From Pseudoxanthomonas sp. NC8 (lineage in GTDB: Bacteria > Pseudomonadota > Gammaproteobacteria > Xanthomonadales > Xanthomonadaceae): 64,000 nt of DNA. The notes beneath the pieces were generated by a model, which ran no database searches, was not told the DNA's origin, and was given only the letters and a program-made list of their open reading frames with translations. The stretch is from positions 1,797,001 to 1,861,000 of the forward strand of contig CP060419.1 of assembly GCA_025232375.1 (NCBI GenBank). Reading direction: 5' to 3'. Of the stretch, positions 1-64,000 are shown piece after piece. Position 1 is the first letter of the stretch. The number at the start of each line of letters is the position of its first letter. A program made the position numbers and the translations under genes.

Positions 1-2
1 AG

Positions 3-1695
3 GCCGAGGAGTGGAAGCGCACCCGCGACCTGCGCGAGGAACGCGAGGAAGTCCGCAAGACCGACGCGGTCCGGCAGGCCCGTCGCGAACCGGTCCGGAT
101 CGAACCGCCGGCCGCGCCGGTGGTGGAGAAGAGCGAGCGGGCCAAGCGCGAGACCCAGATCCCGCTGTTGGGGCACCGGCGGCACCGCCGACGGGCTGCC
201 GCCGCTGGCCCTGCTGGACGATCCCAAGCCGCAGACCAAGGGCTACTCCGAGGAGACCCGCAAACCCTGTCGCGGCAGATCGAATTCAAGCTCAAGGATT
301 TCCGCATCGACGCGCAGGTGGTCGGCGCGTACCCGGGCCCGGTGATCACCCGCTTCGAGATGGAGCCGGCGCCGGGGGTCAAGGTCAGCCAGATCAGCTC
401 GCTGGACAAGGACATCGCCCGCGGCCTGTCCGTGAAGTCGGTGCGCGTGGTCGACGTGATCCCGGGCAAGTCGGTGATCGGCCTGGAGATCCCCAACACC
501 AGCCGCGAGATGATCTTCCTGTCCGAGCTGCTGCGCTCGAAGGAATACGACAAGTCCGCCAGCCCGCTGACCCTGGCGCTGGGCAAGGACATCGCCGGCC
601 GGCCGACCGTGGCCGACCTGGCGCGCATGCCGCACCTGCTGGTGGCCGGCACGACCGGTTCGGGCAAGTCGGTGGCGGTCAACGCCATGGTCCTGAGCCT
701 GCTGTACAAGGCCAGCCCGAAAGACCTGCGGATGCTGATGATCGACCCGAAGATGCTCGAGCTGAGCGTCTGGGACATCCCGCACCTGCTGGCACCGGTC
801 GTGACCGACATGAAGGAGGCCGGCAACGGCCTGCGCTGGTGCGTGGCGGAGATGGAGCGCCGCTACAAGCTGATGAGCGCGGTGGGCGTGCGCAACCTGG
901 CCGGCTTCAACAAGAAGGTCAAGGACGCGCAGGACGCCGGCCAGCCGTTGATGGACCCGCTGTTCAAGCCGAACCCCGAGCTGGGCGAGGCGCCGCGCCC
1001 GCTGGAGCCGCTGCCGTTCATCGTCATCTTCATCGACGAATTCGCCGACATGATGATGATCGTCGGCAAGAAGGTCGAGGAACTGATCGCGCGCTTGGCG
1101 CAGAAGGCGCGCGCGGCCGGCATCCACCTGATCGCAGCCACGCAGCGACCGTCGGTGGACGTCATCACCGGCCTGATCAAGGCGAACATCCCGACCCGCA
1201 TCGCCTTGGGTGTCGAGCAAGATCGACTCGCGCACGATCCTGGACCAGTCCGGCGCCGAGACCCTGCTCGGCCACGGCGACATGCTGTACCTGCCACCGG
1301 GCACGGCGATGCCCGAACGCATCCACGGCGCCTTCGTCAGCGACGAGGAAGTGCACCGCGTGGTCGAACACCTCAAGGCCAGTGGCCGCGCCGACTACAT
1401 CGAAGGCGTGCTGGACGAGGTGCAGACGATGGGCGACGGCGTGGTGGTCGGCGCCACCGGCCTGCCCGAATCCGGCGGCGGCGGTGGCGACGAGTCCGAT
1501 CCGCTGTACGACGAGGCGGTGCGCATCGTCACCGAGACCCGCCGCGCGTCGATTTCCGGCGTGCAGCGCCGGCTCAAGATCGGCTACAACCGCGCCGCAC
1601 GCCTGATCGAGGCGATGGAAGCGGCTGGAGTGGTCACCCCACCCGAACACAACGGCGACCGCAGCGTACTGGCGCCGCCTCCGCCGCGCGACTGA
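3..1695 (+). CDS. ftsK: DNA translocase FtsK, 3' part, frameshifted
   Basis: C-terminal two thirds of the septal DNA translocase that pumps chromosome ends toward dif/XerCD at division; the membrane part lies before the window. Visible are a charged linker, the beta-domain start ([16 protein letters not shown]), Walker A GTTGSGKS near base 650, the Walker B-like [11 protein letters not shown] near 1030, and a C-terminal gamma winged helix ([18 protein letters not shown]) that would read KOPS. The stop is at 1693-1695. Frame breaks lie near 170, 232 and 1208. The last two sit where family homology calls for ACCCTGG and TTCCAGG but the sequence reads ACCCGC and TTGGG. As an essential gene it is unlikely to be truly broken. 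Confidence 0.96.
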
Positions 1696-1779
1696 CCGCG
1701 CGCTCCCGCCTGCCGATCCCGTCGCCCTCTGGCGATGCCGGCCGCGTGCAATGGCGTGCACGCCGTACCGAATGGAGTC

Positions 1780-2766
1780 ATGCGTTTGAACAGAGCCTTC
1801 TGGTTGTCGATCGTGGTCTCATGCGTGACCGGGTGCGTCGGGGGTTCCCCGAGCGACACCGCCATCGCAGCGCCCTGCATGGAGGCGCCGGCCCGGGCCC
1901 CGGCGACGGCAGCGGCGGTTTCGCCACTTCCCGGCCAGCGGGGCGGGGGTGCGCCCTATGAGATCGCCGGCAGCGAGGTCTGGAACGTGCCCGATCCCGT
2001 GTCCGGCCGCGACTACCAGGTCTTTGTCGCCCTGCCATCCGGCTATGCCGCACAGCCGCAGCGCCGCTACCCGGTTCTCTACGTCACCGACGCCGACTAC
2101 GCGTTTCCGTTGATCCGCCAGATCGGCAGGCGCCTGAACCTCGACGGGCCGGCGCTCGACGAATTCATCCTGGTCGGCCTGTCCTACGCGGTCGGGGAGG
2201 AGGGCACGCCCAGTCGCCGCCGCGACTACACGCCCACGCCCAACGGTCCGCGCGGCGCACCGGCCGATGCGACCCATGGCATGGCCGGCCGCTATATCGG
2301 CTACCTGCGCGACCGCGTACTGCCATTCGTGGCGCAGCGCTACCGCACCGACGAAAGCCAGCGCCTGTTCCTCGGCCACTCCTATGGCGGCCTGCTCGGC
2401 ACGCAGGTCCTGCTTACCGAACCGGGCCTGTTTTCCGGCTACATCCTGGGCAGCCCGTCGTACTGGTATGACGACCACTACATGGAGGGCGTCGAATCCA
2501 CGTTCGCCGCCGGTCATGACGACCTGCCGGCGCGGGTCTATCTGTACGTGGGCCAGTACGAGGCGATCCGGCAGGGTGATGCGCGCTATGCCAGCAGGCA
2601 CGACATGGTGGCCGACGCGCGCCACATGGAGCGCTCCCTGCGATCGCGGCGGTATCCGTCGCTGCACCTGGTGGTCGATGTGCTTGACGACGAGGACCAC
2701 CTGAGCGTGGCCCCGCGCGGTTTCACCCATGGCCTGGAGTACCTGCTCGGCACACGGTCCCATTGA
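1780..2766 (+). CDS. Lipoprotein alpha/beta-hydrolase, Fes/IroE-type esterase (PF00756-like)
   Basis: Predicted exported serine esterase of the putative esterase (enterochelin esterase/esterase D) family. The N-terminus is hydrophobic and ends in a lipobox-like VTGC, so it is probably membrane anchored. The nucleophile elbow GHSYGG sits near residue 201, and a late Asp/His (DDEDHLS near residue 308) can complete the triad. The frame is intact over 328 codons. I chose ATG 1780 because it starts the hydrophobic leader; an upstream in-frame ATG at 1735 exists but adds no recognisable signal. It sits between ftsK and lolA, which are usually adjacent, so it looks like an insertion into a conserved block. 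The substrate cannot be told. Confidence 0.85.
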
Positions 2767-2841
2767 GGCCGTATCCTTCCCGTGCCGCCTGTTCAGCTTT
2801 CCCTCGGCACACTTCCGCCGACCTGACACCGCCCTGATCCC

Positions 2842-3475
2842 ATGTCTACCCATTTCCGCCACGCCCGCTACGCGTTCCTTGCTTTGGCCCTGGTTGCCGG
2901 CACCGCTTTCGCCGGTGCACGCGATGAACTGACCCGCTTCACCAGCGGCCTGAAGGGCCTGGAAGGGCAGTTCAGCCAGCAGGTGTTCGACGCCAACGGC
3001 CGGGCCAAGGAGAGCAGCAGCGGCAAGGTCGCGGTCGCCGCGCCGCGCCAGTTCCGCTGGGAATACGTCAAGCCGTTCGCGCAGCTGATCATCGCCGACG
3101 GGCAGAAGGTGTGGGTGTACGAGCCTGAGCTGCAACAGGCGAGCGTGCGACCGCAGGGCGAGGAGGAGCACAACAGCCCGCTCGTCGCGCTGTTCGACTC
3201 CCGGCGCCTGGACCAGCAGTTCGATGTCAGCGAGGAGGCTCCACCAGCGAAGGCCTGCAGTGGCTCACGCTCACGCCCAAGGTCAATGCCGAAGCCAACT
3301 TCCAGATGGCGCGGCTGGGCTTCGGGCCGCAGGGCCTTGGCCCGGATGCAGGTGCTCGACCTTGGTCGGGCAGAAGACCGAGATCCGCTTCGACGCCTGG
3401 AAGCGCAACCCGGGCTTCGCCGCCGGTACGTTCAAGTTCGTGCCCGGCAAGGACATCGACGTCGTCGGGCAATGA
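2842..3475 (+). CDS. lolA: Outer-membrane lipoprotein carrier protein LolA, frameshifted
   Basis: Periplasmic chaperone that takes lipoproteins from LolCDE and carries them to the outer membrane. It has a Sec signal peptide ending AFA, then the LolA pattern: L..G..F.Q, AVAAPRQFRWEYVKPF and a C-terminal KRNPGFAAGTFKFVPGKD. Three frames are needed to read it. Breaks lie near 3245 (cause unclear), and at 3335 and 3361, where GCCTGGCC and ACCTGGTC are read with an extra T (CCTTGG). The combined length of about 210 codons matches the family. It lies downstream of ftsK and upstream of rarA, the normal gammaproteobacterial order. Confidence 0.95.
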
Positions 3476-3704
3476 TCCGCGGCGTCGCCGCGGTAGTACC
3501 CATCGACGCATGCCCGCGACGGCGACACTGCACCAGGCCGCTCCTGTCGTGATTCCGCGACGCCTGCCGGCAGCGGACGGCTGATCCGGCAGCATCCCGT
3601 GGATCGTCATGCGCGGGCCGGGGTAGGCGAACCGCGACGGAATGACGCCCGGTTCGCATCACCCGCAGGACCGCGCTCCACAGGCCCGGCGCTATCATTG
3701 CCCG

Positions 3705-5082
3705 ATGAGCCGCGTGCGCCGTTCCTCCAGTCCCGATGAAACGGAAGACCTGCTGGCCGCCGATCCGGCGCGCCAGGAGGCGATGCGTCCAATGGCCGAG
3801 CGCATGCGTCCGCGCACGCTCGACGAGATGGTCGGCCAGCGCCGCCTGCTCGCGCCCGGCTCGGCGCTGCGCCGGGCCGTGGAGGCCGGGCGCGTGCACT
3901 CGATGGTGCTGTGGGGTCCGCCTGGCTGCGGCAAGACCACCCTTGCGCTGCTGCTGGCGCAGTACGCCGAGGCCGAATTCCGCGCCATCTCGGCGGTGCT
4001 GTCCGGGCTGCCCGAGGTCCGCCAAGGTCCCTGGCCGAGGCCGCCCAGCGTTTCGCCGCGGGGCGCCGCACCGTCCTGTTCGTTGACGAGGTCCATCGGT
4101 TCAACAAGGCCCAGCAGGATGCGTTCCTGCCGCACATCGAGCGCGGCAGCATTGTTTTTGTCGGCGCCACCACCGAGAACCCCTCGTTCGAGTTGAACTC
4201 GGCGCTGCTCTCGCGCTGCCGCGTGCACGTGATGGAGGCTGTATCGGTCGACGACATCACCGCCGCGCTGCAGCGTGCGCTGGATGATGCCGACCGCGGC
4301 CTGGGCGGGCAGGGCATCGAGGTGGAAGAGGTCCTGTTGCGCGAGATCGCCGGCGCTGCCGACGGCGATGTGCGCCGCGCCCTGACCCTGCTGGAGATCG
4401 CCGCCGAGCTGGCCACCGACGAGGGCGGTCGCATCAGCGAACAGACCCTGCTGCAGGTGCTGGCCGACCGCACCCGCCGTTTCGACAAGGGCGGCGAGCA
4501 GTTCTACGACCAGATCTCGGCGCTGCACAAATCCGTGCGCAGCTCCAACCCCGACGCCGCCGTCTACTGGCTGGCGCGGATGCTCGACGGCGGCTGCGAC
4601 CCGGCCTACCTGGCCCGGCGGCTGACCCGGATGGCGGTGGAGGACATCGGCCTTGGCCGATCCGCGCGCGCTGCAGATGGCGATCGACGCCTGGGATACC
4701 TTCGAACGCCTGGGCAGCCCGGAAGGCGGCCTGGCCTGCTTACCAGGTCGCGATCTACCTGGCCAGCACCGCCAAGTCCAATGCCGCCTACAACGCATAC
4801 AACGCCGCGCGTGCCGACGTGCGCGAGTACGGCACCGCCGAAGTACCGCTGCACCTGCGCAATGCACCGACGAAGCTGATGAAGCAGCTCGGCTATTCCA
4901 AGGGCTACCAGTACGACCACGACAGCGAAGGTGGCATCGCGCTGGACCAGACCGGGTTTCCGGATGCGATGGGCGAGCGCCAGTACTACGCGCCCGTCGA
5001 GCGTGGCCTGGAGATCAAGCTGAAGGACAAGCTCGACCGCCTGCGCGCGGCGCGGGAACAGGCGCGCAAGCCGCGCGGCTGA
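3705..5082 (+). CDS. rarA: Replication-associated recombination protein A (AAA ATPase), frameshifted
   Basis: RarA/MgsA, a clamp-loader-like AAA+ ATPase acting at stalled forks with SSB. Walker A GPPGCGKTT is near residue 70, Walker B FVDEVHRFNKAQQDAFLPH follows, and then the sensor segment GATTENPSFELNSALLSRC. The C-terminal tetramer domain includes HLRNAPTKLMKQLGYSKGYQYDH. The reading is interrupted at 4022-4030 (CCAGG read as CCAAGG and CCTGG read as CCCTGG in one stretch), at 4652 (CCTTGG) and at 4741 beside CCAGG. Repairing these gives one protein of about 458 residues, the family length. ATG 3705 is preferred because it opens the conserved N-terminus. Confidence 0.95.
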
Positions 5083-5101
5083 GGCATTGACGGGGAACGG
5101 G

Positions 5102-5497
5102 ATGGAAATGCTGCGTTCGTTCATCGCGGTGGGCGCCGGTGCGGCGATCGGTGCGTGGATGCGCTGGGGACTGTCGGCCTTGGCTGAACCCTTCGCGCAG
5201 TCCGATCCCGCTGGGCACGCTGGCGGCCAACCTGATCGGCGCCTACGTCGTCGGCATCGCCCTCGGCTGGATCACCTACCGGCCCGGCATCGCGCCGGAA
5301 TGGCGCCTGTTCCTCGTCACCGGCCTGCTCGGCGGCCTGACCACCTTCTCGACGTTCTCGGCCGAGATCGTCCAGCACCTGACCCGCCAGCAGTACGGCA
5401 CCGCCGTGCTTGGGGTCGCCGCGCACCTGTTCGGCTCGCTGCTGCTCACCACCCCCTGGGCCTTTATACCTACCGCGTGCTGCGCCTGGGCGCTTGA
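5102..5497 (+). CDS. crcB: Fluoride exporter CrcB/FluC, frameshifted
   Basis: Small four-helix fluoride channel working as a dual-topology dimer in the inner membrane. Recognisable are AGAAIGAWMRWGLS, PLGTLAANLIGAYVVG (the polar helix-break Asn) and TGLLGGLTTFSTFSAE, the most diagnostic CrcB signature. The frame changes at 5179 (CCTGG read as CCTTGG) and again near 5459 at CCCTGGGCC, restoring a C-terminal LYTYRVLRLGA. It begins 19 bases after the rarA stop and may be co-transcribed. I see no crcB (fluoride) riboswitch; there is no room for one. Confidence 0.93.
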   Translation: MEMLRSFIAVGAGAAIGAWMRWGLSALAEPFAQSDPAGHAGGQPDRRLRRRHRPRLDHLPARHRAGMAPVPRHRPARRPDHLLDVLGRDRPAPDPPAVRHRRAWGRRAPVRLAAAHHPLGLYTYRVLRLGA

Positions 5498-5578
5498 AGC
5501 GGGCCCGACGTATCGGTGAGGATCGGTACGTCCGGCCGATCGGGTTCCGACGGGACCTGCCGGATCGAGGGCAGGGGA

Positions 5579-7129
5579 ATGGCGACAGAGACCGTTCCAT
5601 CGGCTTGGCTGCGGCCACCGGCCGTGCCGCAGTCGCGCCGGCCATGGGTCCTTGTGCTGGCCGGCGTGCTGGCCCTGCTGTCAGGCTGCGCGCGCCTGCC
5701 GCCGCGCGCCGAGCTGCCGCCCGCGCAGCCCATGGCGCCGGCCACTGAAGGGGCGATCGCCGAACGCGTCGTTCCGGCGCTGGCCGCGCATCCGGGCCTC
5801 TCCGGCTTCCGCCTGGTCAGCGACGGCACCGAGGCCTACGCGCTGCGCGCGTTCAGCGCCCGCAGCGCCAGCCGCAGCCTCGATATCCAGACCTACATCT
5901 GGCACGCGGACCTGACCGGCCGGCTGCTGGCGCGCCAGGCGCTGATGGCCGCCGACCGCGGCGTGCGCGTGCGCATCCTCGCCGACGACCTCGATGCCCG
6001 CGCCAAGAACGCCGGCCTCGCCGCGCTGGACGCACATCCGCTGATCGAGGTCCGCCTCTACAACCCGATGGCCAGCCGCTCCGGCAAGCTCGCCATGGCC
6101 GGCGAGTTCAGCGCCGGCTTCAAGCGGCTCAACCATCGCATGCACAACAAGAGCTGGATCGCCGATGGCCGGATCGCGCTGGTCGGCGGCCGCAACCTCG
6201 GCAACGAATACTTCGGCGCCAGCGACGGCAAGAACTTCGTCGACCTGGACGTGCTGATGGCCGGGCCGGTGGTGGCAGACGTGGCGGCCAACTTCGATCG
6301 GTTCTGGGAGTCGCCCTCGAACTATCCGATCGCCCAGCTTTCGCCCGAGGCGGTCACCGACGCGAACCTGGCGAAACTGCGCACGGTGCTCGATGCCAGC
6401 CAGGCCGAGCTGGCCGGCAGCGGCTACGAGACCATCCTGCGCGAGGACCCGCACGTCCAGGCGCTGATCGAGGGCGGCAGCCAGCTGCAGTGGAGCGGGC
6501 ACTGGCGTTTCGTCAGCGACGATCCGCTGAAGGCACGCCTGCCGCTGGAGCAGCGATCGGAAGTCGTGCGCGCGCTGCTGCCCGAGATCGGCGGCGCGCA
6601 GCAGCGCCTGCTGGTCATCTCGCCGTACTTCGTGCCGGGCGAACGCGGTACCGCCGAGCTCACCGGCGCTGCCGCACGCGGCATCGACGTGCGCGTGCTG
6701 ACCAACTCGCTGGCCGCCAACGACGTGGCTGCCGTCCATGGCGGCTACAGCCGCTACCGCGACGACCTGCTCGAGGGCGGGGTGAAGCTGTGGGAGCTCA
6801 AGCCCAGCGGCGATCCGGCGAAATTCAGCCTGACCGGCTCGTCGGGATCCAGCCTGCACACCAAGGCGATGGTCATCGATGGCGATCGGGTGTTCGTCGG
6901 CTCATACAACCTGGATCCACGCTCGACGTCGCTCAACTGCGAGCAGGGCGTGCTGGTCGAAGACCCGGTGCTGGCCGCGCAACTGTCCGCACTGTTCGAT
7001 CGCCAGAGCGCCCAGGATCGCGCCTGGGTGGTCAGCCGGCGCGACGGCCAGCTGCACTGGAGCGACGGCACGAAGGAATGGACGCGCGAGCCGGAGTCCA
7101 CCGCCTCGCAGCGGGCCCTACGCGGTTGA
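5579..7129 (+). CDS. Phospholipase D / cardiolipin synthase-like lipoprotein (ClsC type)
   Basis: Two-HKD phospholipase D superfamily enzyme, probably making or remodelling cardiolipin at the envelope. The leader ends in LALLSGC, a lipobox. The HKD motifs begin at His189 (HNKSWIADGR, followed by VGGRNLGNEYF) and His427 (HTKAMVIDGD, followed by VGSYNLDPRS). A PYFVPG motif lies between them, as in ClsC-type proteins. The 516-codon frame is intact. A start at 5579 places the signal sequence correctly and follows an AGGGGA. I assign ClsC-like by length and motif layout; a secreted phospholipase D role cannot be excluded. Confidence 0.9.
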   Translation: MATETVPSAWLRPPAVPQSRRPWVLVLAGVLALLSGCARLPPRAELPPAQPMAPATEGAIAERVVPALAAHPGLSGFRLVSDGTEAYALRAFSARSASRSLDIQTYIWHADLTGRLLARQALMAADRGVRVRILADDLDARAKNAGLAALDAHPLIEVRLYNPMASRSGKLAMAGEFSAGFKRLNHRMHNKSWIADGRIALVGGRNLGNEYFGASDGKNFVDLDVLMAGPVVADVAANFDRFWESPSNYPIAQLSPEAVTDANLAKLRTVLDASQAELAGSGYETILREDPHVQALIEGGSQLQWSGHWRFVSDDPLKARLPLEQRSEVVRALLPEIGGAQQRLLVISPYFVPGERGTAELTGAAARGIDVRVLTNSLAANDVAAVHGGYSRYRDDLLEGGVKLWELKPSGDPAKFSLTGSSGSSLHTKAMVIDGDRVFVGSYNLDPRSTSLNCEQGVLVEDPVLAAQLSALFDRQSAQDRAWVVSRRDGQLHWSDGTKEWTREPESTASQRALRG

Positions 7130-7231
7130 CGCGGATCCTGCCGGTGGAATCCCAGCTCTGACCGACGGTCCGTCACGCCGGTTGCGTGGTCGGCTGGTGG
7201 GATGGCGCCACCCGCACCGAGAAGACGCGCC

Positions 7232-7730
7232 ATGCGTATACCCCTGTCTGCCGCCCGTGCCGTCCTGGCCACCGCCGTTCTTGCAGTAGCCGGGTGCCGG
7301 CAGGCGGCGCCACCGCAGGCCGCAGCTCCCGGCGATGCCGCAGCGGCACCCATCCCCGCAACCGATGCGCCTGCTTCGAGCGTGCCGGGCGCATCCAGCG
7401 AAAATCCGGCGCTGGCAGGCGACGTGGTCGCTTCGACCAACGAGCCGTTCTGGCAGGCGAGCGTTGTCGGGACGGCGCTGGTCCTGCGCGGCATCGACAG
7501 CGAACGCAGCCTTGGCGATCACCTCCAGCAACAGCAACGCCAACACGCGTACGATCCGCGCCAGCGATGCCGCCGGCGTGGTCGAGCTGCAGGTTAGCGT
7601 GGGGCCGTGCCGGGACAGCATGGCCGGCGCGGAATTCCCGCTCGGCGCGGTACTGGCCATCGATGGCGGGACGCCGATCCACGGCTGTGCCCGGCCGGCC
7701 TCGATGCCGCCGCCGGGCGAGCCGCAGTAG
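7232..7730 (+). CDS. COG3650-type lipoprotein, frameshifted
   Basis: Predicted lipoprotein of unknown function. Signal peptide and lipobox AVLAVAGC, an Ala/Pro-rich linker, then a domain with EPFWQASVVGTALVLRG and a C-terminal VGPCRDSMAGAEFPLGAVL plus a second Cys (HGCARPA). This pattern is seen in COG3650-like heat-shock/envelope lipoproteins. The frame shifts at 7510 where AGCCTGGCG is read AGCCTTGGCG; after repair the product is about 165 residues. No partner genes point to a specific role. Confidence 0.72.
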
Positions 7731-7819
7731 GGGCCACCGCGCTCGCAGCGCGCCTCGCCGCTTCGCCGGGCAGGCGAGGCGCGGTTAAAATGCGCGCCTC
7801 ACTCTTCGCGGATGCGCCC

Positions 7820-8159
7820 GTGGCCTCCTTGCCGAACTGCCCGCAGTGCGGGCTGGACAACACCTATGCCGACGGTGCGCTCTGGATCTGCCCGGACTGC
7901 GGCCACGAATGGAGTGCGGACGATGCCGCAACCACGCCGGGGACCGTCGTGCGCGACAGCAACGGCAACGTGCTGGCCGCCGGCGACACCGTGGTGGTGA
8001 TCAAGGACCTGAAGGTGAAGGGCTCGTCGATCCCGCTCAAGCAGGGCACGGTGATCCGCAACATCCGCCTGGTCGAGGACGACCCGGAGCACATCGAAGG
8101 CAACTCCGAGAAGATCAAGGGGCCTGGTGCTGAAGACGATCTTCCTGCGCAAGGCCTGA
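7820..8159 (+). CDS. yjdM: PhnA/YjdM-family zinc-ribbon protein, frameshifted at the end
   Basis: Small protein with an N-terminal zinc ribbon (CPQCG and CPDCGHEW) and the PhnA C-terminal domain (VVRDSNGNVLAAGDTVVVIKDLKVKGSS, given here in parts). Despite the historical PhnA name the family is not shown to be needed for phosphonate breakdown. GTG 7820 matches the family N-terminus (SLPNCPQC); an in-frame ATG at 7790 would add ten residues. An extra G beside GGCCTGGTG near 8120 shifts the frame, and after repair the protein ends LVLKTIFLRKA at 8159. Confidence 0.88.
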
Positions 8160-8168
8160 GCGACGGGC

Positions 8169-8409
8169 TCAGGCGCGGGCGCGCAGGGCCAGGTTGAGCC
8201 GGTCCACCACGTTCGCCCAGTCCGCGTCGTCGATGCGCTCCGCGCGCAGCAGCAGCTGCCTGCGCCGGCGACCAGAACGACGCTTCCTCGAGGCGGACAT
8301 CGTCGGGCAGCGGTGCGTGGGCGGCAATGAAGCCGCGGATGCTCGCCGGGTCTTCGGTAAGGCCCAACTGGGCGAACAGATCGGAAAAGTGGTGTAAGGT
8401 CGGTTCCAT
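8169..8409 (-). CDS. DUF2789 family protein, frameshifted
   Basis: Short soluble protein matching the DUF2789 pattern: LHHFSDLFAQLGL, then IRGFIAAHAPLPDDVRLEEA and a C-terminal ERIDDADWANVVDRLN. About 80 residues, the usual length. The frame breaks near 8262 in a GC-rich run; the C-terminal part is read one frame over. It converges on yjdM with 9 bases between the stops. Function unknown. Confidence 0.82.
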
Positions 8410-8898
8410 GGGGGCGATTCCTGGAGTGCTGTGCAGGCGCGGAGGGTGCAGGGTGCACCGGACCCCGTCAACGGACGATCAGCATATCGCCGCGCTTGCG
8501 CAGGTGGCAGCGGCGCCGTGCCCGCCGCACCGGGTCGCGTGCCGTGGCGGCAACGCGTGGGTTGCGGAAAGCCACCGACGCCCATCGGGGAGACGGGTCC
8601 CCGGATCCTGTCCGAGGCGTGGGATCCGCCGACCTGACCGGCTCGCCTGTGGCCGGCACGCCGATCGGGCAGCAGAGTTCCTGCGTGGTCGGGACACACG
8701 TCTGCCGCACTGCAAGAGGGGCCAGTCCCGGCCTGCTCAGGCGACCCGCAGGCAGGCGCTGGCGACGCGCCCGACCGGGGCGATGCCACATCGCCCCCTG
8801 ACTTCCGTCATGGGCGGCGGCCGGCAGGCGGTGCTATCAATCGCCGATCGAGGGCGGCCACCATAGGCCATGCCCCTGCAGGCCGGGGGAGAGACCGC
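8410..8898. other. Intergenic, no supported gene
   Basis: About 490 bases between the start of the DUF2789 gene and the epimerase gene. Open frames exist on both strands but none shows a family motif, a convincing start or codon use distinct from shadow frames. A promoter for the epimerase gene must lie here but I cannot define it. Confidence 0.5.
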
Positions 8899-10059
8899 AT
8901 GCGCAGCACACGTCGTGAATTGATCAAGCTGGGCGCCCTGGCGGCGGCAGGTGCGGCGCTGCCGATGCTGGCCATGGCCGGGGGCGAGACTGTTCCGGTG
9001 GCGCGCGCGGCGCGGCCGCTGCGGATCCTGATCCTCGGTGGCACCGGCTTTACCGGGCCGTTCCAGGTCGGCTACGCGCTGGCGCGCGGACACAAGGTGA
9101 CCCTGTTCAATCGCGGCAAACGGCCTTCGCCGGAATGGCCGGGTGAAGTCGAGCAGCTGCATGGCGACCGCAATACCGGCGACCTGTCGGCGTTGAAGGG
9201 CCGGCAGTGGGACGTGTGCATCGACAACCCGACCAGCCTGCCGTTCTGGGTGCGCGATGCCGGTAAGGTGCTGAAAGGCAACGTCGGCCACTACCTGTTC
9301 ATTTCGACCATCTCGGTCTATGCCGACGGCAGCCGTCCCGGCATCACCGAGGATGCGCCGTTGGCCGCCTACAAGGGCAAGGACGCGATGGCCGAAACCC
9401 GTGAGACTCTGATGGCCGACATGGAGAACCTGTACGGCCCGCTCAAGGCCCTCAGCGAGGCCGAGGCGCACAAACAGTTCGGCGGAAAGGTCACCGTGGT
9501 CCGCCCCGGCTACATCGTCGGCCCGCGCGACGAGACCGACCGCTTCACCTACTGGCCGCACCGGGTAGCGCAGGGCGGTGAGGTGCTGGTGCCGGGCGAC
9601 GGCAAGGACCCGATCCAGATCATCGACGGACGCGACCTGGGCGAATGGATGATCCGCCTTGGCCGAGGCCGGCACCGTCGGCACCTTCAATGCGGCCGGT
9701 CCGCGCGATCCGCTGCTGATGGACGCGATGCTCGGGACCTCGCGCGTAAGGCGAGCGGCAGCAAGGCCAGCTTCACCCATGTCGCACCGCAGTTCCTTAC
9801 CGAGCAGAAGGTCGACCTGCCGATCTGGGTGGACCGCAGCGAAGGGCCGTACGCCGGCTACGGTAAGGTGAGCAACGCGCGTGCTGTCGGCGCCGGGCTC
9901 AGCTTCCGGCCCTTGGCGACGACCGTGACCGATACGCTGGAGTGGTTCGGCAAGCAGCCTGCAGAGCGCCAGTAGGCCACGTTGCGTGCCGGCATCAGCC
10001 GCGAGCGCGAGGCCGAAGTGCTCAAGGCGTGGCACGCGCGTAAGCCGGCGGCGGGCTGA
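8899..10059 (+). CDS. Tat-exported NAD-dependent epimerase/dehydratase-like protein, frameshifted
   Basis: Extended SDR-type protein with a twin-arginine leader (STRRELIKLG followed by a hydrophobic stretch), so it should be folded and exported. The Rossmann motif GGTGFTG is near residue 49. A long dehydrogenase body contains VVRPGYIVGPRDETDRFTYW. Breaks occur at 9657 (CCTGG read CCTTGG) and near 9738. A TAG at 9973 lies in the same frame as a further 28 codons with coding character (RAGISREREAEVLKAWHARK) ending at 10059. The reading CCAGTAGG there suggests a three-base insertion into CCAGG, so I extend the gene to 10059. The substrate is unknown. Confidence 0.85.
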
Positions 10060-10398
10060 GCCGGCGCACGCGGGCCCGGTCGGCACGCAGGTGCGTGTCG
10101 TCCCGTCGGTTGCCCGCCAGCGGATATCTTTCCCGTCGCCAGCAGGTTCGACGGCCGGCGCCGGTGATCGCCTGGTTTGCCGGTTTCGGGCGGAAGCGGT
10201 CCGTGCCTCGGGGCGGTCGGGGGAGGCGCCCCACCATGGCAGGTCGGGGGAGGCCGAGCAGTTCCGGCGGCGAGGCGGCGGCTCCGGTTCCGGCGGTTGC
10301 GGGTGCGCGAGGCGCACACGCGCTGGGCCGGGATCAGGGCTTGGCCACGGTTCATCGGCGGCCGCGCAAGCTCCGGCCAAGTGGAGCAGGAGAGCGGC
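10060..10398. other. Intergenic, no supported gene
   Basis: About 340 bases of GC-rich sequence. I find no motif-bearing frame on either strand. The end carries an AGCAGGAGAG ribosome-binding region for the following gene. Confidence 0.5.
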
Positions 10399-10661
10399 AT
10401 GGCGACCGGCTGGGCAGGCGACAACGCGGTCAACGAGCAGATCGATGCGACGGTGAAGGATGCGGTCGAGCGTGCACGCCGGCAGCTGCCGAGCGGCCCC
10501 GGCCTGGAGCGCTGCGAGGAGTGCGATGCGCCGATTCCCGTCGCCCGGCGCAAGGCGGTGGTGGCGTGCGCCTGTGCGTGGCCTGTAAGGCGGTGCACGA
10601 TGAAGAGAACGCCTTCAGCGGCTACAACCGCCGCGGCAGCAAGGACAGCCAGCTGCGCTGA
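10399..10661 (+). CDS. DksA/TraR-family zinc-finger protein, frameshifted
   Basis: Short TraR/YbiI-like member of the DksA family that probably binds the RNA polymerase secondary channel. It has a helical N-terminal part and a C4 finger (CEECDAPI, then LCVACK), ending in NAFSGYNRRGSKDSQLR. The frame breaks at 10564: GTGGTG is followed directly by GCGTGCGC where the family has VPGVRLC, consistent with loss of CCA from CCAGG. A strong AGCAGGAGAG precedes ATG 10399. With 87 residues it lacks the full coiled coil of DksA. Confidence 0.87.
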
Positions 10662-10668
10662 ACCGCGC

Positions 10669-11283
10669 TCAGCGATCCTGCTGCGAGGCCGGATCGCGCG
10701 CAGGCTGCGCCAGCCATCGCGTCGGCACCTGCGGGCCGCGCCAGCGCCGCACCGTGCGCTGGAAGAACAGGCTGTTGGGTACCTGCAGCACGCTGGCTTC
10801 GTCGCCGGCATCGGCGCCGACTTCCTGCAACGTCGTGTAGATCAGGTTGATGTCGACCACGCGACCCTTGAGCCCGGGCTTCTCTCCGTTCTCCGGGATC
10901 TCGATGTGGTCGTGCAGGCGGAATACCCGCGTGCCGAAGATCAGCACCGTGCAGAAGATGTTGGACAGCACGCTCCAGGCCGCGAAGAACGCCACCGCGC
11001 CCACCGCCGCGAAGCCGGTGAACGCCGTCCATAGCACCGTGCCGGAGACGCCGAGCGTTTCCAGCGCCAGCAGCAGGGCGGCGCAGCCGATCAGCGAGGC
11101 CGACACGCGGCGGAGCACCGTCGCCATTTCCGGCGGCAACCCGCGGTGCGCGGTAAGGCGCCTGACCAGCGCGCGGACCAGGCGCTGCAGCAGCCAGGCA
11201 GCGAGCAGGATGAGCAACACCTCGCCGATCGGCACGATCGTGCCGATCCAGTCCTGCACCCAGGCGGGCAGACGTTCCTTCAT
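10669..11283 (-). CDS. Small mechanosensitive channel (MscS family)
   Basis: Intact 204-residue membrane protein with about three N-terminal hydrophobic segments, including the pore helix (VGAVAFFAAWSVLSNIFC), followed by a beta-domain (HDHIEIPENGEKPGLKGRVV) and a short C-terminus. This is the minimal MscS architecture; it should open on membrane tension to release solutes. It converges on the DksA-like gene with 7 bases between. It is shorter than E. coli MscS at the C-terminal vestibule. Confidence 0.88.
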   Translation of the reverse strand: MKERLPAWVQDWIGTIVPIGEVLLILLAAWLLQRLVRALVRRLTAHRGLPPEMATVLRRVSASLIGCAALLLALETLGVSGTVLWTAFTGFAAVGAVAFFAAWSVLSNIFCTVLIFGTRVFRLHDHIEIPENGEKPGLKGRVVDINLIYTTLQEVGADAGDEASVLQVPNSLFFQRTVRRWRGPQVPTRWLAQPARDPASQQDR

Positions 11284-11315
11284 TGCGGACGACTCCGGCC
11301 GCAGGCCGCCTGCGA

Positions 11316-12446
11316 CTATGCGTCCATTCTAGGCGTCGGGGTCGCGCGCGGGCGGGCCACCACGCGGTTGCGGCCGGCATGCTTGGCCGCGTACAGCGCG
11401 CCGTCGGCGGCTTCGAGCCACAGCCGGACGGTGGAATGGCAGGTCTCGGCTTCGGCTACACCGATGCTCACCGAACAGCGCAGCCCGGCGAGGTGCGGCA
11501 AGGCGATGGCGGCGGCCTCGACGTCGCGGCGCATGCCTTCGGCCACGTCCCGCGCGCGGTCGCGGTCGGCCCCGGCGAGGATGATGGCGAACTCATCGCC
11601 ACCGAAGCGGCCACCGCTGTCGTGCTCGGTGAGGCGGCGGCGCACGATGCCGGCGATAAGGCGCAGCACGTCGTCGCCGGAGGCGTGGCCGTACTGGTCG
11701 TTGATCTCCTTGAAGCGGTCGATGTCCACCATCAGCAACGAGGCCGGCAGGCTTTCACCGCGGTGCCGCGCGAGCGCCGCCTCGGCCTGCTGCTGCCAGT
11801 GCCGCCGCCCGGCCAGCCCGGTGAGCGCGTCGACCCGGTGCAGCTGGTCGAGCTGGCGGTTCTGCTCGCGGATCCGCGCGATCAGGCGGTTGGCCGCCAG
11901 GCTTACCGCGATGGTGTGGATCAGCAGCATCGGCAGGCAGGCGGCGATTACCCGCATGCTGGACACCGGCTGGAACGCCAGCTCCGTCGCCACGCTGCCC
12001 AGCACGATGCCGGCGAGCATCAGCGGCAGCGACTGCAGCCACAGGCGCGGCACGCCGGTACTGATCTTGTCGACCGTCGCCAGGGTCAGCAGGAGCACGC
12101 TGGGCAGCAGGTTGAAGTGCATCAGCGGCGCCCACATCCCGGCCAGCGCCGAATCGAACAGCAGGTTGCGCACCTCCGCGCGGTGCGGATGCGCGCTGCG
12201 CAACGACAGCCACAGCGCGAGCTGGGGCCACAGCAGGGCAGTGAACACCAGCCACGCCCAGACCGCGGGGCCCGCGTCGTTCTCGTGCAGGACCGCGGCC
12301 AGCGGCAGGGCGCCCAGGCCCATGCCCAGGACGCGCAGTGGATAGACCTGGCGCGGCATGCGCGCCAGCCGGTCATGCGCGGTCGTGGACAGCCCGGCCG
12401 CGCCTGACGTTGATTCGTGTGGTTGCAGCCTTACCCCGGCCGGCAT
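11316..12446 (-). CDS. MASE2-GGDEF diguanylate cyclase
   Basis: Membrane diguanylate cyclase making c-di-GMP from two GTP. The N-terminal half is a MASE2-type multi-helix sensor (QVYPLRVLGMGLG, then LLFDSALAGMWAPLMHFNL), as in AdrA/DgcC. The C-terminal half is a GGDEF domain with intact GGDEF (FGGDEFAIIL) and the substrate-binding DIDRFKEIND. Five residues before GGDEF the inhibitory RxxD site reads TEHD, so product feedback is probably lost. The frame is intact. ATG 12446 is chosen; the open frame extends to 12467. It may feed the PilZ protein YcgR encoded at 57.3 kb. Confidence 0.92.
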   Translation of the reverse strand: MPAGVRLQPHESTSGAAGLSTTAHDRLARMPRQVYPLRVLGMGLGALPLAAVLHENDAGPAVWAWLVFTALLWPQLALWLSLRSAHPHRAEVRNLLFDSALAGMWAPLMHFNLLPSVLLLTLATVDKISTGVPRLWLQSLPLMLAGIVLGSVATELAFQPVSSMRVIAACLPMLLIHTIAVSLAANRLIARIREQNRQLDQLHRVDALTGLAGRRHWQQQAEAALARHRGESLPASLLMVDIDRFKEINDQYGHASGDDVLRLIAGIVRRRLTEHDSGGRFGGDEFAIILAGADRDRARDVAEGMRRDVEAAAIALPHLAGLRCSVSIGVAEAETCHSTVRLWLEAADGALYAAKHAGRNRVVARPRATPTPRMDA

Positions 12447-12491
12447 GCAGCGCCCCCGTCGCACCACGCCCCGAAGCGGCCATGATACCGG

Positions 12492-12722
12492 TCACCGGGC
12501 CGCTGCGGCGGCCTGCACGCGGATCTCGACCCCATCGCATTCGACGCGCTGGCCCGCGCGGATCTTGCAGGTCTTGCGCAGTTCGACCGCGCCGTCGACC
12601 GTGACCAGCCCCTCGGCAACCAGCGCCTTGCCCGCGCCACCGCTGTCGCACAGTCCGGCCAGCTTGAGCAGCTGGTTCAGCTCGACATAGTCGCCTTCCA
12701 GCTCGAATTCGACGTTTTCCAT
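12492..12722 (-). CDS. S4-domain RNA-binding protein (YbcJ-like)
   Basis: 76-residue protein made almost entirely of an S4 RNA-binding fold: LNQLLKLAGLCDSGGAGKAL, then VTVDGAVELRKTCKIRAGQRV. Close in length and pattern to YbcJ/RNA-binding S4 proteins associated with ribosomes. Intact, with a start at 12722 preceded on the minus strand by an AGAGG-like site. Confidence 0.88.
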   Translation of the reverse strand: MENVEFELEGDYVELNQLLKLAGLCDSGGAGKALVAEGLVTVDGAVELRKTCKIRAGQRVECDGVEIRVQAAAAAR

Positions 12723-12739
12723 CTGGCCTCTTTGGGGTT

Positions 12740-13850
12740 CTAGGGATCGAACTGGCTCGACGCCTGCTCGCGCCAGCGGCGCAGGCCCTCGAGCTTCTGC
12801 CGGTAGACGTTGCGCACGTTCTCGGTGCCGCCCAGCGTATAGGCACGGCCAAGTTCGCGCTGGGCGCTGGTAAGGTCGCCGGAAAGGAAGTACGCCCGGG
12901 CCAAGCCGAAATGGAACTGGTGCTGCTCACCCTGCAGCTGGATCGCGCGGCGGTATCGTTTGATGGCGCAATCGTAATTGCCGTTGTTCTCGCATTCCAG
13001 CGCGAGCATGAACTGGTGGAACGGATCGGTGCGCTGGAGCTTGTCCAGGCGCCACTCGTAATGCTGCCTCTGGCGCGTATCGCCGGTACGGGTGTACATG
13101 ACCACCAGGTTGCTCAGCGTGGCCGCGTGCTTTCCGTTCTGCCGCAGCGCGGCCTGGCAGAGGCCTGCTCGGCGCCGCGCGGGTTGCCTTCCCGCAACAT
13201 CAGCACGCCCATGTTGTTCAGCGCCGGGACGAAGCCCGCGTCCTGCCGCAGCGCAGCGTCCAGCAGTTCATGGGCGCCGGCGAGATCGCCCGACGCCATG
13301 GCCTCGGCGCCGCGGTTGTTGAGGAAGTGCGCCATCGCCCGCCGGTCCTCGATGCCGCGCGGCCGGTTGCGCGCGGCGAGGATGTTGGTGTCCACGTCCA
13401 CCACCTGCCACTGCGCGCTGGTGCGGACCCCGACGTTGACGTGGTTGGCGTTGTAGATGACGCCTGCGTCCCGGCATATAAGGCCAGCACCTCGCCCACC
13501 TCCTGCACCTGCGCCTCCAGGCCCGCTTCGCGCGCCGGGGCCACGAACAGCAGGGTGAAGGACAGGCAATTGGCCTTGCGGTCGCGATAGACCTCGGCCA
13601 CCGTGCGGGTGACTTCATTGTCGTATTTGAGGGTAAGGCCGTCGTCGTTGAAGACGTAGCCGGTAAGGTGTTCGAGCTTGTCGTCACGCGAGCCGCCGGG
13701 GCTGACAACGCGCCTGAGGACCTCGCCGCGCAGTTCGTCGGGCACGCGCATGACCTCTTCGGCAGAGGGCACGACAACGGGCGAGGGGGTGTCGATATCG
13801 GCTGCCGGCGCCAGTGCCAGCGCCGCAACCAGAGTCCAGCTGGCAAACAT
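12740..13850 (-). CDS. Transglutaminase-like TPR protein, frameshifted
   Basis: Exported protein: signal peptide (SWTLVAALALAPA), a transglutaminase-like core (YRDRKANCLSFTLLFVAPAREAG, where Cys is the likely nucleophile position) and ANHVNVGVR (His). TPR repeats follow (LNNRGAEAMASGDLAGAHELL; FHFGLARAYFLSGDLTSAQREL). It is spread over three frames with breaks near 13478 and 13150, the latter beside a CCTGG. Combined length is about 370 residues. I infer an envelope or peptidoglycan-related role from architecture only. Confidence 0.8.
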
Positions 13851-13890
13851 GGCAACCTCCCGACGGCCACGTTATGCCGGCAGTGTATGC

Positions 13891-14856
13891 CTATCCGTGG
13901 ATGCTGGAAGCGTCCGTCGTGGCTGCATGCTGAACGGCCGCATCCGGTGCCGCGACCGCCGGCGGCGGGGCTGCAGCGGCTGCCGCAGCGGCCCCGTCGG
14001 AGGCATGGTTGAGGACCACGATGCTGATCCGCCGGTTCACCGGCGCGCGGGGATCGGCCTGGTCGAACGGCACCGACGACGCCAGCCCGACCACGCGTGC
14101 GACGCGGGCCTCGTCCAGCCCGCCTTCGAGCAGGGCCCGGCGCGCGGCATTGGCGCGGTCGCTGGACAGTTCCCAGTTGCCGTAGCCGCGTGGCGCCTGG
14201 AACGGAGTCTCGTCGGTGTGGCCGGCCAGTGCGATCCGGTGTGGACTGGTTGCCAGCAGCGTACCGAGCTCGTGCATGACCTCGACCGTGTAGTCCTTCA
14301 TGCGCGAGCTGCCAAGGTCGAACATCGGCCGGTTCAGCCGGTCGACGATCTGCACGCGCAGTCCCTCCGGGGTGAGGTCGATCAGCAACTGGTCCTTGAA
14401 CGGCGCCAGCGCCTTGGCTCTGCTCGATTGCCGCTTCCAGTTCCTTGCGCAGCTGTTCCAGCTGGCGGTGGTCCTCGGCCGCCGCCGCGCGCGCGCGTCG
14501 GCATCGCCGGGATTGCGGTTGCGCACCGCCTCGCCCGGCTTGCCCAGCGCCGGGCCCACGCCGCCGGGGATCGACAGCGCGTTGGCCGTCGGGATCAGCT
14601 TGTCGGAAGCGCCGCCGGGGCCCATCGAGCTGGCGCCCGGAGTCACCGCGGTGCCTTTGACAGCACTGGGATTCTTGAAGTACTCCGACACCGCCGCCCG
14701 CTGTTCCTTGCTGGCGATGCCGACCAGCCACATCACCAGGAAGAACGCCATCATCGCGGTGACGAAGTCGGCGTAGGCGACCTTCCATGCGCCGCCATGG
14801 TGCTCATCGCCGGCCTTCTTGACCCGGCGGATGATGATCGGTGGATTCCTTTCCAT
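13891..14856 (-). CDS. motB: Flagellar motor stator protein MotB, internal double frameshift
   Basis: Peptidoglycan-anchoring half of the MotAB proton-driven stator. It has one N-terminal membrane helix with the proton-binding Asp in WKVAYADFVTAMMAFFLVMW and an OmpA-like domain (ALAGHTDETPF and NWELSSDRANAARR). A Pro/Ala-rich tail ends it. Two opposite shifts, near 14485 and at 14416 (CCAGG read as CCAAGG on the coding strand), scramble about 30 linker residues yet leave the frame open. The unscrambled linker reads AAAEDHRQLEQLRKELEAAI. It starts 6 bases after motA. Confidence 0.95.
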   Translation of the reverse strand: MERNPPIIIRRVKKAGDEHHGGAWKVAYADFVTAMMAFFLVMWLVGIASKEQRAAVSEYFKNPSAVKGTAVTPGASSMGPGGASDKLIPTANALSIPGGVGPALGKPGEAVRNRNPGDADARARRRPRTTASWNSCARNWKRQSSRAKALAPFKDQLLIDLTPEGLRVQIVDRLNRPMFDLGSSRMKDYTVEVMHELGTLLATSPHRIALAGHTDETPFQAPRGYGNWELSSDRANAARRALLEGGLDEARVARVVGLASSVPFDQADPRAPVNRRISIVVLNHASDGAAAAAAAAPPPAVAAPDAAVQHAATTDASSIHG

Positions 14857-14862
14857 GGCCGC

Positions 14863-15716
14863 TCAGCGATTGCCGCGCAGGTGGGCTTCCAGGTCGGCGA
14901 AGGCAGGCCGCACGTCGGAGAACAGCAGCTTGCGCGCGAACTCCACCGCCACCGTCGGCGGATAGCCGCGCAGGCTGGAGACCAGCGCCATCTTGATGAT
15001 CTCGAAGGCCTTGCCTTCCTCGTGGGCTCGGTGGGTCAGGCAGGCCGCGAGCGGGCCGACGAAGCCGTAGCCCAGCAGGATGCCGAGGAAGGTGCCGACC
15101 AGCGCCGCGGCGACGTGCTCGCCGATCGTGGCGACCTCGCCGCCGATGGATGCCATCGTCACCACGATGCCCAGCACGGCGGCGACGATGCCGAAGCCGG
15201 GCAGGGAGTCAGCCAGCACGCGCAGGGCATGGGCCGGTTCGACCGCCTCCTGGTGGTGGGTCTCGACCTCGATCTCCAGCAGCTGCTCCAGTTCGTGCGG
15301 CTCCATGTTTCCGCTGACCATCAACCGCAGGCAGTCGGTGGTGAACTCGATCAGGTGGTGGTTGGCCAGCAGCTTGGGATACTTGGAGAAGACCGGACTG
15401 GACTCGGGATTGTCGATGTCCTTCTCGATCCCGATCATGCCCTCCTTGCGCGCCTTGACCAGCACGTCGTAGACCATCGACAGGATGTCGACATAGTCCT
15501 CGCGCTTGTAGCGGGCGCCCTTGAGCAGCCCGGCGACACCGAACGTGGCCGCCTTGACCACCTTCATGGGGTTGGCCACGAGGAACGCGCCGAACGCGGC
15601 GCCACCGATGATCAGGACCTCGTATGGCTGCCAGAGCGCGGCCAGGTTGCCGTGCGAGAGGACGAAACCCCGAGCACGCTGATGATGACGACAATGAAGC
15701 CGATGATGATGAGCAT
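14863..15716 (-). CDS. motA: Flagellar motor stator protein MotA, frameshifted near the start
   Basis: Proton-channel half of the stator. The true N-terminus reads MLIIIGFIVVIISVLG from ATG 15716. Just after it a G is missing from a GGGG run near 15668, so the rest (GGFVLSHGNLAALWQPYEVL) lies one frame over. The body has the MotA features: the cytoplasmic loop with RKEGMIGIEKDIDNPESS, and the helices ADSLPGFGIVAAVLGIVVTM and TFLGILLGYGFVGPLA. About 284 residues. A sigma-28 type promoter lies 26 bases before the start. Confidence 0.95.
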
Positions 15717-15742
15717 GGCGGCGCGCGGGAGGGGACGAGGTC

Positions 15743-15769
15743 ATATCGGCGGTACGGCAGCAAAGTTGA
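15743..15769 (-). promoter_or_regulatory. Sigma-28 (FliA) promoter for motAB
   Basis: On the minus strand: TCAACTTT, 11 bases, GCCGATAT, matching the FliA consensus (TAAAGTTT, 11, GCCGATAA) except for C at the second position. It lies directly upstream of motA. The same pattern recurs before chemotaxis genes 34-46 kb away. Confidence 0.85.
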
Positions 15770-15827
15770 GCGTGGCCGCCTGCTATAGACTCGGACGCTG
15801 GCGAGCGCTCCACAGGGGGATATGGCG

Positions 15828-16289
15828 ATGGCGGGACGGAACACGGGTTCGATCATGCTGGGGGCGGTCCTTGCGTTGCTGGCAACCGCAGGCGCGGCGG
15901 CGCAGGCGGTGGACAGCATCGAGCTCAACGGGACGCGGATCTGGAAGACCAGCGCCATTCCGGAAGGGGTGGTGGGCGAGTACCTGTACGAACGGCAGGG
16001 CGAGCCGAAGATCGTGCTCAATCCCGATGGCACCGGCACTTTCCAGCCGCACATGGTTGCGCCGATTCCGATCCGGTACTGGATCCTGTCCGACCAGCAG
16101 GGTGAGCCGCTCAGGGAGACGGGCGGGGCGAACTATCGCTACACGGTCGTGCTGCAGTACGGGCCGGGCGGCGGCGGCAACTATCCGGAAGGCGGCTTCG
16201 ACAGCTGGTACTGGACATGGCTCGCCGACGACGGCTGCGCCAACATCCCTGGGCGAACGTTTCAAGTGCGGTTGAGCAGCGGGCAGTAA
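15828..16289 (+). CDS. Secreted hypothetical protein
   Basis: Protein of about 150 residues with a Sec signal peptide (GAVLALLATAGAAAQA), then a compact domain: VDSIELNGTRIWKTS, VVGEYLYERQGEPKIVLNPD, and aromatic-rich FDSWYWTWLADDGC. I do not recognise the family. ATG 15828 is preferred over 15822 because AGGGGGA is correctly spaced from it. Near 16250 the sequence reads ATCCCTGGGC. If this is the same CCTGG-to-CCCTGG error seen elsewhere, the true end is LGERFKCG at 16275 and not the longer reading to 16289. Divergent from motA. Confidence 0.72.
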   Translation: MAGRNTGSIMLGAVLALLATAGAAAQAVDSIELNGTRIWKTSAIPEGVVGEYLYERQGEPKIVLNPDGTGTFQPHMVAPIPIRYWILSDQQGEPLRETGGANYRYTVVLQYGPGGGGNYPEGGFDSWYWTWLADDGCANIPGRTFQVRLSSGQ

Positions 16290-16403
16290 CTGGAGCAGCA
16301 GCTTACGTTCCGGCGGAAACCGATGCGCCGTGCCGGCGCCGGTGCGGTGTATGCTGCGCCGCCGCCGTGCGGCCATCCCGTCCACCGCCATGGGAGTACC
16401 CCC

Positions 16404-16751
16404 ATGATCCAGCGTTACGAAGTCGGTCCGCGCATGTCCGAACTGTCCGTCCACAACGGCGTGGCCTACCTCGCCGGGCAGGTCGCGGAAGACGCGTCGC
16501 AGGACGTCGTCGGCCAGACGCGACAGGTGCTGGCTGCGATCGACGCGTTGCTGGCCCAGGCGGGAACCGACAAGACCCGGATCCTGCGCGCGCAGATCTT
16601 CCTCGCCAACATCGCCGACTTCGCCGGCATGAACAAAGGCGCCAGGACGCCTCGGGTCGTGGCCGGCCACACGCCTCCGCGTGCCACGGTGCAGGCAGCG
16701 CTGGCCAAGCCCGAGTGGAAGGTCGAAATCGTCGTCACCGCTGCGGTCTGA
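16404..16751 (+). CDS. RidA-family enamine/imine deaminase
   Basis: YjgF/RidA protein that hydrolyses reactive imines or enamines. It has VAYLAGQVAEDASQDVVGQT, the catalytic-region LRAQIFLANIADFAGMN and a C-terminal PPRATVQAALAKPEWKVEIV. ATG 16404 follows GGGAGT. Codons 79-87 read NKGARTPRV, but the family pattern NKAWDAWV is recovered if two CCTGG pentamers (16641-16665) were miscalled with compensating indels. The open frame therefore hides a locally wrong protein. Confidence 0.9.
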   Translation: MIQRYEVGPRMSELSVHNGVAYLAGQVAEDASQDVVGQTRQVLAAIDALLAQAGTDKTRILRAQIFLANIADFAGMNKGARTPRVVAGHTPPRATVQAALAKPEWKVEIVVTAAV

Positions 16752-16835
16752 AGCGGCGGTACACCTGCAAGGGGGCCGCCGTCGCGGCCGCTCTCCGGTG
16801 CGGGTATCCGCGGGGCCCGATCCGGCCGGGCCGGC

Positions 16836-17301
16836 TTATTCCTCCGCCGTCACGCCCTCGGGCCGGTCCACGACGCTGGCCTCGCGCAGTTCACGCTTGG
16901 CGTCGCCAAGCGCACGTCCATCCAGCGGCCGGGCGCTGGATATCCTGCACGGCTGCGAAATCGTCGATCCATTCGCCGCCCTCGGCTGCACGCTGTCCAT
17001 GCGTGCGTTGAGTAAAACCCAGCGAGTTGCTGATGGTGATCGAGCTTCCGAATGACAGGCCGGTGCAGCGCGACCTGAATCCCAGCAGGTAGCCGCTGTT
17101 GGGCGTGTTCCAGATCGCCAGCGCCTGGTCACCCAGCGGCGTCCAGCGGGTGACGCCAGCGACCCGGTCGATGTTGAAGCTGGCCACGGGCGCCCCCGCG
17201 TGTTCTTCATAGAGGGCGATGCGCTCGGAGGTGGTGAGCGCGGGACCGGAATGCGCGCATCCGGCAAGGACGAGTGCCAGCACGATCAGGATCCGCTTCA
17301 T
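16836..17301 (-). CDS. DUF6491-type lipoprotein, frameshifted
   Basis: Lipoprotein of a family common in Xanthomonadales. The leader MKRILIVLALVLAGC is followed by ERIALYEEHAGAPVASF, WTPLGDQALAIWNTP and YLLGFRSRCTGLSF. The last quarter (PCRISSARPLDGRALGDAKR to a stop at 16836) is in a different frame from the rest. The shift lies near 16950-17000. ATG 17301 is chosen because GGAG is spaced 8 bases before it. Function unknown. Confidence 0.78.
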
Positions 17302-17528
17302 GACGTCCACTCCGTTCGGGATGGATGGGCCAGCTCAATACTTCCGCGTACTGGCCGGCACGATGCCGCAGCGCGGCTTCGCATGGTGTGAATTGCGCCG
17401 CACCCCGCCCCCGTCTGCCCGACCGCCGTGGCATTGCACTGCGACGGAGGGCAGGTTGGGGGCAGGGGACGAAAAGGGGTGGCCGGCGGTCGCTCCCGGA
17501 ACAGGGCCGCAGGCCGGCACCCGGCCCA

Positions 17529-19232
17529 TCAATCGGCGGCCGGCGGCCCCTTGCCCGTTTCCGGCGGCGACGGCAGCCGCTCCCAGTTTTCGCGAGGCAC
17601 GAGCTTGGGACTTTCGGGGTCGGCCTCGTAGTTGGGCGACATGATCTGCACGCCTTCGGCATTGAATCCGTCCTGGATCTGGGCGTGCAGCTCGCTCAAC
17701 ACCACGGCACGGCGCAGCACTTCGGCCACGCGCACGCGCAACCGGTAGTCGACATAGAAGTCCGACAACGCCGTCTGCAGCACGAACGGCGGTGGCTCCT
17801 TCGCCACCCCGGTCGTGCGCGCAGCGGCCTCCAGCAGCAACCGGTGCACCTGCCTCCAGGGGGTGTCGTAGCCGATGGTGACCCCGGTTTCCAGCCACAT
17901 GCCCGGACCGTCGGGATGGCGCGAATAGTTGTGCAGCTGGCCACCCAGCACCACGTTGTTGGGGATGCTTACCTCGACGCCGGTAATCGTGCGAAGGCGG
18001 GTGGTGAACAACCCGATGTGCATCACCGTGCCTTCGACTTCACCACAGCGCACGTACTCGCCGACCGTCATGGTCCGCGAATAGAGGATCGTGAAGCCAC
18101 CTGCGGCCTTGGCCGACGATGCCGGACGCACCCAGCGAAATCATCAGGCCCACCAGCACGCTCAGTCCCTTGAACGCCTCGGTCTCGGCCCCCGGCAGAT
18201 AGGGATATGCCATGGCCAGGGCGAACAGCCAGATCACGGCGTTGACCAGCTTGCGCGTGGGTTCGGTAAGGTGCGATCGATCCCGAACAGCTGGAAACGT
18301 CCTTCATGTACGCCATGGAAGGCGAGGCTGACCGACTGGGTGAGCAGGCGGGCAAGAAAGAAGATGAGAACCGCTGCGATAAGGCCCGGCAAGGCGTTGG
18401 CAATGGCGCCGGCCCAGTTGCGCAGCAGGTCGAGCATCCAGCCGGTCATCGCATCCGCCCACGGCCGGGTGAAACCGAACTGGCCAAGGACGAAGCGCAC
18501 CCATTCTTCAAGGATAAGGAAAAGCGCCAGCGCGACGACCACCCGCATCAGCCAGCCGATCACGATGCGTACGCCGCCCAACAGGTGGCGCATCGTGTCG
18601 CGCTGGATGGTTTCGCTGCGCGCCTGGATACGGAGCTTGAGCCGGTCCCTGATCCGGCGCCCGACCCAAAGCACGCCGAAGGCCAGCAATGCCGCGACCA
18701 CCGTCCCCAGCAGCGACCAGAGAACGCCGCGTGTCAGCCGGGCGGGCGCCTGTTCCTTCTTTGCGGTGGTCACCGCCTCCTGCAGGCGCGTGGCGATTCC
18801 CATGCGGGCCTGTTCCATGGTCTCGCCGCTGAGCGCATCCAGGTCACCCGGCGTGACTATCATCACCAGCTCGTCGGACAACATCACCAGCAGCCCCTCG
18901 GAAGACCGCCTGAATTCGATCTTTGTAGGGCCCGGACGCTCGACCGCGCGCCGGATCGCAGCCTCGGCCGTGCGTGCACGGAGGTCAGGTTCGCGGCCGA
19001 TGAAGGCCACACGCATGGTCGCGATGTCACGGTTGTAGAAGCGGACCGTGGCGTCGCGCGACGCGGCCGGCGCCTCCACGGGTGCTGCCTCGACTGTCGC
19101 CGGCGGCGATGCCGGCAACGGTGCAGCCGCTGCGGCGAAAGCCAGTGGGAACACCACCATCGCAAGCATTCTGCGGAGCCCCGGGGGCAGGCGGCACAGG
19201 CCGCTATGCTGCTGTGCTGTCGTCTGCTTCAT
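17529..19232 (-). CDS. Large MscS-family mechanosensitive channel, frameshifted
   Basis: Exported-leader membrane protein of about 565 residues. It has a signal-like N-terminus, a periplasmic domain with REPDLRARTAEAAIRRAVER and LSGETMEQARMGIATRLQEAV, then about six membrane segments. The MscS pore and beta-domain follow (LVGLMISLGASGIVGQ, TMTVGEYVRCGEVEGTVMHI, VSIPNNVVLGGQLHNYSR). Breaks occur at 18266 (ACCTTACC where ACCCTGACC-like sequence is expected) and 18113 (GGCCAGGCC read GGCCAAGGCC). It resembles plant-type/YnaI-like channels with an extra periplasmic sensor. No neighbour suggests a ligand. Confidence 0.88.
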
Positions 19233-19518
19233 ATCCACCCCTATGGAAAACGCTTTCGATCCGCGAAACGACCCGGACAAGGCTTCGCTTGATCGGGTGG
19301 AGCACGTGTAACCCGGCGAAAGCGGGTGCCGCCATTGGCTTTGAGGCCAACTGGCCGCGCCGGCCGGGAGCGGACATGCCCCATCCGTCATAATTACATA
19401 ATGTGCATTATGCGAAATTATAGAGATGGGCCCGGTACGCGGCCCGCCTGATTCTGGAGTGGCTGGCACACCAGCTGCAGAGGCCCAAGCCCTCACCCAA
19501 CCACGTGGAGGCTTTCTC

Positions 19519-19741
19519 ATGGATTTGACTGCATCCCACTTCCGCCCGCCGTGCTGGCCGGCCGACCTGCCGTGCCCGGACCAGTGCGCCGAACAGGGGC
19601 ACGCGACGAGATCATCCGGAATCATGTGCGCCTGCGCCTGCATGGCCCGTGGTCCGGTTGCCGACTCGCAGGCCGCGACTTGGTGCCCCCGACGGTATCC
19701 GGCTGTCGCCGACCCGGTTGTTCGGTAGCGTCGCCGGCTAA
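19519..19741 (+). CDS. DUF3653-like phage-type small protein, frameshifted
   Basis: Short gene read over three frames. ATG 19519 follows GTGGAGG. The diagnostic part is VRLRLHGPWSGCRLAGRDLV, followed after a shift in a CCCCC run near 19688 by PDGIRLSPTRLFGSVAG and TAA 19739-19741. This resembles DUF3653 proteins found in Xanthomonas phages and genomic islands. It sits alone between mscS and marR, so it looks like a mobile-element remnant. The first 15 codons are uncertain. Confidence 0.5.
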
Positions 19742-19758
19742 GGGCGCAGCCGTCCGGC

Positions 19759-20253
19759 CTAGTCATCGCAGGGCCGCCCTCGAATGCCTCGAGCGCTCCG
19801 GCGAACTTCGCCATCAGGCGCGCAAGTTCGGACACGTCCTGCTGTGCCCACGAGGCAAGGATCTCCCGCCCCATCCGCTCGCGAGCCGCATCCAGGCGGT
19901 CCGTCATTTCCTTGCCCTTTTGCGTGATCGTCGCCTCGCGGATTCGGCGGTCTTCGGCCTTGCCCTGTCGGGTCACAAGCTCCATCGATGCCAGCTTCGC
20001 CACCTGGCGACTGATCGTCGTGTAATCGCGGCCAAGGCTGTCGGCCAGCTCCACCACCCCGATCGGGCCACGCTGCTCGATCGCCACCAGCAGCCGGAAC
20101 AGCGCCCTGGTCCAGCTTCACGCCCGCCGCCTGGATCAGCCGAACATCGTTTCCGGGGCGATTCATCACGCCTGTGATGGTGATCAGCGAGTGGTGGAGC
20201 GACCTCAGTTCACGCGAAATATGTGTATCTTGCACTCGTTTACCGGCAGCCAT
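19759..20253 (-). CDS. MarR-family transcriptional regulator, frameshifted
   Basis: Winged-helix regulator transcribed away from the flavin monooxygenase gene, which it probably represses. The HTH is ALFRLLVAIEQRGPIGVVELAD plus LGRDYTTISRQVAKLA (written in parts), followed by the wing DRRIREATITQKGKEM. The break at 20107 is a GACCAGGCG read GACCAGGGCG. The end is uncertain: the corrected frame runs on, while the neighbouring frame stops at 19759, 18 bases from the convergent small gene. The long open frame that appears to fuse this protein to the MscS channel is not credible. Confidence 0.85.
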   Translation of the reverse strand: MAAGKRVQDTHISRELRSLHHSLITITGVMNRPGNDVRLIQAAGVKLDQGAVPAAGGDRAAWPDRGGGAGRQPWPRLHDDQSPGGEAGIDGACDPTGQGRRPPNPRGDDHAKGQGNDGPPGCGSRADGAGDPCLVGTAGRVRTCAPDGEVRRSARGIRGRPCDD

Positions 20254-20261
20254 AGGATCGT

Positions 20262-20294
20262 CTCCAGTTAAGTGCATAGTACACACAACTGGAG
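20262..20294. promoter_or_regulatory. Inverted repeat between marR and the monooxygenase gene
   Basis: Perfect 8-base arms CTCCAGTT and AACTGGAG separated by 17 bases, with an inner GTG/CAC dyad (GTGCATAGTACAC). The outer arms also supply the GGAG ribosome-binding sites of both divergent genes. A MarR dimer bound here could block both. Confidence 0.6.
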
Positions 20295-20301
20295 ATTGGA
20301 A

Positions 20302-21831
20302 ATGTGCGCAACGCCTGATGTTGTGATCTGTGGCGCCGGTGCCACGGGCCTGACCCTGGCCATCGAACTAGCGCGCCGCGGCGTGTCCTTTCGCCTGCTT
20401 GAGCAGCGCGAGCACCCGTTCAATGGTTCGCGTGGCAAGGGCATTCAGCCCCGCAGCCAAATCTTCGAGGACATGGGCATCGTCGACCGCCTGTTCGCGG
20501 CTGGAGGCCCCTACCCTCGCTGGCGCACCTACCTGGCGGACGGCAGCAGCAGGGATACGGACCTTGCTGACGGCGCCGCGTCCACTGCGGCCGAGCCATA
20601 CCGGCAGCCGCTTATGGTTCCGCAGTTCCTCACCGAGGCGGTGCTGCGGGAGCGCTTGGCCGAGCTGGGGCAGCGGGTCGAATTCGGCCACGCGCTGACC
20701 GGCTTCGAGCAGGACGCCGATGGCGTCACCGTCCGCATCGCCACTCCAGAGGGCGGACAGTCCGTCCGTGCCCGATATCTGGTCGGCGCGGACGGCGGGC
20801 GCAGCTTCGTGCGCCAAAGGCGCTGTGCATCGGCTTTCCGGGCAAGACGCTGGGCGTGCGGGCGGTGGTGGCGGACCTGGTGCTCGAAGGGCTGTCGCGC
20901 GAGGCGTGGCACAACTTCAACGAAGATGACATGGCACGCCGCATCTCGTTGTGCCCGCTGATGGGCACCGAGCTGTTCCAGCTGCAGGCCCCCGTCCCGC
21001 CCGACGGCGAAGTGGCCCTGTCGGTGGAGGGACTGCACAACATGGTGCGCGAGCGTACTGCACGCGATGACATCGTCGTGCATGCCGTGCTCTGGTCCTC
21101 GCTCTACCAGATGAACGCACGACTCGCCGACCGCTTCCGCGACCGTCGTGTATTCCTCGCCGGTGACGCAGCGCACACGCATCCGCCGACCGGCGGACAA
21201 GGCCTCAACACCAGCGCGCAGGATGGCTACAACCTGGGGTGGAAGCTGGCCTCGGTGCTGCGCGGGGCCCCAGCGAGGCTGCTGGATACCTACGAAGAGG
21301 AACGCAGGCCCATCGCGGCATCGGTGCTGGGCTTGACCACGAGGCTTCTCGACAACGCTAAGGCAAGGCGACCATCGCCGCGGCCGGGACGTGCAGCAGC
21401 TCGACCTGGGATATCCGGAATCATGGCTGTCGGCACCGGCGGACCGCAGCCGGCCGATCGGTCCGGGCAAGCGCGCGCCGGATGCGCCGCTGCAGGGCGC
21501 CGGCGGACAGGCACGACGGCTTTTCGAGTTGCTTCACGGAACCCACTGGACGCTGCTGGGATACGAATCGGATCGAATGGCGGCCCCCTCGCGCCCGGGC
21601 CTTCGGGTACATGTGATCGGTCCGTCGGCTGAACTGCGCGATACGGATGGACAGTTCGCTCAGGCCTACGGAATGGAAACGGGCGAATGGATTCTCATCC
21701 GCCCGGACGGCTACGTGGCTGCGTTCGTCGGTGCAGCGCGCATCAATATGCTGGTCAAGCACTTCGACACGATCGACGACGCGCTGCTGGCGCACGCCGA
21801 GACTTCTGTGGGAACGAAGATCCGGACTTGA
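20302..21831 (+). CDS. FAD-dependent aromatic monooxygenase (PF01494 type), frameshifted
   Basis: Flavin hydroxylase that probably oxidises an aromatic or polyketide-like substrate. It has an N-terminal FAD motif GAGATGLTLAIELARRG, a middle ARYLVGADGGRSFVR, and the GD motif VFLAGDAAHTHPPTGGQGLN. A C-terminal thioredoxin-like domain (LRVHVIGPSAELRD, EWILIRPDGYVAAF) is as in PheA/TfdB-like enzymes. Breaks: 20812 (CGCCAGGCG read CGCCAAAGGCG) and 21357. About 508 residues after repair. Paired with a divergent MarR regulator, a common arrangement for drug or phenolic detoxification; antibiotic inactivation is possible but unproven. Confidence 0.88.
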
Positions 21832-22090
21832 ATCCACACGAGCGAGAAGGCACGTGGACAAATTAGCCTCTGCCGCATCTACGGGCGAGTGAAGATGCCC
21901 TGCTCTGCCCGCACAAGTTATGCAGGGGCCCTCTACCCCGACAACAGTCCCTAGTCGCGCGCTCCAAAGATGTCCTTTAGGCCAGAAGTGGGCACGCGAA
22001 TGCCAGGTAGATGCGAGCAAGGCCGGGCCATGAGACGGCTGCTGGCCTCGCCGGGGTTTCAGCGCCGCGCCCGATGCCGCCTGCGCTGCG

Positions 22091-23343
22091 CTAGAAAGCG
22101 ACAGCATCCCTGATCAGCGGACAGGTCATGCAGTGGCCGCCGCCGCGGCCGCGCCCCAGCTCCGCACCGACGATCGTGATCACCTCGACACCCTCCTTGC
22201 GCAGCGCCGTGTTGGTGGTCACGTTGCGGTCGTATGCCATGACCACCCCGGGCGACAGCGCCACGAGGTTGTTGCCGCTGTCCCACTGCGAGCGTTCGGC
22301 CGCGTAGTGGTCCCCACCGGCGGGGACCATGCGCAGCTTCTTGAGGCCCGGGGCTTCGGCGACGACATCGTTGAAGTGCTTCTTCTCGACGGTCAGTTCG
22401 TAGCCGGGTCCCTTGTCGGCGGGACGCAGGCTGATGGGCGTGATCTGGTCGACGATGCCCGGAAAATAAGTGGCCACGTCACGGTCGGCGAAAGTGAAAA
22501 CCGTGTCCAGGTGCATCGCCGAACGCAGCTTGGGCATGGATGCCACGATCACCCGCTCGGCCGCACCGTGCTCGAATAGTGATTTGGCCAGCTGGGAGAT
22601 CGCGGTGCGCGAGCTGCGTTCGCTCATGCCGATCAGGACCACGCCCCTGCCCGCCACGAGTACGTCGCCGCCTTCCAGCGTCGCGTTGCCATGGTCCAGC
22701 GTCGGGTCTCCGTACCACACCGGGAAGCCTGCATTGGCGAAGTCCGGGTGGAAGCGGTAGATCGCGGCCGTGAGGATCGTCTCCTCATGGCGTGCGGGCC
22801 AGAACAGCGGGTTCAGCGTCACGCCGCCGTAGATCCAGCAGGTGGTGTCGCGGGTGTAGAGCATGTTCGGCAGCGGTGGCAGCAGGTAGCCGAACATGTC
22901 CGGCACCGCGCGTGATGCGCGCAGGATCGGTCCGGCGAATTCATCCGGGATCTCCAGCACGCTCAGGCCCCCAATCAGCGTGTTGGTAAGATCCCCAGGG
23001 CGACAGGCTGTCCAGGTAGGCTCGCACGTCGGCCATGACGTCCAGCCCGACTTCGTTTGCGTTGATCTGGTGGTCGAGGATCCACGTGCGTGCTTCGGGA
23101 AGCGCCACGGTCTCGGCCAGCATCTGGTGCATCTCGACCACGTCCACGCCGCGGTCGCGCATCTTGGAGACGAAATCGAAGTGGTCGCGCCTTGGCGTTG
23201 TCCACCCACATCACGTCATCGAACAGCAGGTCGTCCTTGTTGCGCGGGGTCAGCCGCATGTGCGCCGTGCCCGGCGAACAGACCAGTACCTTGCGCAGGA
23301 CCCCCACCTCGGAATGGACGCCGTACTGCGGTTGCGTGGACAT
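22091..23343 (-). CDS. arcA: Arginine deiminase ArcA, frameshifted
   Basis: Hydrolyses L-arginine to citrulline and ammonia. It has the N-terminal [19 protein letters not shown], the substrate motif [13 protein letters not shown], then [11 protein letters not shown] and [10 protein letters not shown]. The catalytic Cys is in [13 protein letters not shown] at the C-terminus. Breaks near 23185 and at 22992 (CCCTGGGAT read CCCTGGGGAT). Corrected length is about 415 residues, normal for the family. It follows arcD by 64 bases. No arcB or arcC is present in the window. Confidence 0.95.
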
Positions 23344-23407
23344 CCTGCTGCTCCTGTGTCGTATCAGGGACCGGTCGGTGCGCCCCGGGGAATTATGGGC
23401 GCACCCC

Positions 23408-24846
23408 TCAGAGAACGATGTAGCCGGTGGCGATCCAGTAGATGCCGACCATGGCGCCAATGCAGGCCAGCACGAATATCACCAGGTCGCTGGTACGGTC
23501 GAACAGCTTCATGCCCTGTTCGCGCCGTGCCCAGAAGTAGAGCGCGCTGCCGGGTGCGTACAGGACCGCCGAGAGCACGATGAACTTCATGCCGCCGGCA
23601 TAGAGCAGGAAGCCGGTGTAGATCACGGCCACCGCGGCAATGAGGACGTCGCGCCTGCGCACGGACGCCGGGTCCGCTTCGTAGGTGTCCCCCGCGTGGT
23701 GAGCTTCATCGCGTAGCCCGCCACCAGCAGGAACGGGATCAGGGCCATGGCGCTGGTCAGGTTCAGCATCAGCGCGAACGCATCGGTGGACCAGTAGGTG
23801 GTGACAACGATCAGCTGGACCACGATGTTCGAGGCCCACAGCGCGGCCGAGGGCACTTTGGCCGCGTTCTCGCGCGCGAACAGCGCGGGCATGTCCCGGG
23901 TCCGCGCCGCGGCCGACATCACCTCGGCCACGATCAACGATAAAGGCAAGGTAGGCGCCGAGCACCGAGACAAGCAGGCCCACGCTGACGAATACCGCGC
24001 CCCACGGCCCGACCACCGCTTCCAGCACACCGGCCATGGACGGTTGGCGGATGCCGGCGATTTCCTCGCGCTGCAGCGCCGCGTACGGCAGCAGGGTCAC
24101 CAGCACCATCAGCGTGGTCACCAAGAGGAAACCGACGATGGTGGCGAAGCCTACGTCCCTGCGTTCCTGGCGTACCTTGAATAGACGCTGGCGCCCTCGA
24201 TGCCGAGGAACACGAACACGGTGACGAACATCGTCGCCTTGACCTGCTCGGATCCCGTCCTCCAGCCCTCCCCGTAGAAATTGAAGCGGAACAGATCCAG
24301 CTTGAAGGCGAAGAGCAGGATCAGGATGAACACCACGATCGGCACGATCTTGGCAATGGTCACGACCATGTTGATTGCCGCAGCTTGCTGGATGCCGCGC
24401 AGGATCATGAAGTGGAACAGCCAGATCCCGGCCGAGGCGACCAGGATAGCCACCACCGTGTTGCCCTCCCCGAACACCGGGAAGAACGCACCGAGCGTGG
24501 ACTTGATCAGCACCCAATAGGACACGTTGTCCAGGCAGCTGCCGATCCAGTAGCCGAACGCCGACAGGAACCCCGGGTAGTCGCCGTATCCCTCCTTGGC
24601 GTATGCGAACACGCCGGCGTCCAGGTGCGGCTTGCGTTGTCTTAGGAATTGGAACACGCGGGCCAGCATATACATGCCGGTACCGGCGATGAGCCACGCA
24701 ATCACCGCACCCAGCGGACCGGTTGCACCGGCAAAAGTACGTGGCAGCGAGAAGATCCCCGCGCCAACCATGCTGCCGACCACCATCGCGGTCAATTGCA
24801 GCCGGGACATTCCTGGTCGGTTGATGCCACGTGCATCCCCTGCCAT
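23408..24846 (-). CDS. arcD: Arginine/ornithine (or citrulline) antiporter ArcD-like, frameshifted
   Basis: APC-superfamily amino-acid exchanger with about 12 hydrophobic segments. It has [20 protein letters not shown] at the start, as in ArcD/YdgI-type basic amino-acid antiporters, and [19 protein letters not shown]. The reading crosses four frames: 24170 beside CCAGG, 23939 (GCCTGGTCG read GCCTTTATCG) and 23690 (one G lost from GGGG). Encoded directly upstream of arcA, so it likely imports arginine in exchange for a pathway product. The start is uncertain: ATG 24846 or 24810. Confidence 0.9.
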
Positions 24847-25118
24847 TGGCAACAGTTCGCAGCAGCATTCTGTTCGTGCGCGATGTTAAATCCGAATGAA
24901 TACACCCATCACGCAACGCCTCTTCGCGCCGTCAGACCAGTACAAAGGGTGGTCTGACGTCCCTTCGCCCTGCCCTGCGCTTCCGTTGAGGAGCCTTGGC
25001 CATCGCCGGACGGCCAATGCGCCCACGAGGTCACACCGCTCGCCACCGCTCGGCATGTCATCCACCCGGGTCATCAGGACATGACCACTGGACGCCTGTT
25101 GCTACTGGTCCGGAAAAG

Positions 25119-25676
25119 CTACGGAGGCGATTCTTCTGCGGGAGCATGGCACTGGTCGGGGTGTACCTCACCCGCTGCCCCCTCGCGTCGGGCGATGCGA
25201 CGTGCGGTTGTAGCCCCGAGCGCCGACACCGGCGCCGGGCTGGCCACCAGTGTTTGTGATGTGCTGCCGGATACCAGCACGTGCAAGCGCAGCACGCGGA
25301 ACCTCCACCCGTTGCCATCCATGCGCCTTACCAGACGTCGCCATAGCCCCGCTCCACGGGAAGCTGCGTCGTGCGCTGGGAATGTCGCTGCCAGCATGTC
25401 CCATGCAAGGAAGTCGCTGTCCGGCAGCAGGAACAGGCGCCAGCAACATTGGCCACGCAGATCGACGAACGACAGGCATTCCTGCAACCCTTCGTTGCTG
25501 GAAGATGTTGTCGACTCGGCGCGTACCGCCTGCATCCAGCCGGCGAGCTCGCTTCCACGTCGCGACCGGTACAGGCACAGCACCGTGCCAAGCCCGGCCA
25601 GTTGCGATGGTCGCGGTAACAGCGGCGCTCCTGGCGTCCCTGCGATAGCCGGCATGCCCCGCGTGAGCTTGGTCAT
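25119..25676 (-). CDS. Heme-uptake associated hypothetical ('hemin transport') protein
   Basis: 185-residue soluble protein with no signal peptide. The core segment ELAGWMQAVRAEST, then SFVDLRGQCCWRLFLLPDSD followed by FLAWDML, resembles short proteins encoded just after hemP in Xanthomonadaceae and annotated as hemin transport proteins. The frame is intact. It lies 206 bases downstream of hemP on the same strand and is probably in the same Fur-controlled unit. The first 15 residues and last 40 are low in recognisable pattern, so start and end are less sure. Confidence 0.6.
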   Translation of the reverse strand: MTKLTRGMPAIAGTPGAPLLPRPSQLAGLGTVLCLYRSRRGSELAGWMQAVRAESTTSSSNEGLQECLSFVDLRGQCCWRLFLLPDSDFLAWDMLAATFPAHDAASRGAGLWRRLVRRMDGNGWRFRVLRLHVLVSGSTSQTLVASPAPVSALGATTARRIARREGAAGEVHPDQCHAPAEESPP

Positions 25677-25882
25677 GGCGACCCGCTCACAGCCACGCGG
25701 ACCAATTGCAGGTCATCGTGCTGATCGGGACGAGACGGATCATCGATGTCGCTTCGCTCGCGAAGGGCGGTGGACCGGTCGGCTGGCGTCCGATGAACCG
25801 AAGCTGGCAGCCAGGTGGACACGCATGCCGGGTCGCAACCGCGGCACGCGGATACGGGCGGCGACGACCTGTCGCCCGGGGA

Positions 25883-26077
25883 TTACTTGGTCAGGATCAG
25901 CTTGTCGTTGCTGGTATGGCGCAGGCGATACAGCTTGTCGCCGTGGCGGATCAGGATCTCCCGATGTCCCCTGAGCAACTGCTCGCTGCTGAGCACCTGC
26001 TCTTCGACGCCCGGCGCAACGGCAAGCGGACTGGCGGTCTGGAGATGCGACAGCGAAGAATGATGATGCACGTTCAT
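25883..26077 (-). CDS. hemP: Hemin uptake protein HemP
   Basis: Small HemP/HmuP protein. The diagnostic C-terminus is SSEQLLRGHREILIRHGDKL followed by YRLRHTSNDKLILTK. HemP proteins are needed for expression of outer-membrane heme receptors in several proteobacteria. I chose ATG 26077 (MNVHHHSSL) because CCGGAG is 7 bases upstream. The longer reading from 26110 would leave no leader after the Fur site. No TonB-dependent heme receptor is in the window. Confidence 0.9.
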   Translation of the reverse strand: MNVHHHSSLSHLQTASPLAVAPGVEEQVLSSEQLLRGHREILIRHGDKLYRLRHTSNDKLILTK

Positions 26078-26115
26078 CGATGGGCTCCGGCTGGCGGCCA
26101 TGAATGTCATTTGAT

Positions 26116-26134
26116 GATAATGATTCTCATTGGC
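26116..26134 (-). promoter_or_regulatory. Fur box upstream of hemP
   Basis: The 19 bases GATAATGATTCTCATTGGC match the Fur consensus GATAATGATAATCATTATC at 15 of 19 positions. It lies 39 bases before the chosen hemP start, in a locally AT-rich patch. It implies repression by Fe(II)-Fur. Confidence 0.85.
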
Positions 26135-26377
26135 GTGTCAAGCAGGCCGAGTGTCGTGGCACCCCTGATTTGCACGGAACTCGCGGACTGATTCCTTGAA
26201 ATGGATCAGAAGGCCACGTGCCGAGAGGCCGCGAACCGACCGGAGATGCCGGCGAGCAGCACGACCACCGGCATCGCTGGCCCCGCCTGCCAGCCAGGCG
26301 TACCGACGTGGCGATACCAGCCGACCTCATCGCGTCGTGCATTCGCCGGCCGGCACGCGTGCCATGTCGCCAGGCCC

Positions 26378-26752
26378 TTATGGCGGCCCTGTCGGACGCG
26401 GGGACGCATTGTCGCGCTGACGGATCTCGGCGACGTCGCGTTCGAGGAAGTAGTTGAGGAAGGTGCGGATCACGGCGATCGCGCCGAGCTGGCCGATCGC
26501 CTCCCATGAAGGTGCGATCGACGACTCGATGATGTCGGCCGCGAGCTGGAAGGTAAGCCCGGCCACCAGCCAGCGTGCATAGGTCAGCCACAGCACGCGC
26601 CGTTCATGGCCGGTCGCGCTCCTGCCGGTGATGACCATCCAGATCCCGACGAAGAACGTGTATGCGGTGGCGACTGCGATCAGCACCAGCGCCATCAGGT
26701 CGATGGCGGCGACCACCGGCTCGCTCAAAGCATACAGCCAGTGCCTGAGCAT
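26378..26752 (-). CDS. DUF1622 membrane protein
   Basis: Intact 124-residue inner-membrane protein with three hydrophobic segments (VVAAIDLMALVLIAVATAYT, WLVAGLTFQLAADII and LGAIAVIRTFLNYFL), the DUF1622 pattern. It starts 3 bases after the stop of the formylglycine-generating enzyme gene and is the last gene of the sulfatase operon. Function unknown. Confidence 0.85.
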   Translation of the reverse strand: MLRHWLYALSEPVVAAIDLMALVLIAVATAYTFFVGIWMVITGRSATGHERRVLWLTYARWLVAGLTFQLAADIIESSIAPSWEAIGQLGAIAVIRTFLNYFLERDVAEIRQRDNASPRPTGPP

Positions 26753-26755
26753 GCC

Positions 26756-27712
26756 CTAGCCCTCCACGCGCTCGCGGACCACGCAGCGAAAGCCGACGTG
26801 GCTGGTCGAGGTATCGACCGGTTGCGCCATACGCGCGGCCGGGCGGTAGCGGCGGCAGTAATTCGGCGCGCAGGCGTGCGACCCGCCCTTGGTTACCCGC
26901 CGCGGGAATGGGACCTGCGGGTTGCACGGATCGAGGCTGTCCTCGCGCGTGCCGCCACGTGGATTGTCCCGCGTGCAGCAACCTTGGTGGATGCGACCAT
27001 GCTCCTGGTACCAGTCGCTGGTCCATTCCCAGACATTGCCGATCATGTCGTGCAGGCCATAGCCGTTGGCCGGGAACGAGCCGACCGGCGCGGTGAATTC
27101 CCAGCCATCCAGCTTCCGGTTCTCCCACGGGAACTCGCCCTGCCAGGTGTTGGCCATGTAGCGGCCGCCGGGAACCAGCTCGTCGCCCCACGCGAATTCG
27201 GTACCGTCCGCGCCGCCCTTCGAGGCGAACTCCCACTCGGCCTCACTGGGCAGGTCCTTGCCGGCCCAGTGCGCGTACGCCAGCGCGTCCTCGTAGGCCA
27301 CGTGCACGACGGGATGGTCGTCCAGTCGGTCGATCGAACTGCCCGGGCCGCGCGGATGGCGCCAGTCGGCTCCGGCGATGTACTGCCACCAGTTGTAGTG
27401 GTTGTGCAGGTCGACGCGGCCCGGAGGCGGAACCAGGACTACCGAAGACGGCACCAGCAGCGCCGGATCGGCACCCGGGTAGGCGGCCGGATCGGCTGGC
27501 TTCTCGGTAAGGGTCACGTACCCGGTCGCGTCCACGAAGCGGGCAAACTCGCGGTTGGTCACCGTATGCCGGTCGATCCAGAATGCGTCCACGCGCACGG
27601 CGTGCGCCGGCTTCTCTTCCGGATAGTGATGGTCCGAACCCATGGTGAAGGTACCGCCATCGATGCGGACCATGCCGTCCATCGACAACGCCATGCCGGT
27701 TTCCCTGCCCAT
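26756..27712 (-). CDS. Formylglycine-generating enzyme (SUMF1/FGE)
   Basis: Oxidises the active-site Cys of type I sulfatases to C-alpha-formylglycine, using oxygen and copper. The 318-residue frame is intact. It has the N-terminal RIDGGTFTMGSD, LPSEAEWEFASKGG, NVWEWTSDWY, and the C-terminal KGGSHACAPNYCRRYRPAAR. Cys281 and Cys286 have the same five-residue spacing as the catalytic pair of true FGEs, which separates it from SUMF1-fold proteins lacking activity. The start at 27712 overlaps closely with the HAD stop (TGAGTATG), suggesting translational coupling; ATG 27694 is an alternative. Its substrate is almost certainly the sulfatase in the same operon. Confidence 0.93.
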   Translation of the reverse strand: MGRETGMALSMDGMVRIDGGTFTMGSDHHYPEEKPAHAVRVDAFWIDRHTVTNREFARFVDATGYVTLTEKPADPAAYPGADPALLVPSSVVLVPPPGRVDLHNHYNWWQYIAGADWRHPRGPGSSIDRLDDHPVVHVAYEDALAYAHWAGKDLPSEAEWEFASKGGADGTEFAWGDELVPGGRYMANTWQGEFPWENRKLDGWEFTAPVGSFPANGYGLHDMIGNVWEWTSDWYQEHGRIHQGCCTRDNPRGGTREDSLDPCNPQVPFPRRVTKGGSHACAPNYCRRYRPAARMAQPVDTSTSHVGFRCVVRERVEG

Positions 27713-27714
27713 AC

Positions 27715-28697
27715 TCAGTCCCCGAATATCGTGTTCCAGCCGTCCTTCATGCTGATAAGGTCGATCCCATACTCGCCGGCCCGGTCCAGCCCTTCCTTCA
27801 GCGGGCTGGTTCTGAAGTCGCGGTCGTAGGCGAACTCGCGTACGGCGTCATCGTGGTGCAACAGCAGTCCAAGCCTCGCCCCGTGTCCGGCCAGCGTGTA
27901 GCGCAACATCGCAAGATCCCCGTCCGAGTTTCCGAAGGCAAGGATCGGCCGCCGCCCGATATGCAATTCGATGTTCGCCGGCTTCTCCTCGCGGTCGTTG
28001 AAGCTGCCCAGTTGCGGCTGCTTGAGGATCTCGATGCCCTCGGCCGTCACCTCGAACGTGTTCCTGGTGCTGGAGCCCACCACCTGCTCGGGCGGGATGC
28101 CATACAGCCGTTCCGACAGCACGCGCACGAACTCGATGCCGCCGCCGGTAACGATGAATGTCTTGAAGCCATGCGCGCGCAGGTAGTCCAGCAGCTCGCG
28201 CTGGGGCCGGTAGGCGCCCGCACTGAACAGGCGACCGCTCTTCGGGTTCTTCGCGCCTTCGAGCCACCGGGCGACGGTCGCCTTGAACTGCGCCACCGTC
28301 ATCCCGGCATGCACCATGAAGGCAGGTTCGAAGACCTCCTGCCTTATGGGCATGCCGGTAAGGACCTCGATATCTCCCGCCAGCAGCGCCTTCACTGCCG
28401 GTTTGCGCAGCAGGGCCGGATCAGCGGCCCCCAGTCGCCTGAGCTCGTCCAGGACGAAGAACACCTGATATGGAGCGGGTACTCGCACCACAGCGTGCCA
28501 TCGTTGTCGAATACAGCGATGCGTTCGGCCGGAGCGACGAACTCGTCCCCACCCTCGCGGGTCACCCGGGCGACGAAGTCGACGATCCGCGCCCGGACCC
28601 CGCCACTGTTCCAGCCGGGAAGTTCATTCGCCACCTGCCACCCGCCCGCTAAAGGGCCTGCACGCGGGAATGGCAATGGGGCAATCGAGCGCCCCAT
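27715..28697 (-). CDS. HAD-family phosphatase, frameshifted
   Basis: Haloacid dehalogenase-like hydrolase. Motif I is IAVFDNDGTLWCEYP. Motif II is FKTFIVTGGGIEF, and motif III/IV is RRPILAFGNSDGDLAML. The frame breaks near 28468, where the family would read EYPLHFQVFFVLDEL and the DNA shows CATATCAGGTG, consistent with a damaged CCAGG. About 327 residues. The start is uncertain: ATG 28697 is the first in frame, but homologues often begin with a signal peptide and LPxWN. It lies between the sulfatase and FGE genes. Confidence 0.82.
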
Positions 28698-28762
28698 GGC
28701 CTCGTCCACCTGCGCCGGAAGCGCGCGATCCGGCCGCGCGCCCTGCTCCCTGCCTGCGACGG

Positions 28763-30414
28763 TCAGTCACCGCCGGCCGCCTCGCTCATCTTCGCCATCG
28801 CGTCGTCGATGGTGAAGCTGTTCGGCCGCTGCACCGCCGGAAATTCGCGGAACGTCTCGGCGAACTTGCCCGCTACGGCCTGCACCGCGTAGATCAGATA
28901 GGCGCGCTGCATCATCCAGTCGTTGTAGGTGTTGGATGTCACCGTGGCGAATTCGTACGGGTCCGTGCGCAGGTTGTATATGACGGGCCCCCTGAGCCGC
29001 ACGAATGGATCACGCCACACGGCCAGCCCGCCCGCCGTCCGCTGTTCCATGAAGGTCACCTTCCAGTTGTCCATGCGCACGGCAAGCACATCGCCGTCGT
29101 CGCTGAAGTAGAAGAAGAAATTGCGTGGGCTCTTCTTCTCCTTGCCGGTCAGGTAGCCGGTAAGGCTGACGCCGTCAATGTGGTTCTTGTAGGTCCGTCC
29201 AATCGCCTTGTACCCCTTCTTTAGCTTGTCCACGACATCAGGGGCGCCGGCGATGTCCATGGGGAAGGTCGGCAGCCAGTCATGGTGCTGCACGATCTCG
29301 TTGCTGACCGAACCGGCCTGGATGCGCCCGGGCCAGCGCACAACCATGGGTACGCGGAACGCTCCTTCCCAGTTGGTGTTCTTCTCGCTGCGGAACGGGG
29401 TCGTGCCCGCATCGGGCCACGAATTGCGATGCGGGCCATTGTCGGTCGAGTACTGGACGAAGGTATCGTCGGCGACGCCGATCTCGTCGAGAAAATCCAG
29501 CATCTGGCCGACGTTTCGGTCGTGGTCGATCATCGTGTCGTGGTAGGGCGATTGCCAGCGCCCCGCCTGCCCGCGACTCTCCGGCTTGGGGTGGGTGTAC
29601 AGGTGCATGTGGGTGGTGTTAAGCCATACGAACCATGGCTTGCCGGCCTTCTCCTGGCGCTTGATGAAATCCTTCGCCGCCGCGACGAACTCGTCGTCGC
29701 AGGTCTCCATCCGCTTGCGATTGAGCGGCCCGGTGTCCTTGATCTTCTGCTTTCCGACGCGGCCCCAGCGTGGATGCGTGGTGGCGTCGTCCTTGTCGGT
29801 GGCCCAGGGTGTGGAGCACGCCCCGCGGCCCGAAGGTTTCGCGGAACTTCGGGAAATCATCCGGCGGAGGATAGTCGTCCATCTCCGGCTCTTCCTCGGC
29901 ATTGAGGTGGTACAGATTGCCGAAGAACTCGTCGAAGCCGTGGTTGGTCGGCAGCATGTGGTTGAGGTCGCCGAGGTGGTTCTTGCCGAACTGGCCGGTG
30001 GCGTATCCCTGTTCCTTGAGCAACGCGGCAATGGTCACCAGCTTCTCGTTCATGCCGATGGGCGCGCCCGGCAGGCCTACCTTCGACAGCCCCGTGCGGT
30101 ACACGCTCTGCCCGGTGATGAAGGCGGAGCGCCCGGCCGTGCAGCTCTGTTCGCCGTAGCTGTCGGTGAACATCATCCCTTCCTGCGCCAGGCGGTCGAT
30201 GTTCGGCGTGCGGTACCCCATCAGGCCGTGCGAGTAGCAGCTGAGGTTCGAGATGCCGATGTCGTCGCCCCAGATCACCAGGATGTTGGGCTGCTTTCGC
30301 GCGCCACCGGCGGCGGACCCGGACGGCGCCGCGGACCTGGGCGGCAGCGGGCTTGCCGGGCTTGCCGGGCTTGGTTGCGTTCGTGCCCTTGGGTGCTTCT
30401 TTCACCTTTGCCAT
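28763..30414 (-). CDS. Type I sulfatase / arylsulfatase, frameshifted
   Basis: Alkaline-phosphatase-fold sulfatase. The metal-binding N-terminus is PNILVIWGDDIG. The maturation motif CTAGR has its formylglycine Cys codon at 30141-30143. Later come HMHLYTHPKPES and STDNGPHRNSWPD. The leader has no membrane segment: it is a Lys/Pro/Ala-rich stretch starting MAKVKEAPKGTN, so the enzyme is probably cytoplasmic, or exported some other way. Breaks at 30341 (GCCAGG read GCCCAGG) and 29811 (ACCTGG read ACCCTGG). About 550 residues. The natural sulfate ester is unknown. Confidence 0.93.
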
Positions 30415-30505
30415 TGCACTACTCCTCTGGAGCGATGGTCGCAACGCTGTCGGCGGCATGCGGCCGGGGACGGGAAAAGAACCGGGCGACGGGTGCACTT
30501 CCTGA

Positions 30506-31189
30506 CTAGCCAAATGGCGCGACGCCAAACACCATGCTGGCGATTGCCAACAGGCCGAGCACGAGCAGTGCCACCGCCGTCAGCAGGGTGAATGAAACCG
30601 GATAGCGGGTTTGGCCGTGGATCAGGCCCTCGCCCATCATCGCCGTGCGTTCGGCACGCAGATCGCGCATGTAATTGACGTGGTAGACGATGCCGAGCAC
30701 CAGCATGGTGATGCCGAGCGCGACCAGGGCCACGCCAAAGTTGCGCGGCGCATGCGCCTCCAGCTTCACGCCGGGCAGCTCCACCAGCCTTCCGAACACC
30801 TGGTAGATGGTGAAGCCGAAGCCGATCAGCGACAGCGAGGTGCGGATCACCGACATGAGCGTGCGCTCGGCGCTCAGCCGGGTCCGCTGGAAGGACATGC
30901 CGGTGCGCCGCATCGACATCTCGGTGCGGTCGATGGACAGGTCGGTGCGGTGCGTGGACAGGTCCGTGCGGTACTCGGACAGCGAGGTCCGATGGTCGGA
31001 CAGGCCGGTTCGGTGGTGCGACAGGTTGGTGCGGTAGGCGGAAAACTCGACCGAGGCCATGTCCGCGTCGGACCGGTCCACGTCGGGAATGGGCGGCAGC
31101 GTCCACGGCGGCAATGGGGCCGGACGCGGCGGCAACGCGTCCTCTTGCCCTTCGCTATTCCCGCTTCGCGCTGTCTTGATCGATTCCAT
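30506..31189 (-). CDS. DUF202-type membrane protein with ten N-terminal heptads
   Basis: Intact 227-residue protein. Residues 1-40 are Pro-rich. Residues 52-121 are ten uninterrupted heptads of the form xRTxLSx. Then come three hydrophobic segments (SLIGFGFTIYQVFGRL, FGVALVALGITMLVLGIVYH and SFTLLTAVALLVLGLLAIAS). The last heptads (ERTLMSVIRTSLSL) correspond to the short RTxLA repeat seen in DUF202/YidH proteins, here strongly expanded. It is upstream of the sulfatase gene in the same orientation. It probably forms a long cytoplasmic helix bundle at the membrane. Confidence 0.85.
   Translation of the reverse strand: MESIKTARSGNSEGQEDALPPRPAPLPPWTLPPIPDVDRSDADMASVEFSAYRTNLSHHRTGLSDHRTSLSEYRTDLSTHRTDLSIDRTEMSMRRTGMSFQRTRLSAERTLMSVIRTSLSLIGFGFTIYQVFGRLVELPGVKLEAHAPRNFGVALVALGITMLVLGIVYHVNYMRDLRAERTAMMGEGLIHGQTRYPVSFTLLTAVALLVLGLLAIASMVFGVAPFG
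30827..31036 (-). repeat. Ten in-frame 21-base repeats (heptad array)
   Basis: On the minus strand each 21-base unit encodes xRTxLSx or xRTxMSx, with the units YRTNLSH, HRTGLSD, HRTSLSE, YRTDLST, HRTDLSI, DRTEMSM, RRTGMSF, QRTRLSA, ERTLMSV and IRTSLSL. Arg-Thr and Ser are invariant in all ten, while the codons vary, so the array is selected at protein level. Confidence 0.9.
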
Positions 31190-31228
31190 GCAAGGACCTC
31201 CGATCGCTCACGCACGGAAGAAACGGCT

Positions 31229-31630
31229 TCAGTGGTGGATCCAGCGTCTTGCGACGCGGGTCACCGGGCCACGCAGCAACAGGTACGGAATGAAGGCGAG
31301 CAGGATCGAGATGACCAGTGTCTCCAGCGGCCGGCTGAAGTCGCCGAATACCTTGAACTGGTAGATCACGTCCATCGCGACGCCGAGCAGCAGGATGCGT
31401 GCGGTAGCGGTGACGCCGTTGCGCCAGGCGGCCTTGCGCTCTTCCGGTTGCGCATGGCGCAGATAGGCCCAGTACTGCTCGCGGCCAGCCCGCGCGTCCC
31501 TGATCCCGTCGCGCAGCGCCACGAGAAATGCCATCGTCGGCTGCAGGAAGAACCGGAATGTCATCGGCCCCTCGGAGCGCGCGACCATTTCCGTCCAGAA
31601 GCGATGCAGGTAATCCAGAAACGCATCCAT
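31229..31630 (-). CDS. Conserved membrane protein, unknown
   Basis: Intact 133-residue protein. An amphipathic N-terminus (FLDYLHRFWTEMVARSEGPM) is followed by FRFFLQPTMAFLVALRDGIRD, a charged loop, and two hydrophobic helices ending PYLLLRGPVTRVARRWIHH. I do not recognise a named family. It is the first gene of the minus-strand sulfatase operon, 39 bases before the DUF202 gene. Confidence 0.75.
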   Translation of the reverse strand: MDAFLDYLHRFWTEMVARSEGPMTFRFFLQPTMAFLVALRDGIRDARAGREQYWAYLRHAQPEERKAAWRNGVTATARILLLGVAMDVIYQFKVFGDFSRPLETLVISILLAFIPYLLLRGPVTRVARRWIHH

Positions 31631-31753
31631 GGCGTGTGTCCCGGGCTGCTGCCGTGCACAACCGGCGTCGCGGCTCGTCCCCGTTCCTTGGCAAAACGCG
31701 ATGGGACGCGAACCGACTCCATGCTTCTAATCGTGGAGGTCACACTCGGCGAT

Positions 31754-31768
31754 GGCGCAATATGCGCC
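31754..31768. promoter_or_regulatory. Short inverted repeat in a divergent promoter region
   Basis: GGCGCA, three bases, TGCGCC between the divergent sulfatase operon (start 31630) and the outer-membrane protein gene (start 31913). It could be an operator or only a chance palindrome in GC-rich DNA. Confidence 0.3.
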
Positions 31769-31912
31769 TGTTTGCGCGACCTGCGCAACATCGCCATAAA
31801 ATGGATTGCGATGGAGAATTGGCGCAACTTTCACGACGGCTTCACGCCGTATCGACGCCGCGTAACCACTTCATTCACAGCGCATGTCGCCTTGCATCGA
31901 CGGGAGCACACC

Positions 31913-32740
31913 ATGCATCGCACGCCACCCTTGTTCGCTGGCCTCGTCCTGTCTACGTTCTCGCTGTGTTCGGTCTCACCCTGCGTCGCATTCGCCCAGG
32001 AATCCCGCGCCAGTGGCGTGGACGACGTGGCCAGCAAGTTGCAGGACCCGGGCGCGGCGCTGGTTTCGGTGCCGTTCCAGTACAACTACCTCGGATCGGC
32101 CGGCCCGGGCGGCGACTACGACAACCAGCAACTCAAGATTCAGCCGGTGATCCCGTTCGTGAGCGAGCACGGCAAGTTCCTGCTTCGCCCCATCCTGCCC
32201 TACCAGTGGAACGAATTCCCCGCGGACCAGCATGGCTTCGGCGACCTGTTCGTGCAGGGCTACTACATCCCCACGCACAAGGGCGAGGCGAACGCCACCG
32301 AGGTCGGATTCGGCGGCGCGGCCATGCTCGACACCGCCGGTCATGACAGCCTGGGCACTGGCCGGTACTCCGTCGGCCCGGCCCTTATCCTCGTGCACAA
32401 GAGCGGGAAGTGGACGCTCGGCGCACTGGGCAACCACCTGTGGTCGATCGCTGGCGACAGCGGCCGAGACGATGTGGTGGTCACCAACCTGCAGCCGTTC
32501 GTCGCCTATTCGCTGGGCAAGGGCTGGGCGATCAATTCGACCTCCGAGATGTCGTACAACTGGCAAGCCGCTTCCAGCAATCGCTGGACGATTCCGCTGG
32601 GCGGCACCGTCTCCCGGGTCGTGCCGATCGGACACATACCGGTGAGTTTCGCCGTGGGCGCGTTCTACAACATCGAGCAGCCGGAGTATGTGAACCGCTG
32701 GACCGCGCGGCTGATCGTGACACTCGCCTTCCCCGAGTGA
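31913..32740 (+). CDS. Outer-membrane beta-barrel, transporter/'MetA-pathway' type
   Basis: Intact 275-residue exported protein. It has a signal peptide ending VAFA, then alternating beta-strand pattern: ALVSVPFQYNYLGSAGPGG, FLLRPILPYQWNEFP, GFGDLFVQGYYIP, INSTSEMSYNWQA and a C-terminal TARLIVTLAFPE with a terminal aromatic near the end. This matches putative outer-membrane transporter proteins of the phenol-degradation MetA-like group. GGGAG precedes ATG 31913. Divergent from the sulfatase operon, so it might carry the same class of substrate; that is inference from position only. Confidence 0.78.
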   Translation: MHRTPPLFAGLVLSTFSLCSVSPCVAFAQESRASGVDDVASKLQDPGAALVSVPFQYNYLGSAGPGGDYDNQQLKIQPVIPFVSEHGKFLLRPILPYQWNEFPADQHGFGDLFVQGYYIPTHKGEANATEVGFGGAAMLDTAGHDSLGTGRYSVGPALILVHKSGKWTLGALGNHLWSIAGDSGRDDVVVTNLQPFVAYSLGKGWAINSTSEMSYNWQAASSNRWTIPLGGTVSRVVPIGHIPVSFAVGAFYNIEQPEYVNRWTARLIVTLAFPE

Positions 32741-32810
32741 GCGCGCCGCGGGCTGGCCAAGGCTCCCGCATGACAGGAACAGCATCCACCCGCAGGAACG
32801 GAGGGCGTCG

Positions 32811-33971
32811 ATGATCACAGACAGCTTCTCGCTCATGCGCGGCGGCTGGTCTACCGCATGTTGCGGGCAGCAGGGCTGATCGGCCGCGACCGGCACACCA
32901 CGCAGCTGGTCGCCGCCTTGCTGACCTGGTCGCGGTTGCGCCCTGGTCGTGCTCACCGCGCTGGACCACACCCTGCTTCCCGGTTTCACCCGGGTCAGGA
33001 TGCCGTTGCTGGGCGACTACGCACTGATCGCCCGCTTCCTTGGTGGCGATGCCGCTGCTGGTCCTCGCCGCGCCGGTCTGCGACCAGTTCACCCGCCAGG
33101 CACTGGTCCAGTTCTCGCGCTCCCGCATCGTCCATCCGGTGCAGCGCGAACCGTTCGACGCGACGCTCATGCGGATGAAGCGCCTGCGCGACTCGAACCT
33201 GCCGGAGCTGGCCTGCCTGCTGCTGGCAATCGCGCCAGTCCTGTTCGATGCGATGCCGGTGGGGCTGCTGCGCGGCGTCAGCGACTGGGCGCATATCGCC
33301 GGCCAGCCGACACCCGCAGGCTTCTGGCTGGGCGTGGTGTCCACCTCCATCTTCCGCTTCGTCAGCCTGGTCTGGCTGTGGCGCTTCCTGCTCTGGACCT
33401 TGGCTTGTGTGGCGGTTCTCGCGACTTGACCTCGACATCCGCGCCGCGCATCCGGACGGCGCGGGCGGGCTCGGCTTCCTCGGCGTGGTCCAGCAGCGCC
33501 TCGGCGTCCTGGCCTTTGCCGGCGGCCTGCTGGTGGCCGGCTACTGCATGAACCACATGGTCTACCTGGATCAGGGCATCAACGCGTTCCGGCACCTGCT
33601 TCTTGGCTACGTCATCACCGCCGTGGTGGTGATCCAGCGCCACTGCTGTGCATGGGGCCGCTGCTGGCCAAGGCCAAGCGCAACGGAATCCTGCTGTACA
33701 GCGCGCTGGGCCACGAGGCCGCGCACACCTTCGACCGCCGCTGGCTCGCCGATCGCTCCGGTGATGCCTCCCTGCTCGACACCGGCGACGCATCCGCGAT
33801 CTGCGACTTCGCCAGCGTCTACGCCACCGTGCGCGGCATGGCGATCGTTCCGGTTTCGCGCTGGAACCCTGGTCTGGGTCGCCCTGTGCGCCGCGCTGCC
33901 GCTGGTACCTGGCGTTCGTGGCCCTCTCCTTCGACGAGATACTCAACCACCTGGCTTCGATTCTGGCGTAG
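32811..33971 (+). CDS. Unidentified polytopic membrane protein, multiply frameshifted
   Basis: Reconstructed protein of about 385 residues with roughly six to eight hydrophobic segments. Readable blocks are LVVLTALDHTLLPGF, LLGDYALIARFLVAMPLLVL, AGFWLGVVSTSIFRFVSLVW, GLGFLGVVQQRLG, KRNGILLYSALGHEAAHTFD (a His/Glu-rich loop) and LSFDEILNHLASILA. At least six frame breaks occur, nearly all at CCTGG-derived strings: 32850, 32940, 33039, 33398, 33635, 33870 and 33910. I do not recognise a family. The GHEAAH string is reminiscent of metal-binding motifs but proves nothing. Confidence 0.7.
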
Positions 33972-34004
33972 CAGCGACGCCGGGACCGGCCACGGCTGCA
34001 TATG

Positions 34005-34410
34005 TCAGAACCTGCAGGCGTCCTCGACGTAGCTGTCCCAGGCCCGCAGTTGCTGCATCGACTTGCGCACCCCGACCCTGGTACAGCTCGCGGTCGCGGC
34101 GGACTTTCGCCCTCTCGCACCGGCCGATGGCGGATTCGCCCGCCGCTGCTGTCCTCGATCGTGGCTTGCGCGAAGAGGTGGCCGCCCTGCGTTCGTGCCC
34201 CCTGGCCGGTGCGCGGCGCATGCAGGCGTTGCAGGTCCGCATCCGGGGGCGGCGTGTAGTCGACGTGCTCCCATGCCCTCTCCAGGCCTGGCCCGCGGCG
34301 CATGGAGCGGACTGGTACGACACCGCGCCGTCACCAACGCACTTGAATACTTGCTGCGCACCGGCGGAGAGCGGCAGAAACGCAAGCATGAGGGCAATCC
34401 AATGAGCCAT
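34005..34410 (-). CDS. DUF4124-type exported protein, frameshifted
   Basis: Signal peptide (LMLAFLPLSAGAQQ), then the DUF4124 hallmark VFKCVGDGAVSYQSAPC. A charged, low-complexity middle follows and a C-terminal RVGVRKSMQQLRAWDSYVED with a late Cys. Three frames are needed; two CCWGG sites lie at the first break near 34276. Family members are small periplasmic proteins of unknown function. Confidence 0.75.
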
Positions 34411-34595
34411 GCATCCTCCCGATCCGTGGATGGGGAGTGTAGGCAGCCTGCACCGATTGCGACGTGGGCCGGACCAGCCGCTGGCGTGTCAGAAATGTCC
34501 GCAACTACGCGAGCGTGCACCCGACGGGACGGCCAGCCGCATGCAACCGGCTGGCCGGAGCGGCCCTGCGGCGAAGTGCCGCTCCGGCAACGCGC

Positions 34596-36024
34596 TCAGA
34601 GCGTCGTCTCCACGTACGCGTAGATGTAGTTGGAACCGCCATCCACGCTGCCCAGCAATCGCGAACTGGCGAAGATGCCGGAGCGGTGGGAGATGCCGAA
34701 ACCGAAATAGGTCTGCCTGAGCCGCGCCGATCCGAACAGGTCGCCGATGCTGACGTCGATGGTCGGATCGAGGTAGTTGAGCAGCTTGGAAGTCGGCCTT
34801 TCACGCCGGTCCCTGGCTGAGCACTTCCGGCGACGGAACGTGGTTGGCGTACGAAATGCCGGCACCCATGCCGATCCGTGTGTTGACCCGGTGGCTCCAC
34901 GGGAAACCGTAGAAGAAGCCCTTCATGTAGGCGTCGACCTGCCACGAATCGGGCTGCACCCTGTTCATCTCGTTGCGATAGAGCAGGCCGACGTAGCCGT
35001 GGAAGTCCAACGGCCAGCCGTTGACCCGCTCGATGAACGGTTTGCCCAGGTGCACGCCGGTCACGCTGCTCGGGAAATCGTCGTCGATCGACACGCAACG
35101 CAGGGTCATGATCTTCACCATGTGGCAGCCATCGTCCGACGCACGGCCATGGAATACCTTCAGCAGCAGCGGCACGTCCGCGTCGTCCCAGCGGGCGATG
35201 GCAGTGCCGAACTCGTAGACCGCGCCGGCGAAGACGGCGGGTTGCACGCCATCGCGGATGATCGGGCTGTCGCGGACGACGCTGTCGTGCGCGGTGACGG
35301 CGATGCCGCCGATCAGGCGCCAGTTCCGCAGGAACCCGTAGGTGCCGTACAGGCCGACGGTGTAGTCCGTGCCGCTGCCCGGTGCGTAGGCCGGACGCCC
35401 GGCGGTGGCCTCGCCAGGCTCCACGCCGTAGTAGTAGTTGTTGAGGTCGCTGTCGCGGAAGGCGACGCTCACGTCCGGACGCAGGCTCCAGCGATCCCCG
35501 CTCCAGGTGTAGGAATAGCCCAGCCTCAGCTCGCTGCCGCTGGAGTTGTCGCTTACGTCGGCCAGCACTGTCGCACGCAGCGTGCCCCACGGCAGCGCGT
35601 GCCGGTAGCGGAGGCCCTGGGTCGGCGCCGGCATTGCGCGGAGCCATGCCCTCGAGCGTGTCCGGCACGTCGTCCTCTGCGAAACCCTCCAGCCGGCGCG
35701 ACAGGAATGCGTCGAACCGGTGGGTGCCGTCGTCGACGAACTTGAAGCCGGCGCGATCGGCATTGAGATAGAAGCGCTCTCCTTCGTACAGGTACAGCGG
35801 CAGCAGGTCGCTGCGCTGGCCCTCGTCGAGATAGGGCGATTCTTCAAAGCGGTACAGGAAGCCCAGGCCCGCGCTCCCGGGCTCGTCGATCAGATCGGCG
35901 ATCGCATCGGTATCGACTTGCGCCAGTGCCGGTGCGCTGGTAAGGAGCAGCGCGATCGCTGGGGCCAGCGTCGCCGATCGCCGCGCCCGCCCGCGGGCGC
36001 CCGATCCTGCGTGTTCGCTTTTCA
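34596..36024 (-). CDS. MipA/OmpV-family outer-membrane protein, frameshifted
   Basis: Outer-membrane beta-barrel of the MipA/OmpV group. It has a signal peptide (LAPAIALLLTSAPALA), then GSAGLGFLYRFEESPYLDEG, HALPWGTLRATVLADVSDN, WRLIGGIAVTAHDSVVRDSP and a C-terminal YTYAYVET-like end (GSNYIYAYVETTL). Breaks near 35636 (one extra A) and at 34812 (AGCCAGGAC read AGCCAGGGAC). About 475 residues, longer than typical MipA, because of an inserted segment in the middle. Confidence 0.8.
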
Positions 36025-36261
36025 TCGGGTGTTCCCCCTGCTTCGCGCCCCACAACGGGTCGGAGGACATCGGGTCGTGCGTCCGCAGTATCCACGCATC
36101 CGTCCGCCCGCGCGCCCGACCTGGCGTGATGCGCAGGCCGGGCTTCCGGATCTGGGCCGTCATGAAGCCGGGCGATGCATCGCAGGCGCCTTGGTATTGG
36201 TGGAAATATATATTTACATTATAAGCTTACGAATACTTTCTTATGACACTTCTAGATCAAG

Positions 36262-36292
36262 TTGACCTTGGAGTGCGCTCAAGGGTTGAAAC
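36262..36292 (+). promoter_or_regulatory. MerR-type operator/promoter before merR-copA
   Basis: TTGACC, a 19-base spacer and TGAAAC, with the dyad CCTTG/CAAGG inside the spacer. The overlong spacer spanning a dyad is the hallmark of MerR-family promoters, which the activator untwists when metal is bound. Upstream lies an unusually AT-rich stretch (about 36200-36245). The CCTTGG inside the site could itself be a miscalled CCTGG. Confidence 0.6.
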
Positions 36293-36321
36293 TGGCCGCA
36301 ACGGACCACCGCGAGACCGCG

Positions 36322-36718
36322 ATGAACATCGGCCAATTGGCGCGCAGGCGGGCGTACCGATCGACACCATCCGCTATTACGAGCGCGAACGCGTGCTGCC
36401 ACCGCCACGCCGCAGCCCCAACGGCTACCGCCACTACGGGCCGGACGACGCGCAGCGGCTGAACTTCGTCCGCCGCGCCAAGGAGCTCGGTTTCACCTGG
36501 ACGAGATCCGCGGACTGCTGGCGCTCAGCGATGCCCGTCATGCGGACATGGCCAGCGTACGCGGCGCCGCGCAAGTGAAGCTCGAGCTGATCCAGCAACG
36601 CATCGCCGAACTGGAGCGCGTGCGTGACGCGCTGCGCGTGCTCGTGGATGCCTGTCCCGGCCATGGCCACTTGGGCGACTGCCCGATCATGTCCGCGCTG
36701 TCGGGTAGCGAGCGTTGA
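36322..36718 (+). CDS. MerR-family (CueR-like) metal regulator, frameshifted
   Basis: N-terminal HTH (MNIGQLARRAGVPIDTIRYY, reconstructed across a shift near 36345), then RSPNGYRHYGPDDAQRLNFV. The long dimer helix (VKLELIQQRIAELERVR) and a C-terminal metal loop CPGHGHLGDCPIM follow. The pair of Cys eight residues apart, with Ser and no Cys at the start of the dimer helix, fits monovalent-metal sensors such as CueR. The second break at 36499 is ACCCTGGAC read ACCTGGAC. The gene overlaps the start of the copper ATPase, its likely target. Confidence 0.88.
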
Positions 36719-39107
36719 ACCGCCATCCTCCCGGGTCGCCCCCGCCCGCCGCCTCCGGCAGCTGCTGCCACGGACACGGTCATGCGCATCCCGCGACCAC
36801 CGCACCGGCGGACAACCACAGTGCGCGCGATCCGGTCTGCGGCATGGCCGTCGACTCCGTACGCACGCCGCACCACGCCACGCACGACGGCACCGACTGG
36901 CATTTCTGCTCGGCTCGCTGCCGCGAACGCTTCACTGCCGACCCGGACCGGTACCTCGATCCGCCTGGCGACGGAGAAGAGGCGGGGGCAATGCCGGCCG
37001 GCACGACCTATACCTGCCCGATGCATCCGGAGATCCTGCGCGACGGCCCGGGTACCTGCCCGATCTGCGGCATGGCCCTGGAACCGCTGACACCGGGCCT
37101 GGACGACGGCGAAAACCCGGAACTGGCCGACTTCCGTCGCCGCTTCCTCGTCTCGCTGCCACTGGCTGCGGCGACCATGGGTACCAGCCATGGCCGGCCA
37201 TCAGCTCCACGCACTGACGGCGACGACGCGGACCTGGCTGGAGCTGGTGCTGGCCACGCCGGTGGTGCTCTGGGCCGGCTGGCCGTTCCTGCAACGCTGG
37301 GCCAGCTCGATCGCCACCCGCAATCCGAACATGTGGACGCTGATCGGAACCGGCGTCCTGGCCGCCTACGGCTACAGCCTGGTTGCTACGCTGGTGCCGG
37401 GCCTGTTCCCGCCCGCCTTCCACGAGCATGGCCGCGTCGGCGTGTACTTCGAGGCGGCCGCGGTCATCGTCACCCTGACGCTGTTCGGCCAGCTGCTGGA
37501 GCTGAAGGCGCGCTCGCGCACCTCCTCGGCGATCCGCGCCCTGCTCGGCCTGGCGCCGGCTGCGGCACGTCGCATCAACGCCGACGGCAGCGAAGCGGAT
37601 GTACCGCTGGCGGGGGTCCAGACCGGTGACCGGCTGCGCGTGCGCCCGGGCGAGAAGGTGCCGGTCGATGGCGTGGTTCTGGAGGGTCGCTCGCACGTGG
37701 ACGAATCCATGCTCACCGGCGAGCCGATGCCGGTAGCCCGGAACATCGGCGACACCGTGGTCGGCGCGACCCTCAACGGCAACGGCGCGCTGGTCATCCG
37801 GGCCACCGGGGTCGGCGAGGCGACGGTACTGGCCCGGATCGTGCAGCTGGTGGCGCAGGCGCAGCGCTCGCGCGCGCCGATGCAGAAGCTGGCCGACCGG
37901 GTCTCGTACTGGTTCGTGCTCGCCGTGGTCGGCGTGGCGGCGCTCTCGTTTAGCGCCAGGGCATGTTCGGACCCGAGCCGTCCTGGATGCGCGCGATCGT
38001 GCACGCGGTCTCCGTGCTGATCATCGCCTGCCCGTGCGCGCTGGGCCTTAGCCACGCCGATGTCGGTGATGGTCGCCACCGGTCGTGCGGCGCAATGCGG
38101 CGTGCTGTTCCGCGATGCCGAGGCGATTGAACGCCTGCGCGGGATCGACACCCTCGTGGTCGACAAGACCGGCACCCTGACCGAAGGTCGCCCGGTCTTC
38201 CGCGAAGTGGTGGCCACCGGTGCCTTCGACGCAACCCGCGTGCTCCGGCTCGCTGCCAGCCTCGATGCCGGCAGCGAACATCCGCTCGCCCACGCCATCG
38301 TTGCCGAGGCGCGCAGCCGCGGACTGGCCTTGTGGACGGCCAGCGACTTCGAATCCGGCGCGGGCACTGGCGTGCGCGGGCACGTCGAAGGCCACGCGCT
38401 GCTGCTCGGCTCCGCCGCGCTGATGCGTGCGCACGGAATCGACTGCGCCGATCTCGAGGCGCATGCCACCGCCTTGCGCAGCGACGGCGCCAGCGTCGTG
38501 TTATGGCCATCGACGGGATCGCCGCGGGCCTGCTGGCGGTCGCCGATCCGGTCAAGGCCAGCACGCCGGAGGCATTGGCGCGGCTGCATGCGGCGGGCCT
38601 GCGCGTGGTCATGGCCAGCGGCGACGGACAGGCGACCGCGCAGGCCGTCGCCCGGCGGCTGGGCATCGACGAGGTGCATGGAGAAATGACGCCCGATGGC
38701 AAGGTCGCCCTGCTCGCGCGCCTGCGCGCCCGCGGCCATCGCGTGGCGATGGCCGGCGATGGCATCAACGATGCGCCGGCACTGGCCGCGGCCGATGTCG
38801 GCATCGCGATGGGCACCGGAACCGACGTGGCGATGTCCAGCGCGCAGGTCACCTGGTCAAGGGCGACCTGCGCGGCATCGCCGATGCGATCGCCATCTCC
38901 CGCGCCAGCGTGCGCAACATGCGCCAGAACCTCGTCTTCGCCCTGCTCTACAACGGTATGGGCGTACCGGTTGCCGCCGGCCTCCTGTATCCGATCAGTG
39001 GCCTGGTCATGTCGCCGATGCTGGCCGCGCTGGCGATGAGCCTGAGTTCGGTCTCGGTGGTCGGCAACGCACTGCGCCTCCGCTTCAGTGGAAGACGCGC
39101 AACGTGA
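36715..39107 (+). CDS. copA: Copper-exporting P1B-type ATPase, frameshifted
   Basis: Heavy-metal P-type ATPase. The N-terminus lacks a GMxCxxC domain and has instead a His/Cys cluster (CCHGHGHAH), a YHS domain ([25 protein letters not shown]) and a metal-binding CPMHP/CPICGM segment. The core has the CPC helix ([11 protein letters not shown], reconstructed), phosphorylation [11 protein letters not shown], the HP motif [10 protein letters not shown] and hinge [12 protein letters not shown]. Breaks include 37185, 37950, 38046 (GGCCTGGCC read GGCCTTAGCC), 38503 and 38855. The start appears to be TTG 36715 overlapping the merR stop. About 797 residues. Cu(I) is inferred from motifs and context. 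Confidence 0.92.
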
Positions 39108-39259
39108 ATGGCCATCGCATCGATGAATGCTTCATGGCCTTACTACTTGGCGACTGAACGCATTACGCCGCGCTAGCAAACGCTCCACCTGTGGTTTACC
39201 CCGCCCGGCCTAGCCTGCACCTGCGGCCAATCACGGCCGCGCGATCGGGGAAGCGCGAC

Positions 39260-39424
39260 ATGGGCAACCAGAAGAACCAGAACGACCCGCAGCGCCAGAA
39301 GCAGGACCAGAACCCGTCGGACCAGAACCGCCAGCAGCAGCAGTGGCAGGACCAGAACGACCCGCAGAAGAAGAACCCGCAGCAGCGTCCACAGCAGGAC
39401 GAGCAGCACCGCCAGCATCGCTGA
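39260..39424 (+). CDS. Small Gln-rich disordered protein
   Basis: 54 codons from ATG 39260: 20 Gln, 7 Asn and many Asp/Arg/Lys, with a single Trp and almost no hydrophobic residues. It contains the imperfect repeat QDQN / NDPQ. The preceding GGGGAAG is a plausible ribosome-binding site. Similar small Gln/Asn-rich open frames are annotated in some Xanthomonadaceae, but I cannot confirm conservation here. Confidence 0.55.
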   Translation: MGNQKNQNDPQRQKQDQNPSDQNRQQQQWQDQNDPQKKNPQQRPQQDEQHRQHR

Positions 39425-39474
39425 CCCATGCATGCGTTCGCTGACAGGTCTCGGACGGCGCAACGCCACAAAGA

Positions 39475-39504
39475 AAACGGGCCCGCATCGCTGCGGGCCC
39501 GTTT
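39475..39504 (-). terminator. Rho-independent terminator after tRNA-Glu
   Basis: Perfect 13-base stem AAACGGGCCCGCA / TGCGGGCCCGTTT with a 4-base loop, followed on the minus strand by TTTTCTTT. It terminates the tRNA unit and may also stop the small plus-strand gene. Confidence 0.88.
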
Positions 39505-39508
39505 GTGT

Positions 39509-39584
39509 TGGCGTCCCCACGGGGATTCGAACCCCGGTCGCTACCGTGAAAGGGTAATGTCCTAGGCCTCTAGACGATGGGGAC
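39509..39584 (-). tRNA. tRNA-Glu (anticodon TTC)
   Basis: 76 bases including encoded CCA. Acceptor GTCCCCA/TGGGGAC, anticodon loop CTTTCAC with TTC at 34-36, and T-loop GGTTCGAATCC. It follows tRNA-Ala by 37 bases on the minus strand and is probably processed from the same transcript. Confidence 0.96.
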
Positions 39585-39621
39585 GTGAACCTGTTGCTTC
39601 TCCTGCCAGATGGCGCGGAGT

Positions 39622-39697
<76 letters not shown>

Positions 39698-39794
39698 ACA
39701 AGCTGAGGAGGGAAATTGTATTCAGCAATTCCGGGGTGCGCAAGCCTTCCCGTGAAATTTTTCTTTCGCGCCACTGCGACCGGTACCAGGAGGC

Positions 39795-40543
39795 TTATTC
39801 CACCTGCGCGCGCAGCTGCGGATCCAGTGCCACGCGCTCGTCGAACACGAAGCAGCGTCCCTCGTAGCCCTGCCCGCCGACCTGTTCGAAATAGCCGAGG
39901 ATGCCGCCGTCCAGCTGCAGGACGTTGTCCATCCCGTCCTGGCGCATCCATAGCGCCGCCTTCTCGCAACGGATGCCGCCGGTACAGAAGCTCACCACCG
40001 TGGCATCGCGCAGCGCATCCCGGTGCGGCGCCAGCGCCGCCGGCAACTCGGTGAAGCGCGTGATCGGCAAGGTCAACGCACCGGCGAACGTGCCGTGCTC
40101 GACTTCCTGCGCGTTGCGCGTATCGAGCAGCACCACCGGCCTGCCCGCGTCATCGCGTCCACCCTGCCCCAGCCAGCGCGTAAGGGTCGGCGGATCGACC
40201 ACGGGAGCCCGCTCGCCGGCGACCAGTGGCGTGGCCGCCGGATGCCGGAAGCTGATGATCTCCGCCTTCACCTTGACCTTAAGCTGGGCGAACGGCTCGC
40301 GCTCGCTGTGGCTGTACTTGGCCTGCAGGCCGGCGAAGCGCGGATCAGCGCGCAGGTCATCGATGAAGCCGCGCACGAGCGCGTCCTCGCCCGCCATGGG
40401 AACAGGTTGATGCCCTCCCCGGCCACGAGGATCGTGCCCTTGAGCCCGGCCTGCCCGGCCGCGGCGTGCAACCGGCCGGCAAGTCCGTGGGGATCGTTCA
40501 GCAGGGTGAAGTGATAGGCGGCGACGTTGAGCATGGGCGGCAT
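39795..40543 (-). CDS. trhO: tRNA uridine(34) hydroxylase TrhO (rhodanese domain), frameshifted
   Basis: YceA-family enzyme forming 5-hydroxyuridine at the wobble base. The N-terminal part is LNVAAYHFTLLNDPHGLAGR, then LKGTILVAGEGIN. The rhodanese domain has VVLLDTRNAQEVEHGTF and the catalytic Cys in VVSFCTGGIRCEKAALW. The break at 40398 reads TTCCCATGG where INLFLAGE (TTCCTGGCG) is expected. About 248 residues, a little short at the C-terminus compared with E. coli. Confidence 0.92.
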
Positions 40544-40612
40544 TGTAAGTGCCGGGCCTCGCAGCAGCCGCCCGCTACAGGCGTCCGAACGCTGGGGCCG
40601 CTCCCGCGCCGT

Positions 40613-40965
40613 TCAGTGCAGCAGCATCGGGGCAGGGCCATGGAATGGACCAGGAGGGCGACGATCGCGGTAAGGCGCGGCAGGACGAAGCCGGGGCGTC
40701 GGCGCAGCAGGTCGAGGAAGCCTTCGCGGCCATGCCGTCGCTCTGCCTCCCGGGCATGCTCGCGCCGGGATTGCTGGTAGCCATCGAGCAGGCGCCGCGC
40801 TTCAGGGTAGGCGGTCGCGTCGCGCAGCCACAGTGCACCGGTGGAAATGCCCCATGGGCCGGGCCGCGTTTCGTACCAGTCCACGGCGTGCGCGGTCAGC
40901 AGCTCGCGGACCTCGTCAGCCTCGTCGTCGGGCACGTTGCGCAGGTTGAACAGCAGTTTCGCCAT
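40613..40965 (-). CDS. DUF6164-type small membrane protein
   Basis: N-terminal DUF2007-like fold: MAKLLFNLRNVPDDEADEVR, DWYETRPGPWGISTGALWL. A basic linker follows (QSRREHAREAERRHG) and a single C-terminal helix (LPRLTAIVALLV). The frame as read runs on to 40498 into the trhO start. I suspect another indel at CTCCTGGTC (40650) and place the end at about 40613. Function unknown. Confidence 0.72.
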
Positions 40966-41043
40966 GCCCGCGATCATATCGTCGTCCGCCCGGGCGGCGG
41001 CCGCGCATCGGTTACCCTTGCCGCCCCCGCACACCCGCCGCCG

Positions 41044-41509
41044 ATGACCCGTATGTTCCGCCTGTCCCGACTGTCCGTCCTGCCCTGCCTGCTGTCCGTC
41101 CTGCTGCTGGCCGCGTCGTAAGGCCGGCAGCGACCGTATCCCGCCGGGCGGCAGCGTGGCCGAGCTGCAGCGCATCGACGACCGGGTCGGCAGCGGCGCC
41201 TTCGCCACCAGCGGCAGCGACGTGACCGTGCATTACACCGGCTGGCTGTACGAGCAGAACGCCGCGGACAAGCGCGGCCTGAAGTTCGACAGTTCGCGTG
41301 ACCGCAACGAGCCGTTCACCTTCCTGCTTGGCGCCGGCCAGGTGATCCGCGGCTGGGACGACGGCGTGGCCGGGATGCAGGTCGGCGGCAAGCGCACCCT
41401 GCTGATCCCGTCCGCCTATGCGTACGGGCGCAAGGGGGCCGGCGGGGTGATCCCGCCGAACGCCTCGCTGGTGTTCGAGGTCGAACTGCTCGAAGTCAAG
41501 CCGCACTGA
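41044..41509 (+). CDS. FKBP-type peptidyl-prolyl isomerase lipoprotein, frameshifted
   Basis: Prolyl isomerase anchored by a lipoprotein signal (LPCLLSVLLLAAC). The FKBP domain is complete: VTVHYTGWLYEQN, FTFLLGAGQVIRGWDDGVAG, LIPSAYAYGRKGAGGVIPPN, LVFEVELLEV. At 41112-41121 the DNA reads GCGTCGTAAGGCC, giving a false stop exactly at the lipobox Cys. GCGTGCAAGGCC would give AACKAG and join both parts. ATG 41044 starts the signal peptide. Confidence 0.9.
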
Positions 41510-41516
41510 GATCGCC

Positions 41517-42795
41517 GTGCCGGCTGCCTCGCCCCTGCCGGTTTCGAGCGCGCCCCTGCCCGGCCTGGCCGTCATCGGTGGCGGTCCGGCCGGACTGATG
41601 GCGGCCGAGGTCGCGCGCGCGGCCGGAGTCGACGTCGACCTGTTCGAGGCGAAGGGCTCGGTCGGGCGCAAGTTCCTGATCGCCGGCAAGGGCGGGTTGA
41701 ACCTGACCCATGCCGAACCGATGCCCGGCTTCGCGCGACGCTATGGCCCGCGCGAAGCCGGAGTCGCCGCCTGGCTGCGCGACTTCGGCCCGGACGACCT
41801 GCGCGAGTGGGCACGCGGGCGCGGGCGTGGACACCTATGTCGGCAGCTCCGACCGGGTGTTTCCGCTCGACCGCAAGGCCGCGCCGCTGCTGCGCGGCTG
41901 GGTGCGCCGGCTCAGGATGGGGCGTGCGCTTCCACGTCCAGCACCGCTGGCAAGGCTGGGATGCCGACGGCCGGCTGGTCTTCGACACGCCCGAAGGCGC
42001 GCGGCGGGTCGAGGCCGCAGCCTCGGTGCTCGCGCTGGGCGGCGCCAGCTGGCCGCAGCTGGGCTCCGATGGCGCCTGGGCGCCGGTGCTGCAGGCGCGT
42101 GGCGTCGAGGTCGCACCGCTGGTACCGAGCAACTGCGGGTTCGATATCGGCTGGAGCGGCCACTTCGCCCAGCGCCATGCCGGCGCGCCGATCAAACCCG
42201 TGGTCGCGCACTGGCGCGATGCCGACGGCAAAGAACACGCCCTGCAGGGCGATGCGTGGCTACCGCGACCGGCATAGAGGGCAGCCTTGTCTATGCGCTG
42301 TCGGCGACGCTGCGCGACGCGATCGCCCGCGACGGCAGGACGACGCTCTGGCTGGACCTGGTGCCCGGCCGCGATGGGGAGCGCCTGCGCCGCGACCTGG
42401 CACGGCCACGCAATGGCCGCAGCCTCAGCGAGCACCTGCGCCGGCAGGCAGGCGTGGACGGGGTCAAGGCCGCGCTGCTGCGCGAGGTACTGCCCATCGA
42501 AGCCATGGGCGACATGGACCGCGTCGCCGGCACGCTCAAGCGCCTGCCGCTGGTGCTGCAGGCGGCGCGGCCGGTCGCCGAGGCGATCAGCAGCGGCGGC
42601 GGCGTGCGTCTGGAGACGCTCGACGACGGATTGATGCTCGCCGCCGCGCCCGGCGTTTTCTGCGCCGGCGAGATGCTGGACTGGGAAGCCCCTACCGGCG
42701 GATACCTGCTGAGTGCCTGCTTCGCCAGCGGAGTTCGCGCCGGCCGCGCCGCTGCCGGCTGGCTGCAGGCCCGGGACCGGCAGCCCGCGCAGTAG
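41517..42795 (+). CDS. YhiN/HI0933-family FAD-dependent oxidoreductase, frameshifted
   Basis: Flavoprotein of the BaiN/YhiN group. The FAD motif is AVIGGGPAGLMAAEVARAAG, then GRKFLIAGKGGLNLTH, VLALGGASWPQLGSDG, and a C-terminal GEMLDWEAPTGGYLLSACFA (FAD-binding). Breaks near 41818, 41923 and 42255. About 420 residues. GTG 41517 is 7 bases after the FKBP stop, so the two are likely co-transcribed. The substrate is not known. Confidence 0.88.
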
Positions 42796-42862
42796 GGGGC
42801 AGGTCTGGTCCGGTAAAGCCCCGGGCGGCGCCCGGATTGCGGCCGCCCTCCCGGGTGGACAA

Positions 42863-43461
42863 TCAGGAGCTGCCGTCCTGCAGCAGCCTGGCGGCGTTCC
42901 CGGCTGACGACTTCGGGCTCGTGCACCGGCCTGCCCTGCCCGTCGAAGAATGGTGCCCCGGCCCGCCCGCCGCCCCAGGCGCGCGGCGATCACCGGGCCG
43001 AAGATGCGCACGCCGCCGGCCAGCAGGCGCAGCGGCGAGGCACTTACGGGTGCGGTAGCCGAGGCCGTGTTGGCCACGATCCGGTCACGCGGGCCGAACG
43101 CGGCATCGAGCTCGGCGGGAGCAGCCTCCAGCCACGTCACCACCACGCCGGTGTAGTACAGCTTCGGGTCGCGCGAGGTGTTGGCCAGCGGCGTGCGGCA
43201 GCAGGCGGAAAACCAGCGCAGCAACCCTTTCGGCCCCATCGACATGCACACCACGTGCTCCGCCCCGGCGGTGATCCGGATGGCGTCCGGAGCCGAAGCC
43301 GGGACGTCGGTGCCGCCACGCGGGTCGAGCAGGCCTTCCCCACCCGGGAAGCGGGCGAACGCCTGGCAATCGCGGCAATAGCATGTGGCCCGTGCATACA
43401 CGCGGGACAGGGCGAGTTCACCCCGCACCTGTCCGCACCGGCATCGCAACGGCATTTCCAT
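42863..43461 (-). CDS. GFA/DUF6151-like Cys-rich protein, frameshifted at the end
   Basis: Zinc-binding CENP-V/GFA-type fold: PLRCRCGQVRGEL, ATCYCRDCQAFARFPGG, MGPKGLLRWFSACCRTPLAN. The pattern matches DUF6151, which resembles but is not shown to be a formaldehyde-activating enzyme. The C-terminal third is read over two further shifts (42950 beside CCCCAGG, and about 42895) to a stop at 42863. The gene lies between yhiN and motC on the opposite strand. Confidence 0.75.
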
Positions 43462-43569
43462 GTCCTTGTCCTTCCATGTCCGCGGCCCCGTCCGACCGTC
43501 GCGGCAAGACTACCCGAAGGCGGTGCGCGACCGTGTCCGGGCCGGCCGCTCAAGTACCCGGGGGCGCAT

Positions 43570-43577
43570 GCCGATAC
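43570..43577 (+). promoter_or_regulatory. Possible sigma-28 -10 element before motC
   Basis: GCCGATAC preceded by TCAAGTAC (43550-43557) with a 12-base gap containing a GGGGG run. The gap is one longer than the other FliA sites, which a homopolymer error could explain. It lies only 8 bases before the motC ATG, so it would give an almost leaderless transcript. Weak. Confidence 0.35.
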
Positions 43578-43584
43578 GGGGTCC

Positions 43585-44325
43585 ATGGACATCCTCAGCC
43601 TCGTCGGTCTGATCCTGGCACTGGTCGCGCTGGTTGGCGGCAGCATCCTCAAAGGTGCCGGCGTCGGCTCGCTGTGGTCCTCGGCCGCGTTCGTCATCGT
43701 GATACTGGGCACGATCGCGGCGATCTTCGTGCACACGCCGCCTCCGGTGTTCAAACGCGCCCTGCGCATCGCCGGCTGGATCCTGAAGCCGCCGGCCGCC
43801 GACCGCGAGGCGCTGATGGCGCAGATCCTGGACTGGAGCAACATCGCCCGCCGCCATGGGGCCTGCTCGGCCTGGAGCAGCAGGTCGCCGAACAGGCCGA
43901 CCCGTTCCTGAAGAAGGGCCTGCAGATGCTGGTCGACGGCGTGGAGCCCGAGCAGATCCGGCACATGCTTGAGATCGATGGACGGCCATAACACCAAGGA
44001 CCTGGCCGCCGCCAAGGTGTTCGAGGGCATGGGCATCTACGCGCCGACCCTGGGCATCATCGGCGCGGTGTTCGGCCTGATCGCGGTGATGAAGAACCCT
44101 GGCCGACCCGAGCAAGCTCGGCCACGGCATCGCCGCGGCCTTCACCGCGACCATCTACGGCATCGCCTCGGCCAACCTGTTCTTCCTGCCGGTGGCCTCC
44201 AAGCTCAAGAGCGTGATCGCGCGGCGCACCGGCGAGCGCGAGATGATCATCGAGGGGCTGATCGCGATCGCCGGGGCGAGAATCCGCGCAACATCGAGTC
44301 CAAGCTCGCCGGCTTCCTGCACTGA
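43585..44325 (+). CDS. motC: Flagellar stator protein MotC (MotA paralogue), frameshifted
   Basis: Second stator channel subunit. MDILSLVGLILALVALVGGS at the start, then FVIVILGTIAAIFV, the helices GIYAPTLGIIGAVFGLIAVM and FTATIYGIASANLFFLPVA, and GEREMIIEGLIAIAGGENPR. Breaks at 43858, 43970, 44103 (AACCTGGCC read AACCCTGGCC) and 44277. About 246 residues. First gene of the large plus-strand chemotaxis island; its order with motD, parC and parP matches Pseudomonas-type clusters. Confidence 0.94.
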
Positions 44326-44335
44326 GGCCCACGGC

Positions 44336-45286
44336 ATGGCGCGCAGGAAGAAGCACGAGGAACACAGCAACCACGAGGCCTGGGCGATCCCCTACGCCGA
44401 CCTGATGACCCTGCTGCTGGCCTTCTTCGTGGTGATGTACGCCATCTCCACGCTCAACGAGGGCAAGTACCGGGTGATGGCCGACGCGCTCACCGCCGCG
44501 TTCGGTGGCGCCCCGCGCACGATCAACCCGGTGCAGGTCGGCAACCACCAGCTGCAGGGCGCCGACTACGACCGGCCCTCGCCGATCAAGTCCGGGGCCA
44601 AGCAGGGCCCGTCGGCGCCCTCGCCCGCTCCCAACCCGACCCTGCTGCCGGCGCTGGCCTCGCACATGCGCACCGGCCAGCCGATGGACGTGACCAGCCC
44701 CGAGTCCGTGCGCCGCGCGCGCCGCCAGCTCGGCGACATCGCCGCCCAGATGGAAGAGGCGCTGGCTTCGCTGGTCGAGGCCAAGCTGATCACCATCAAG
44801 CGTTCGGACTTGTGGCTGGAGGTCGAGATCAACAGCGACATCCTGTTCGACACCGGCTCGGCGGCGCTGGACCTGTCCGCGCGCGGGGTGCTGGCCAAGC
44901 TGGCCGCGGTGCTGCACGACACGCCCAATCCGGTCCGGGTGGAGGGCTACACCGACAACCAGCCGATCAGCACCAGCGCGTTTCCCTCCAACTGGGAACT
45001 GTCGGCGGGGCGCGCGGCCAGCGTCGTGCACCTGTTCGCCAGCCGGGGCGTGGCCCAGGAACGACTGGCCATGGTCGGCTATGGCGAATACCGGCCACGG
45101 GCCGACAACGCCACGCCCGAGGGCCGCAACCGCAACCGGCGCGTGGTCCTGATCGTGCTGGCCAACCCCGACGACGACACTCCCGCGCAGGACTCGGTCA
45201 AGACCATGGCCGCCGCGCCGATACCGGCTGTGGGCGCACCGCCCGCTGCCGGCAACGGCACCGTCGCGGTCGGCGCAAATCCATAG
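44336..45286 (+). CDS. motD: Flagellar stator protein MotD (MotB paralogue)
   Basis: Intact 316-residue partner of MotC. The N-terminal membrane helix has the proton-binding Asp in WAIPYADLMTLLLAFFVVMY. A long linker is followed by an OmpA-like peptidoglycan domain (ILFDTGSAALDLS, VEGYTDNQPIS, NWELSAGRAASVV). Starts 10 bases after motC. The Pro/Ala tail is typical of MotD. Confidence 0.95.
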   Translation: MARRKKHEEHSNHEAWAIPYADLMTLLLAFFVVMYAISTLNEGKYRVMADALTAAFGGAPRTINPVQVGNHQLQGADYDRPSPIKSGAKQGPSAPSPAPNPTLLPALASHMRTGQPMDVTSPESVRRARRQLGDIAAQMEEALASLVEAKLITIKRSDLWLEVEINSDILFDTGSAALDLSARGVLAKLAAVLHDTPNPVRVEGYTDNQPISTSAFPSNWELSAGRAASVVHLFASRGVAQERLAMVGYGEYRPRADNATPEGRNRNRRVVLIVLANPDDDTPAQDSVKTMAAAPIPAVGAPPAAGNGTVAVGANP

Positions 45287-45300
45287 GAGAGGACCGGACC

Positions 45301-46091
45301 ATGCGCGTATGGGCGATCGCCAACCAGAAGGGTGGCGTGGGCAAGACCACCACCACTACGCAGCCTGGGCCGCGGCTCGGCACTGCGCGGCCAGCGCGTG
45401 CTGCTGGTCGACCTCGACCCGCATTCTTCCTTGACCCGCGCCTTCGGCGTGCCCGCCGAGCCGGCACCGGAAGGCGTGCTCGAGCTGTTCGCCACGCCGC
45501 CGCAACCGTTGGCGGCGCTGGCCCGCTCCAGTGCGATCGACAACCTGTCATATGTCTGCGCGCAGACCGCACTGGCCACGCTGGAGCGACGCAGCGCCAA
45601 CCAGCCCGGCCTCTCGGCTGGCCCTGTCGCAGGCGCTCGCCCGGCACGCCGGCCAGCACGACTACGTGCTGCTCGACTGCGCGCCGACGCTGGGCCTGCT
45701 GATGATCAACGCGCTGGCCGCCGCCGACCGGGTGGTGATCCCGACCTAGAGCCGAGCCGCTGGCCCTGCACGGCCTGGCCGGCATGCGCCGCACCGCCGA
45801 GATGGTCGAACGCTCGCGCCGCCGGCCGCTGCCGGTGTCGGTCCTGCCCACGCTCTATGACCGGCGCACCCGCGCCGGCCATAAGCCCTGCGCAGGATGC
45901 AGGACGACCACGCCGAGCGCGTCTGGGAAGACGCGATCCCGGTCGACACGCGCCTGTGCAATGCCGAGCTGCTGGTGCAGCCGGTCGGCGAGGAAGGCGG
46001 CTACCCGGGCCGGGCGCTGTCGAGCTACCGGCGTGCGCTGGAGTGGATCCTGGCCGCCGAAGCCGAGCAGCCGCTGGAGCGTGCCGCGTGA
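45301..46091 (+). CDS. parC: ParA-like chemotaxis partitioning ATPase ParC, frameshifted
   Basis: Deviant-Walker ATPase. IANQKGGVGKTTTT at the start, VLLVDLDPHSSLTRAFG, YVLLDCAPTLGLLMINALAA and VLPTLYDRRTRAGH. In Vibrio and Pseudomonas ParC recruits chemotaxis arrays to the pole and hands them to daughters. Five frames of reading are needed: 45358 (CCTGGCCCTGG region), 45615, 45748 (CCCAGGCC read CCTAGAGCC, creating a false stop) and 45883. About 263 residues. The last bases GTGA overlap parP. Confidence 0.9.
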
Positions 46092-46798
46092 GCGCGGCGG
46101 CCGTGCTCGACGACTACCTGGACGACCTGCTGGTCGCCTCCGCTTCCCCTGCGAGCCCGCACCGGCGCCGGCAGCGCCGCCGGTGCCCGTCGCTGCGCCC
46201 GAGCCGCCCGAACAGCCCCGCATCGCCCTCGCACCGGCGCCGGCGATGCCGCCGCTGCCGCCGCGCACGCCCCCTGCCCCTGCACCCATGCCGGTATCGC
46301 GCGGCGCGGTCGCCGCCGCGGACCCTGAGGCCGCGATGCCGCACCGGCGCGCCACCGATCGCAGCTCGCGCTGGCTGCGCCTGCGCTGCGCAGGCAGGCC
46401 TACGGTACGGAACTGCTCAAGGTGCAGGAAGTCGTACTGCCCACCCCTCTTCTGCCGTTGCGCGGCACGCCGGGAGCCATGCTCGGGGTGATGAACCTGC
46501 GCGGTAAGGTGGTGCCGGTGCTGGACCTGGGCGTCCACCTCGGCCAGCCGTCGCAGGCCGGCACCGCGACGACCCGGATCGTGGTGCTGGAGGAGAAAGG
46601 CGAAACCTGGGCCTGCGCGTGTCCGCGGTCGAGGACGTGGTCAACCTCGCCGACCCGCAGATCGAGGGCCCCGATGACACGCGCGTCGGCCGCATCCACA
46701 GCGACCTGTTCCGCGGCATCGCCCGCCAGTCCGGCGATCCGGTGATCCTGCTCGACGCCTCCCGCCTGCTGGCCCCGGCCGGCGGTGCGATCCACTAA
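46088..46798 (+). CDS. parP: CheW-domain protein ParP, frameshifted
   Basis: GTG 46088 overlaps the parC stop. An N-terminal motif VLDDYLDDLL is followed by a long Pro/Ala-rich region. A C-terminal CheW-like domain follows (GTELLKVQEVVLPTPLLPLR, MLGVMNLRGKVVPVLDLG, LRVSAVEDVVNLADPQIEG). This layout matches ParP, which binds ParC and CheA to retain arrays at the pole. Breaks near 46150, 46385 and 46608 (ACCCTGGGC read ACCTGGGC). Confidence 0.86.
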
Positions 46799-46850
46799 AG
46801 GTCGACGCATGCCTGCCGCTACCTGTTCCGATCCCGATTGCGGAGACGCG

Positions 46851-47159
46851 ATGAGTACCGTGTCCCTGGGCGAGGACCTCGGCATCGAGGCCAGCGCCGA
46901 CCTCAAACAGCGCCTCGCGGCGCACCTGGAAGATCCGGCCGTCGCGCTGGACGGCGGCGCCGTGCGACGCGTGCATACCGCGGCGATGCAGGTGCTGTGC
47001 GCCTTCTTCCGCAGTCGGGCCCAGCTCGACCGCCGCACCGAACTGGTCGCCTGCAGCGACGCCCTGCGCGATGCGGCACGCCTGCTGGGCCTGTCCGCGC
47101 CGCTGGGCCTGGCGACCACTGAACAGCAAACGAAACAACCCGTGGAGAACGCCGCATGA
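46851..47159 (+). CDS. STAS-domain protein in the chemotaxis operon
   Basis: 102 residues from ATG 46851 (GCGGAG 5 bases before); an ATG at 46809 is in frame but less likely. Sequence: SLGEDLGIEASADLKQRLAA, VALDGGAVRRVHTAAMQVLC and LVACSDALRDAARLLGLSAP, a STAS/anti-sigma-antagonist-like fold. The position usually holding the phospho-acceptor Ser reads HTAA (Thr). It overlaps cheY by four bases (ATGA). Role in chemotaxis unknown; a scaffold or phospho-switch is possible. Confidence 0.8.
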   Translation: MSTVSLGEDLGIEASADLKQRLAAHLEDPAVALDGGAVRRVHTAAMQVLCAFFRSRAQLDRRTELVACSDALRDAARLLGLSAPLGLATTEQQTKQPVENAA

Positions 47160-47521
47160 GCGCACGCATTCTGGTAGTAGACGATTCGGCCTCGATGCGC
47201 CAGATGGTCTCTTTCGCCCTGACCTCCGCCGGGTTCGCGGTAGACGAGGCCGAGGACGGTAAGGTCGCGCTGGGCCGTGCCCGGGGCCAGCGCTTCAACG
47301 CGGTGGTCACCGACGTGAACATGCCGAACATGGACGGCATCGCGCTGATCCGCGCGCTGCGCGGCCTCCCCGACTACAAGTTCATCCCGATGCTGATGCT
47401 GACCACCGAGTCGGCCGCCGACAAGAAGGCCGAAGGCAAGGCCGCCGGCGCCACCGGCTGGCTGGTCAAGCCGTTCAATCCCGAGCAGCTGGTCGCCACC
47501 GTCCAGAAAGTCCTGGGCTGA
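47156..47521 (+). CDS. cheY: Chemotaxis response regulator CheY
   Basis: Intact 121-residue single-domain receiver. ARILVVDDSASMRQMVSFAL holds the acidic pocket; the phospho-acceptor Asp is in AVVTDVNMPNMDG. The switch Thr is in MLMLTTESAA and the invariant Lys in GWLVKPFNPEQL. It is phosphorylated by the CheA encoded next and binds the motor switch, or it may be a phosphate sink. No cheZ is present in the window. Confidence 0.95.
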   Translation: MSARILVVDDSASMRQMVSFALTSAGFAVDEAEDGKVALGRARGQRFNAVVTDVNMPNMDGIALIRALRGLPDYKFIPMLMLTTESAADKKAEGKAAGATGWLVKPFNPEQLVATVQKVLG

Positions 47522-47559
47522 AGCCCCACCGCCTCCACTCCACCCCGAGCCGCCCCGCC

Positions 47560-49531
47560 ATGAGCATGGACCTGCAACGCTTCCACGCCACCTACTTCGA
47601 GGAGAGCCGCGAAGGTCTCGATGCGATGGAGGCCGGCCTGCTCGCGCTGGAAGGCGGCAGCCTGGATCCCGAGGTGGTCAACTCGGTGTTCCGCGCCGCG
47701 CATTCGATCAAGGGTGGCGCCGCCACGTTCGGCTTCGAGAAGATGGCCGCGCTGACCCACGTGCTGGAGACGCTGCTGGACGAGATCCGCGCCGGCAAGC
47801 GGGCGCTGGCCGCCAGCGCGGTGGACGCGATGCTCGGTTCGGTGGACGTGCTGCGCGCGCTGCTGGCCGAAGCCGAACAGGGCAAGCCTGCCGACCCGGC
47901 GGCCGTGGCCGCCGTGCATGCGCGGCTGGGCCGGGAACTGGGCGCCGGCGCCGAAACCGCTGCTGTCGCCGCCAAGGAACCGGAGCCGGAGGGCTGGAAC
48001 ATCGCGTTCGCCCCGGCGCCGTCGCTGTTCATGAGCGGCAACGATCCGCTGCGCATCCTGCGCGAACTCGAGCACCTGGGGCGCCTGGACGTGGCCGCCA
48101 AGCTCGAGCGCCTGCCCGCCTTCAGCCAGCTCGATCCGCTGGAGGCGTGCATCGCTGGGACCTGGGCCTGCACGGCAAGGTTCCGCGCAGCGCGATCAAC
48201 GATGTGTTCGCCTGGGTGGTGGACGACTGCGAGCTGGACATCCAGCCGCAGGCGGCTGTCGCTGCTGCCGCGGTTGCCACCGCGCCAGCGGCGCCAGCCA
48301 TCCCCGCCGCGGCCGGTGGCGCAGTTGCCGCAGCGCCAGCCCCGGCCGCGGCGGCCGAGGCCGAAAGCTCGATCCGGGTCAGCGTCGACAAGGTCGATGC
48401 GCTGATCAACCTGGTCGGTGAACTGGTCATCACCCAGGCCATGCTCAAGCAGGTCAGCGGCGGCCTGGATCCGACGCTGGCCGAACGCCTGACCTCCGGC
48501 TGGAACTGCTCGAACGCAACACCCGCGACCTGCAGGAAGCGGTCATCGGCGTGCGCATGCTGCCGGTGGACGCGGTGTTCCGCCGCTTCCCCGCGCCTGG
48601 TCCGCGACCTGTCGGCGCGGCTGGGCAAGCAGGTGCGGCTGCGCACGATCGGCGAAGGCACCGAACTGGACAAGGGCCTGATCGAGAAGATCGCCGATCC
48701 GCTGGTGCACCTGGTCCGCAACTCGATCGACCACGGCCTGGAAGTCGCCGGAGGGCGCCGCGCCGCGGGCAAGGACGAGACCGGCACGATCACCCTGGCC
48801 GCCTCGCATGGGGCGGACACATCGTCATCGAGGTCGCCGACGACGGTCGCGGCCTGGACCGCGGCAGGATCCTGGCCAAGGCCGCCGAGCGCGGCCTGGC
48901 GATCCCGGACAACCCGACCGACGGTAAGGTGTGGGACCTGATCTTCCAGCCCGGCTTCTCCACCGCCGAACAGGTCACCGACCTGTCCGGCCGCGGCGTG
49001 GGCATGGACGTGGTCCGCAGGAACATCCAGGCGCTGGGCGGCGAAGTGCAGCTTGAAAGCGGCTCCGGCCGCGGCACCCGCGTGGTGATCCGCCTGCCGC
49101 TGACCCTGGCCATCCTCGACGGCATGGTCGTGTCCACCGGCGACGAGATCCTGATCCTGCCGCTGAGCCACGTGCTCGAGGCGCTGCAGCCGCAGGCCGA
49201 CGACATCCGCACCGTCGCCGGCGAAGGCCGCGTGCTGCGCGTGCGCGGCGAGTACCTGCCGATGCTGTCGCTGGCCGGTCACTACGGCTTCCATGGCGGC
49301 AACCGCGAGTCGCTGGTGGTGGTGGTCGAAGGCGATGGGCAGAAGCTCGCGCTTGAAGTCGAGGAACTGGTCGGCCAGCAGCAGGTCGTGGTCAAGAACC
49401 TCGAACGCAACTACCGCCGCGTGCCCGGCATCTCCGGCGCGACCATCCTCGGCGACGGTCGTGTCGCCCTGATCGTGGACGTGGGCGGCCTGATCCGCCT
49501 GCGCCACCAGCAGCTGCCGCAGGCAGCCTGA
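47560..49531 (+). CDS. cheA: Chemotaxis histidine kinase CheA, frameshifted
   Basis: One HPt domain with the phospho-His in FRAAHSIKGGAATFGFEKM. A second region (LRILRELEHLGRLD) is followed by an Ala/Pro linker, a dimer domain (VDALINLVGELVITQAMLKQ) and an ATPase domain with N-box VRNSIDHGLE, G1 VADDGRGLD and G2 LSGRGVGMDVV. A CheW-like regulatory domain ends it. Breaks near 48155, 48500 (CGCCTGGAA read GGCTGGAA), 48593 and 48810. About 657 residues. Confidence 0.95.
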
Positions 49532-49712
49532 GCTAGGCGCCCCGCGGGCGCCACGCCGGGTGCAGGTCCGCGGGCGCACGGCGCCCGCGTCTTCGCCGCT
49601 CCGCTCCGCCACCCACGGCCGGTGTCCATGCGGCACCGCTGCGCGACGCACGAAGATGTGGCGCCCTTCGCAGAACCAGCTGAACAGCTTCCATATGTTC
49701 AGGGTTGGTTTG

Positions 49713-49739
49713 TCAAGTCGCTCCGCACAGCGCCGTTAT
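49713..49739 (+). promoter_or_regulatory. Sigma-28 promoter before the first chemoreceptor gene
   Basis: TCAAGTCG, 11 bases, GCCGTTAT. Correct FliA spacing, 67 bases before the ATG. The region just before it (49532-49712) holds no gene. Confidence 0.8.
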
Positions 49740-49806
49740 TCCGGATGCACGGCCCTCATCCGTGCCGCCCGCTCTGCGGTGCGTCGCCACCAGACCGGAC
49801 AACGCC

Positions 49807-52037
49807 ATGCACTGGTTCCACGACCTTCCAATCGCACGCAAGCTCGCCCTGGCCTTCACCGCAACGACGGCGATGACCGTGGCCTGGGCCTGTTCTCCCT
49901 GTTCCGCCTGAACACGGCCAACGAGCAGCTCAAGGAAACCAGCAGTAACTGGATGCCCGCGGTCGTCCACCTTGGCGAGATGCTGTCGCTGCTCAACGAA
50001 TACCGCACCTACGAGCTGGCGCAGCTGGGCCGCCGGGGCCAGCCGGAAGAACTCGCCGACTACGACAAGCGCATCGCCGACGCGCGCGCCAGCATCGAGT
50101 CGGCCGAGCAGGCCTACAACGCGATCGAGGGCACGCCCAGCACCGAGGAGCTGGCCCTGTACGCCAAGGTCAAAGCCGCGCGCACGGCGTACTTCGGCTC
50201 CCACGACAACATCGCCCAGGCCATCGCAGCGGATGATTTCGCCACCGCAGCGCAGGTCTCGGAAGGCGCCTCGCGCGCGGCCCGACGCGAGTTCTCCGGC
50301 GCGCTCAAGGCGCTGATCGGATACAACGTCGACGGACTGGACGCCCCAGGTCAAGGCAGCCGAGGCGGCGCATGCGCGCACCGTTGCCGCGATCTGGATC
50401 GGGATGGGCCTGCTCGTGACGCTGGCCGGCCTGCTCGGCTGGGCGATCGCGCGCGCGGTCTCGCGGCCGCTGCAGAAGGCCACCCGCGTCGCCGGCGACA
50501 TCGCCCGCGGCCGCCTCGACAACGCCATCAGCGTGGACAGCCGCGATGAAGCCGGCCGCCTGCTCGAGTCGATGCGCGGCATGCAGGAACAGCTCCAGGC
50601 GGTCATCGCGGCGCAGGCCGAGATGACCGTGCGCCACGACGAAGGCCAGATCAGCTTCCGCATCGACGACAGCGGCTTCCCGGGCGACTACGGCCGCATG
50701 GTTCGCGATACCAACGCCCTGGTCGCGCAGCACATCGGGGTCAAGATGCGCGCGGTCGAGGTGATGCGCCACTACGCCGTCGGCGACCTGTCGATCGACA
50801 TGGACCGCCTGCCCGGCGAGAAGGCGGTCATCACCGAAGCGATGGACATGTGCAAGCGCAACCTGTCGGCGATCAACACCGAGATCAGGCGCCTGGCCAC
50901 CGCTGCCGCCGCGGGCGACTTCGCCCAGCGCGGCGACGTGGATGCCTACCAGCACGACTTCCGCGCCATGGTCGCCGGCCTGAACCAGCTGATGCAGACC
51001 ACCGACGGCAACCTCGACCTGGTTTCCGCGCTGCTGCGGGCCATCGCCGCCGGCGACCTGACCGCGCGCATGGACGGCGACTTCCACGGCGTGTTCGCCA
51101 CCATGCGCGACGACGCCAACGCCACCGTGGCCCAGCTGACCTCCATTGTCAGCCGCATCCAGGCGCCTCGGCCGCCATCTCCACCGCCTCCACCGAGATC
51201 GCCGCGGGCAACAGCGACCTGTCCCGCCGCACCGAGCAGCAGGCCGCCAACCTGGAAGAGACCGCTGCCTCGATGGAGGAGCTGACCTCCACCGTCAAGC
51301 AGAACGCCGACCACGCCCGCCAGGCCAACCAGCTCGCCGTCGGCGCCGCTTCCGTCGCTTCGCAGGGCGGTAAGGTCGTCGGTAAGGTGGTCACCACCAT
51401 GGCCGACATCCAGGCCTCCTCGCGCAAGATCGCCGACATCATCTCGGTCATCGACGGCATCGCCTTCCAGACCAACATCCCGGCGCTCAACGCCGCAGTC
51501 GAAGCAGCCCGCGCCGGCGAACAGGGCCGCGGCTTCGCGGTGGTGGCCACCGAGGTGCGTTCGCTGGCCCAGCGCTCGGCCACGGCGGCCAAGGAGATCA
51601 AGACCCTGATCGAGGACTCCACCGGCAGGGTCGCCGACGGCTCGGCGCTGGCCGAACAGGCTGGCCACACCATGGGCGAGCTGGTGGCCTCGGTGCAGCG
51701 GGTGACCGACATCATGGCCGAGATCAGCGCCGCCTCGCAGGAACAGGCCTCGGGCATCGAGCAGGTCAACCAGACCATCGTGCAGATGGACGAGACCACC
51801 CAGCAGAACGCGGCCCTGGTCGAGGAAGCCACCGCCGCGGCGCGGGCGATGGAGGAGCAGGCCGACGGCCTGGCCGAGGCCATCGCCGTGTTCCGGATCG
51901 AGGGCGGTGCGGCCCCGCTCGCCATGCCCGCGGCTCCGGCCTCCACCGTGCCCCTCCCGCCGCGAAAGGCGCCGACCGCTCCGCGCGTACACGGCAACAC
52001 CGCGCTGCGCAGTGACGCCGACTGGGCCGAGTTCTGA
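49807..52037 (+). CDS. Methyl-accepting chemotaxis protein 1 (4HB, poly-HAMP), frameshifted
   Basis: Transmembrane chemoreceptor. TM1 near residues 10-30, a periplasmic helical (four-helix-bundle type) sensor with [20 protein letters not shown], and TM2 ([20 protein letters not shown]). A HAMP domain and two further HAMP-like units follow ([33 protein letters not shown]), then a signalling domain with hairpin tip [20 protein letters not shown]. It ends DADWAEF, a CheR/CheB-tether type pentapeptide. Breaks at 49885, 50346 (GCCCAGG read GCCCCAGG) and 51165. At 51478 AACATCCCGGCG replaces the invariant NIL, again a CCTGG miscall. Confidence 0.93.
51040..51966 (+). repeat. Receptor signalling-domain repeat, copy 1
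   Basis: From GCCGCCGGCGACCTGACC to the Pro-rich tail. Almost base-identical to copy 2 over about 900 bases and strongly similar to copies 3 and 4. Confidence 0.85.
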
Positions 52038-52101
52038 TCCCATCAAGGACAGGCATCCGCGGCCGATATCCCGGCAAGATCCCCCGTTTGCGAGTTCCGC
52101 C

Positions 52102-54359
52102 ATGATGTTCATCCACGCCACGCACCGGCTGATGTCCAACCTGCCGATGAAGCGGAAGTTCCTGCTCCAGACCGGCCTGGTTGCGGTCGGCATCATCGTC
52201 CTGGCGGTGGTCGCCGCGCGCATCCAGTACCTGGACCTCAATTCCACCCGCCAGGCCGGCCTGCGCGCGCAGACCGAAATGGCCATCGGCGTCATCGAGC
52301 GCTACGCCGCGCGCGTCGAGGCCGGCGAGATGGACCTGGCTGCCGCCCATACCGCCGCGCTGGAAACGCTGAAGTCGATGCAGGCCACCAAGGGCGTGGA
52401 CTACTTCTTCGTGACCGACGAGGTCCCGAACATGCTGATGCACCCGACCCGGCCAGACCTGACCGGCAAGCCGGTGGCGAATGTGCTCAGTCCGGATGGC
52501 AAGGCCATCTTTCCCGCGTTCGTGAAGGCCGCGCAGGGCGGCGGCGGCTTCGTCGACTACACCTGGGCCAAGGCCGGCAAGGACAAACCGGTGCAGAAGA
52601 CCTCGTTCGCCACCCTGTACCAGCCGTGGGGCTGGGTGATCGGCACCGGCGTCTACCTCGACGACACACCAGGCCGAGGCCCCAATTCACCTGGATCATG
52701 ACAGTGGCCGGCGGCGTGCTGGTGCTGCTCAACCTGGGCGTCGGCTGGCTGATCGGCAGCACCGTGCTGGGCTCGGTCGGCCGGGCGCTGGCCGCGGTGA
52801 AGGGTGTGTCGCGCGGCGACCTGGGCGTGCGCACCGGCGAACATGGTCGTGACGAAGTCGGCCAGATGCTGAAGGCGACCGACGAAATGGTGCACATGCT
52901 GGAGCGCTTCTCGCAGCAGACCCAGCACATGATCGGCCAGCACGCAGGCCCCGATATCAGCCACCGCATGCCGGAGGATTTTCCGGGCGTCTATGGAGAG
53001 CTGGCCAGCGGCATCAACACGATGATGTTCGAGCACCTGGACGCGATTACCGACGCGATCGAGGTACTGCAGGAATACGCCAACGGCGACCTGTCGCGCG
53101 ACGCCCGCCGCCTGCCGGGCACGCGCGCGGTTCTGCACCAGGCGATGGACGCGGCCAAGGCCAGCCTGCTGGCGATCAATGGCGAGATCAAGCCCTTATG
53201 GCCGCGGCGGCCGCGGTCGGCGACTTCAGCGCACGCGGCGACGAGGCGGCCTTCCGCGCCGACTTCCGCACCATGGTCGCGGGCCTGAACGCGATGATGC
53301 AGACCGCCGACCGCAACCTCGACCAGCTGTCCGCCCTGCTGCGTGCCATCGCCGCCGGCGACCTGACCGCGCGCATGGACGGTGACTTCCACGGCGTGTT
53401 CGCCACCATGCGCGATGACGCCAACGCCACCGTGGCCCAGCTGACCTCCATTGTCGGCCGCATCCAGGGCGCCTCGGCCGCCATCTCCACCGCCTCCACC
53501 GAGATCGCCGCGGGCAACAACGACCTGTCCCGCCGCACCGAGCAGCAGGCCGCCAACCTGGAAGAGACCGCCGCCTCGATGGAGGAACTGACCTCCACCG
53601 TCAAGCAGAACGCCGACCACGCCCGCCAGGCCAACCAGCTGGCCGTCGGCGCCGCCTCCGTCGCCTCGCAGGGCGGGCCGGGTCGTCGGCCAAGGTGGTC
53701 ACCACCATGGCCGACATCCAGGCCTCCTCGCGCAAGATCGCCGACATCATCTCGGTCATCGACGGCATCGCCTTCCAGACCAACATCCCTGGCGCTCAAC
53801 GCGGCGGTGGAAGCGGCCCGTGCCGGCGAACAGGGCCGCGGCTTCGCGGTGGTGGCCACCGAGGTGCGTTCGCTGGCCCAGCGCTCGGCCACGGCGGCCA
53901 AGGAGATCAAGACCCTGATCGAGGACTCCACCGGCAGGGTCGCCGACGGCTCGGCGCTGGCCGAACAGGCTGGCCACACCATGGGCGAGCTGGTGGCCTC
54001 GGTGCAGCGGGTGACCGACATCATGGCCGAGATCAGCGCCGCCTCGCAGGAGCAGGCCGCCGGCATCGAGCAGGTCAACCAGACCATCGTGCAGATGGAC
54101 GAGACCACCCAGCAGAACGCGGCCCTGGTCGAGGAAGCCACCGCCGCGGCGCGGGCGATGGAGGAGCAGGCCGACGGCCTTGGCCGAGGCCATCGCCGTG
54201 TTCCGGATCGAGGGCGGTGCGGCCCCGCTCGCCATGCCCGCGGCTCCGGCCTCCACCGTGCCCCTCCCGCCGCGCAAGGCCGCCAGCCGGCCACCGGTAA
54301 CGCGCCGGGCCGGCAATACCGCCACCATCCTCAACGAGGCCGACTGGGCCGAGTTCTGA
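52102..54359 (+). CDS. Methyl-accepting chemotaxis protein 2 (single Cache, poly-HAMP), frameshifted
   Basis: TM1 ([20 protein letters not shown]), then a single-Cache (sCache_2-like) ligand domain with [20 protein letters not shown] and [20 protein letters not shown]2 is [20 protein letters not shown]. Three HAMP-like units follow and a signalling domain nearly identical to receptor 1, ending EADWAEF. Breaks at 52670 (beside CCAGG), 53195, 53675, 53789 (ATCCTGG read ATCCCTGG) and 54180 (CCTTGG). It follows receptor 1 by 64 bases without a clear promoter, so it is probably co-transcribed. sCache domains often bind small carboxylates; the ligand is not predictable here. Confidence 0.93.
53345..54282 (+). 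repeat. Receptor signalling-domain repeat, copy 2
   Basis: Nearly identical to copy 1 at DNA level, including silent positions in the [20 protein letters not shown] segment, which suggests recent duplication or gene conversion. Confidence 0.85.
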
Positions 54360-54365
54360 TCCGGA

Positions 54366-54394
54366 CAGAAGCCCCGCCCACCGCGGGGCTTCTG
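54366..54394 (+). terminator. Terminator hairpin after receptor 2
   Basis: CAGAAGCCCCG / CGGGGCTTCTG stem directly after the stop. The trailing T-run is weak (CCATCT), so read-through is possible. Confidence 0.65.
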
Positions 54395-54492
54395 CCATCT
54401 GGAGCGGGGCCACCTGGCCATGCCACTTGCCGGCAAGCCATCGCTATGCGCGGCCAACGTGCCCGGTTCTGCGGGAATCCCCCCCTGGCGCC

Positions 54493-54519
54493 TCAAGTTG
54501 CCGCGTTCTGTTCCGATGA
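54493..54519 (+). promoter_or_regulatory. Sigma-28 promoter before receptor 3
   Basis: TCAAGTTG, 11 bases, TCCGATGA; correct spacing, -10 matches GCCGATAA at 6 of 8. 30 bases before the ATG. Confidence 0.65.
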
Positions 54520-54549
54520 CATGCAACGCCCCACGTCCTCGAGGACGCC

Positions 54550-57182
54550 ATGACATCCCCGCACCGCCAGTCCCAGACCAGCATCGCCACGCGCATGATG
54601 CTGGGCATCGCCCTGCTCGCCCTGCTCTGCTTCGGCCTGACCGCCGCCATCAGCTACCGGAAGAGCAGCCGCGCGCTGCTGGCGACCTCGCAGCAGACAC
54701 TGCAGGAGCTGGTGGGTCGGGAAGCACAACGCACGACCGCGGAGCTGTCCGGCGTCTACGACACCGCCAGTACCCTCGCCCGTACGCTGCTGCTGCAGCG
54801 CCAGCAGGGCATCCTGACCCGCGAGGGCACATCGGCGCTGATCCGCGACCAGCTGGAGGCCCATCCGGAATGGCTCGGCGTGGGCACGCTGTGGGAACCG
54901 GCCGCGTTCGACGACAAGGACGCCAAGTACGTCGGCACCGAGGGCCATGACGAAACCGGCCGTTTCATGAGCTACTGGGTATGGAACGACGGCACGCCGC
55001 TCACCGAGGCGCTGCGCAACTACGAAGTCCCCGGCGACGGCGACTGGTACCTGAAGCCGCGCGAGCTGAAGGCGCCGATGCTGCTGGAGCCCTACGAATA
55101 CGCGATCGGCGGCAAGACGGTCCTGATGACCACCCTGGCCATGCCGATCCTCGAGAACGGCCAGTTCCTCGGCGTGGTCACCGTGGACATCGCCCTGTCC
55201 TCGCTGCAGGAACGCCTGTCGAAGCTGGCCCCGATGGTAAGGGCCACGTCGAGCTGCTCTCTGCCGGTGGTAAGGTGCTGGCGGCCAGGGATCCGGACGA
55301 AGTCGGCAAGAAGCGCGAAGACGCCGCAACCCGGCGCATCCTGGCCAGCATCGCCGAGGGCAAGGCGTTCGCCGACTTCGAGGCCGATGCCAACGGCGAG
55401 GTCAAGGCCTATGCGCCGATGCAGCTGGGGCAGGCCGCGCAGCGCTTCGCGATCGGCGTCGTCGTGCCGCGCGCCCTGCTGATGGAGCAGGCGCGCAGCC
55501 TGCTGTGGACCATCGTCGGCCTCGGCATGACCGCGGCGGTGGTGCTGAGCCCAGCCCTGCTCGTGCTGCTGCGCAGGCAGGTGGTCGGACCGCTGTCCGA
55601 GGCGGTCACCGTCGCCCACGACATTGCCGCCGGCAAGCTGGACGGCCGCATCGACGTCTCGCGCAGGGACGAAATCGGCACCCTGCCAGGCGATGCAATC
55701 GATGCAGGGCAACCTGCGCGAACGGATCGAGCGTGACGCCGCGCTGGCGAGCGAGAACCTGCGCATCCGCACCGCGCTGGACGAGGTGACCACCAACGTG
55801 ATGATCGCCGACGCCGATCGCAACATCATCTATTCCAACCGCCCGATGCTGGAAATGCTGGCCCGCGCCGAGGAGGACCTGCGCCGCGACCTTCCCATGT
55901 TCGACGCCAGGACGGTTGTCGGCAGCAACATCGACATCTTCCACAAGAAGCCCGAACATAAGGCACGCATGCTTTCCGAGTTGCGTGGCACCCATCGCGC
56001 GCAGATCACCGTGGGCAACCACATCATGCGCCAGATCATCAACCCTGTGGCGGACGCGTCGGGGCGCCGGATCGGCTACGTCGTGGAGTGGGCCGACCGC
56101 ACCGTCGAGGTGCAGGTCGAGCACGAAGTCAGCAGGCTGGTCCAGGCGGCGACCGCCGGTGATCTGGACGGGCGGATCCTGCTTGAGGGCAAGGACGGCT
56201 TCCTGGGCCAGATTTCCGAGCAGTTGAACCTGCTGCTCGGCGCGATCTCCGGCAGCGTCGAGCAGGTCTCCGGCGTATTGCGCGCCCTGTCGCAGGGCGA
56301 CCTGACCGCGCGCATGGACGGCGACTTCCACGGCGTGTTCGCCACCATGCGCGACGACGCCAACGCAACCGCCGCCCAGCTGACCTCGGTTGTCTCCCGC
56401 ATCCAGGGGGCCTCGGCCGCCATCTCCACCGCCTCCACCGAGATCGCCGCGGGCAACAGCGACCTGTCCCGCCGCACCGAACAGCAGGCCGCCAACCTGG
56501 AAGAGACCGCCGCCTCGATGGAGGAGCTGACCTCCACCGTCAAGCAGAACGCCGACCACGCCCGTAAGGCCAACCAGCTGGCCGTGGGCGCCGCCTCCGT
56601 CGCCTCGCAGGGCGGTAAGGTCGTCGGTAAGGTGGTCACCACCATGGCCGACATCCAGGCCTCCTCGCGCAAGATCGCCGACATCATCTCGGTCATCGAC
56701 GGCATCGCCTTCCAGACCAACATCCTGGCCTTGAACGCGGCGGTGGAAGCGGCCCGTGCCGGCGAGCAGGGCCGCGGCTTCGCGGTCGTGGCCACCGAGG
56801 TGCGCTCGCTGGCCCAGCGTTCGGCCACGGCGGCCAAGGAGATCAAGTCGCTGATCGAGGATTCCACCGGCAAGGTCGCCGACGGTTCGGCGCTGGCCGA
56901 ACAGGCCGGCCACACCATGGGCGAGCTGGTCGCCTCGGTGCAGCGGGTGACAGACATCATGGCCGAGATCTCCGCCGCCTCGCAGGAACAGGCGGCCGGC
57001 ATCGAGCAGGTCAACCAGACCATCGTGCAGATGGACGAGACGACCCAGCAGAACGCGGCCCTGGTCGAGGAAGCCACCGCCGCGGCGCGGGCGATGGAGG
57101 AACAGGCCGACGGCCTTGGCCCACACCATCGCCGTGTTCCGCGTCGAAGACAGCGGCGCGCCCCCTGCGGCGCGTCGCCTGA
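54550..57182 (+). CDS. Methyl-accepting chemotaxis protein 3 (double Cache, HAMP, PAS), frameshifted
   Basis: TM1 ([18 protein letters not shown]), then a large double-Cache sensor: [66 protein letters not shown]2 is [24 protein letters not shown] and a PAS domain ([18 protein letters not shown]) follow, then the conserved signalling domain. Breaks at 55238 (GTCAAGGG read GTAAGGG), 55688 and 57116 (CCTTGG). The end is inferred at 57182 (LRRVA), assuming one extra C in a CCCCC run; this receptor then lacks the DWAEF tail. A double-Cache with Y/D-rich pocket often binds amino acids, but that is only a guess. Confidence 0.92.
56296..57134 (+). repeat. Receptor signalling-domain repeat, copy 3
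   Basis: Same domain as copies 1, 2 and 4 with more silent differences; HARQAN is replaced by HARKAN. Confidence 0.8.
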
Positions 57183-57201
57183 GGCGGCACGCGAGCTGGC
57201 C

Positions 57202-57228
57202 GGAAGGGCGCCTGCGGGCGCCCTTTCC
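57202..57228 (+). terminator. Terminator hairpin after receptor 3
   Basis: AAGGGCGCC, TGCG loop, GGCGCCCTT, then TCCCG. Supports a stop for receptor 3 before 57202. Confidence 0.7.
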
Positions 57229-57248
57229 CGTTCCGGGTGCAGCCGCTT

Positions 57249-57275
57249 TCAACTTTTCCCGCGCGCGGCCGATAG
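57249..57275 (+). promoter_or_regulatory. Sigma-28 promoter before ycgR
   Basis: TCAACTTT, 11 bases, GCCGATAG, 31 bases before the ATG. One of the best matches in the window. Confidence 0.85.
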
Positions 57276-57305
57276 GCCGGTAACGGAATCCCTTGCCGCC
57301 TGCAG

Positions 57306-58072
57306 ATGCCGGAAGCGCCCGAATCCAACGCCGCACCGATCGACCTGGAGGATGCAGCCCGCTACGTGCTGCACGACCCCGCGAGATCGCGCGCGTGCTG
57401 CAGTCGCTGGCCGACGCCGGTGCGCTGATCAGCGCCTACATCATGCCGGGCGGCCTGCCCTGCCCGACCGCCCTGCTGGAGGTGGACCAGGACGGCAACG
57501 TGCTGATCGACGGCAACCAGCAGGAAAGCATCAACCAGCGCATTGCTGCCGCCCAGTACCTGAACTGCGTGTCGCAGCTGGACCGGATCCGCATCCAGTT
57601 CCGCCTGCAGGCGCTGGCCCGGATCGACAACGACGGCAGGGTCGCCTTCTCCGCCCCGGCCCCCGATTCGCTGCTGAAGCTGCAGCGCCGCGAGCTTTAC
57701 CGGCTGCAGCTGGTCCCCGGACCGACGGTGCTGCTGCAGGCCCCGGCTGCCGAAGCGGGCGGCACGCCCCTGCAGCTGCGCGTGCTGGACCTGAGCGGCG
57801 GCGGCCTGGCGCTGTCGGTCCGCGATGACGACGAAGCCCGCTTCCGCCTGCGCAGCATGCTGCCGGGCTGCCAGCTGCGCCTTCCCGATACCGAGCCGAT
57901 GACCGTGCAACTGGAAGTGACCCACGTCTGCCGGCGCGAGCCGGTGGCCGGGGCCACCCTGCGCGCCGGCTGCCGCTTCGTCGGCCTGTCGCCGCAGGCC
58001 GAAAAACAGGTCCTGCAGTACATCTTCCGGGTCGAACGCCAGCGCAACGCGCGCGAGCGCAGGGCCCTGTGA
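57306..58072 (+). CDS. ycgR: Flagellar brake protein YcgR (PilZ domain), frameshifted near the start
   Basis: c-di-GMP effector that slows or biases the motor. The N-terminal YcgR domain has [16 protein letters not shown] and [15 protein letters not shown]. The C-terminal PilZ domain has the ligand motif [11 protein letters not shown] (RRxxxR) and DLSGGGLAL. One C is missing from CCCC near 57382. About 255 residues. It has its own FliA promoter, so the brake is made with late flagellar genes. The MASE2-GGDEF enzyme at 11.3 kb is a possible c-di-GMP source. Confidence 0.93.
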
Positions 58073-58080
58073 GCCCGGCC

Positions 58081-58107
58081 TAAAGTTGCCGCCGCGGCGG
58101 CCGATCT
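58081..58107 (+). promoter_or_regulatory. Sigma-28 promoter before cheW
   Basis: TAAAGTTG, 11 bases, GCCGATCT. Nearly ideal -35 and correct spacing, 54 bases before the ATG. Confidence 0.82.
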
Positions 58108-58161
58108 TCCTGTCGAACCGATCCGCGCCCTGCGCGGTCCCGTCCTGCAGGAGCGCACCCA

Positions 58162-58648
58162 ATGAGCAGTACCCCGACCCTGACCCCGACCACGGGCGAG
58201 TTCCTCACCTTCACCCTCGGCGAGGAGCACTACGGCGTCGACATCCTCAAAGTCCAGGAGATCCGCGGCTACGACGCGGTGACCCGGGTTCCCGACGCAC
58301 CCGAGTACATCAAGGGCGTGATCAACCTGCGTGGCACGATCGTGCCGGTGATCGACCTGCGCCTGAAGCTGCGCCTGCGCGAGGCGCGCTACGACAGCCT
58401 GACGGTGATGATCGTGCTGAACGTGGAGGACCGCGTGGTCGGGATCGTGGTGGACGGCGTCTCCGACGTGGTCCCCTGTCGCAGGAACAGATCCGCCCGA
58501 CTCCCGAGTTCGGCGCCGCGGTCGACACCCGATTCATTTCCGCCATCGGCACCTGGACGAGCGGATGCTGATCCTGCTCGACATCGAGACCCTGCTCGAC
58601 AGCGCCGACCTGGGCAATGGCGGCGCGTCGCTCGACGCCGCCGCCTGA
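58162..58648 (+). CDS. cheW: Chemotaxis coupling protein CheW, frameshifted
   Basis: SH3-like adaptor linking receptors to Che[53 protein letters not shown] and a C-terminal [13 protein letters not shown]. Breaks near 58472 and at 58552 (ACCCTGGAC read ACCTGGAC). About 162 residues, normal for the family. Separate from the CheW-like domain of ParP. Confidence 0.94.
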
Positions 58649-58656
58649 CCCCTTCC

Positions 58657-58684
58657 TAAAGTCCCGCGACCAATGTGCCGATAG
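58657..58684 (+). promoter_or_regulatory. Sigma-28-like promoter after cheW
   Basis: TAAA, 16 bases, GCCGATAG; the spacer is one base longer than in the other sites. 53 bases before the next gene, and likely also serves receptor 4. Confidence 0.65.
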
Positions 58685-58737
58685 GCACGGTACAGGGCCT
58701 CGCCCGGGCCCGCCCCCTTTCGTACTGGAGTACTGAC

Positions 58738-59118
58738 ATGAAACCCATCGTCCACATGCTGGCCTTCGCCGCCCTGCTGAGCGGCGCTCCCATTGCCGCC
58801 GCCGCCGGCGACGCCATTCCCGCCGATAAGGCCGTACGTTTCGTCGGCAAGGACGGCATGGTCTGCGGCAAGGTGGAGAAGACCCGCTTCGCGGAGAACG
58901 CCGAGGGCACGCCGACCTTCCTGTACATGGGCGGCGCGTTCCCGCGCCACACCTTCTCGGCCCGCATCCCCGGCGACCAGCGCGACAAGTTCAAGCCGAC
59001 CCCGGAGCAGCTGGAAGGCCGCGACGTGTGCGTGATCGGCACCATCCAGCGCGATGCCAGCCGCGCCGAGATCGCGGTGACCTCGCCGGCCAACCTCAAG
59101 CTCGCGAACATCAAGTGA
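58738..59118 (+). CDS. Periplasmic protein of the chemotaxis island, unknown
   Basis: Intact 126-residue protein with a Sec signal (MLAFAALLSGAPIAAAAG). The mature part is about 100 residues: AVRFVGKDGMVCGKVEKTRF, PTFLYMGGAFPRHTFSARIP, LEGRDVCVIGTIQRDASRAE, ending ITSPANLKL-like. The pattern of short strands with V.G.V and G.I suggests an OB-fold, and the two Cys could form a disulfide. It sits 65 bases before receptor 4, so it may be a ligand-binding or receptor-associated protein. I do not recognise a characterised family. Confidence 0.8.
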   Translation: MKPIVHMLAFAALLSGAPIAAAAGDAIPADKAVRFVGKDGMVCGKVEKTRFAENAEGTPTFLYMGGAFPRHTFSARIPGDQRDKFKPTPEQLEGRDVCVIGTIQRDASRAEIAVTSPANLKLANIK

Positions 59119-59183
59119 TCGCACGGCCCGGGCGCCAACCGCGCACGGGCCGTTCCTGCAACGTACCGGGGAAACCTTTCTCA

Positions 59184-61548
59184 TGCATTGGCTGAAGAAC
59201 CTAAAGCTGACGCCCAAGCTCATGCTGGCCTTCGGCGTGGTGCTGGCCCTGATGCTGGTGGGGCGGCGTCGCCTACTTCGGGCTGGCCAAGCTCAACCGG
59301 GCCACCACCCACCTGGCCGGCAACACCATGGATACCGTTTCCACCGCCGCCGAACTGCGCGCGCTGCTGGGCGAGTACCGCACCGCCCAGTACCGCGGCC
59401 TGGTCCGCGCCAGCGATGCGGCCAAGCAGGACGCGCGCAAGCGCGCCGCAGGCCTGTCCGCCGACATCGCCAAGGCCAGCGCCGCCTACGGCAAGCTCGT
59501 GTCGACCCCGCAGGAACGCAAGCTGTTCGCCGAGTTCACCGCCGCGTGGGCCAAGTCCAAGGCCTCGTACGAGTCGGTCAACGAAATGATCGATGGAACT
59601 GCCCGACGACGCGCTGGACACGTTCCTGGGCGAGACCTCCACCCTGCACACCGGGACCACCGCCACCGTCACCGCCCTGATCAAGGAAGCCGACCGTAAG
59701 GCCGATAAGGCCGGCGTCGACGCGCGCAGCGCCTATACCGCCTCGGGCCTGCTGACCTGGTGATGCTGCTGTCCGGCATTGCCGGCGGCCTTACCATCGC
59801 CTGGGTTATGGCGCGCAACCTGACCACCGCCATGCGCGGCGCGGTGACCGTGGCCAACGACGTGGCCGGCGGCAAGCTCGAGAGCCGCATCGACCTGTCG
59901 GCCAACGATGAGATCGGCGACCTGCTCAAGGCCATGCAGCGCATGCAGCATGACCTGCGCGAGCGTACCGAGCGTGACCAGAAGGTCGCCAACGAGAACC
60001 TGCGCATCCGCACCGCGCTGGAAAGTTCGACGACCGGCCTGATCATCACCGACCACGACATGCAGGTGGTGTACACCAACCCGGCGCTGCACCACATGCT
60101 GGACGGCTACGCCGACCAGCTCACCGCGGCACTGCCGGGCGTCGACGTGACGCAGCCGCTGGCCGGCCGTCCGGTGTCCGTGCTCGAGCACGGTGGCAAG
60201 ATCGATCCGGCCTTCATCGCCCGGCTGGAGAAGGACGGCCGTGGCCAGCGCGAGATGCAGTACGGCGATGCCGTGTTCGCGCAGAGCATCTCGCTGATCC
60301 GCAACGCCGAAGGCGAGAACGTCGGTACCGTCTGCGAATGGCGTGACCGCACCACCGAGATCCAGGTCGAGGCGGAAGTGGCGCGGATCGTCGCGTCCGC
60401 CGCCGCCGGCGACCTGTCCGAGCGCGTCGGCACCGAGGGCAAGCAGGGCTTCCTGCTGCAGCTGGCGCAGCAGCTGAACACGCTGCTCGACGCCAACTCG
60501 GTCAGCCTGTCGGAAGTCTCGCGCCTGTTGACCGCACTGTCGCAGGGCGACCTGACCACGCGCATGGAAGGTGACTTCCACGGCGTGTTCGCCACCATGC
60601 GCGACGACGCCAACGCCACTGCCGCCCAGCTGACCTCGATTGTCTCGCGCATCCAGGGCGCCTCGTCCGCCATCTCCACCGCCTCGACCGAGATCGCCTC
60701 CGGCAACAACGACCTGTCCCGGCGTACCGAGCAGCAGGCCGCCAACCTGGAGGAAACCGCCGCCTCGATGGAGGAGCTGACCTCCACCGTCAAGCAGAAC
60801 GCCGAACACGCGCGTAAGGCCAACCAGCTGGCCGTGGGTGCGGCGTCCGTCGCCGCCGGGGCGGGTAAGGTCGTCGGCCGGGTGGTCACCACCATGGCCG
60901 ACATCCCAGGCTTCCTCGCGCAAGATCGCCGACATCATCTCGGTCATCGACGGCATCGCCTTCCAGACCAACATCCTGGCGCTCAACGCCGCGGTGGAAG
61001 CGGCCCGCGCCGGCGAACAGGGCCGCGGCTTCGCGGTGGTGGCCACCGAAGTGCGCTCGCTGGCCCAGCGTTCGGCCACCGCCGCCAAGGAGATCAAGAC
61101 CCTGATCGAGGACTCCACCGGCAAGGTCGCCAACGGCGCCCAGCTGGCCGACCAGGCCGGCAAGACCATGGCCGAGATCGTGGCCTCGGTGCAGCGGGTG
61201 ACCGACATCATGTCCGAGATCAGTTCGGCCTCGCAGGAGCAGGCCTCGGGCATCGAGCAGGTCAACCAGACCATCGTGCAGATGGACGAGACCACCCAGC
61301 AGAACGCGGCCCTGGTCGAGGAGGCTTCGGCCGCGGCGCGGGCGATGGAGGAGCAGGCCGCCGGTACCAGCCACACCATCGCCGTGTTCCGGATCGAGGG
61401 CGGCTCGACCGCCGCGACCCCGTCCGCACCGCCGGCCGCTGCCGCCGTGCCCTTCCAGGCACGCAAGACCGCCAGTCGCGCCCCGGCGCCGCGGCCGGCC
61501 GGCAACACCGCCACCATTCTCAACGAGGCCGACTGGGCCGAGTTCTGA
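59184..61548 (+). CDS. Methyl-accepting chemotaxis protein 4 (4HB, HAMP, PAS), frameshifted
   Basis: TM1 ([20 protein letters not shown]), then a four-helix-bundle type sensor ([40 protein letters not shown]). TM2 is [23 protein letters not shown] and a PAS domain ([20 protein letters not shown]) follow, then the signalling domain, ending EADWAEF. Breaks at 59263, 59597, 59757 (ACCCTGGTG read ACCTGGTG), 60860 and 60905 (ATCCAGG read ATCCCAGG). About 785 residues. A strong terminator follows. Confidence 0.93.
60544..61396 (+). repeat. Receptor signalling-domain repeat, copy 4
   Basis: The most diverged of the four copies, with [20 protein letters not shown] in place of [20 protein letters not shown]. 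Confidence 0.8.
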
Positions 61549-61572
61549 TCCGAACCCTATTGCGGCACTTCA

Positions 61573-61606
61573 GGCCCCGTCTCTCCAGCCGGGGCCGCTT
61601 TTTTTT
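61573..61606 (+). terminator. Rho-independent terminator after receptor 4
   Basis: GGCCCCG / CGGGGCC stem followed by GCTTTTTTTT. Strong intrinsic terminator separating the receptors from cheR. Confidence 0.92.
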
Positions 61607-61644
61607 AACCCGCGGCGCACCTGAACCGGCCTCTGGCTGGTGCA

Positions 61645-61671
61645 TCAACTTCGACGCCCGCGCGCCGATAT
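61645..61671 (+). promoter_or_regulatory. Sigma-28 promoter before cheR-cheD-cheB
   Basis: TCAACTTC, 11 bases, GCCGATAT, 50 bases before cheR and just after a strong terminator. Confidence 0.85.
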
Positions 61672-61720
61672 CTCCACTGACGGGGTCCCCACACGTCTGC
61701 GTCCCGCTTCCGGAATCGAG

Positions 61721-62587
61721 ATGAGCGCTACCCACCTCCCGCATCCGCCCGCAGACCATCGCGAATTTCCGTTCTCCGACCGCGACTTCCGCCGGGTCTG
61801 CCAGATGATCCATGGCCGCGCCGGCATCGCCCTGGCGCCCGCCAAGCGCGACATGGTCTACGGGCGCCTTTCGCGCCGCCTGCGCACGCTTGGACTCGCC
61901 GATTTCGGTGCTTACCTGGACCTGCTCGACGCCGATGCCCATGGCGCGGAGTGGCAGGCGTTCACCAACGCCCTGACCACCAACCTGACCGCGTTCTTCC
62001 GCGAGCCGCACCACTTCGAGCGGCTGGATGCGCAGCTGCGCGAGACCGGCACCCATGGCGGCACGATCAGGCTCTGGTCGTGCGCCGCCTCCACCGGCGA
62101 GGAGCCCTACTCGATGGCGATCACCGCCTGCGAGGCGTTCGGCACGCTGACCCCGCCGGTGCGGATCCGCAGCCACCGACATCGACACCAGGTGCTGGCG
62201 ACGGCCCAGCGTGGCGTCTACAGCGTGGAGCGCATCGCCGACCTGGACACGGAGACCCGTCGCCGCTACTTCCAGCGCGGTACCGGGCCCAACGAGGGCC
62301 GCTGCCGGGTCAACCCGGCGCTGCAGGCCCTGATCGAGTTCCGCCCGCTCAACCTGCTCGAGTCGCGCTATGACGTCGGCGGCCCTTTCACCGCGCTGTT
62401 CTGCCGCAACGTGATGATCTATTTCGACAAGCCGACCCAGCGCGGGATCCTCTCGCGACTGGTCACGCAGATGGACTCCGCCAGCCTGCTCTACACCGGC
62501 CACTCGGAGAATTACCTGCACGCCGCGGACCTGATCCAGCCGTGCGGCCGCACCCTGTACCGGCGCAACCCCGCGGTGCGCGCATGA
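61721..62587 (+). CDS. cheR: Chemoreceptor glutamate methyltransferase CheR
   Basis: S-adenosylmethionine-dependent methylase of receptor Glu residues. The N-terminal helical domain has [20 protein letters not shown]. The catalytic domain has [15 protein letters not shown], the SAM motif [15 protein letters not shown] and [16 protein letters not shown]. The frame is open throughout. However, residues near 150 read [14 protein letters not shown] where the family has ATDIDTQVLATA. Two compensating errors (about 62170, and CCCAGG read CCAGG at 62190) explain this. Stop and cheD start overlap (ATGA). Confidence 0.94.
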
Positions 62588-63180
62588 GCGGCGCCCTCCT
62601 GCATGCCGATAAGGTGATGCGCTATCGCGACCCGCAGTTCAAGGTACCCGCCGCCAAGCTGCTGCCGACCCAGTACCTGGTGGTGGACGACGGCACCGCG
62701 CTGGTGACCGTGCTCGGCTCCTGCGTGGCCGCCTGCATCCGCGATCCGATGCTGCAGCTCGGCGGGATGAACCACTTCCTGCTGCCCGAGGGCAACACCG
62801 GCGATGGCGCGCCGGCACGCTACGGCAGCTACGCGATGGAAGTGCTGATCAACGAACTGCTCAAGCGTGGCGCGAGCCGCAAGCGCCTGGAGGCCAAGGT
62901 GTTCGGCGGCGCCAACGTGCTCAAGGGCTTCACCAGCAATCCGGTCGGCACCCGCAATGCCGAATTCGTGCGTGCCTACCTCGATGCCGAGCGCATCCCG
63001 GTAGTCGCCGAGGACCTGTGCGGCATCCATCCGCGCAAGGTGTTCTTCTTCCCGCAGACCGGCAAGGTCATGGTCAACCGCCTGCCGCACGCGCACGACG
63101 CCGAAGTCGCCGCCGCCGAGTCGGCGGTGCGCCAGCGCCTGTCGCGCACGCCGGTCAGCGGCGACGTGGAGCTGTTCTGA
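62584..63180 (+). CDS. cheD: Chemoreceptor glutamine deamidase CheD
   Basis: Intact 198-residue enzyme that converts receptor Gln to Glu and can bind CheY-P phosphatases in some species. The catalytic Cys is in [14 protein letters not shown] and the His in [11 protein letters not shown]. Also [11 protein letters not shown] and [14 protein letters not shown]. It starts within the cheR stop and ends in a TGATG overlap with cheB. Confidence 0.95.
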
Positions 63181-64000
63181 TGCAACGGGTCAAGGTGCTG
63201 GTGGTCGACGACTCGGCCGTGGTGCGGCAGGTCCTGACCGAACTGCTCGGCCGCGACCCGGAGATCGAAGTGGTCGGTACCGCCGCCGATCCGCTGCTGG
63301 CGCGCGAGAAGATCAGGCGCCTCAATCCCGACGTGCTGACCTGGACGTGGAGATGCCGCGCATGGACGGGCTGGCATTCCTCGAGAACATCATGCGCCTG
63401 CGGCCGATGCCGGTGCTGATGGTCTCCTCGCTGACGGAGCGCGGCGCCGAGATCACCCTGCAGGCCTTGGCGCTGGGTGCGGTCGACTTCGTCACCAAGC
63501 CGAAGCTCGACGTCGCCCGCGGCCTGGGGAATACGCCGCGGAGATCACCTCCAAGATCAAGGCCGCCGCGCGCGCGCGTGCAGGCGCAGCCGCGCCCGTC
63601 GCAGAAACTGGAGCCGCTGTGGCCACGCGTGGCTCCGGCCACGGCCGCGCGCTTCCGCACCACCGACCGCCTGATCGCGATCGGTGCCTCTGCCGGCGGC
63701 ACCGAGGCGCTGCGGGTGGTGCTCGAACAGATGCCAGCCGACGCGCCGGCCATCGTCATCACCCAGCACATCCCCGGCGGCTTCAGCCGCGCCTTCGTCG
63801 AGCGCCTCGACCGGCATTCGCCGATGCTGGTGCGCGAGGCCGCCGACGGCGAGGCGATCCTGCCCGGCCATGCCTATCTCCCGCCCGGCGACCGCCACCT
63901 GCGGGTGATCCGCGACGGCGCGCGCTGGCGCTGCCGCATCGACGACGGCCCGCCGGTGAACCGGCACCGTCCCGCGGTGGACGTGCTGTTCCGTTCGGTC
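63180..64000 (+). CDS. cheB: Protein-glutamate methylesterase CheB, truncated by the window, frameshifted
   Basis: Receiver domain ([20 protein letters not shown], phospho-Asp in [21 protein letters not shown]), then the methylesterase domain with the nucleophile in [13 protein letters not shown] and the catalytic His in [19 protein letters not shown]. The C-terminal Asp motif lies after the window end. Breaks at 63342 (ACCCTGGAC read ACCTGGAC) and about 63527. It opposes CheR and is activated by CheA phosphorylation. Confidence 0.94.

Follow-up and report, generated by a model that had tools for sequence, protein, structure and literature searches.

A conserved array of ten in-register arginine heptads extends a DUF202 membrane protein encoded beside a sulfatase system in Pseudoxanthomonas

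Introduction

Why should a small membrane protein of the DUF202 family carry ten copies of a seven-residue arginine unit ahead of its membrane domain, and what might such an array do beside the genes of a sulfatase system? The question is raised by P0001, a protein encoded within a stretch of 64,000 nucleotides from contig CP060419.1 of Pseudoxanthomonas sp. NC8 (the whole of which we refer to as the window). By its Pfam name DUF202 (PF02656) is still a family of unknown function, and the array offers a handle on it. In a literature search whose coverage excluded most subscription journals, we found neither heptad arrays in DUF202 proteins nor a function for bacterial members of the family; the only papers returned for DUF202 together with sulfatase were PMC10434189 and PMC5819568, where the excerpted matches are to longer DUF numbers, while an excerpt of PMC4400040 names VTC4 under DUF202.

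In E. coli, YidH and YidG belong to the same Pfam family as P0001 and are likewise encoded near a sulfatase gene, yidJ (whose product matches PF00884), with yidI between; YidF and YidI have no Pfam match. YidH has three in-register arginines, compared with ten in P0001, and the annotation of yidG and yidH gives no function. In the excerpted account of a D-Ala export study, YidH passed the screen, whereas the transport assay showed no fall in intracellular D-Ala, and therefore transport by a bacterial DUF202 protein was not demonstrated there.

A ten-unit array continuous with the membrane domain

P0001 (227 aa) is encoded by an intact open reading frame at 30506..31189 on the minus strand. Pfam assigns it to DUF202 only (aa 102-173, E 9.8e-14, 52 bits against a curated cut-off of 23.4 bits), SPX and polymerase domains being absent from it, and no NCBIfam profile matches it. 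Ten contiguous RTx[LM]S heptads, spaced by exactly seven residues, occupy aa 53-122 (30824..31033, minus strand) and run unbroken into the first transmembrane helix (TM1) of the domain, such that the last three units lie, with TM1 and TM2, inside the PF02656 match (30668..30886, minus strand) and seven lie ahead of it. A previous sequence-only reading of this DNA had placed the array at 30827-31036; both ranges describe one array, the earlier count starting one residue before the 31033 down to 30824 given here. An in-register N-cap, MASVEFSAY (aa 44-52; 31034..31060, minus strand), has the form of a degenerate unit with Ser at the Arg position.

As that reading had claimed, Arg, Thr and Ser are constant in all ten units, with Leu (seven units) or Met (three) at the fourth position, and the codons differ from unit to unit (Arg as CGC in seven, CGG in two and CGA in one; Ser as TCC in five, TCG in four and AGC in one). 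Chance can be excluded as the origin of the array: the longest RTx[LM]S run obtained in 20,000 shuffles of P0001 was a single unit, no run of more than one unit occurs in the other frames of the window, and the array recurs in several genera (see below).

Hydropathy peaks at aa 110-128, 151-169 and 202-220, the first of which barely passes (1.41, cut-off 1.4), and the helices of an AlphaFold2 model agree in predicting that P0001 has the three membrane helices of a DUF202 protein. The model, computed from a 39-sequence alignment, has one continuous helix at aa 42-137 that bears both the array and TM1 (30779..31066, minus strand), followed by helices at 146-186 and 200-221; along the first, the 10-residue mean pLDDT is 79-92 up to residue 130 and 74 for residues 131-140. 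In helical form the 70 residues of the array would measure 105 Angstrom at 1.5 Angstrom each, and the helix of roughly 100 Angstrom proposed earlier, on the proviso that it be continuous, is thus what the prediction returns.

A small class within a family of in-register arginines

To place P0001 within its family, DUF202 domains were collected at E <= 1e-5 from a phylum sample of 398 genomes, the first pass scoring up to 14 candidates per genome. At least 64 of these genomes have a DUF202 domain, and at least 87 domains were found. Counting arginines spaced by seven, i.e. Arg alone rather than the whole RTxLS unit, the 87 domains listed have chains of 2 (25 domains), 3 (29), 4 (23), 5 (6), 9 (1) and 10 (3), so that 83 carry two to five in-register arginines and four carry nine or ten. 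The earlier statement that DUF202 proteins have two or three copies was therefore roughly right. DUF202 domains thus generally share an in-register Arg pair or ladder, and P0001 is a member of a small class in which the chain is about doubled or more. Its array is genuine and conserved, and it extends a known family in an unusual way.

Array length and its evolutionary history

A single scan of GTDB contigs, which yielded 43 loci, and genome searches supplied the homologues. Array length was counted in 26 long rows, P0001 included, and 22 short rows, with the distant L014, L018 and L056-L060 set aside; L037 and L106 among the short rows, each on a contig of 2,711,874 bases, probably represent a single gene, which leaves 21 short genes. 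Length is sharply bimodal: the long arrays have 9 units in 10 sequences, 10 units in 15 and 12 units in one, every short array has exactly 4, and none of the 48 rows has an intermediate length of 5-8. Array lengths thus differ by whole heptads alone. Long and short arrays alike are preceded by caps related to MASVEFSAY, most of which read S-x-x-[YFL]-S. The short-array proteins, from Stenotrophomonas and others (e.g. L037 and L051), share with P0001 the clade, a similar N-cap, the same four membrane-proximal units and the gene neighbours, and differ in stopping at four units where the long forms have 9-12. A PP[LI]P-type stretch seen in the long forms is, in addition, missing from the leaders of L037 and L051. 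The genome of P0001 itself contains another DUF202 gene from this clade (G000:C1:2546965-2547363, minus strand), which has four units and lies in an open frame of 668 aa.

The closest named match is Pseudoxanthomonas sp. BIN6 (86% identity), and an orthologue in L019 is 86% identical over residues 1-226. Recent replication slippage or an assembly error could in principle yield such a repeat, and the source genome does look indel-rich: it is a single contig of 3.54 Mb with a completeness estimate of 57%, which together with a frameshift in the neighbouring sulfatase gene suggests indel errors in the assembly. Against this, independent assemblies from several genera also contain arrays of ten units (L019, L011, L015, L020, L091 and L092 among others), and the units of the P0001 array are distinct from one another, with a mean nucleotide identity of 0.61, and conserved by ordinal. 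These observations refute an artefactual origin, to which we assign practically no chance, and uphold the sequence-only reading in its view that the array is no product of recent slippage.

Alternatively, the extra heptads might be variation in length that is simply tolerated and adds no function of its own to that of the four core units. Four-unit homologues do adjoin the same genes, and the tree of the membrane region shows repeated switches of the long/short label; however, an idle polymorphism fits poorly with the missing intermediate lengths and with the constraint on the distal units. In the 148 distal units of the 26 long homologues, Arg is present in 148, Thr in 143 with Ser in the other 5, Leu or Met in 147 and Ser in 147, positions c, f and g being variable. 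At these variable positions, identity across species among the 15 ten-unit arrays is 0.56 for units of the same ordinal and 0.16 for units of different ordinal. Furthermore, six orthologue pairs gave array dN/dS values of 0.03-0.18, and at the invariant positions four of the six pairs show 0 non-synonymous against 9-14 synonymous differences, the remaining two showing 2.0 and 3.5 against 17 and 25.5, respectively. Since units keep their identity across species and dN/dS is low, the array is old and under purifying selection, and we hold functionless length variation to be very unlikely.

The tree of the membrane region comprised 47 rows (L045 was left out, and L037 and L106 were both retained; the alignments A1 and A2 have 45 and 39 rows, respectively). 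It requires seven changes between long and short, at least three of which are forced by well-supported branches. Since the distal units can be recognised as the same from one genus to another, these changes would be read most simply as block loss of those units or as transfer.

The sulfatase system and its genetic link to DUF202

P0001 lies in a series of six genes, all on the minus strand, in the order small membrane protein (133 aa, 31229..31630), DUF202, sulfatase (28766..30293), HAD-superfamily hydrolase (27715..28491, PF12710), formylglycine-generating-enzyme (FGE) family protein for sulfatase maturation (26756..27712, PF03781, E 1.5e-85) and DUF1622 protein (26378..26752, PF07784). Sulfatase and FGE genes thus stand near the DUF202 gene, as in an FGE-dependent sulfatase cluster. 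The sulfatase gene, in which a signal peptide is not evident, is broken in two frames (joining at ~29736-29827); in the relative L020 it is a single open reading frame, whose product starts MAKQPKKQNGKPN and, by eye, is without a signal peptide. The small membrane protein upstream is a frequent and conserved neighbour (132-133 aa, 30 columns being invariant when 16 sequences are aligned); no Pfam or NCBIfam profile matches it, its AlphaFold2 model is weak (mean pLDDT 68), and we consider it a candidate partner subunit. Elsewhere in the window, at 36715-38020 on the plus strand, overlapping open reading frames in different frames look like one metal P-type ATPase gene, perhaps with another frameshift.

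The 43 loci of the contig scan divide into 20 with long arrays, 17 with short arrays and six distant ones (L056-L061) that were left out of the tally. Proteins of the window itself served as queries for neighbours (E <= 1e-4) in flanks of up to 5 kb, or less at contig ends. A sulfatase, FGE, HAD, DUF1622 or upstream-membrane-protein neighbour is found at 17 of 17 short-array loci and 13 of 20 long-array loci; the weakest loci so counted are L039 (DUF1622 at 36% and sulfatase at 25%) and L041 (HAD at 44%, on the other strand). The seven long-array loci without such a match (L024-L028, L030 and L031) all belong to Caulobacteraceae. Genome searches covering these seven and two others of the 20 long loci recovered a sulfatase in nine of nine genomes, the best match being 71-91% identical over the 150 aa compared. 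Among six Caulobacteraceae sulfatase regions of ~10 kb each, L250-L253 also contain HAD and FGE genes, two of them DUF1622 as well, and L254 and L260 have the sulfatase alone. No DUF202 match was found in the L250-L253 regions, and the same genomes keep their long-array DUF202 gene elsewhere; none of these enzymes lies within ~5 kb of the long arrays of L255 and L258.

Co-occurrence across genomes gives a similar picture. With a sulfatase cut-off of E <= 1e-40, set beforehand, a sulfatase is present in 4 of 4 long-array genomes of the phylum sample and in 43 of the other 394 (nominal p 0.0002, relatedness ignored), and among 60 relatives in 3 of 3 long-array genomes against 6 of 57 others (nominal p 0.002); the genomes being related, both p-values are indicative only, and values at >= 80% identity, a threshold picked with the data in view, were disregarded. 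The DUF202 clade and the sulfatase system therefore belong together genetically. The sequence-only reading had tied the expanded array to a sulfatase operon, and had named homologues with the same gene neighbours and no expansion as evidence to the contrary. The link holds for the clade but not for the expansion: homologues with the same neighbours and only four units are common, which counts in part against that reading. In G223, moreover, the closest sulfatase (86% identical) adjoins a four-unit paralogue and not the nine-unit one, and this, with the enzyme-free surroundings of L255 and L258, indicates that length is not the tie to the sulfatase. A dependence of array length on the sulfatase genes is likewise unsupported, given the neighbours shared by short-array relatives and the seven Caulobacteraceae long genes that lie away from the sulfatase.

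An arginine face in register with the VTC channel

Lettering the heptad with Arg as a places Thr at b, Leu or Met at d and Ser at e, all on one helix face with Arg at its centre. The residues three and four positions away from each array Arg are Leu, Met, Phe or Ser in ten of ten units and never acidic, so that its charge is not neutralised by those neighbours in the helix. Acidic residues sit mainly at c and f, on the outer side far from the Arg face, and for this reason the array is merely mildly basic overall (12 R/K against 7 D/E, and 7 against 6 in the six distal units). The hydrophobic moment is modest, at 0.09-0.20 across the six distal units and 0.24-0.36 in 18-residue windows, with negative mean hydrophobicity; an amphipathic helix lying in the plane of the lipid is disfavoured by these values, and with it the earlier suggestion that the helix might bind acidic lipids flat on the membrane.

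P0001 can be compared with Vtc1, a PF02656 member of the yeast polyphosphate translocase VTC, in which the basic residues of TM1 are likewise seven apart and in the same register. PF02656 profile position 1 falls on residue 24 of Vtc1 (a sequence identical to PDB 8i6v_A) and on residue 102 of P0001; both matches start at this position, and therefore K24 pairs with R102 and R31 with R109. A weak hhalign alignment of the two proteins (E 0.044, probability 1.2%) also pairs R31 with R109. Seven further array arginines follow upstream in strict register and one (R116) downstream, so that Vtc1 has two basic steps and P0001 ten. In excerpts of the VTC cryo-EM study (PMC9911596), the channel is formed by five TM1 helices, its upper wall is lined by Vtc1 K24 and R31, Vtc4 K622 and R629, and Vtc3 K694, K698, R705 and R709, R31 of Vtc1 stands where the channel is narrowest, and two phosphates lie at the entrance. 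The same excerpts report that alanine mutants of TM1 basic residues lowered polyphosphate synthesis in Vtc3 or Vtc4, and that the K24 and R31 mutants of Vtc1 raised it. Judged by sequence, P0001 has the pore-lining register of VTC, and through this register bacterial DUF202 can be linked to the helix that lines the pore of an anion translocase of solved structure. Unlike VTC, P0001 is without an SPX or polymerase domain and has a sulfatase system as its neighbours; a linked polyphosphate polymerase of the VTC type (TTM/VTC) was found neither in P0001 nor in the five neighbouring genes scanned.

Comparisons of fold added little. A PDB sequence search with the family profile gave 0 matches up to E 10, and Foldseek with the P0001 model gave nothing at E <= 0.001 (best E 0.97). 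In VIA-align the Vtc1 chain 8i6v_C reached Z 8.0 with an rmsd of 8.5 over 100 residues, at rank 42 of 50 rows, which is within the noise for helical proteins, VTC chains not ranking above unrelated helical rows. The 7ytj_D row was discarded as a membrane-domain match, the alignment covering residues 42-178 of the chain.

The sequence-only reading had proposed that the Arg face binds anions, and this is plausible, given that two aligned basic residues line the VTC channel where phosphates are seen. One form of the idea is a polyanion sensor or binder, in which the face would bind polyphosphate, nucleic acid or acidic lipid and so regulate the membrane domain. The arginine row without acidic neighbours and the phosphate ions at the VTC entrance are consistent with this; the modest hydrophobic moment speaks against flat membrane binding, and neither YidH nor YidG appears in the main text of an E. 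coli polyphosphate-binding screen (PMC12345225). On balance we regard a sensor as unlikely.

A proposed arginine ladder

We suggest instead, as a plausible reading if short of a probable one, that P0001 forms a VTC-like oligomer in which a ladder of arginines collects an anion, or leads it along, on behalf of the sulfatase system. The pore-lining first helix would be prolonged by ~100 Angstrom into the cytosol; several copies (five in VTC) would probably stand parallel around one axis, with the Arg of each heptad facing the axis and Leu/Met and Ser at helix-helix contacts. The result would be a stack of about ten arginine rings, compared with the two basic steps of Vtc1, where an anion on its way between the pore in the membrane and enzymes of the cytosol would be bound or guided. 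As its client we consider most likely the FGE-type sulfatase system, encoded beside P0001 or elsewhere in the genome, and the anion may be a sulfate ester entering or sulfate leaving. Analogy with VTC, together with the lack of an evident signal peptide in the partner sulfatase (L020, by eye), points to a cytosolic placement of the array, and the continuation of VTC pore positions by the array arginines in strict register is the main support for a prolonged pore-lining helix. Whole-heptad length changes suit a stack of rings or a bundle, and the single face formed by the conserved a, b, d and e positions around Arg, the lack of acidic helix neighbours of Arg, the low dN/dS of the array, the single continuous predicted helix, and the presence of a sulfatase in all long-array genomes searched and all those of the phylum sample argue for it as well. 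Against it stand the want of a confident fold match, the weak hhalign score, the short homologues with the same neighbours, the arrangement in G223, the mild basicity, the raised activity of the Vtc1 K24 and R31 mutants and the failure of YidH to lower D-Ala.

The same length changes would be expected of a membrane-anchored coiled-coil rod, a spacer or docking surface of fixed length that holds the sulfatase and its partners at the membrane with no passage of anions, and in which the role of Arg, Ser and Leu is to pack helices or bind partners. The bimodal lengths in whole-heptad steps, the repeated long/short switches expected of a modular spacer and the L020 sulfatase without a visible signal peptide are all in keeping with such a rod, which we consider possible but doubtful. 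A plain rod needs no invariant, unpaired Arg in every one of the distal units, and the register runs on into the basic positions that line the VTC pore. Both explanations account for whole-heptad changes in length, and the arginine ladder better explains why Arg is never lost.

Parallel coiled coils and alpha-helical barrels show a strict heptad with Leu at d and a small residue at e, as does the array of P0001, which differs from this class in having Arg at every a position. We know of no natural coiled coil with Arg at every a. In its most specific form the ladder could be a cytosolic tube of ~100 Angstrom, made of ten stacked rings resembling the VTC constriction, acting as anion antenna or conduit in a bacterial sulfate-ester system and changing between 4 and 9-12 rings in evolution; this we put forward only tentatively. 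If true, nature would here also have made a coiled coil whose a positions are all Arg and whose helices are kept together by the anions they bind. The series found in nature, with 2, 3, 4, 5, 9, 10 and 12 in-register arginines, together with the partner enzymes, makes an arginine-lined anion path in DUF202 directly testable.

Two further kinds of DUF202-like protein were seen in passing. L064 (genome G318) has eight in-register arginines, mostly in RS units, and is apparently a separate expansion. L073, L077, L079, L081 and L088 are open frames of ~440-540 aa with tandem DUF202-like units, several of which have short RT arrays of their own; such proteins are natural concatemers, and could reveal how DUF202 units pack.
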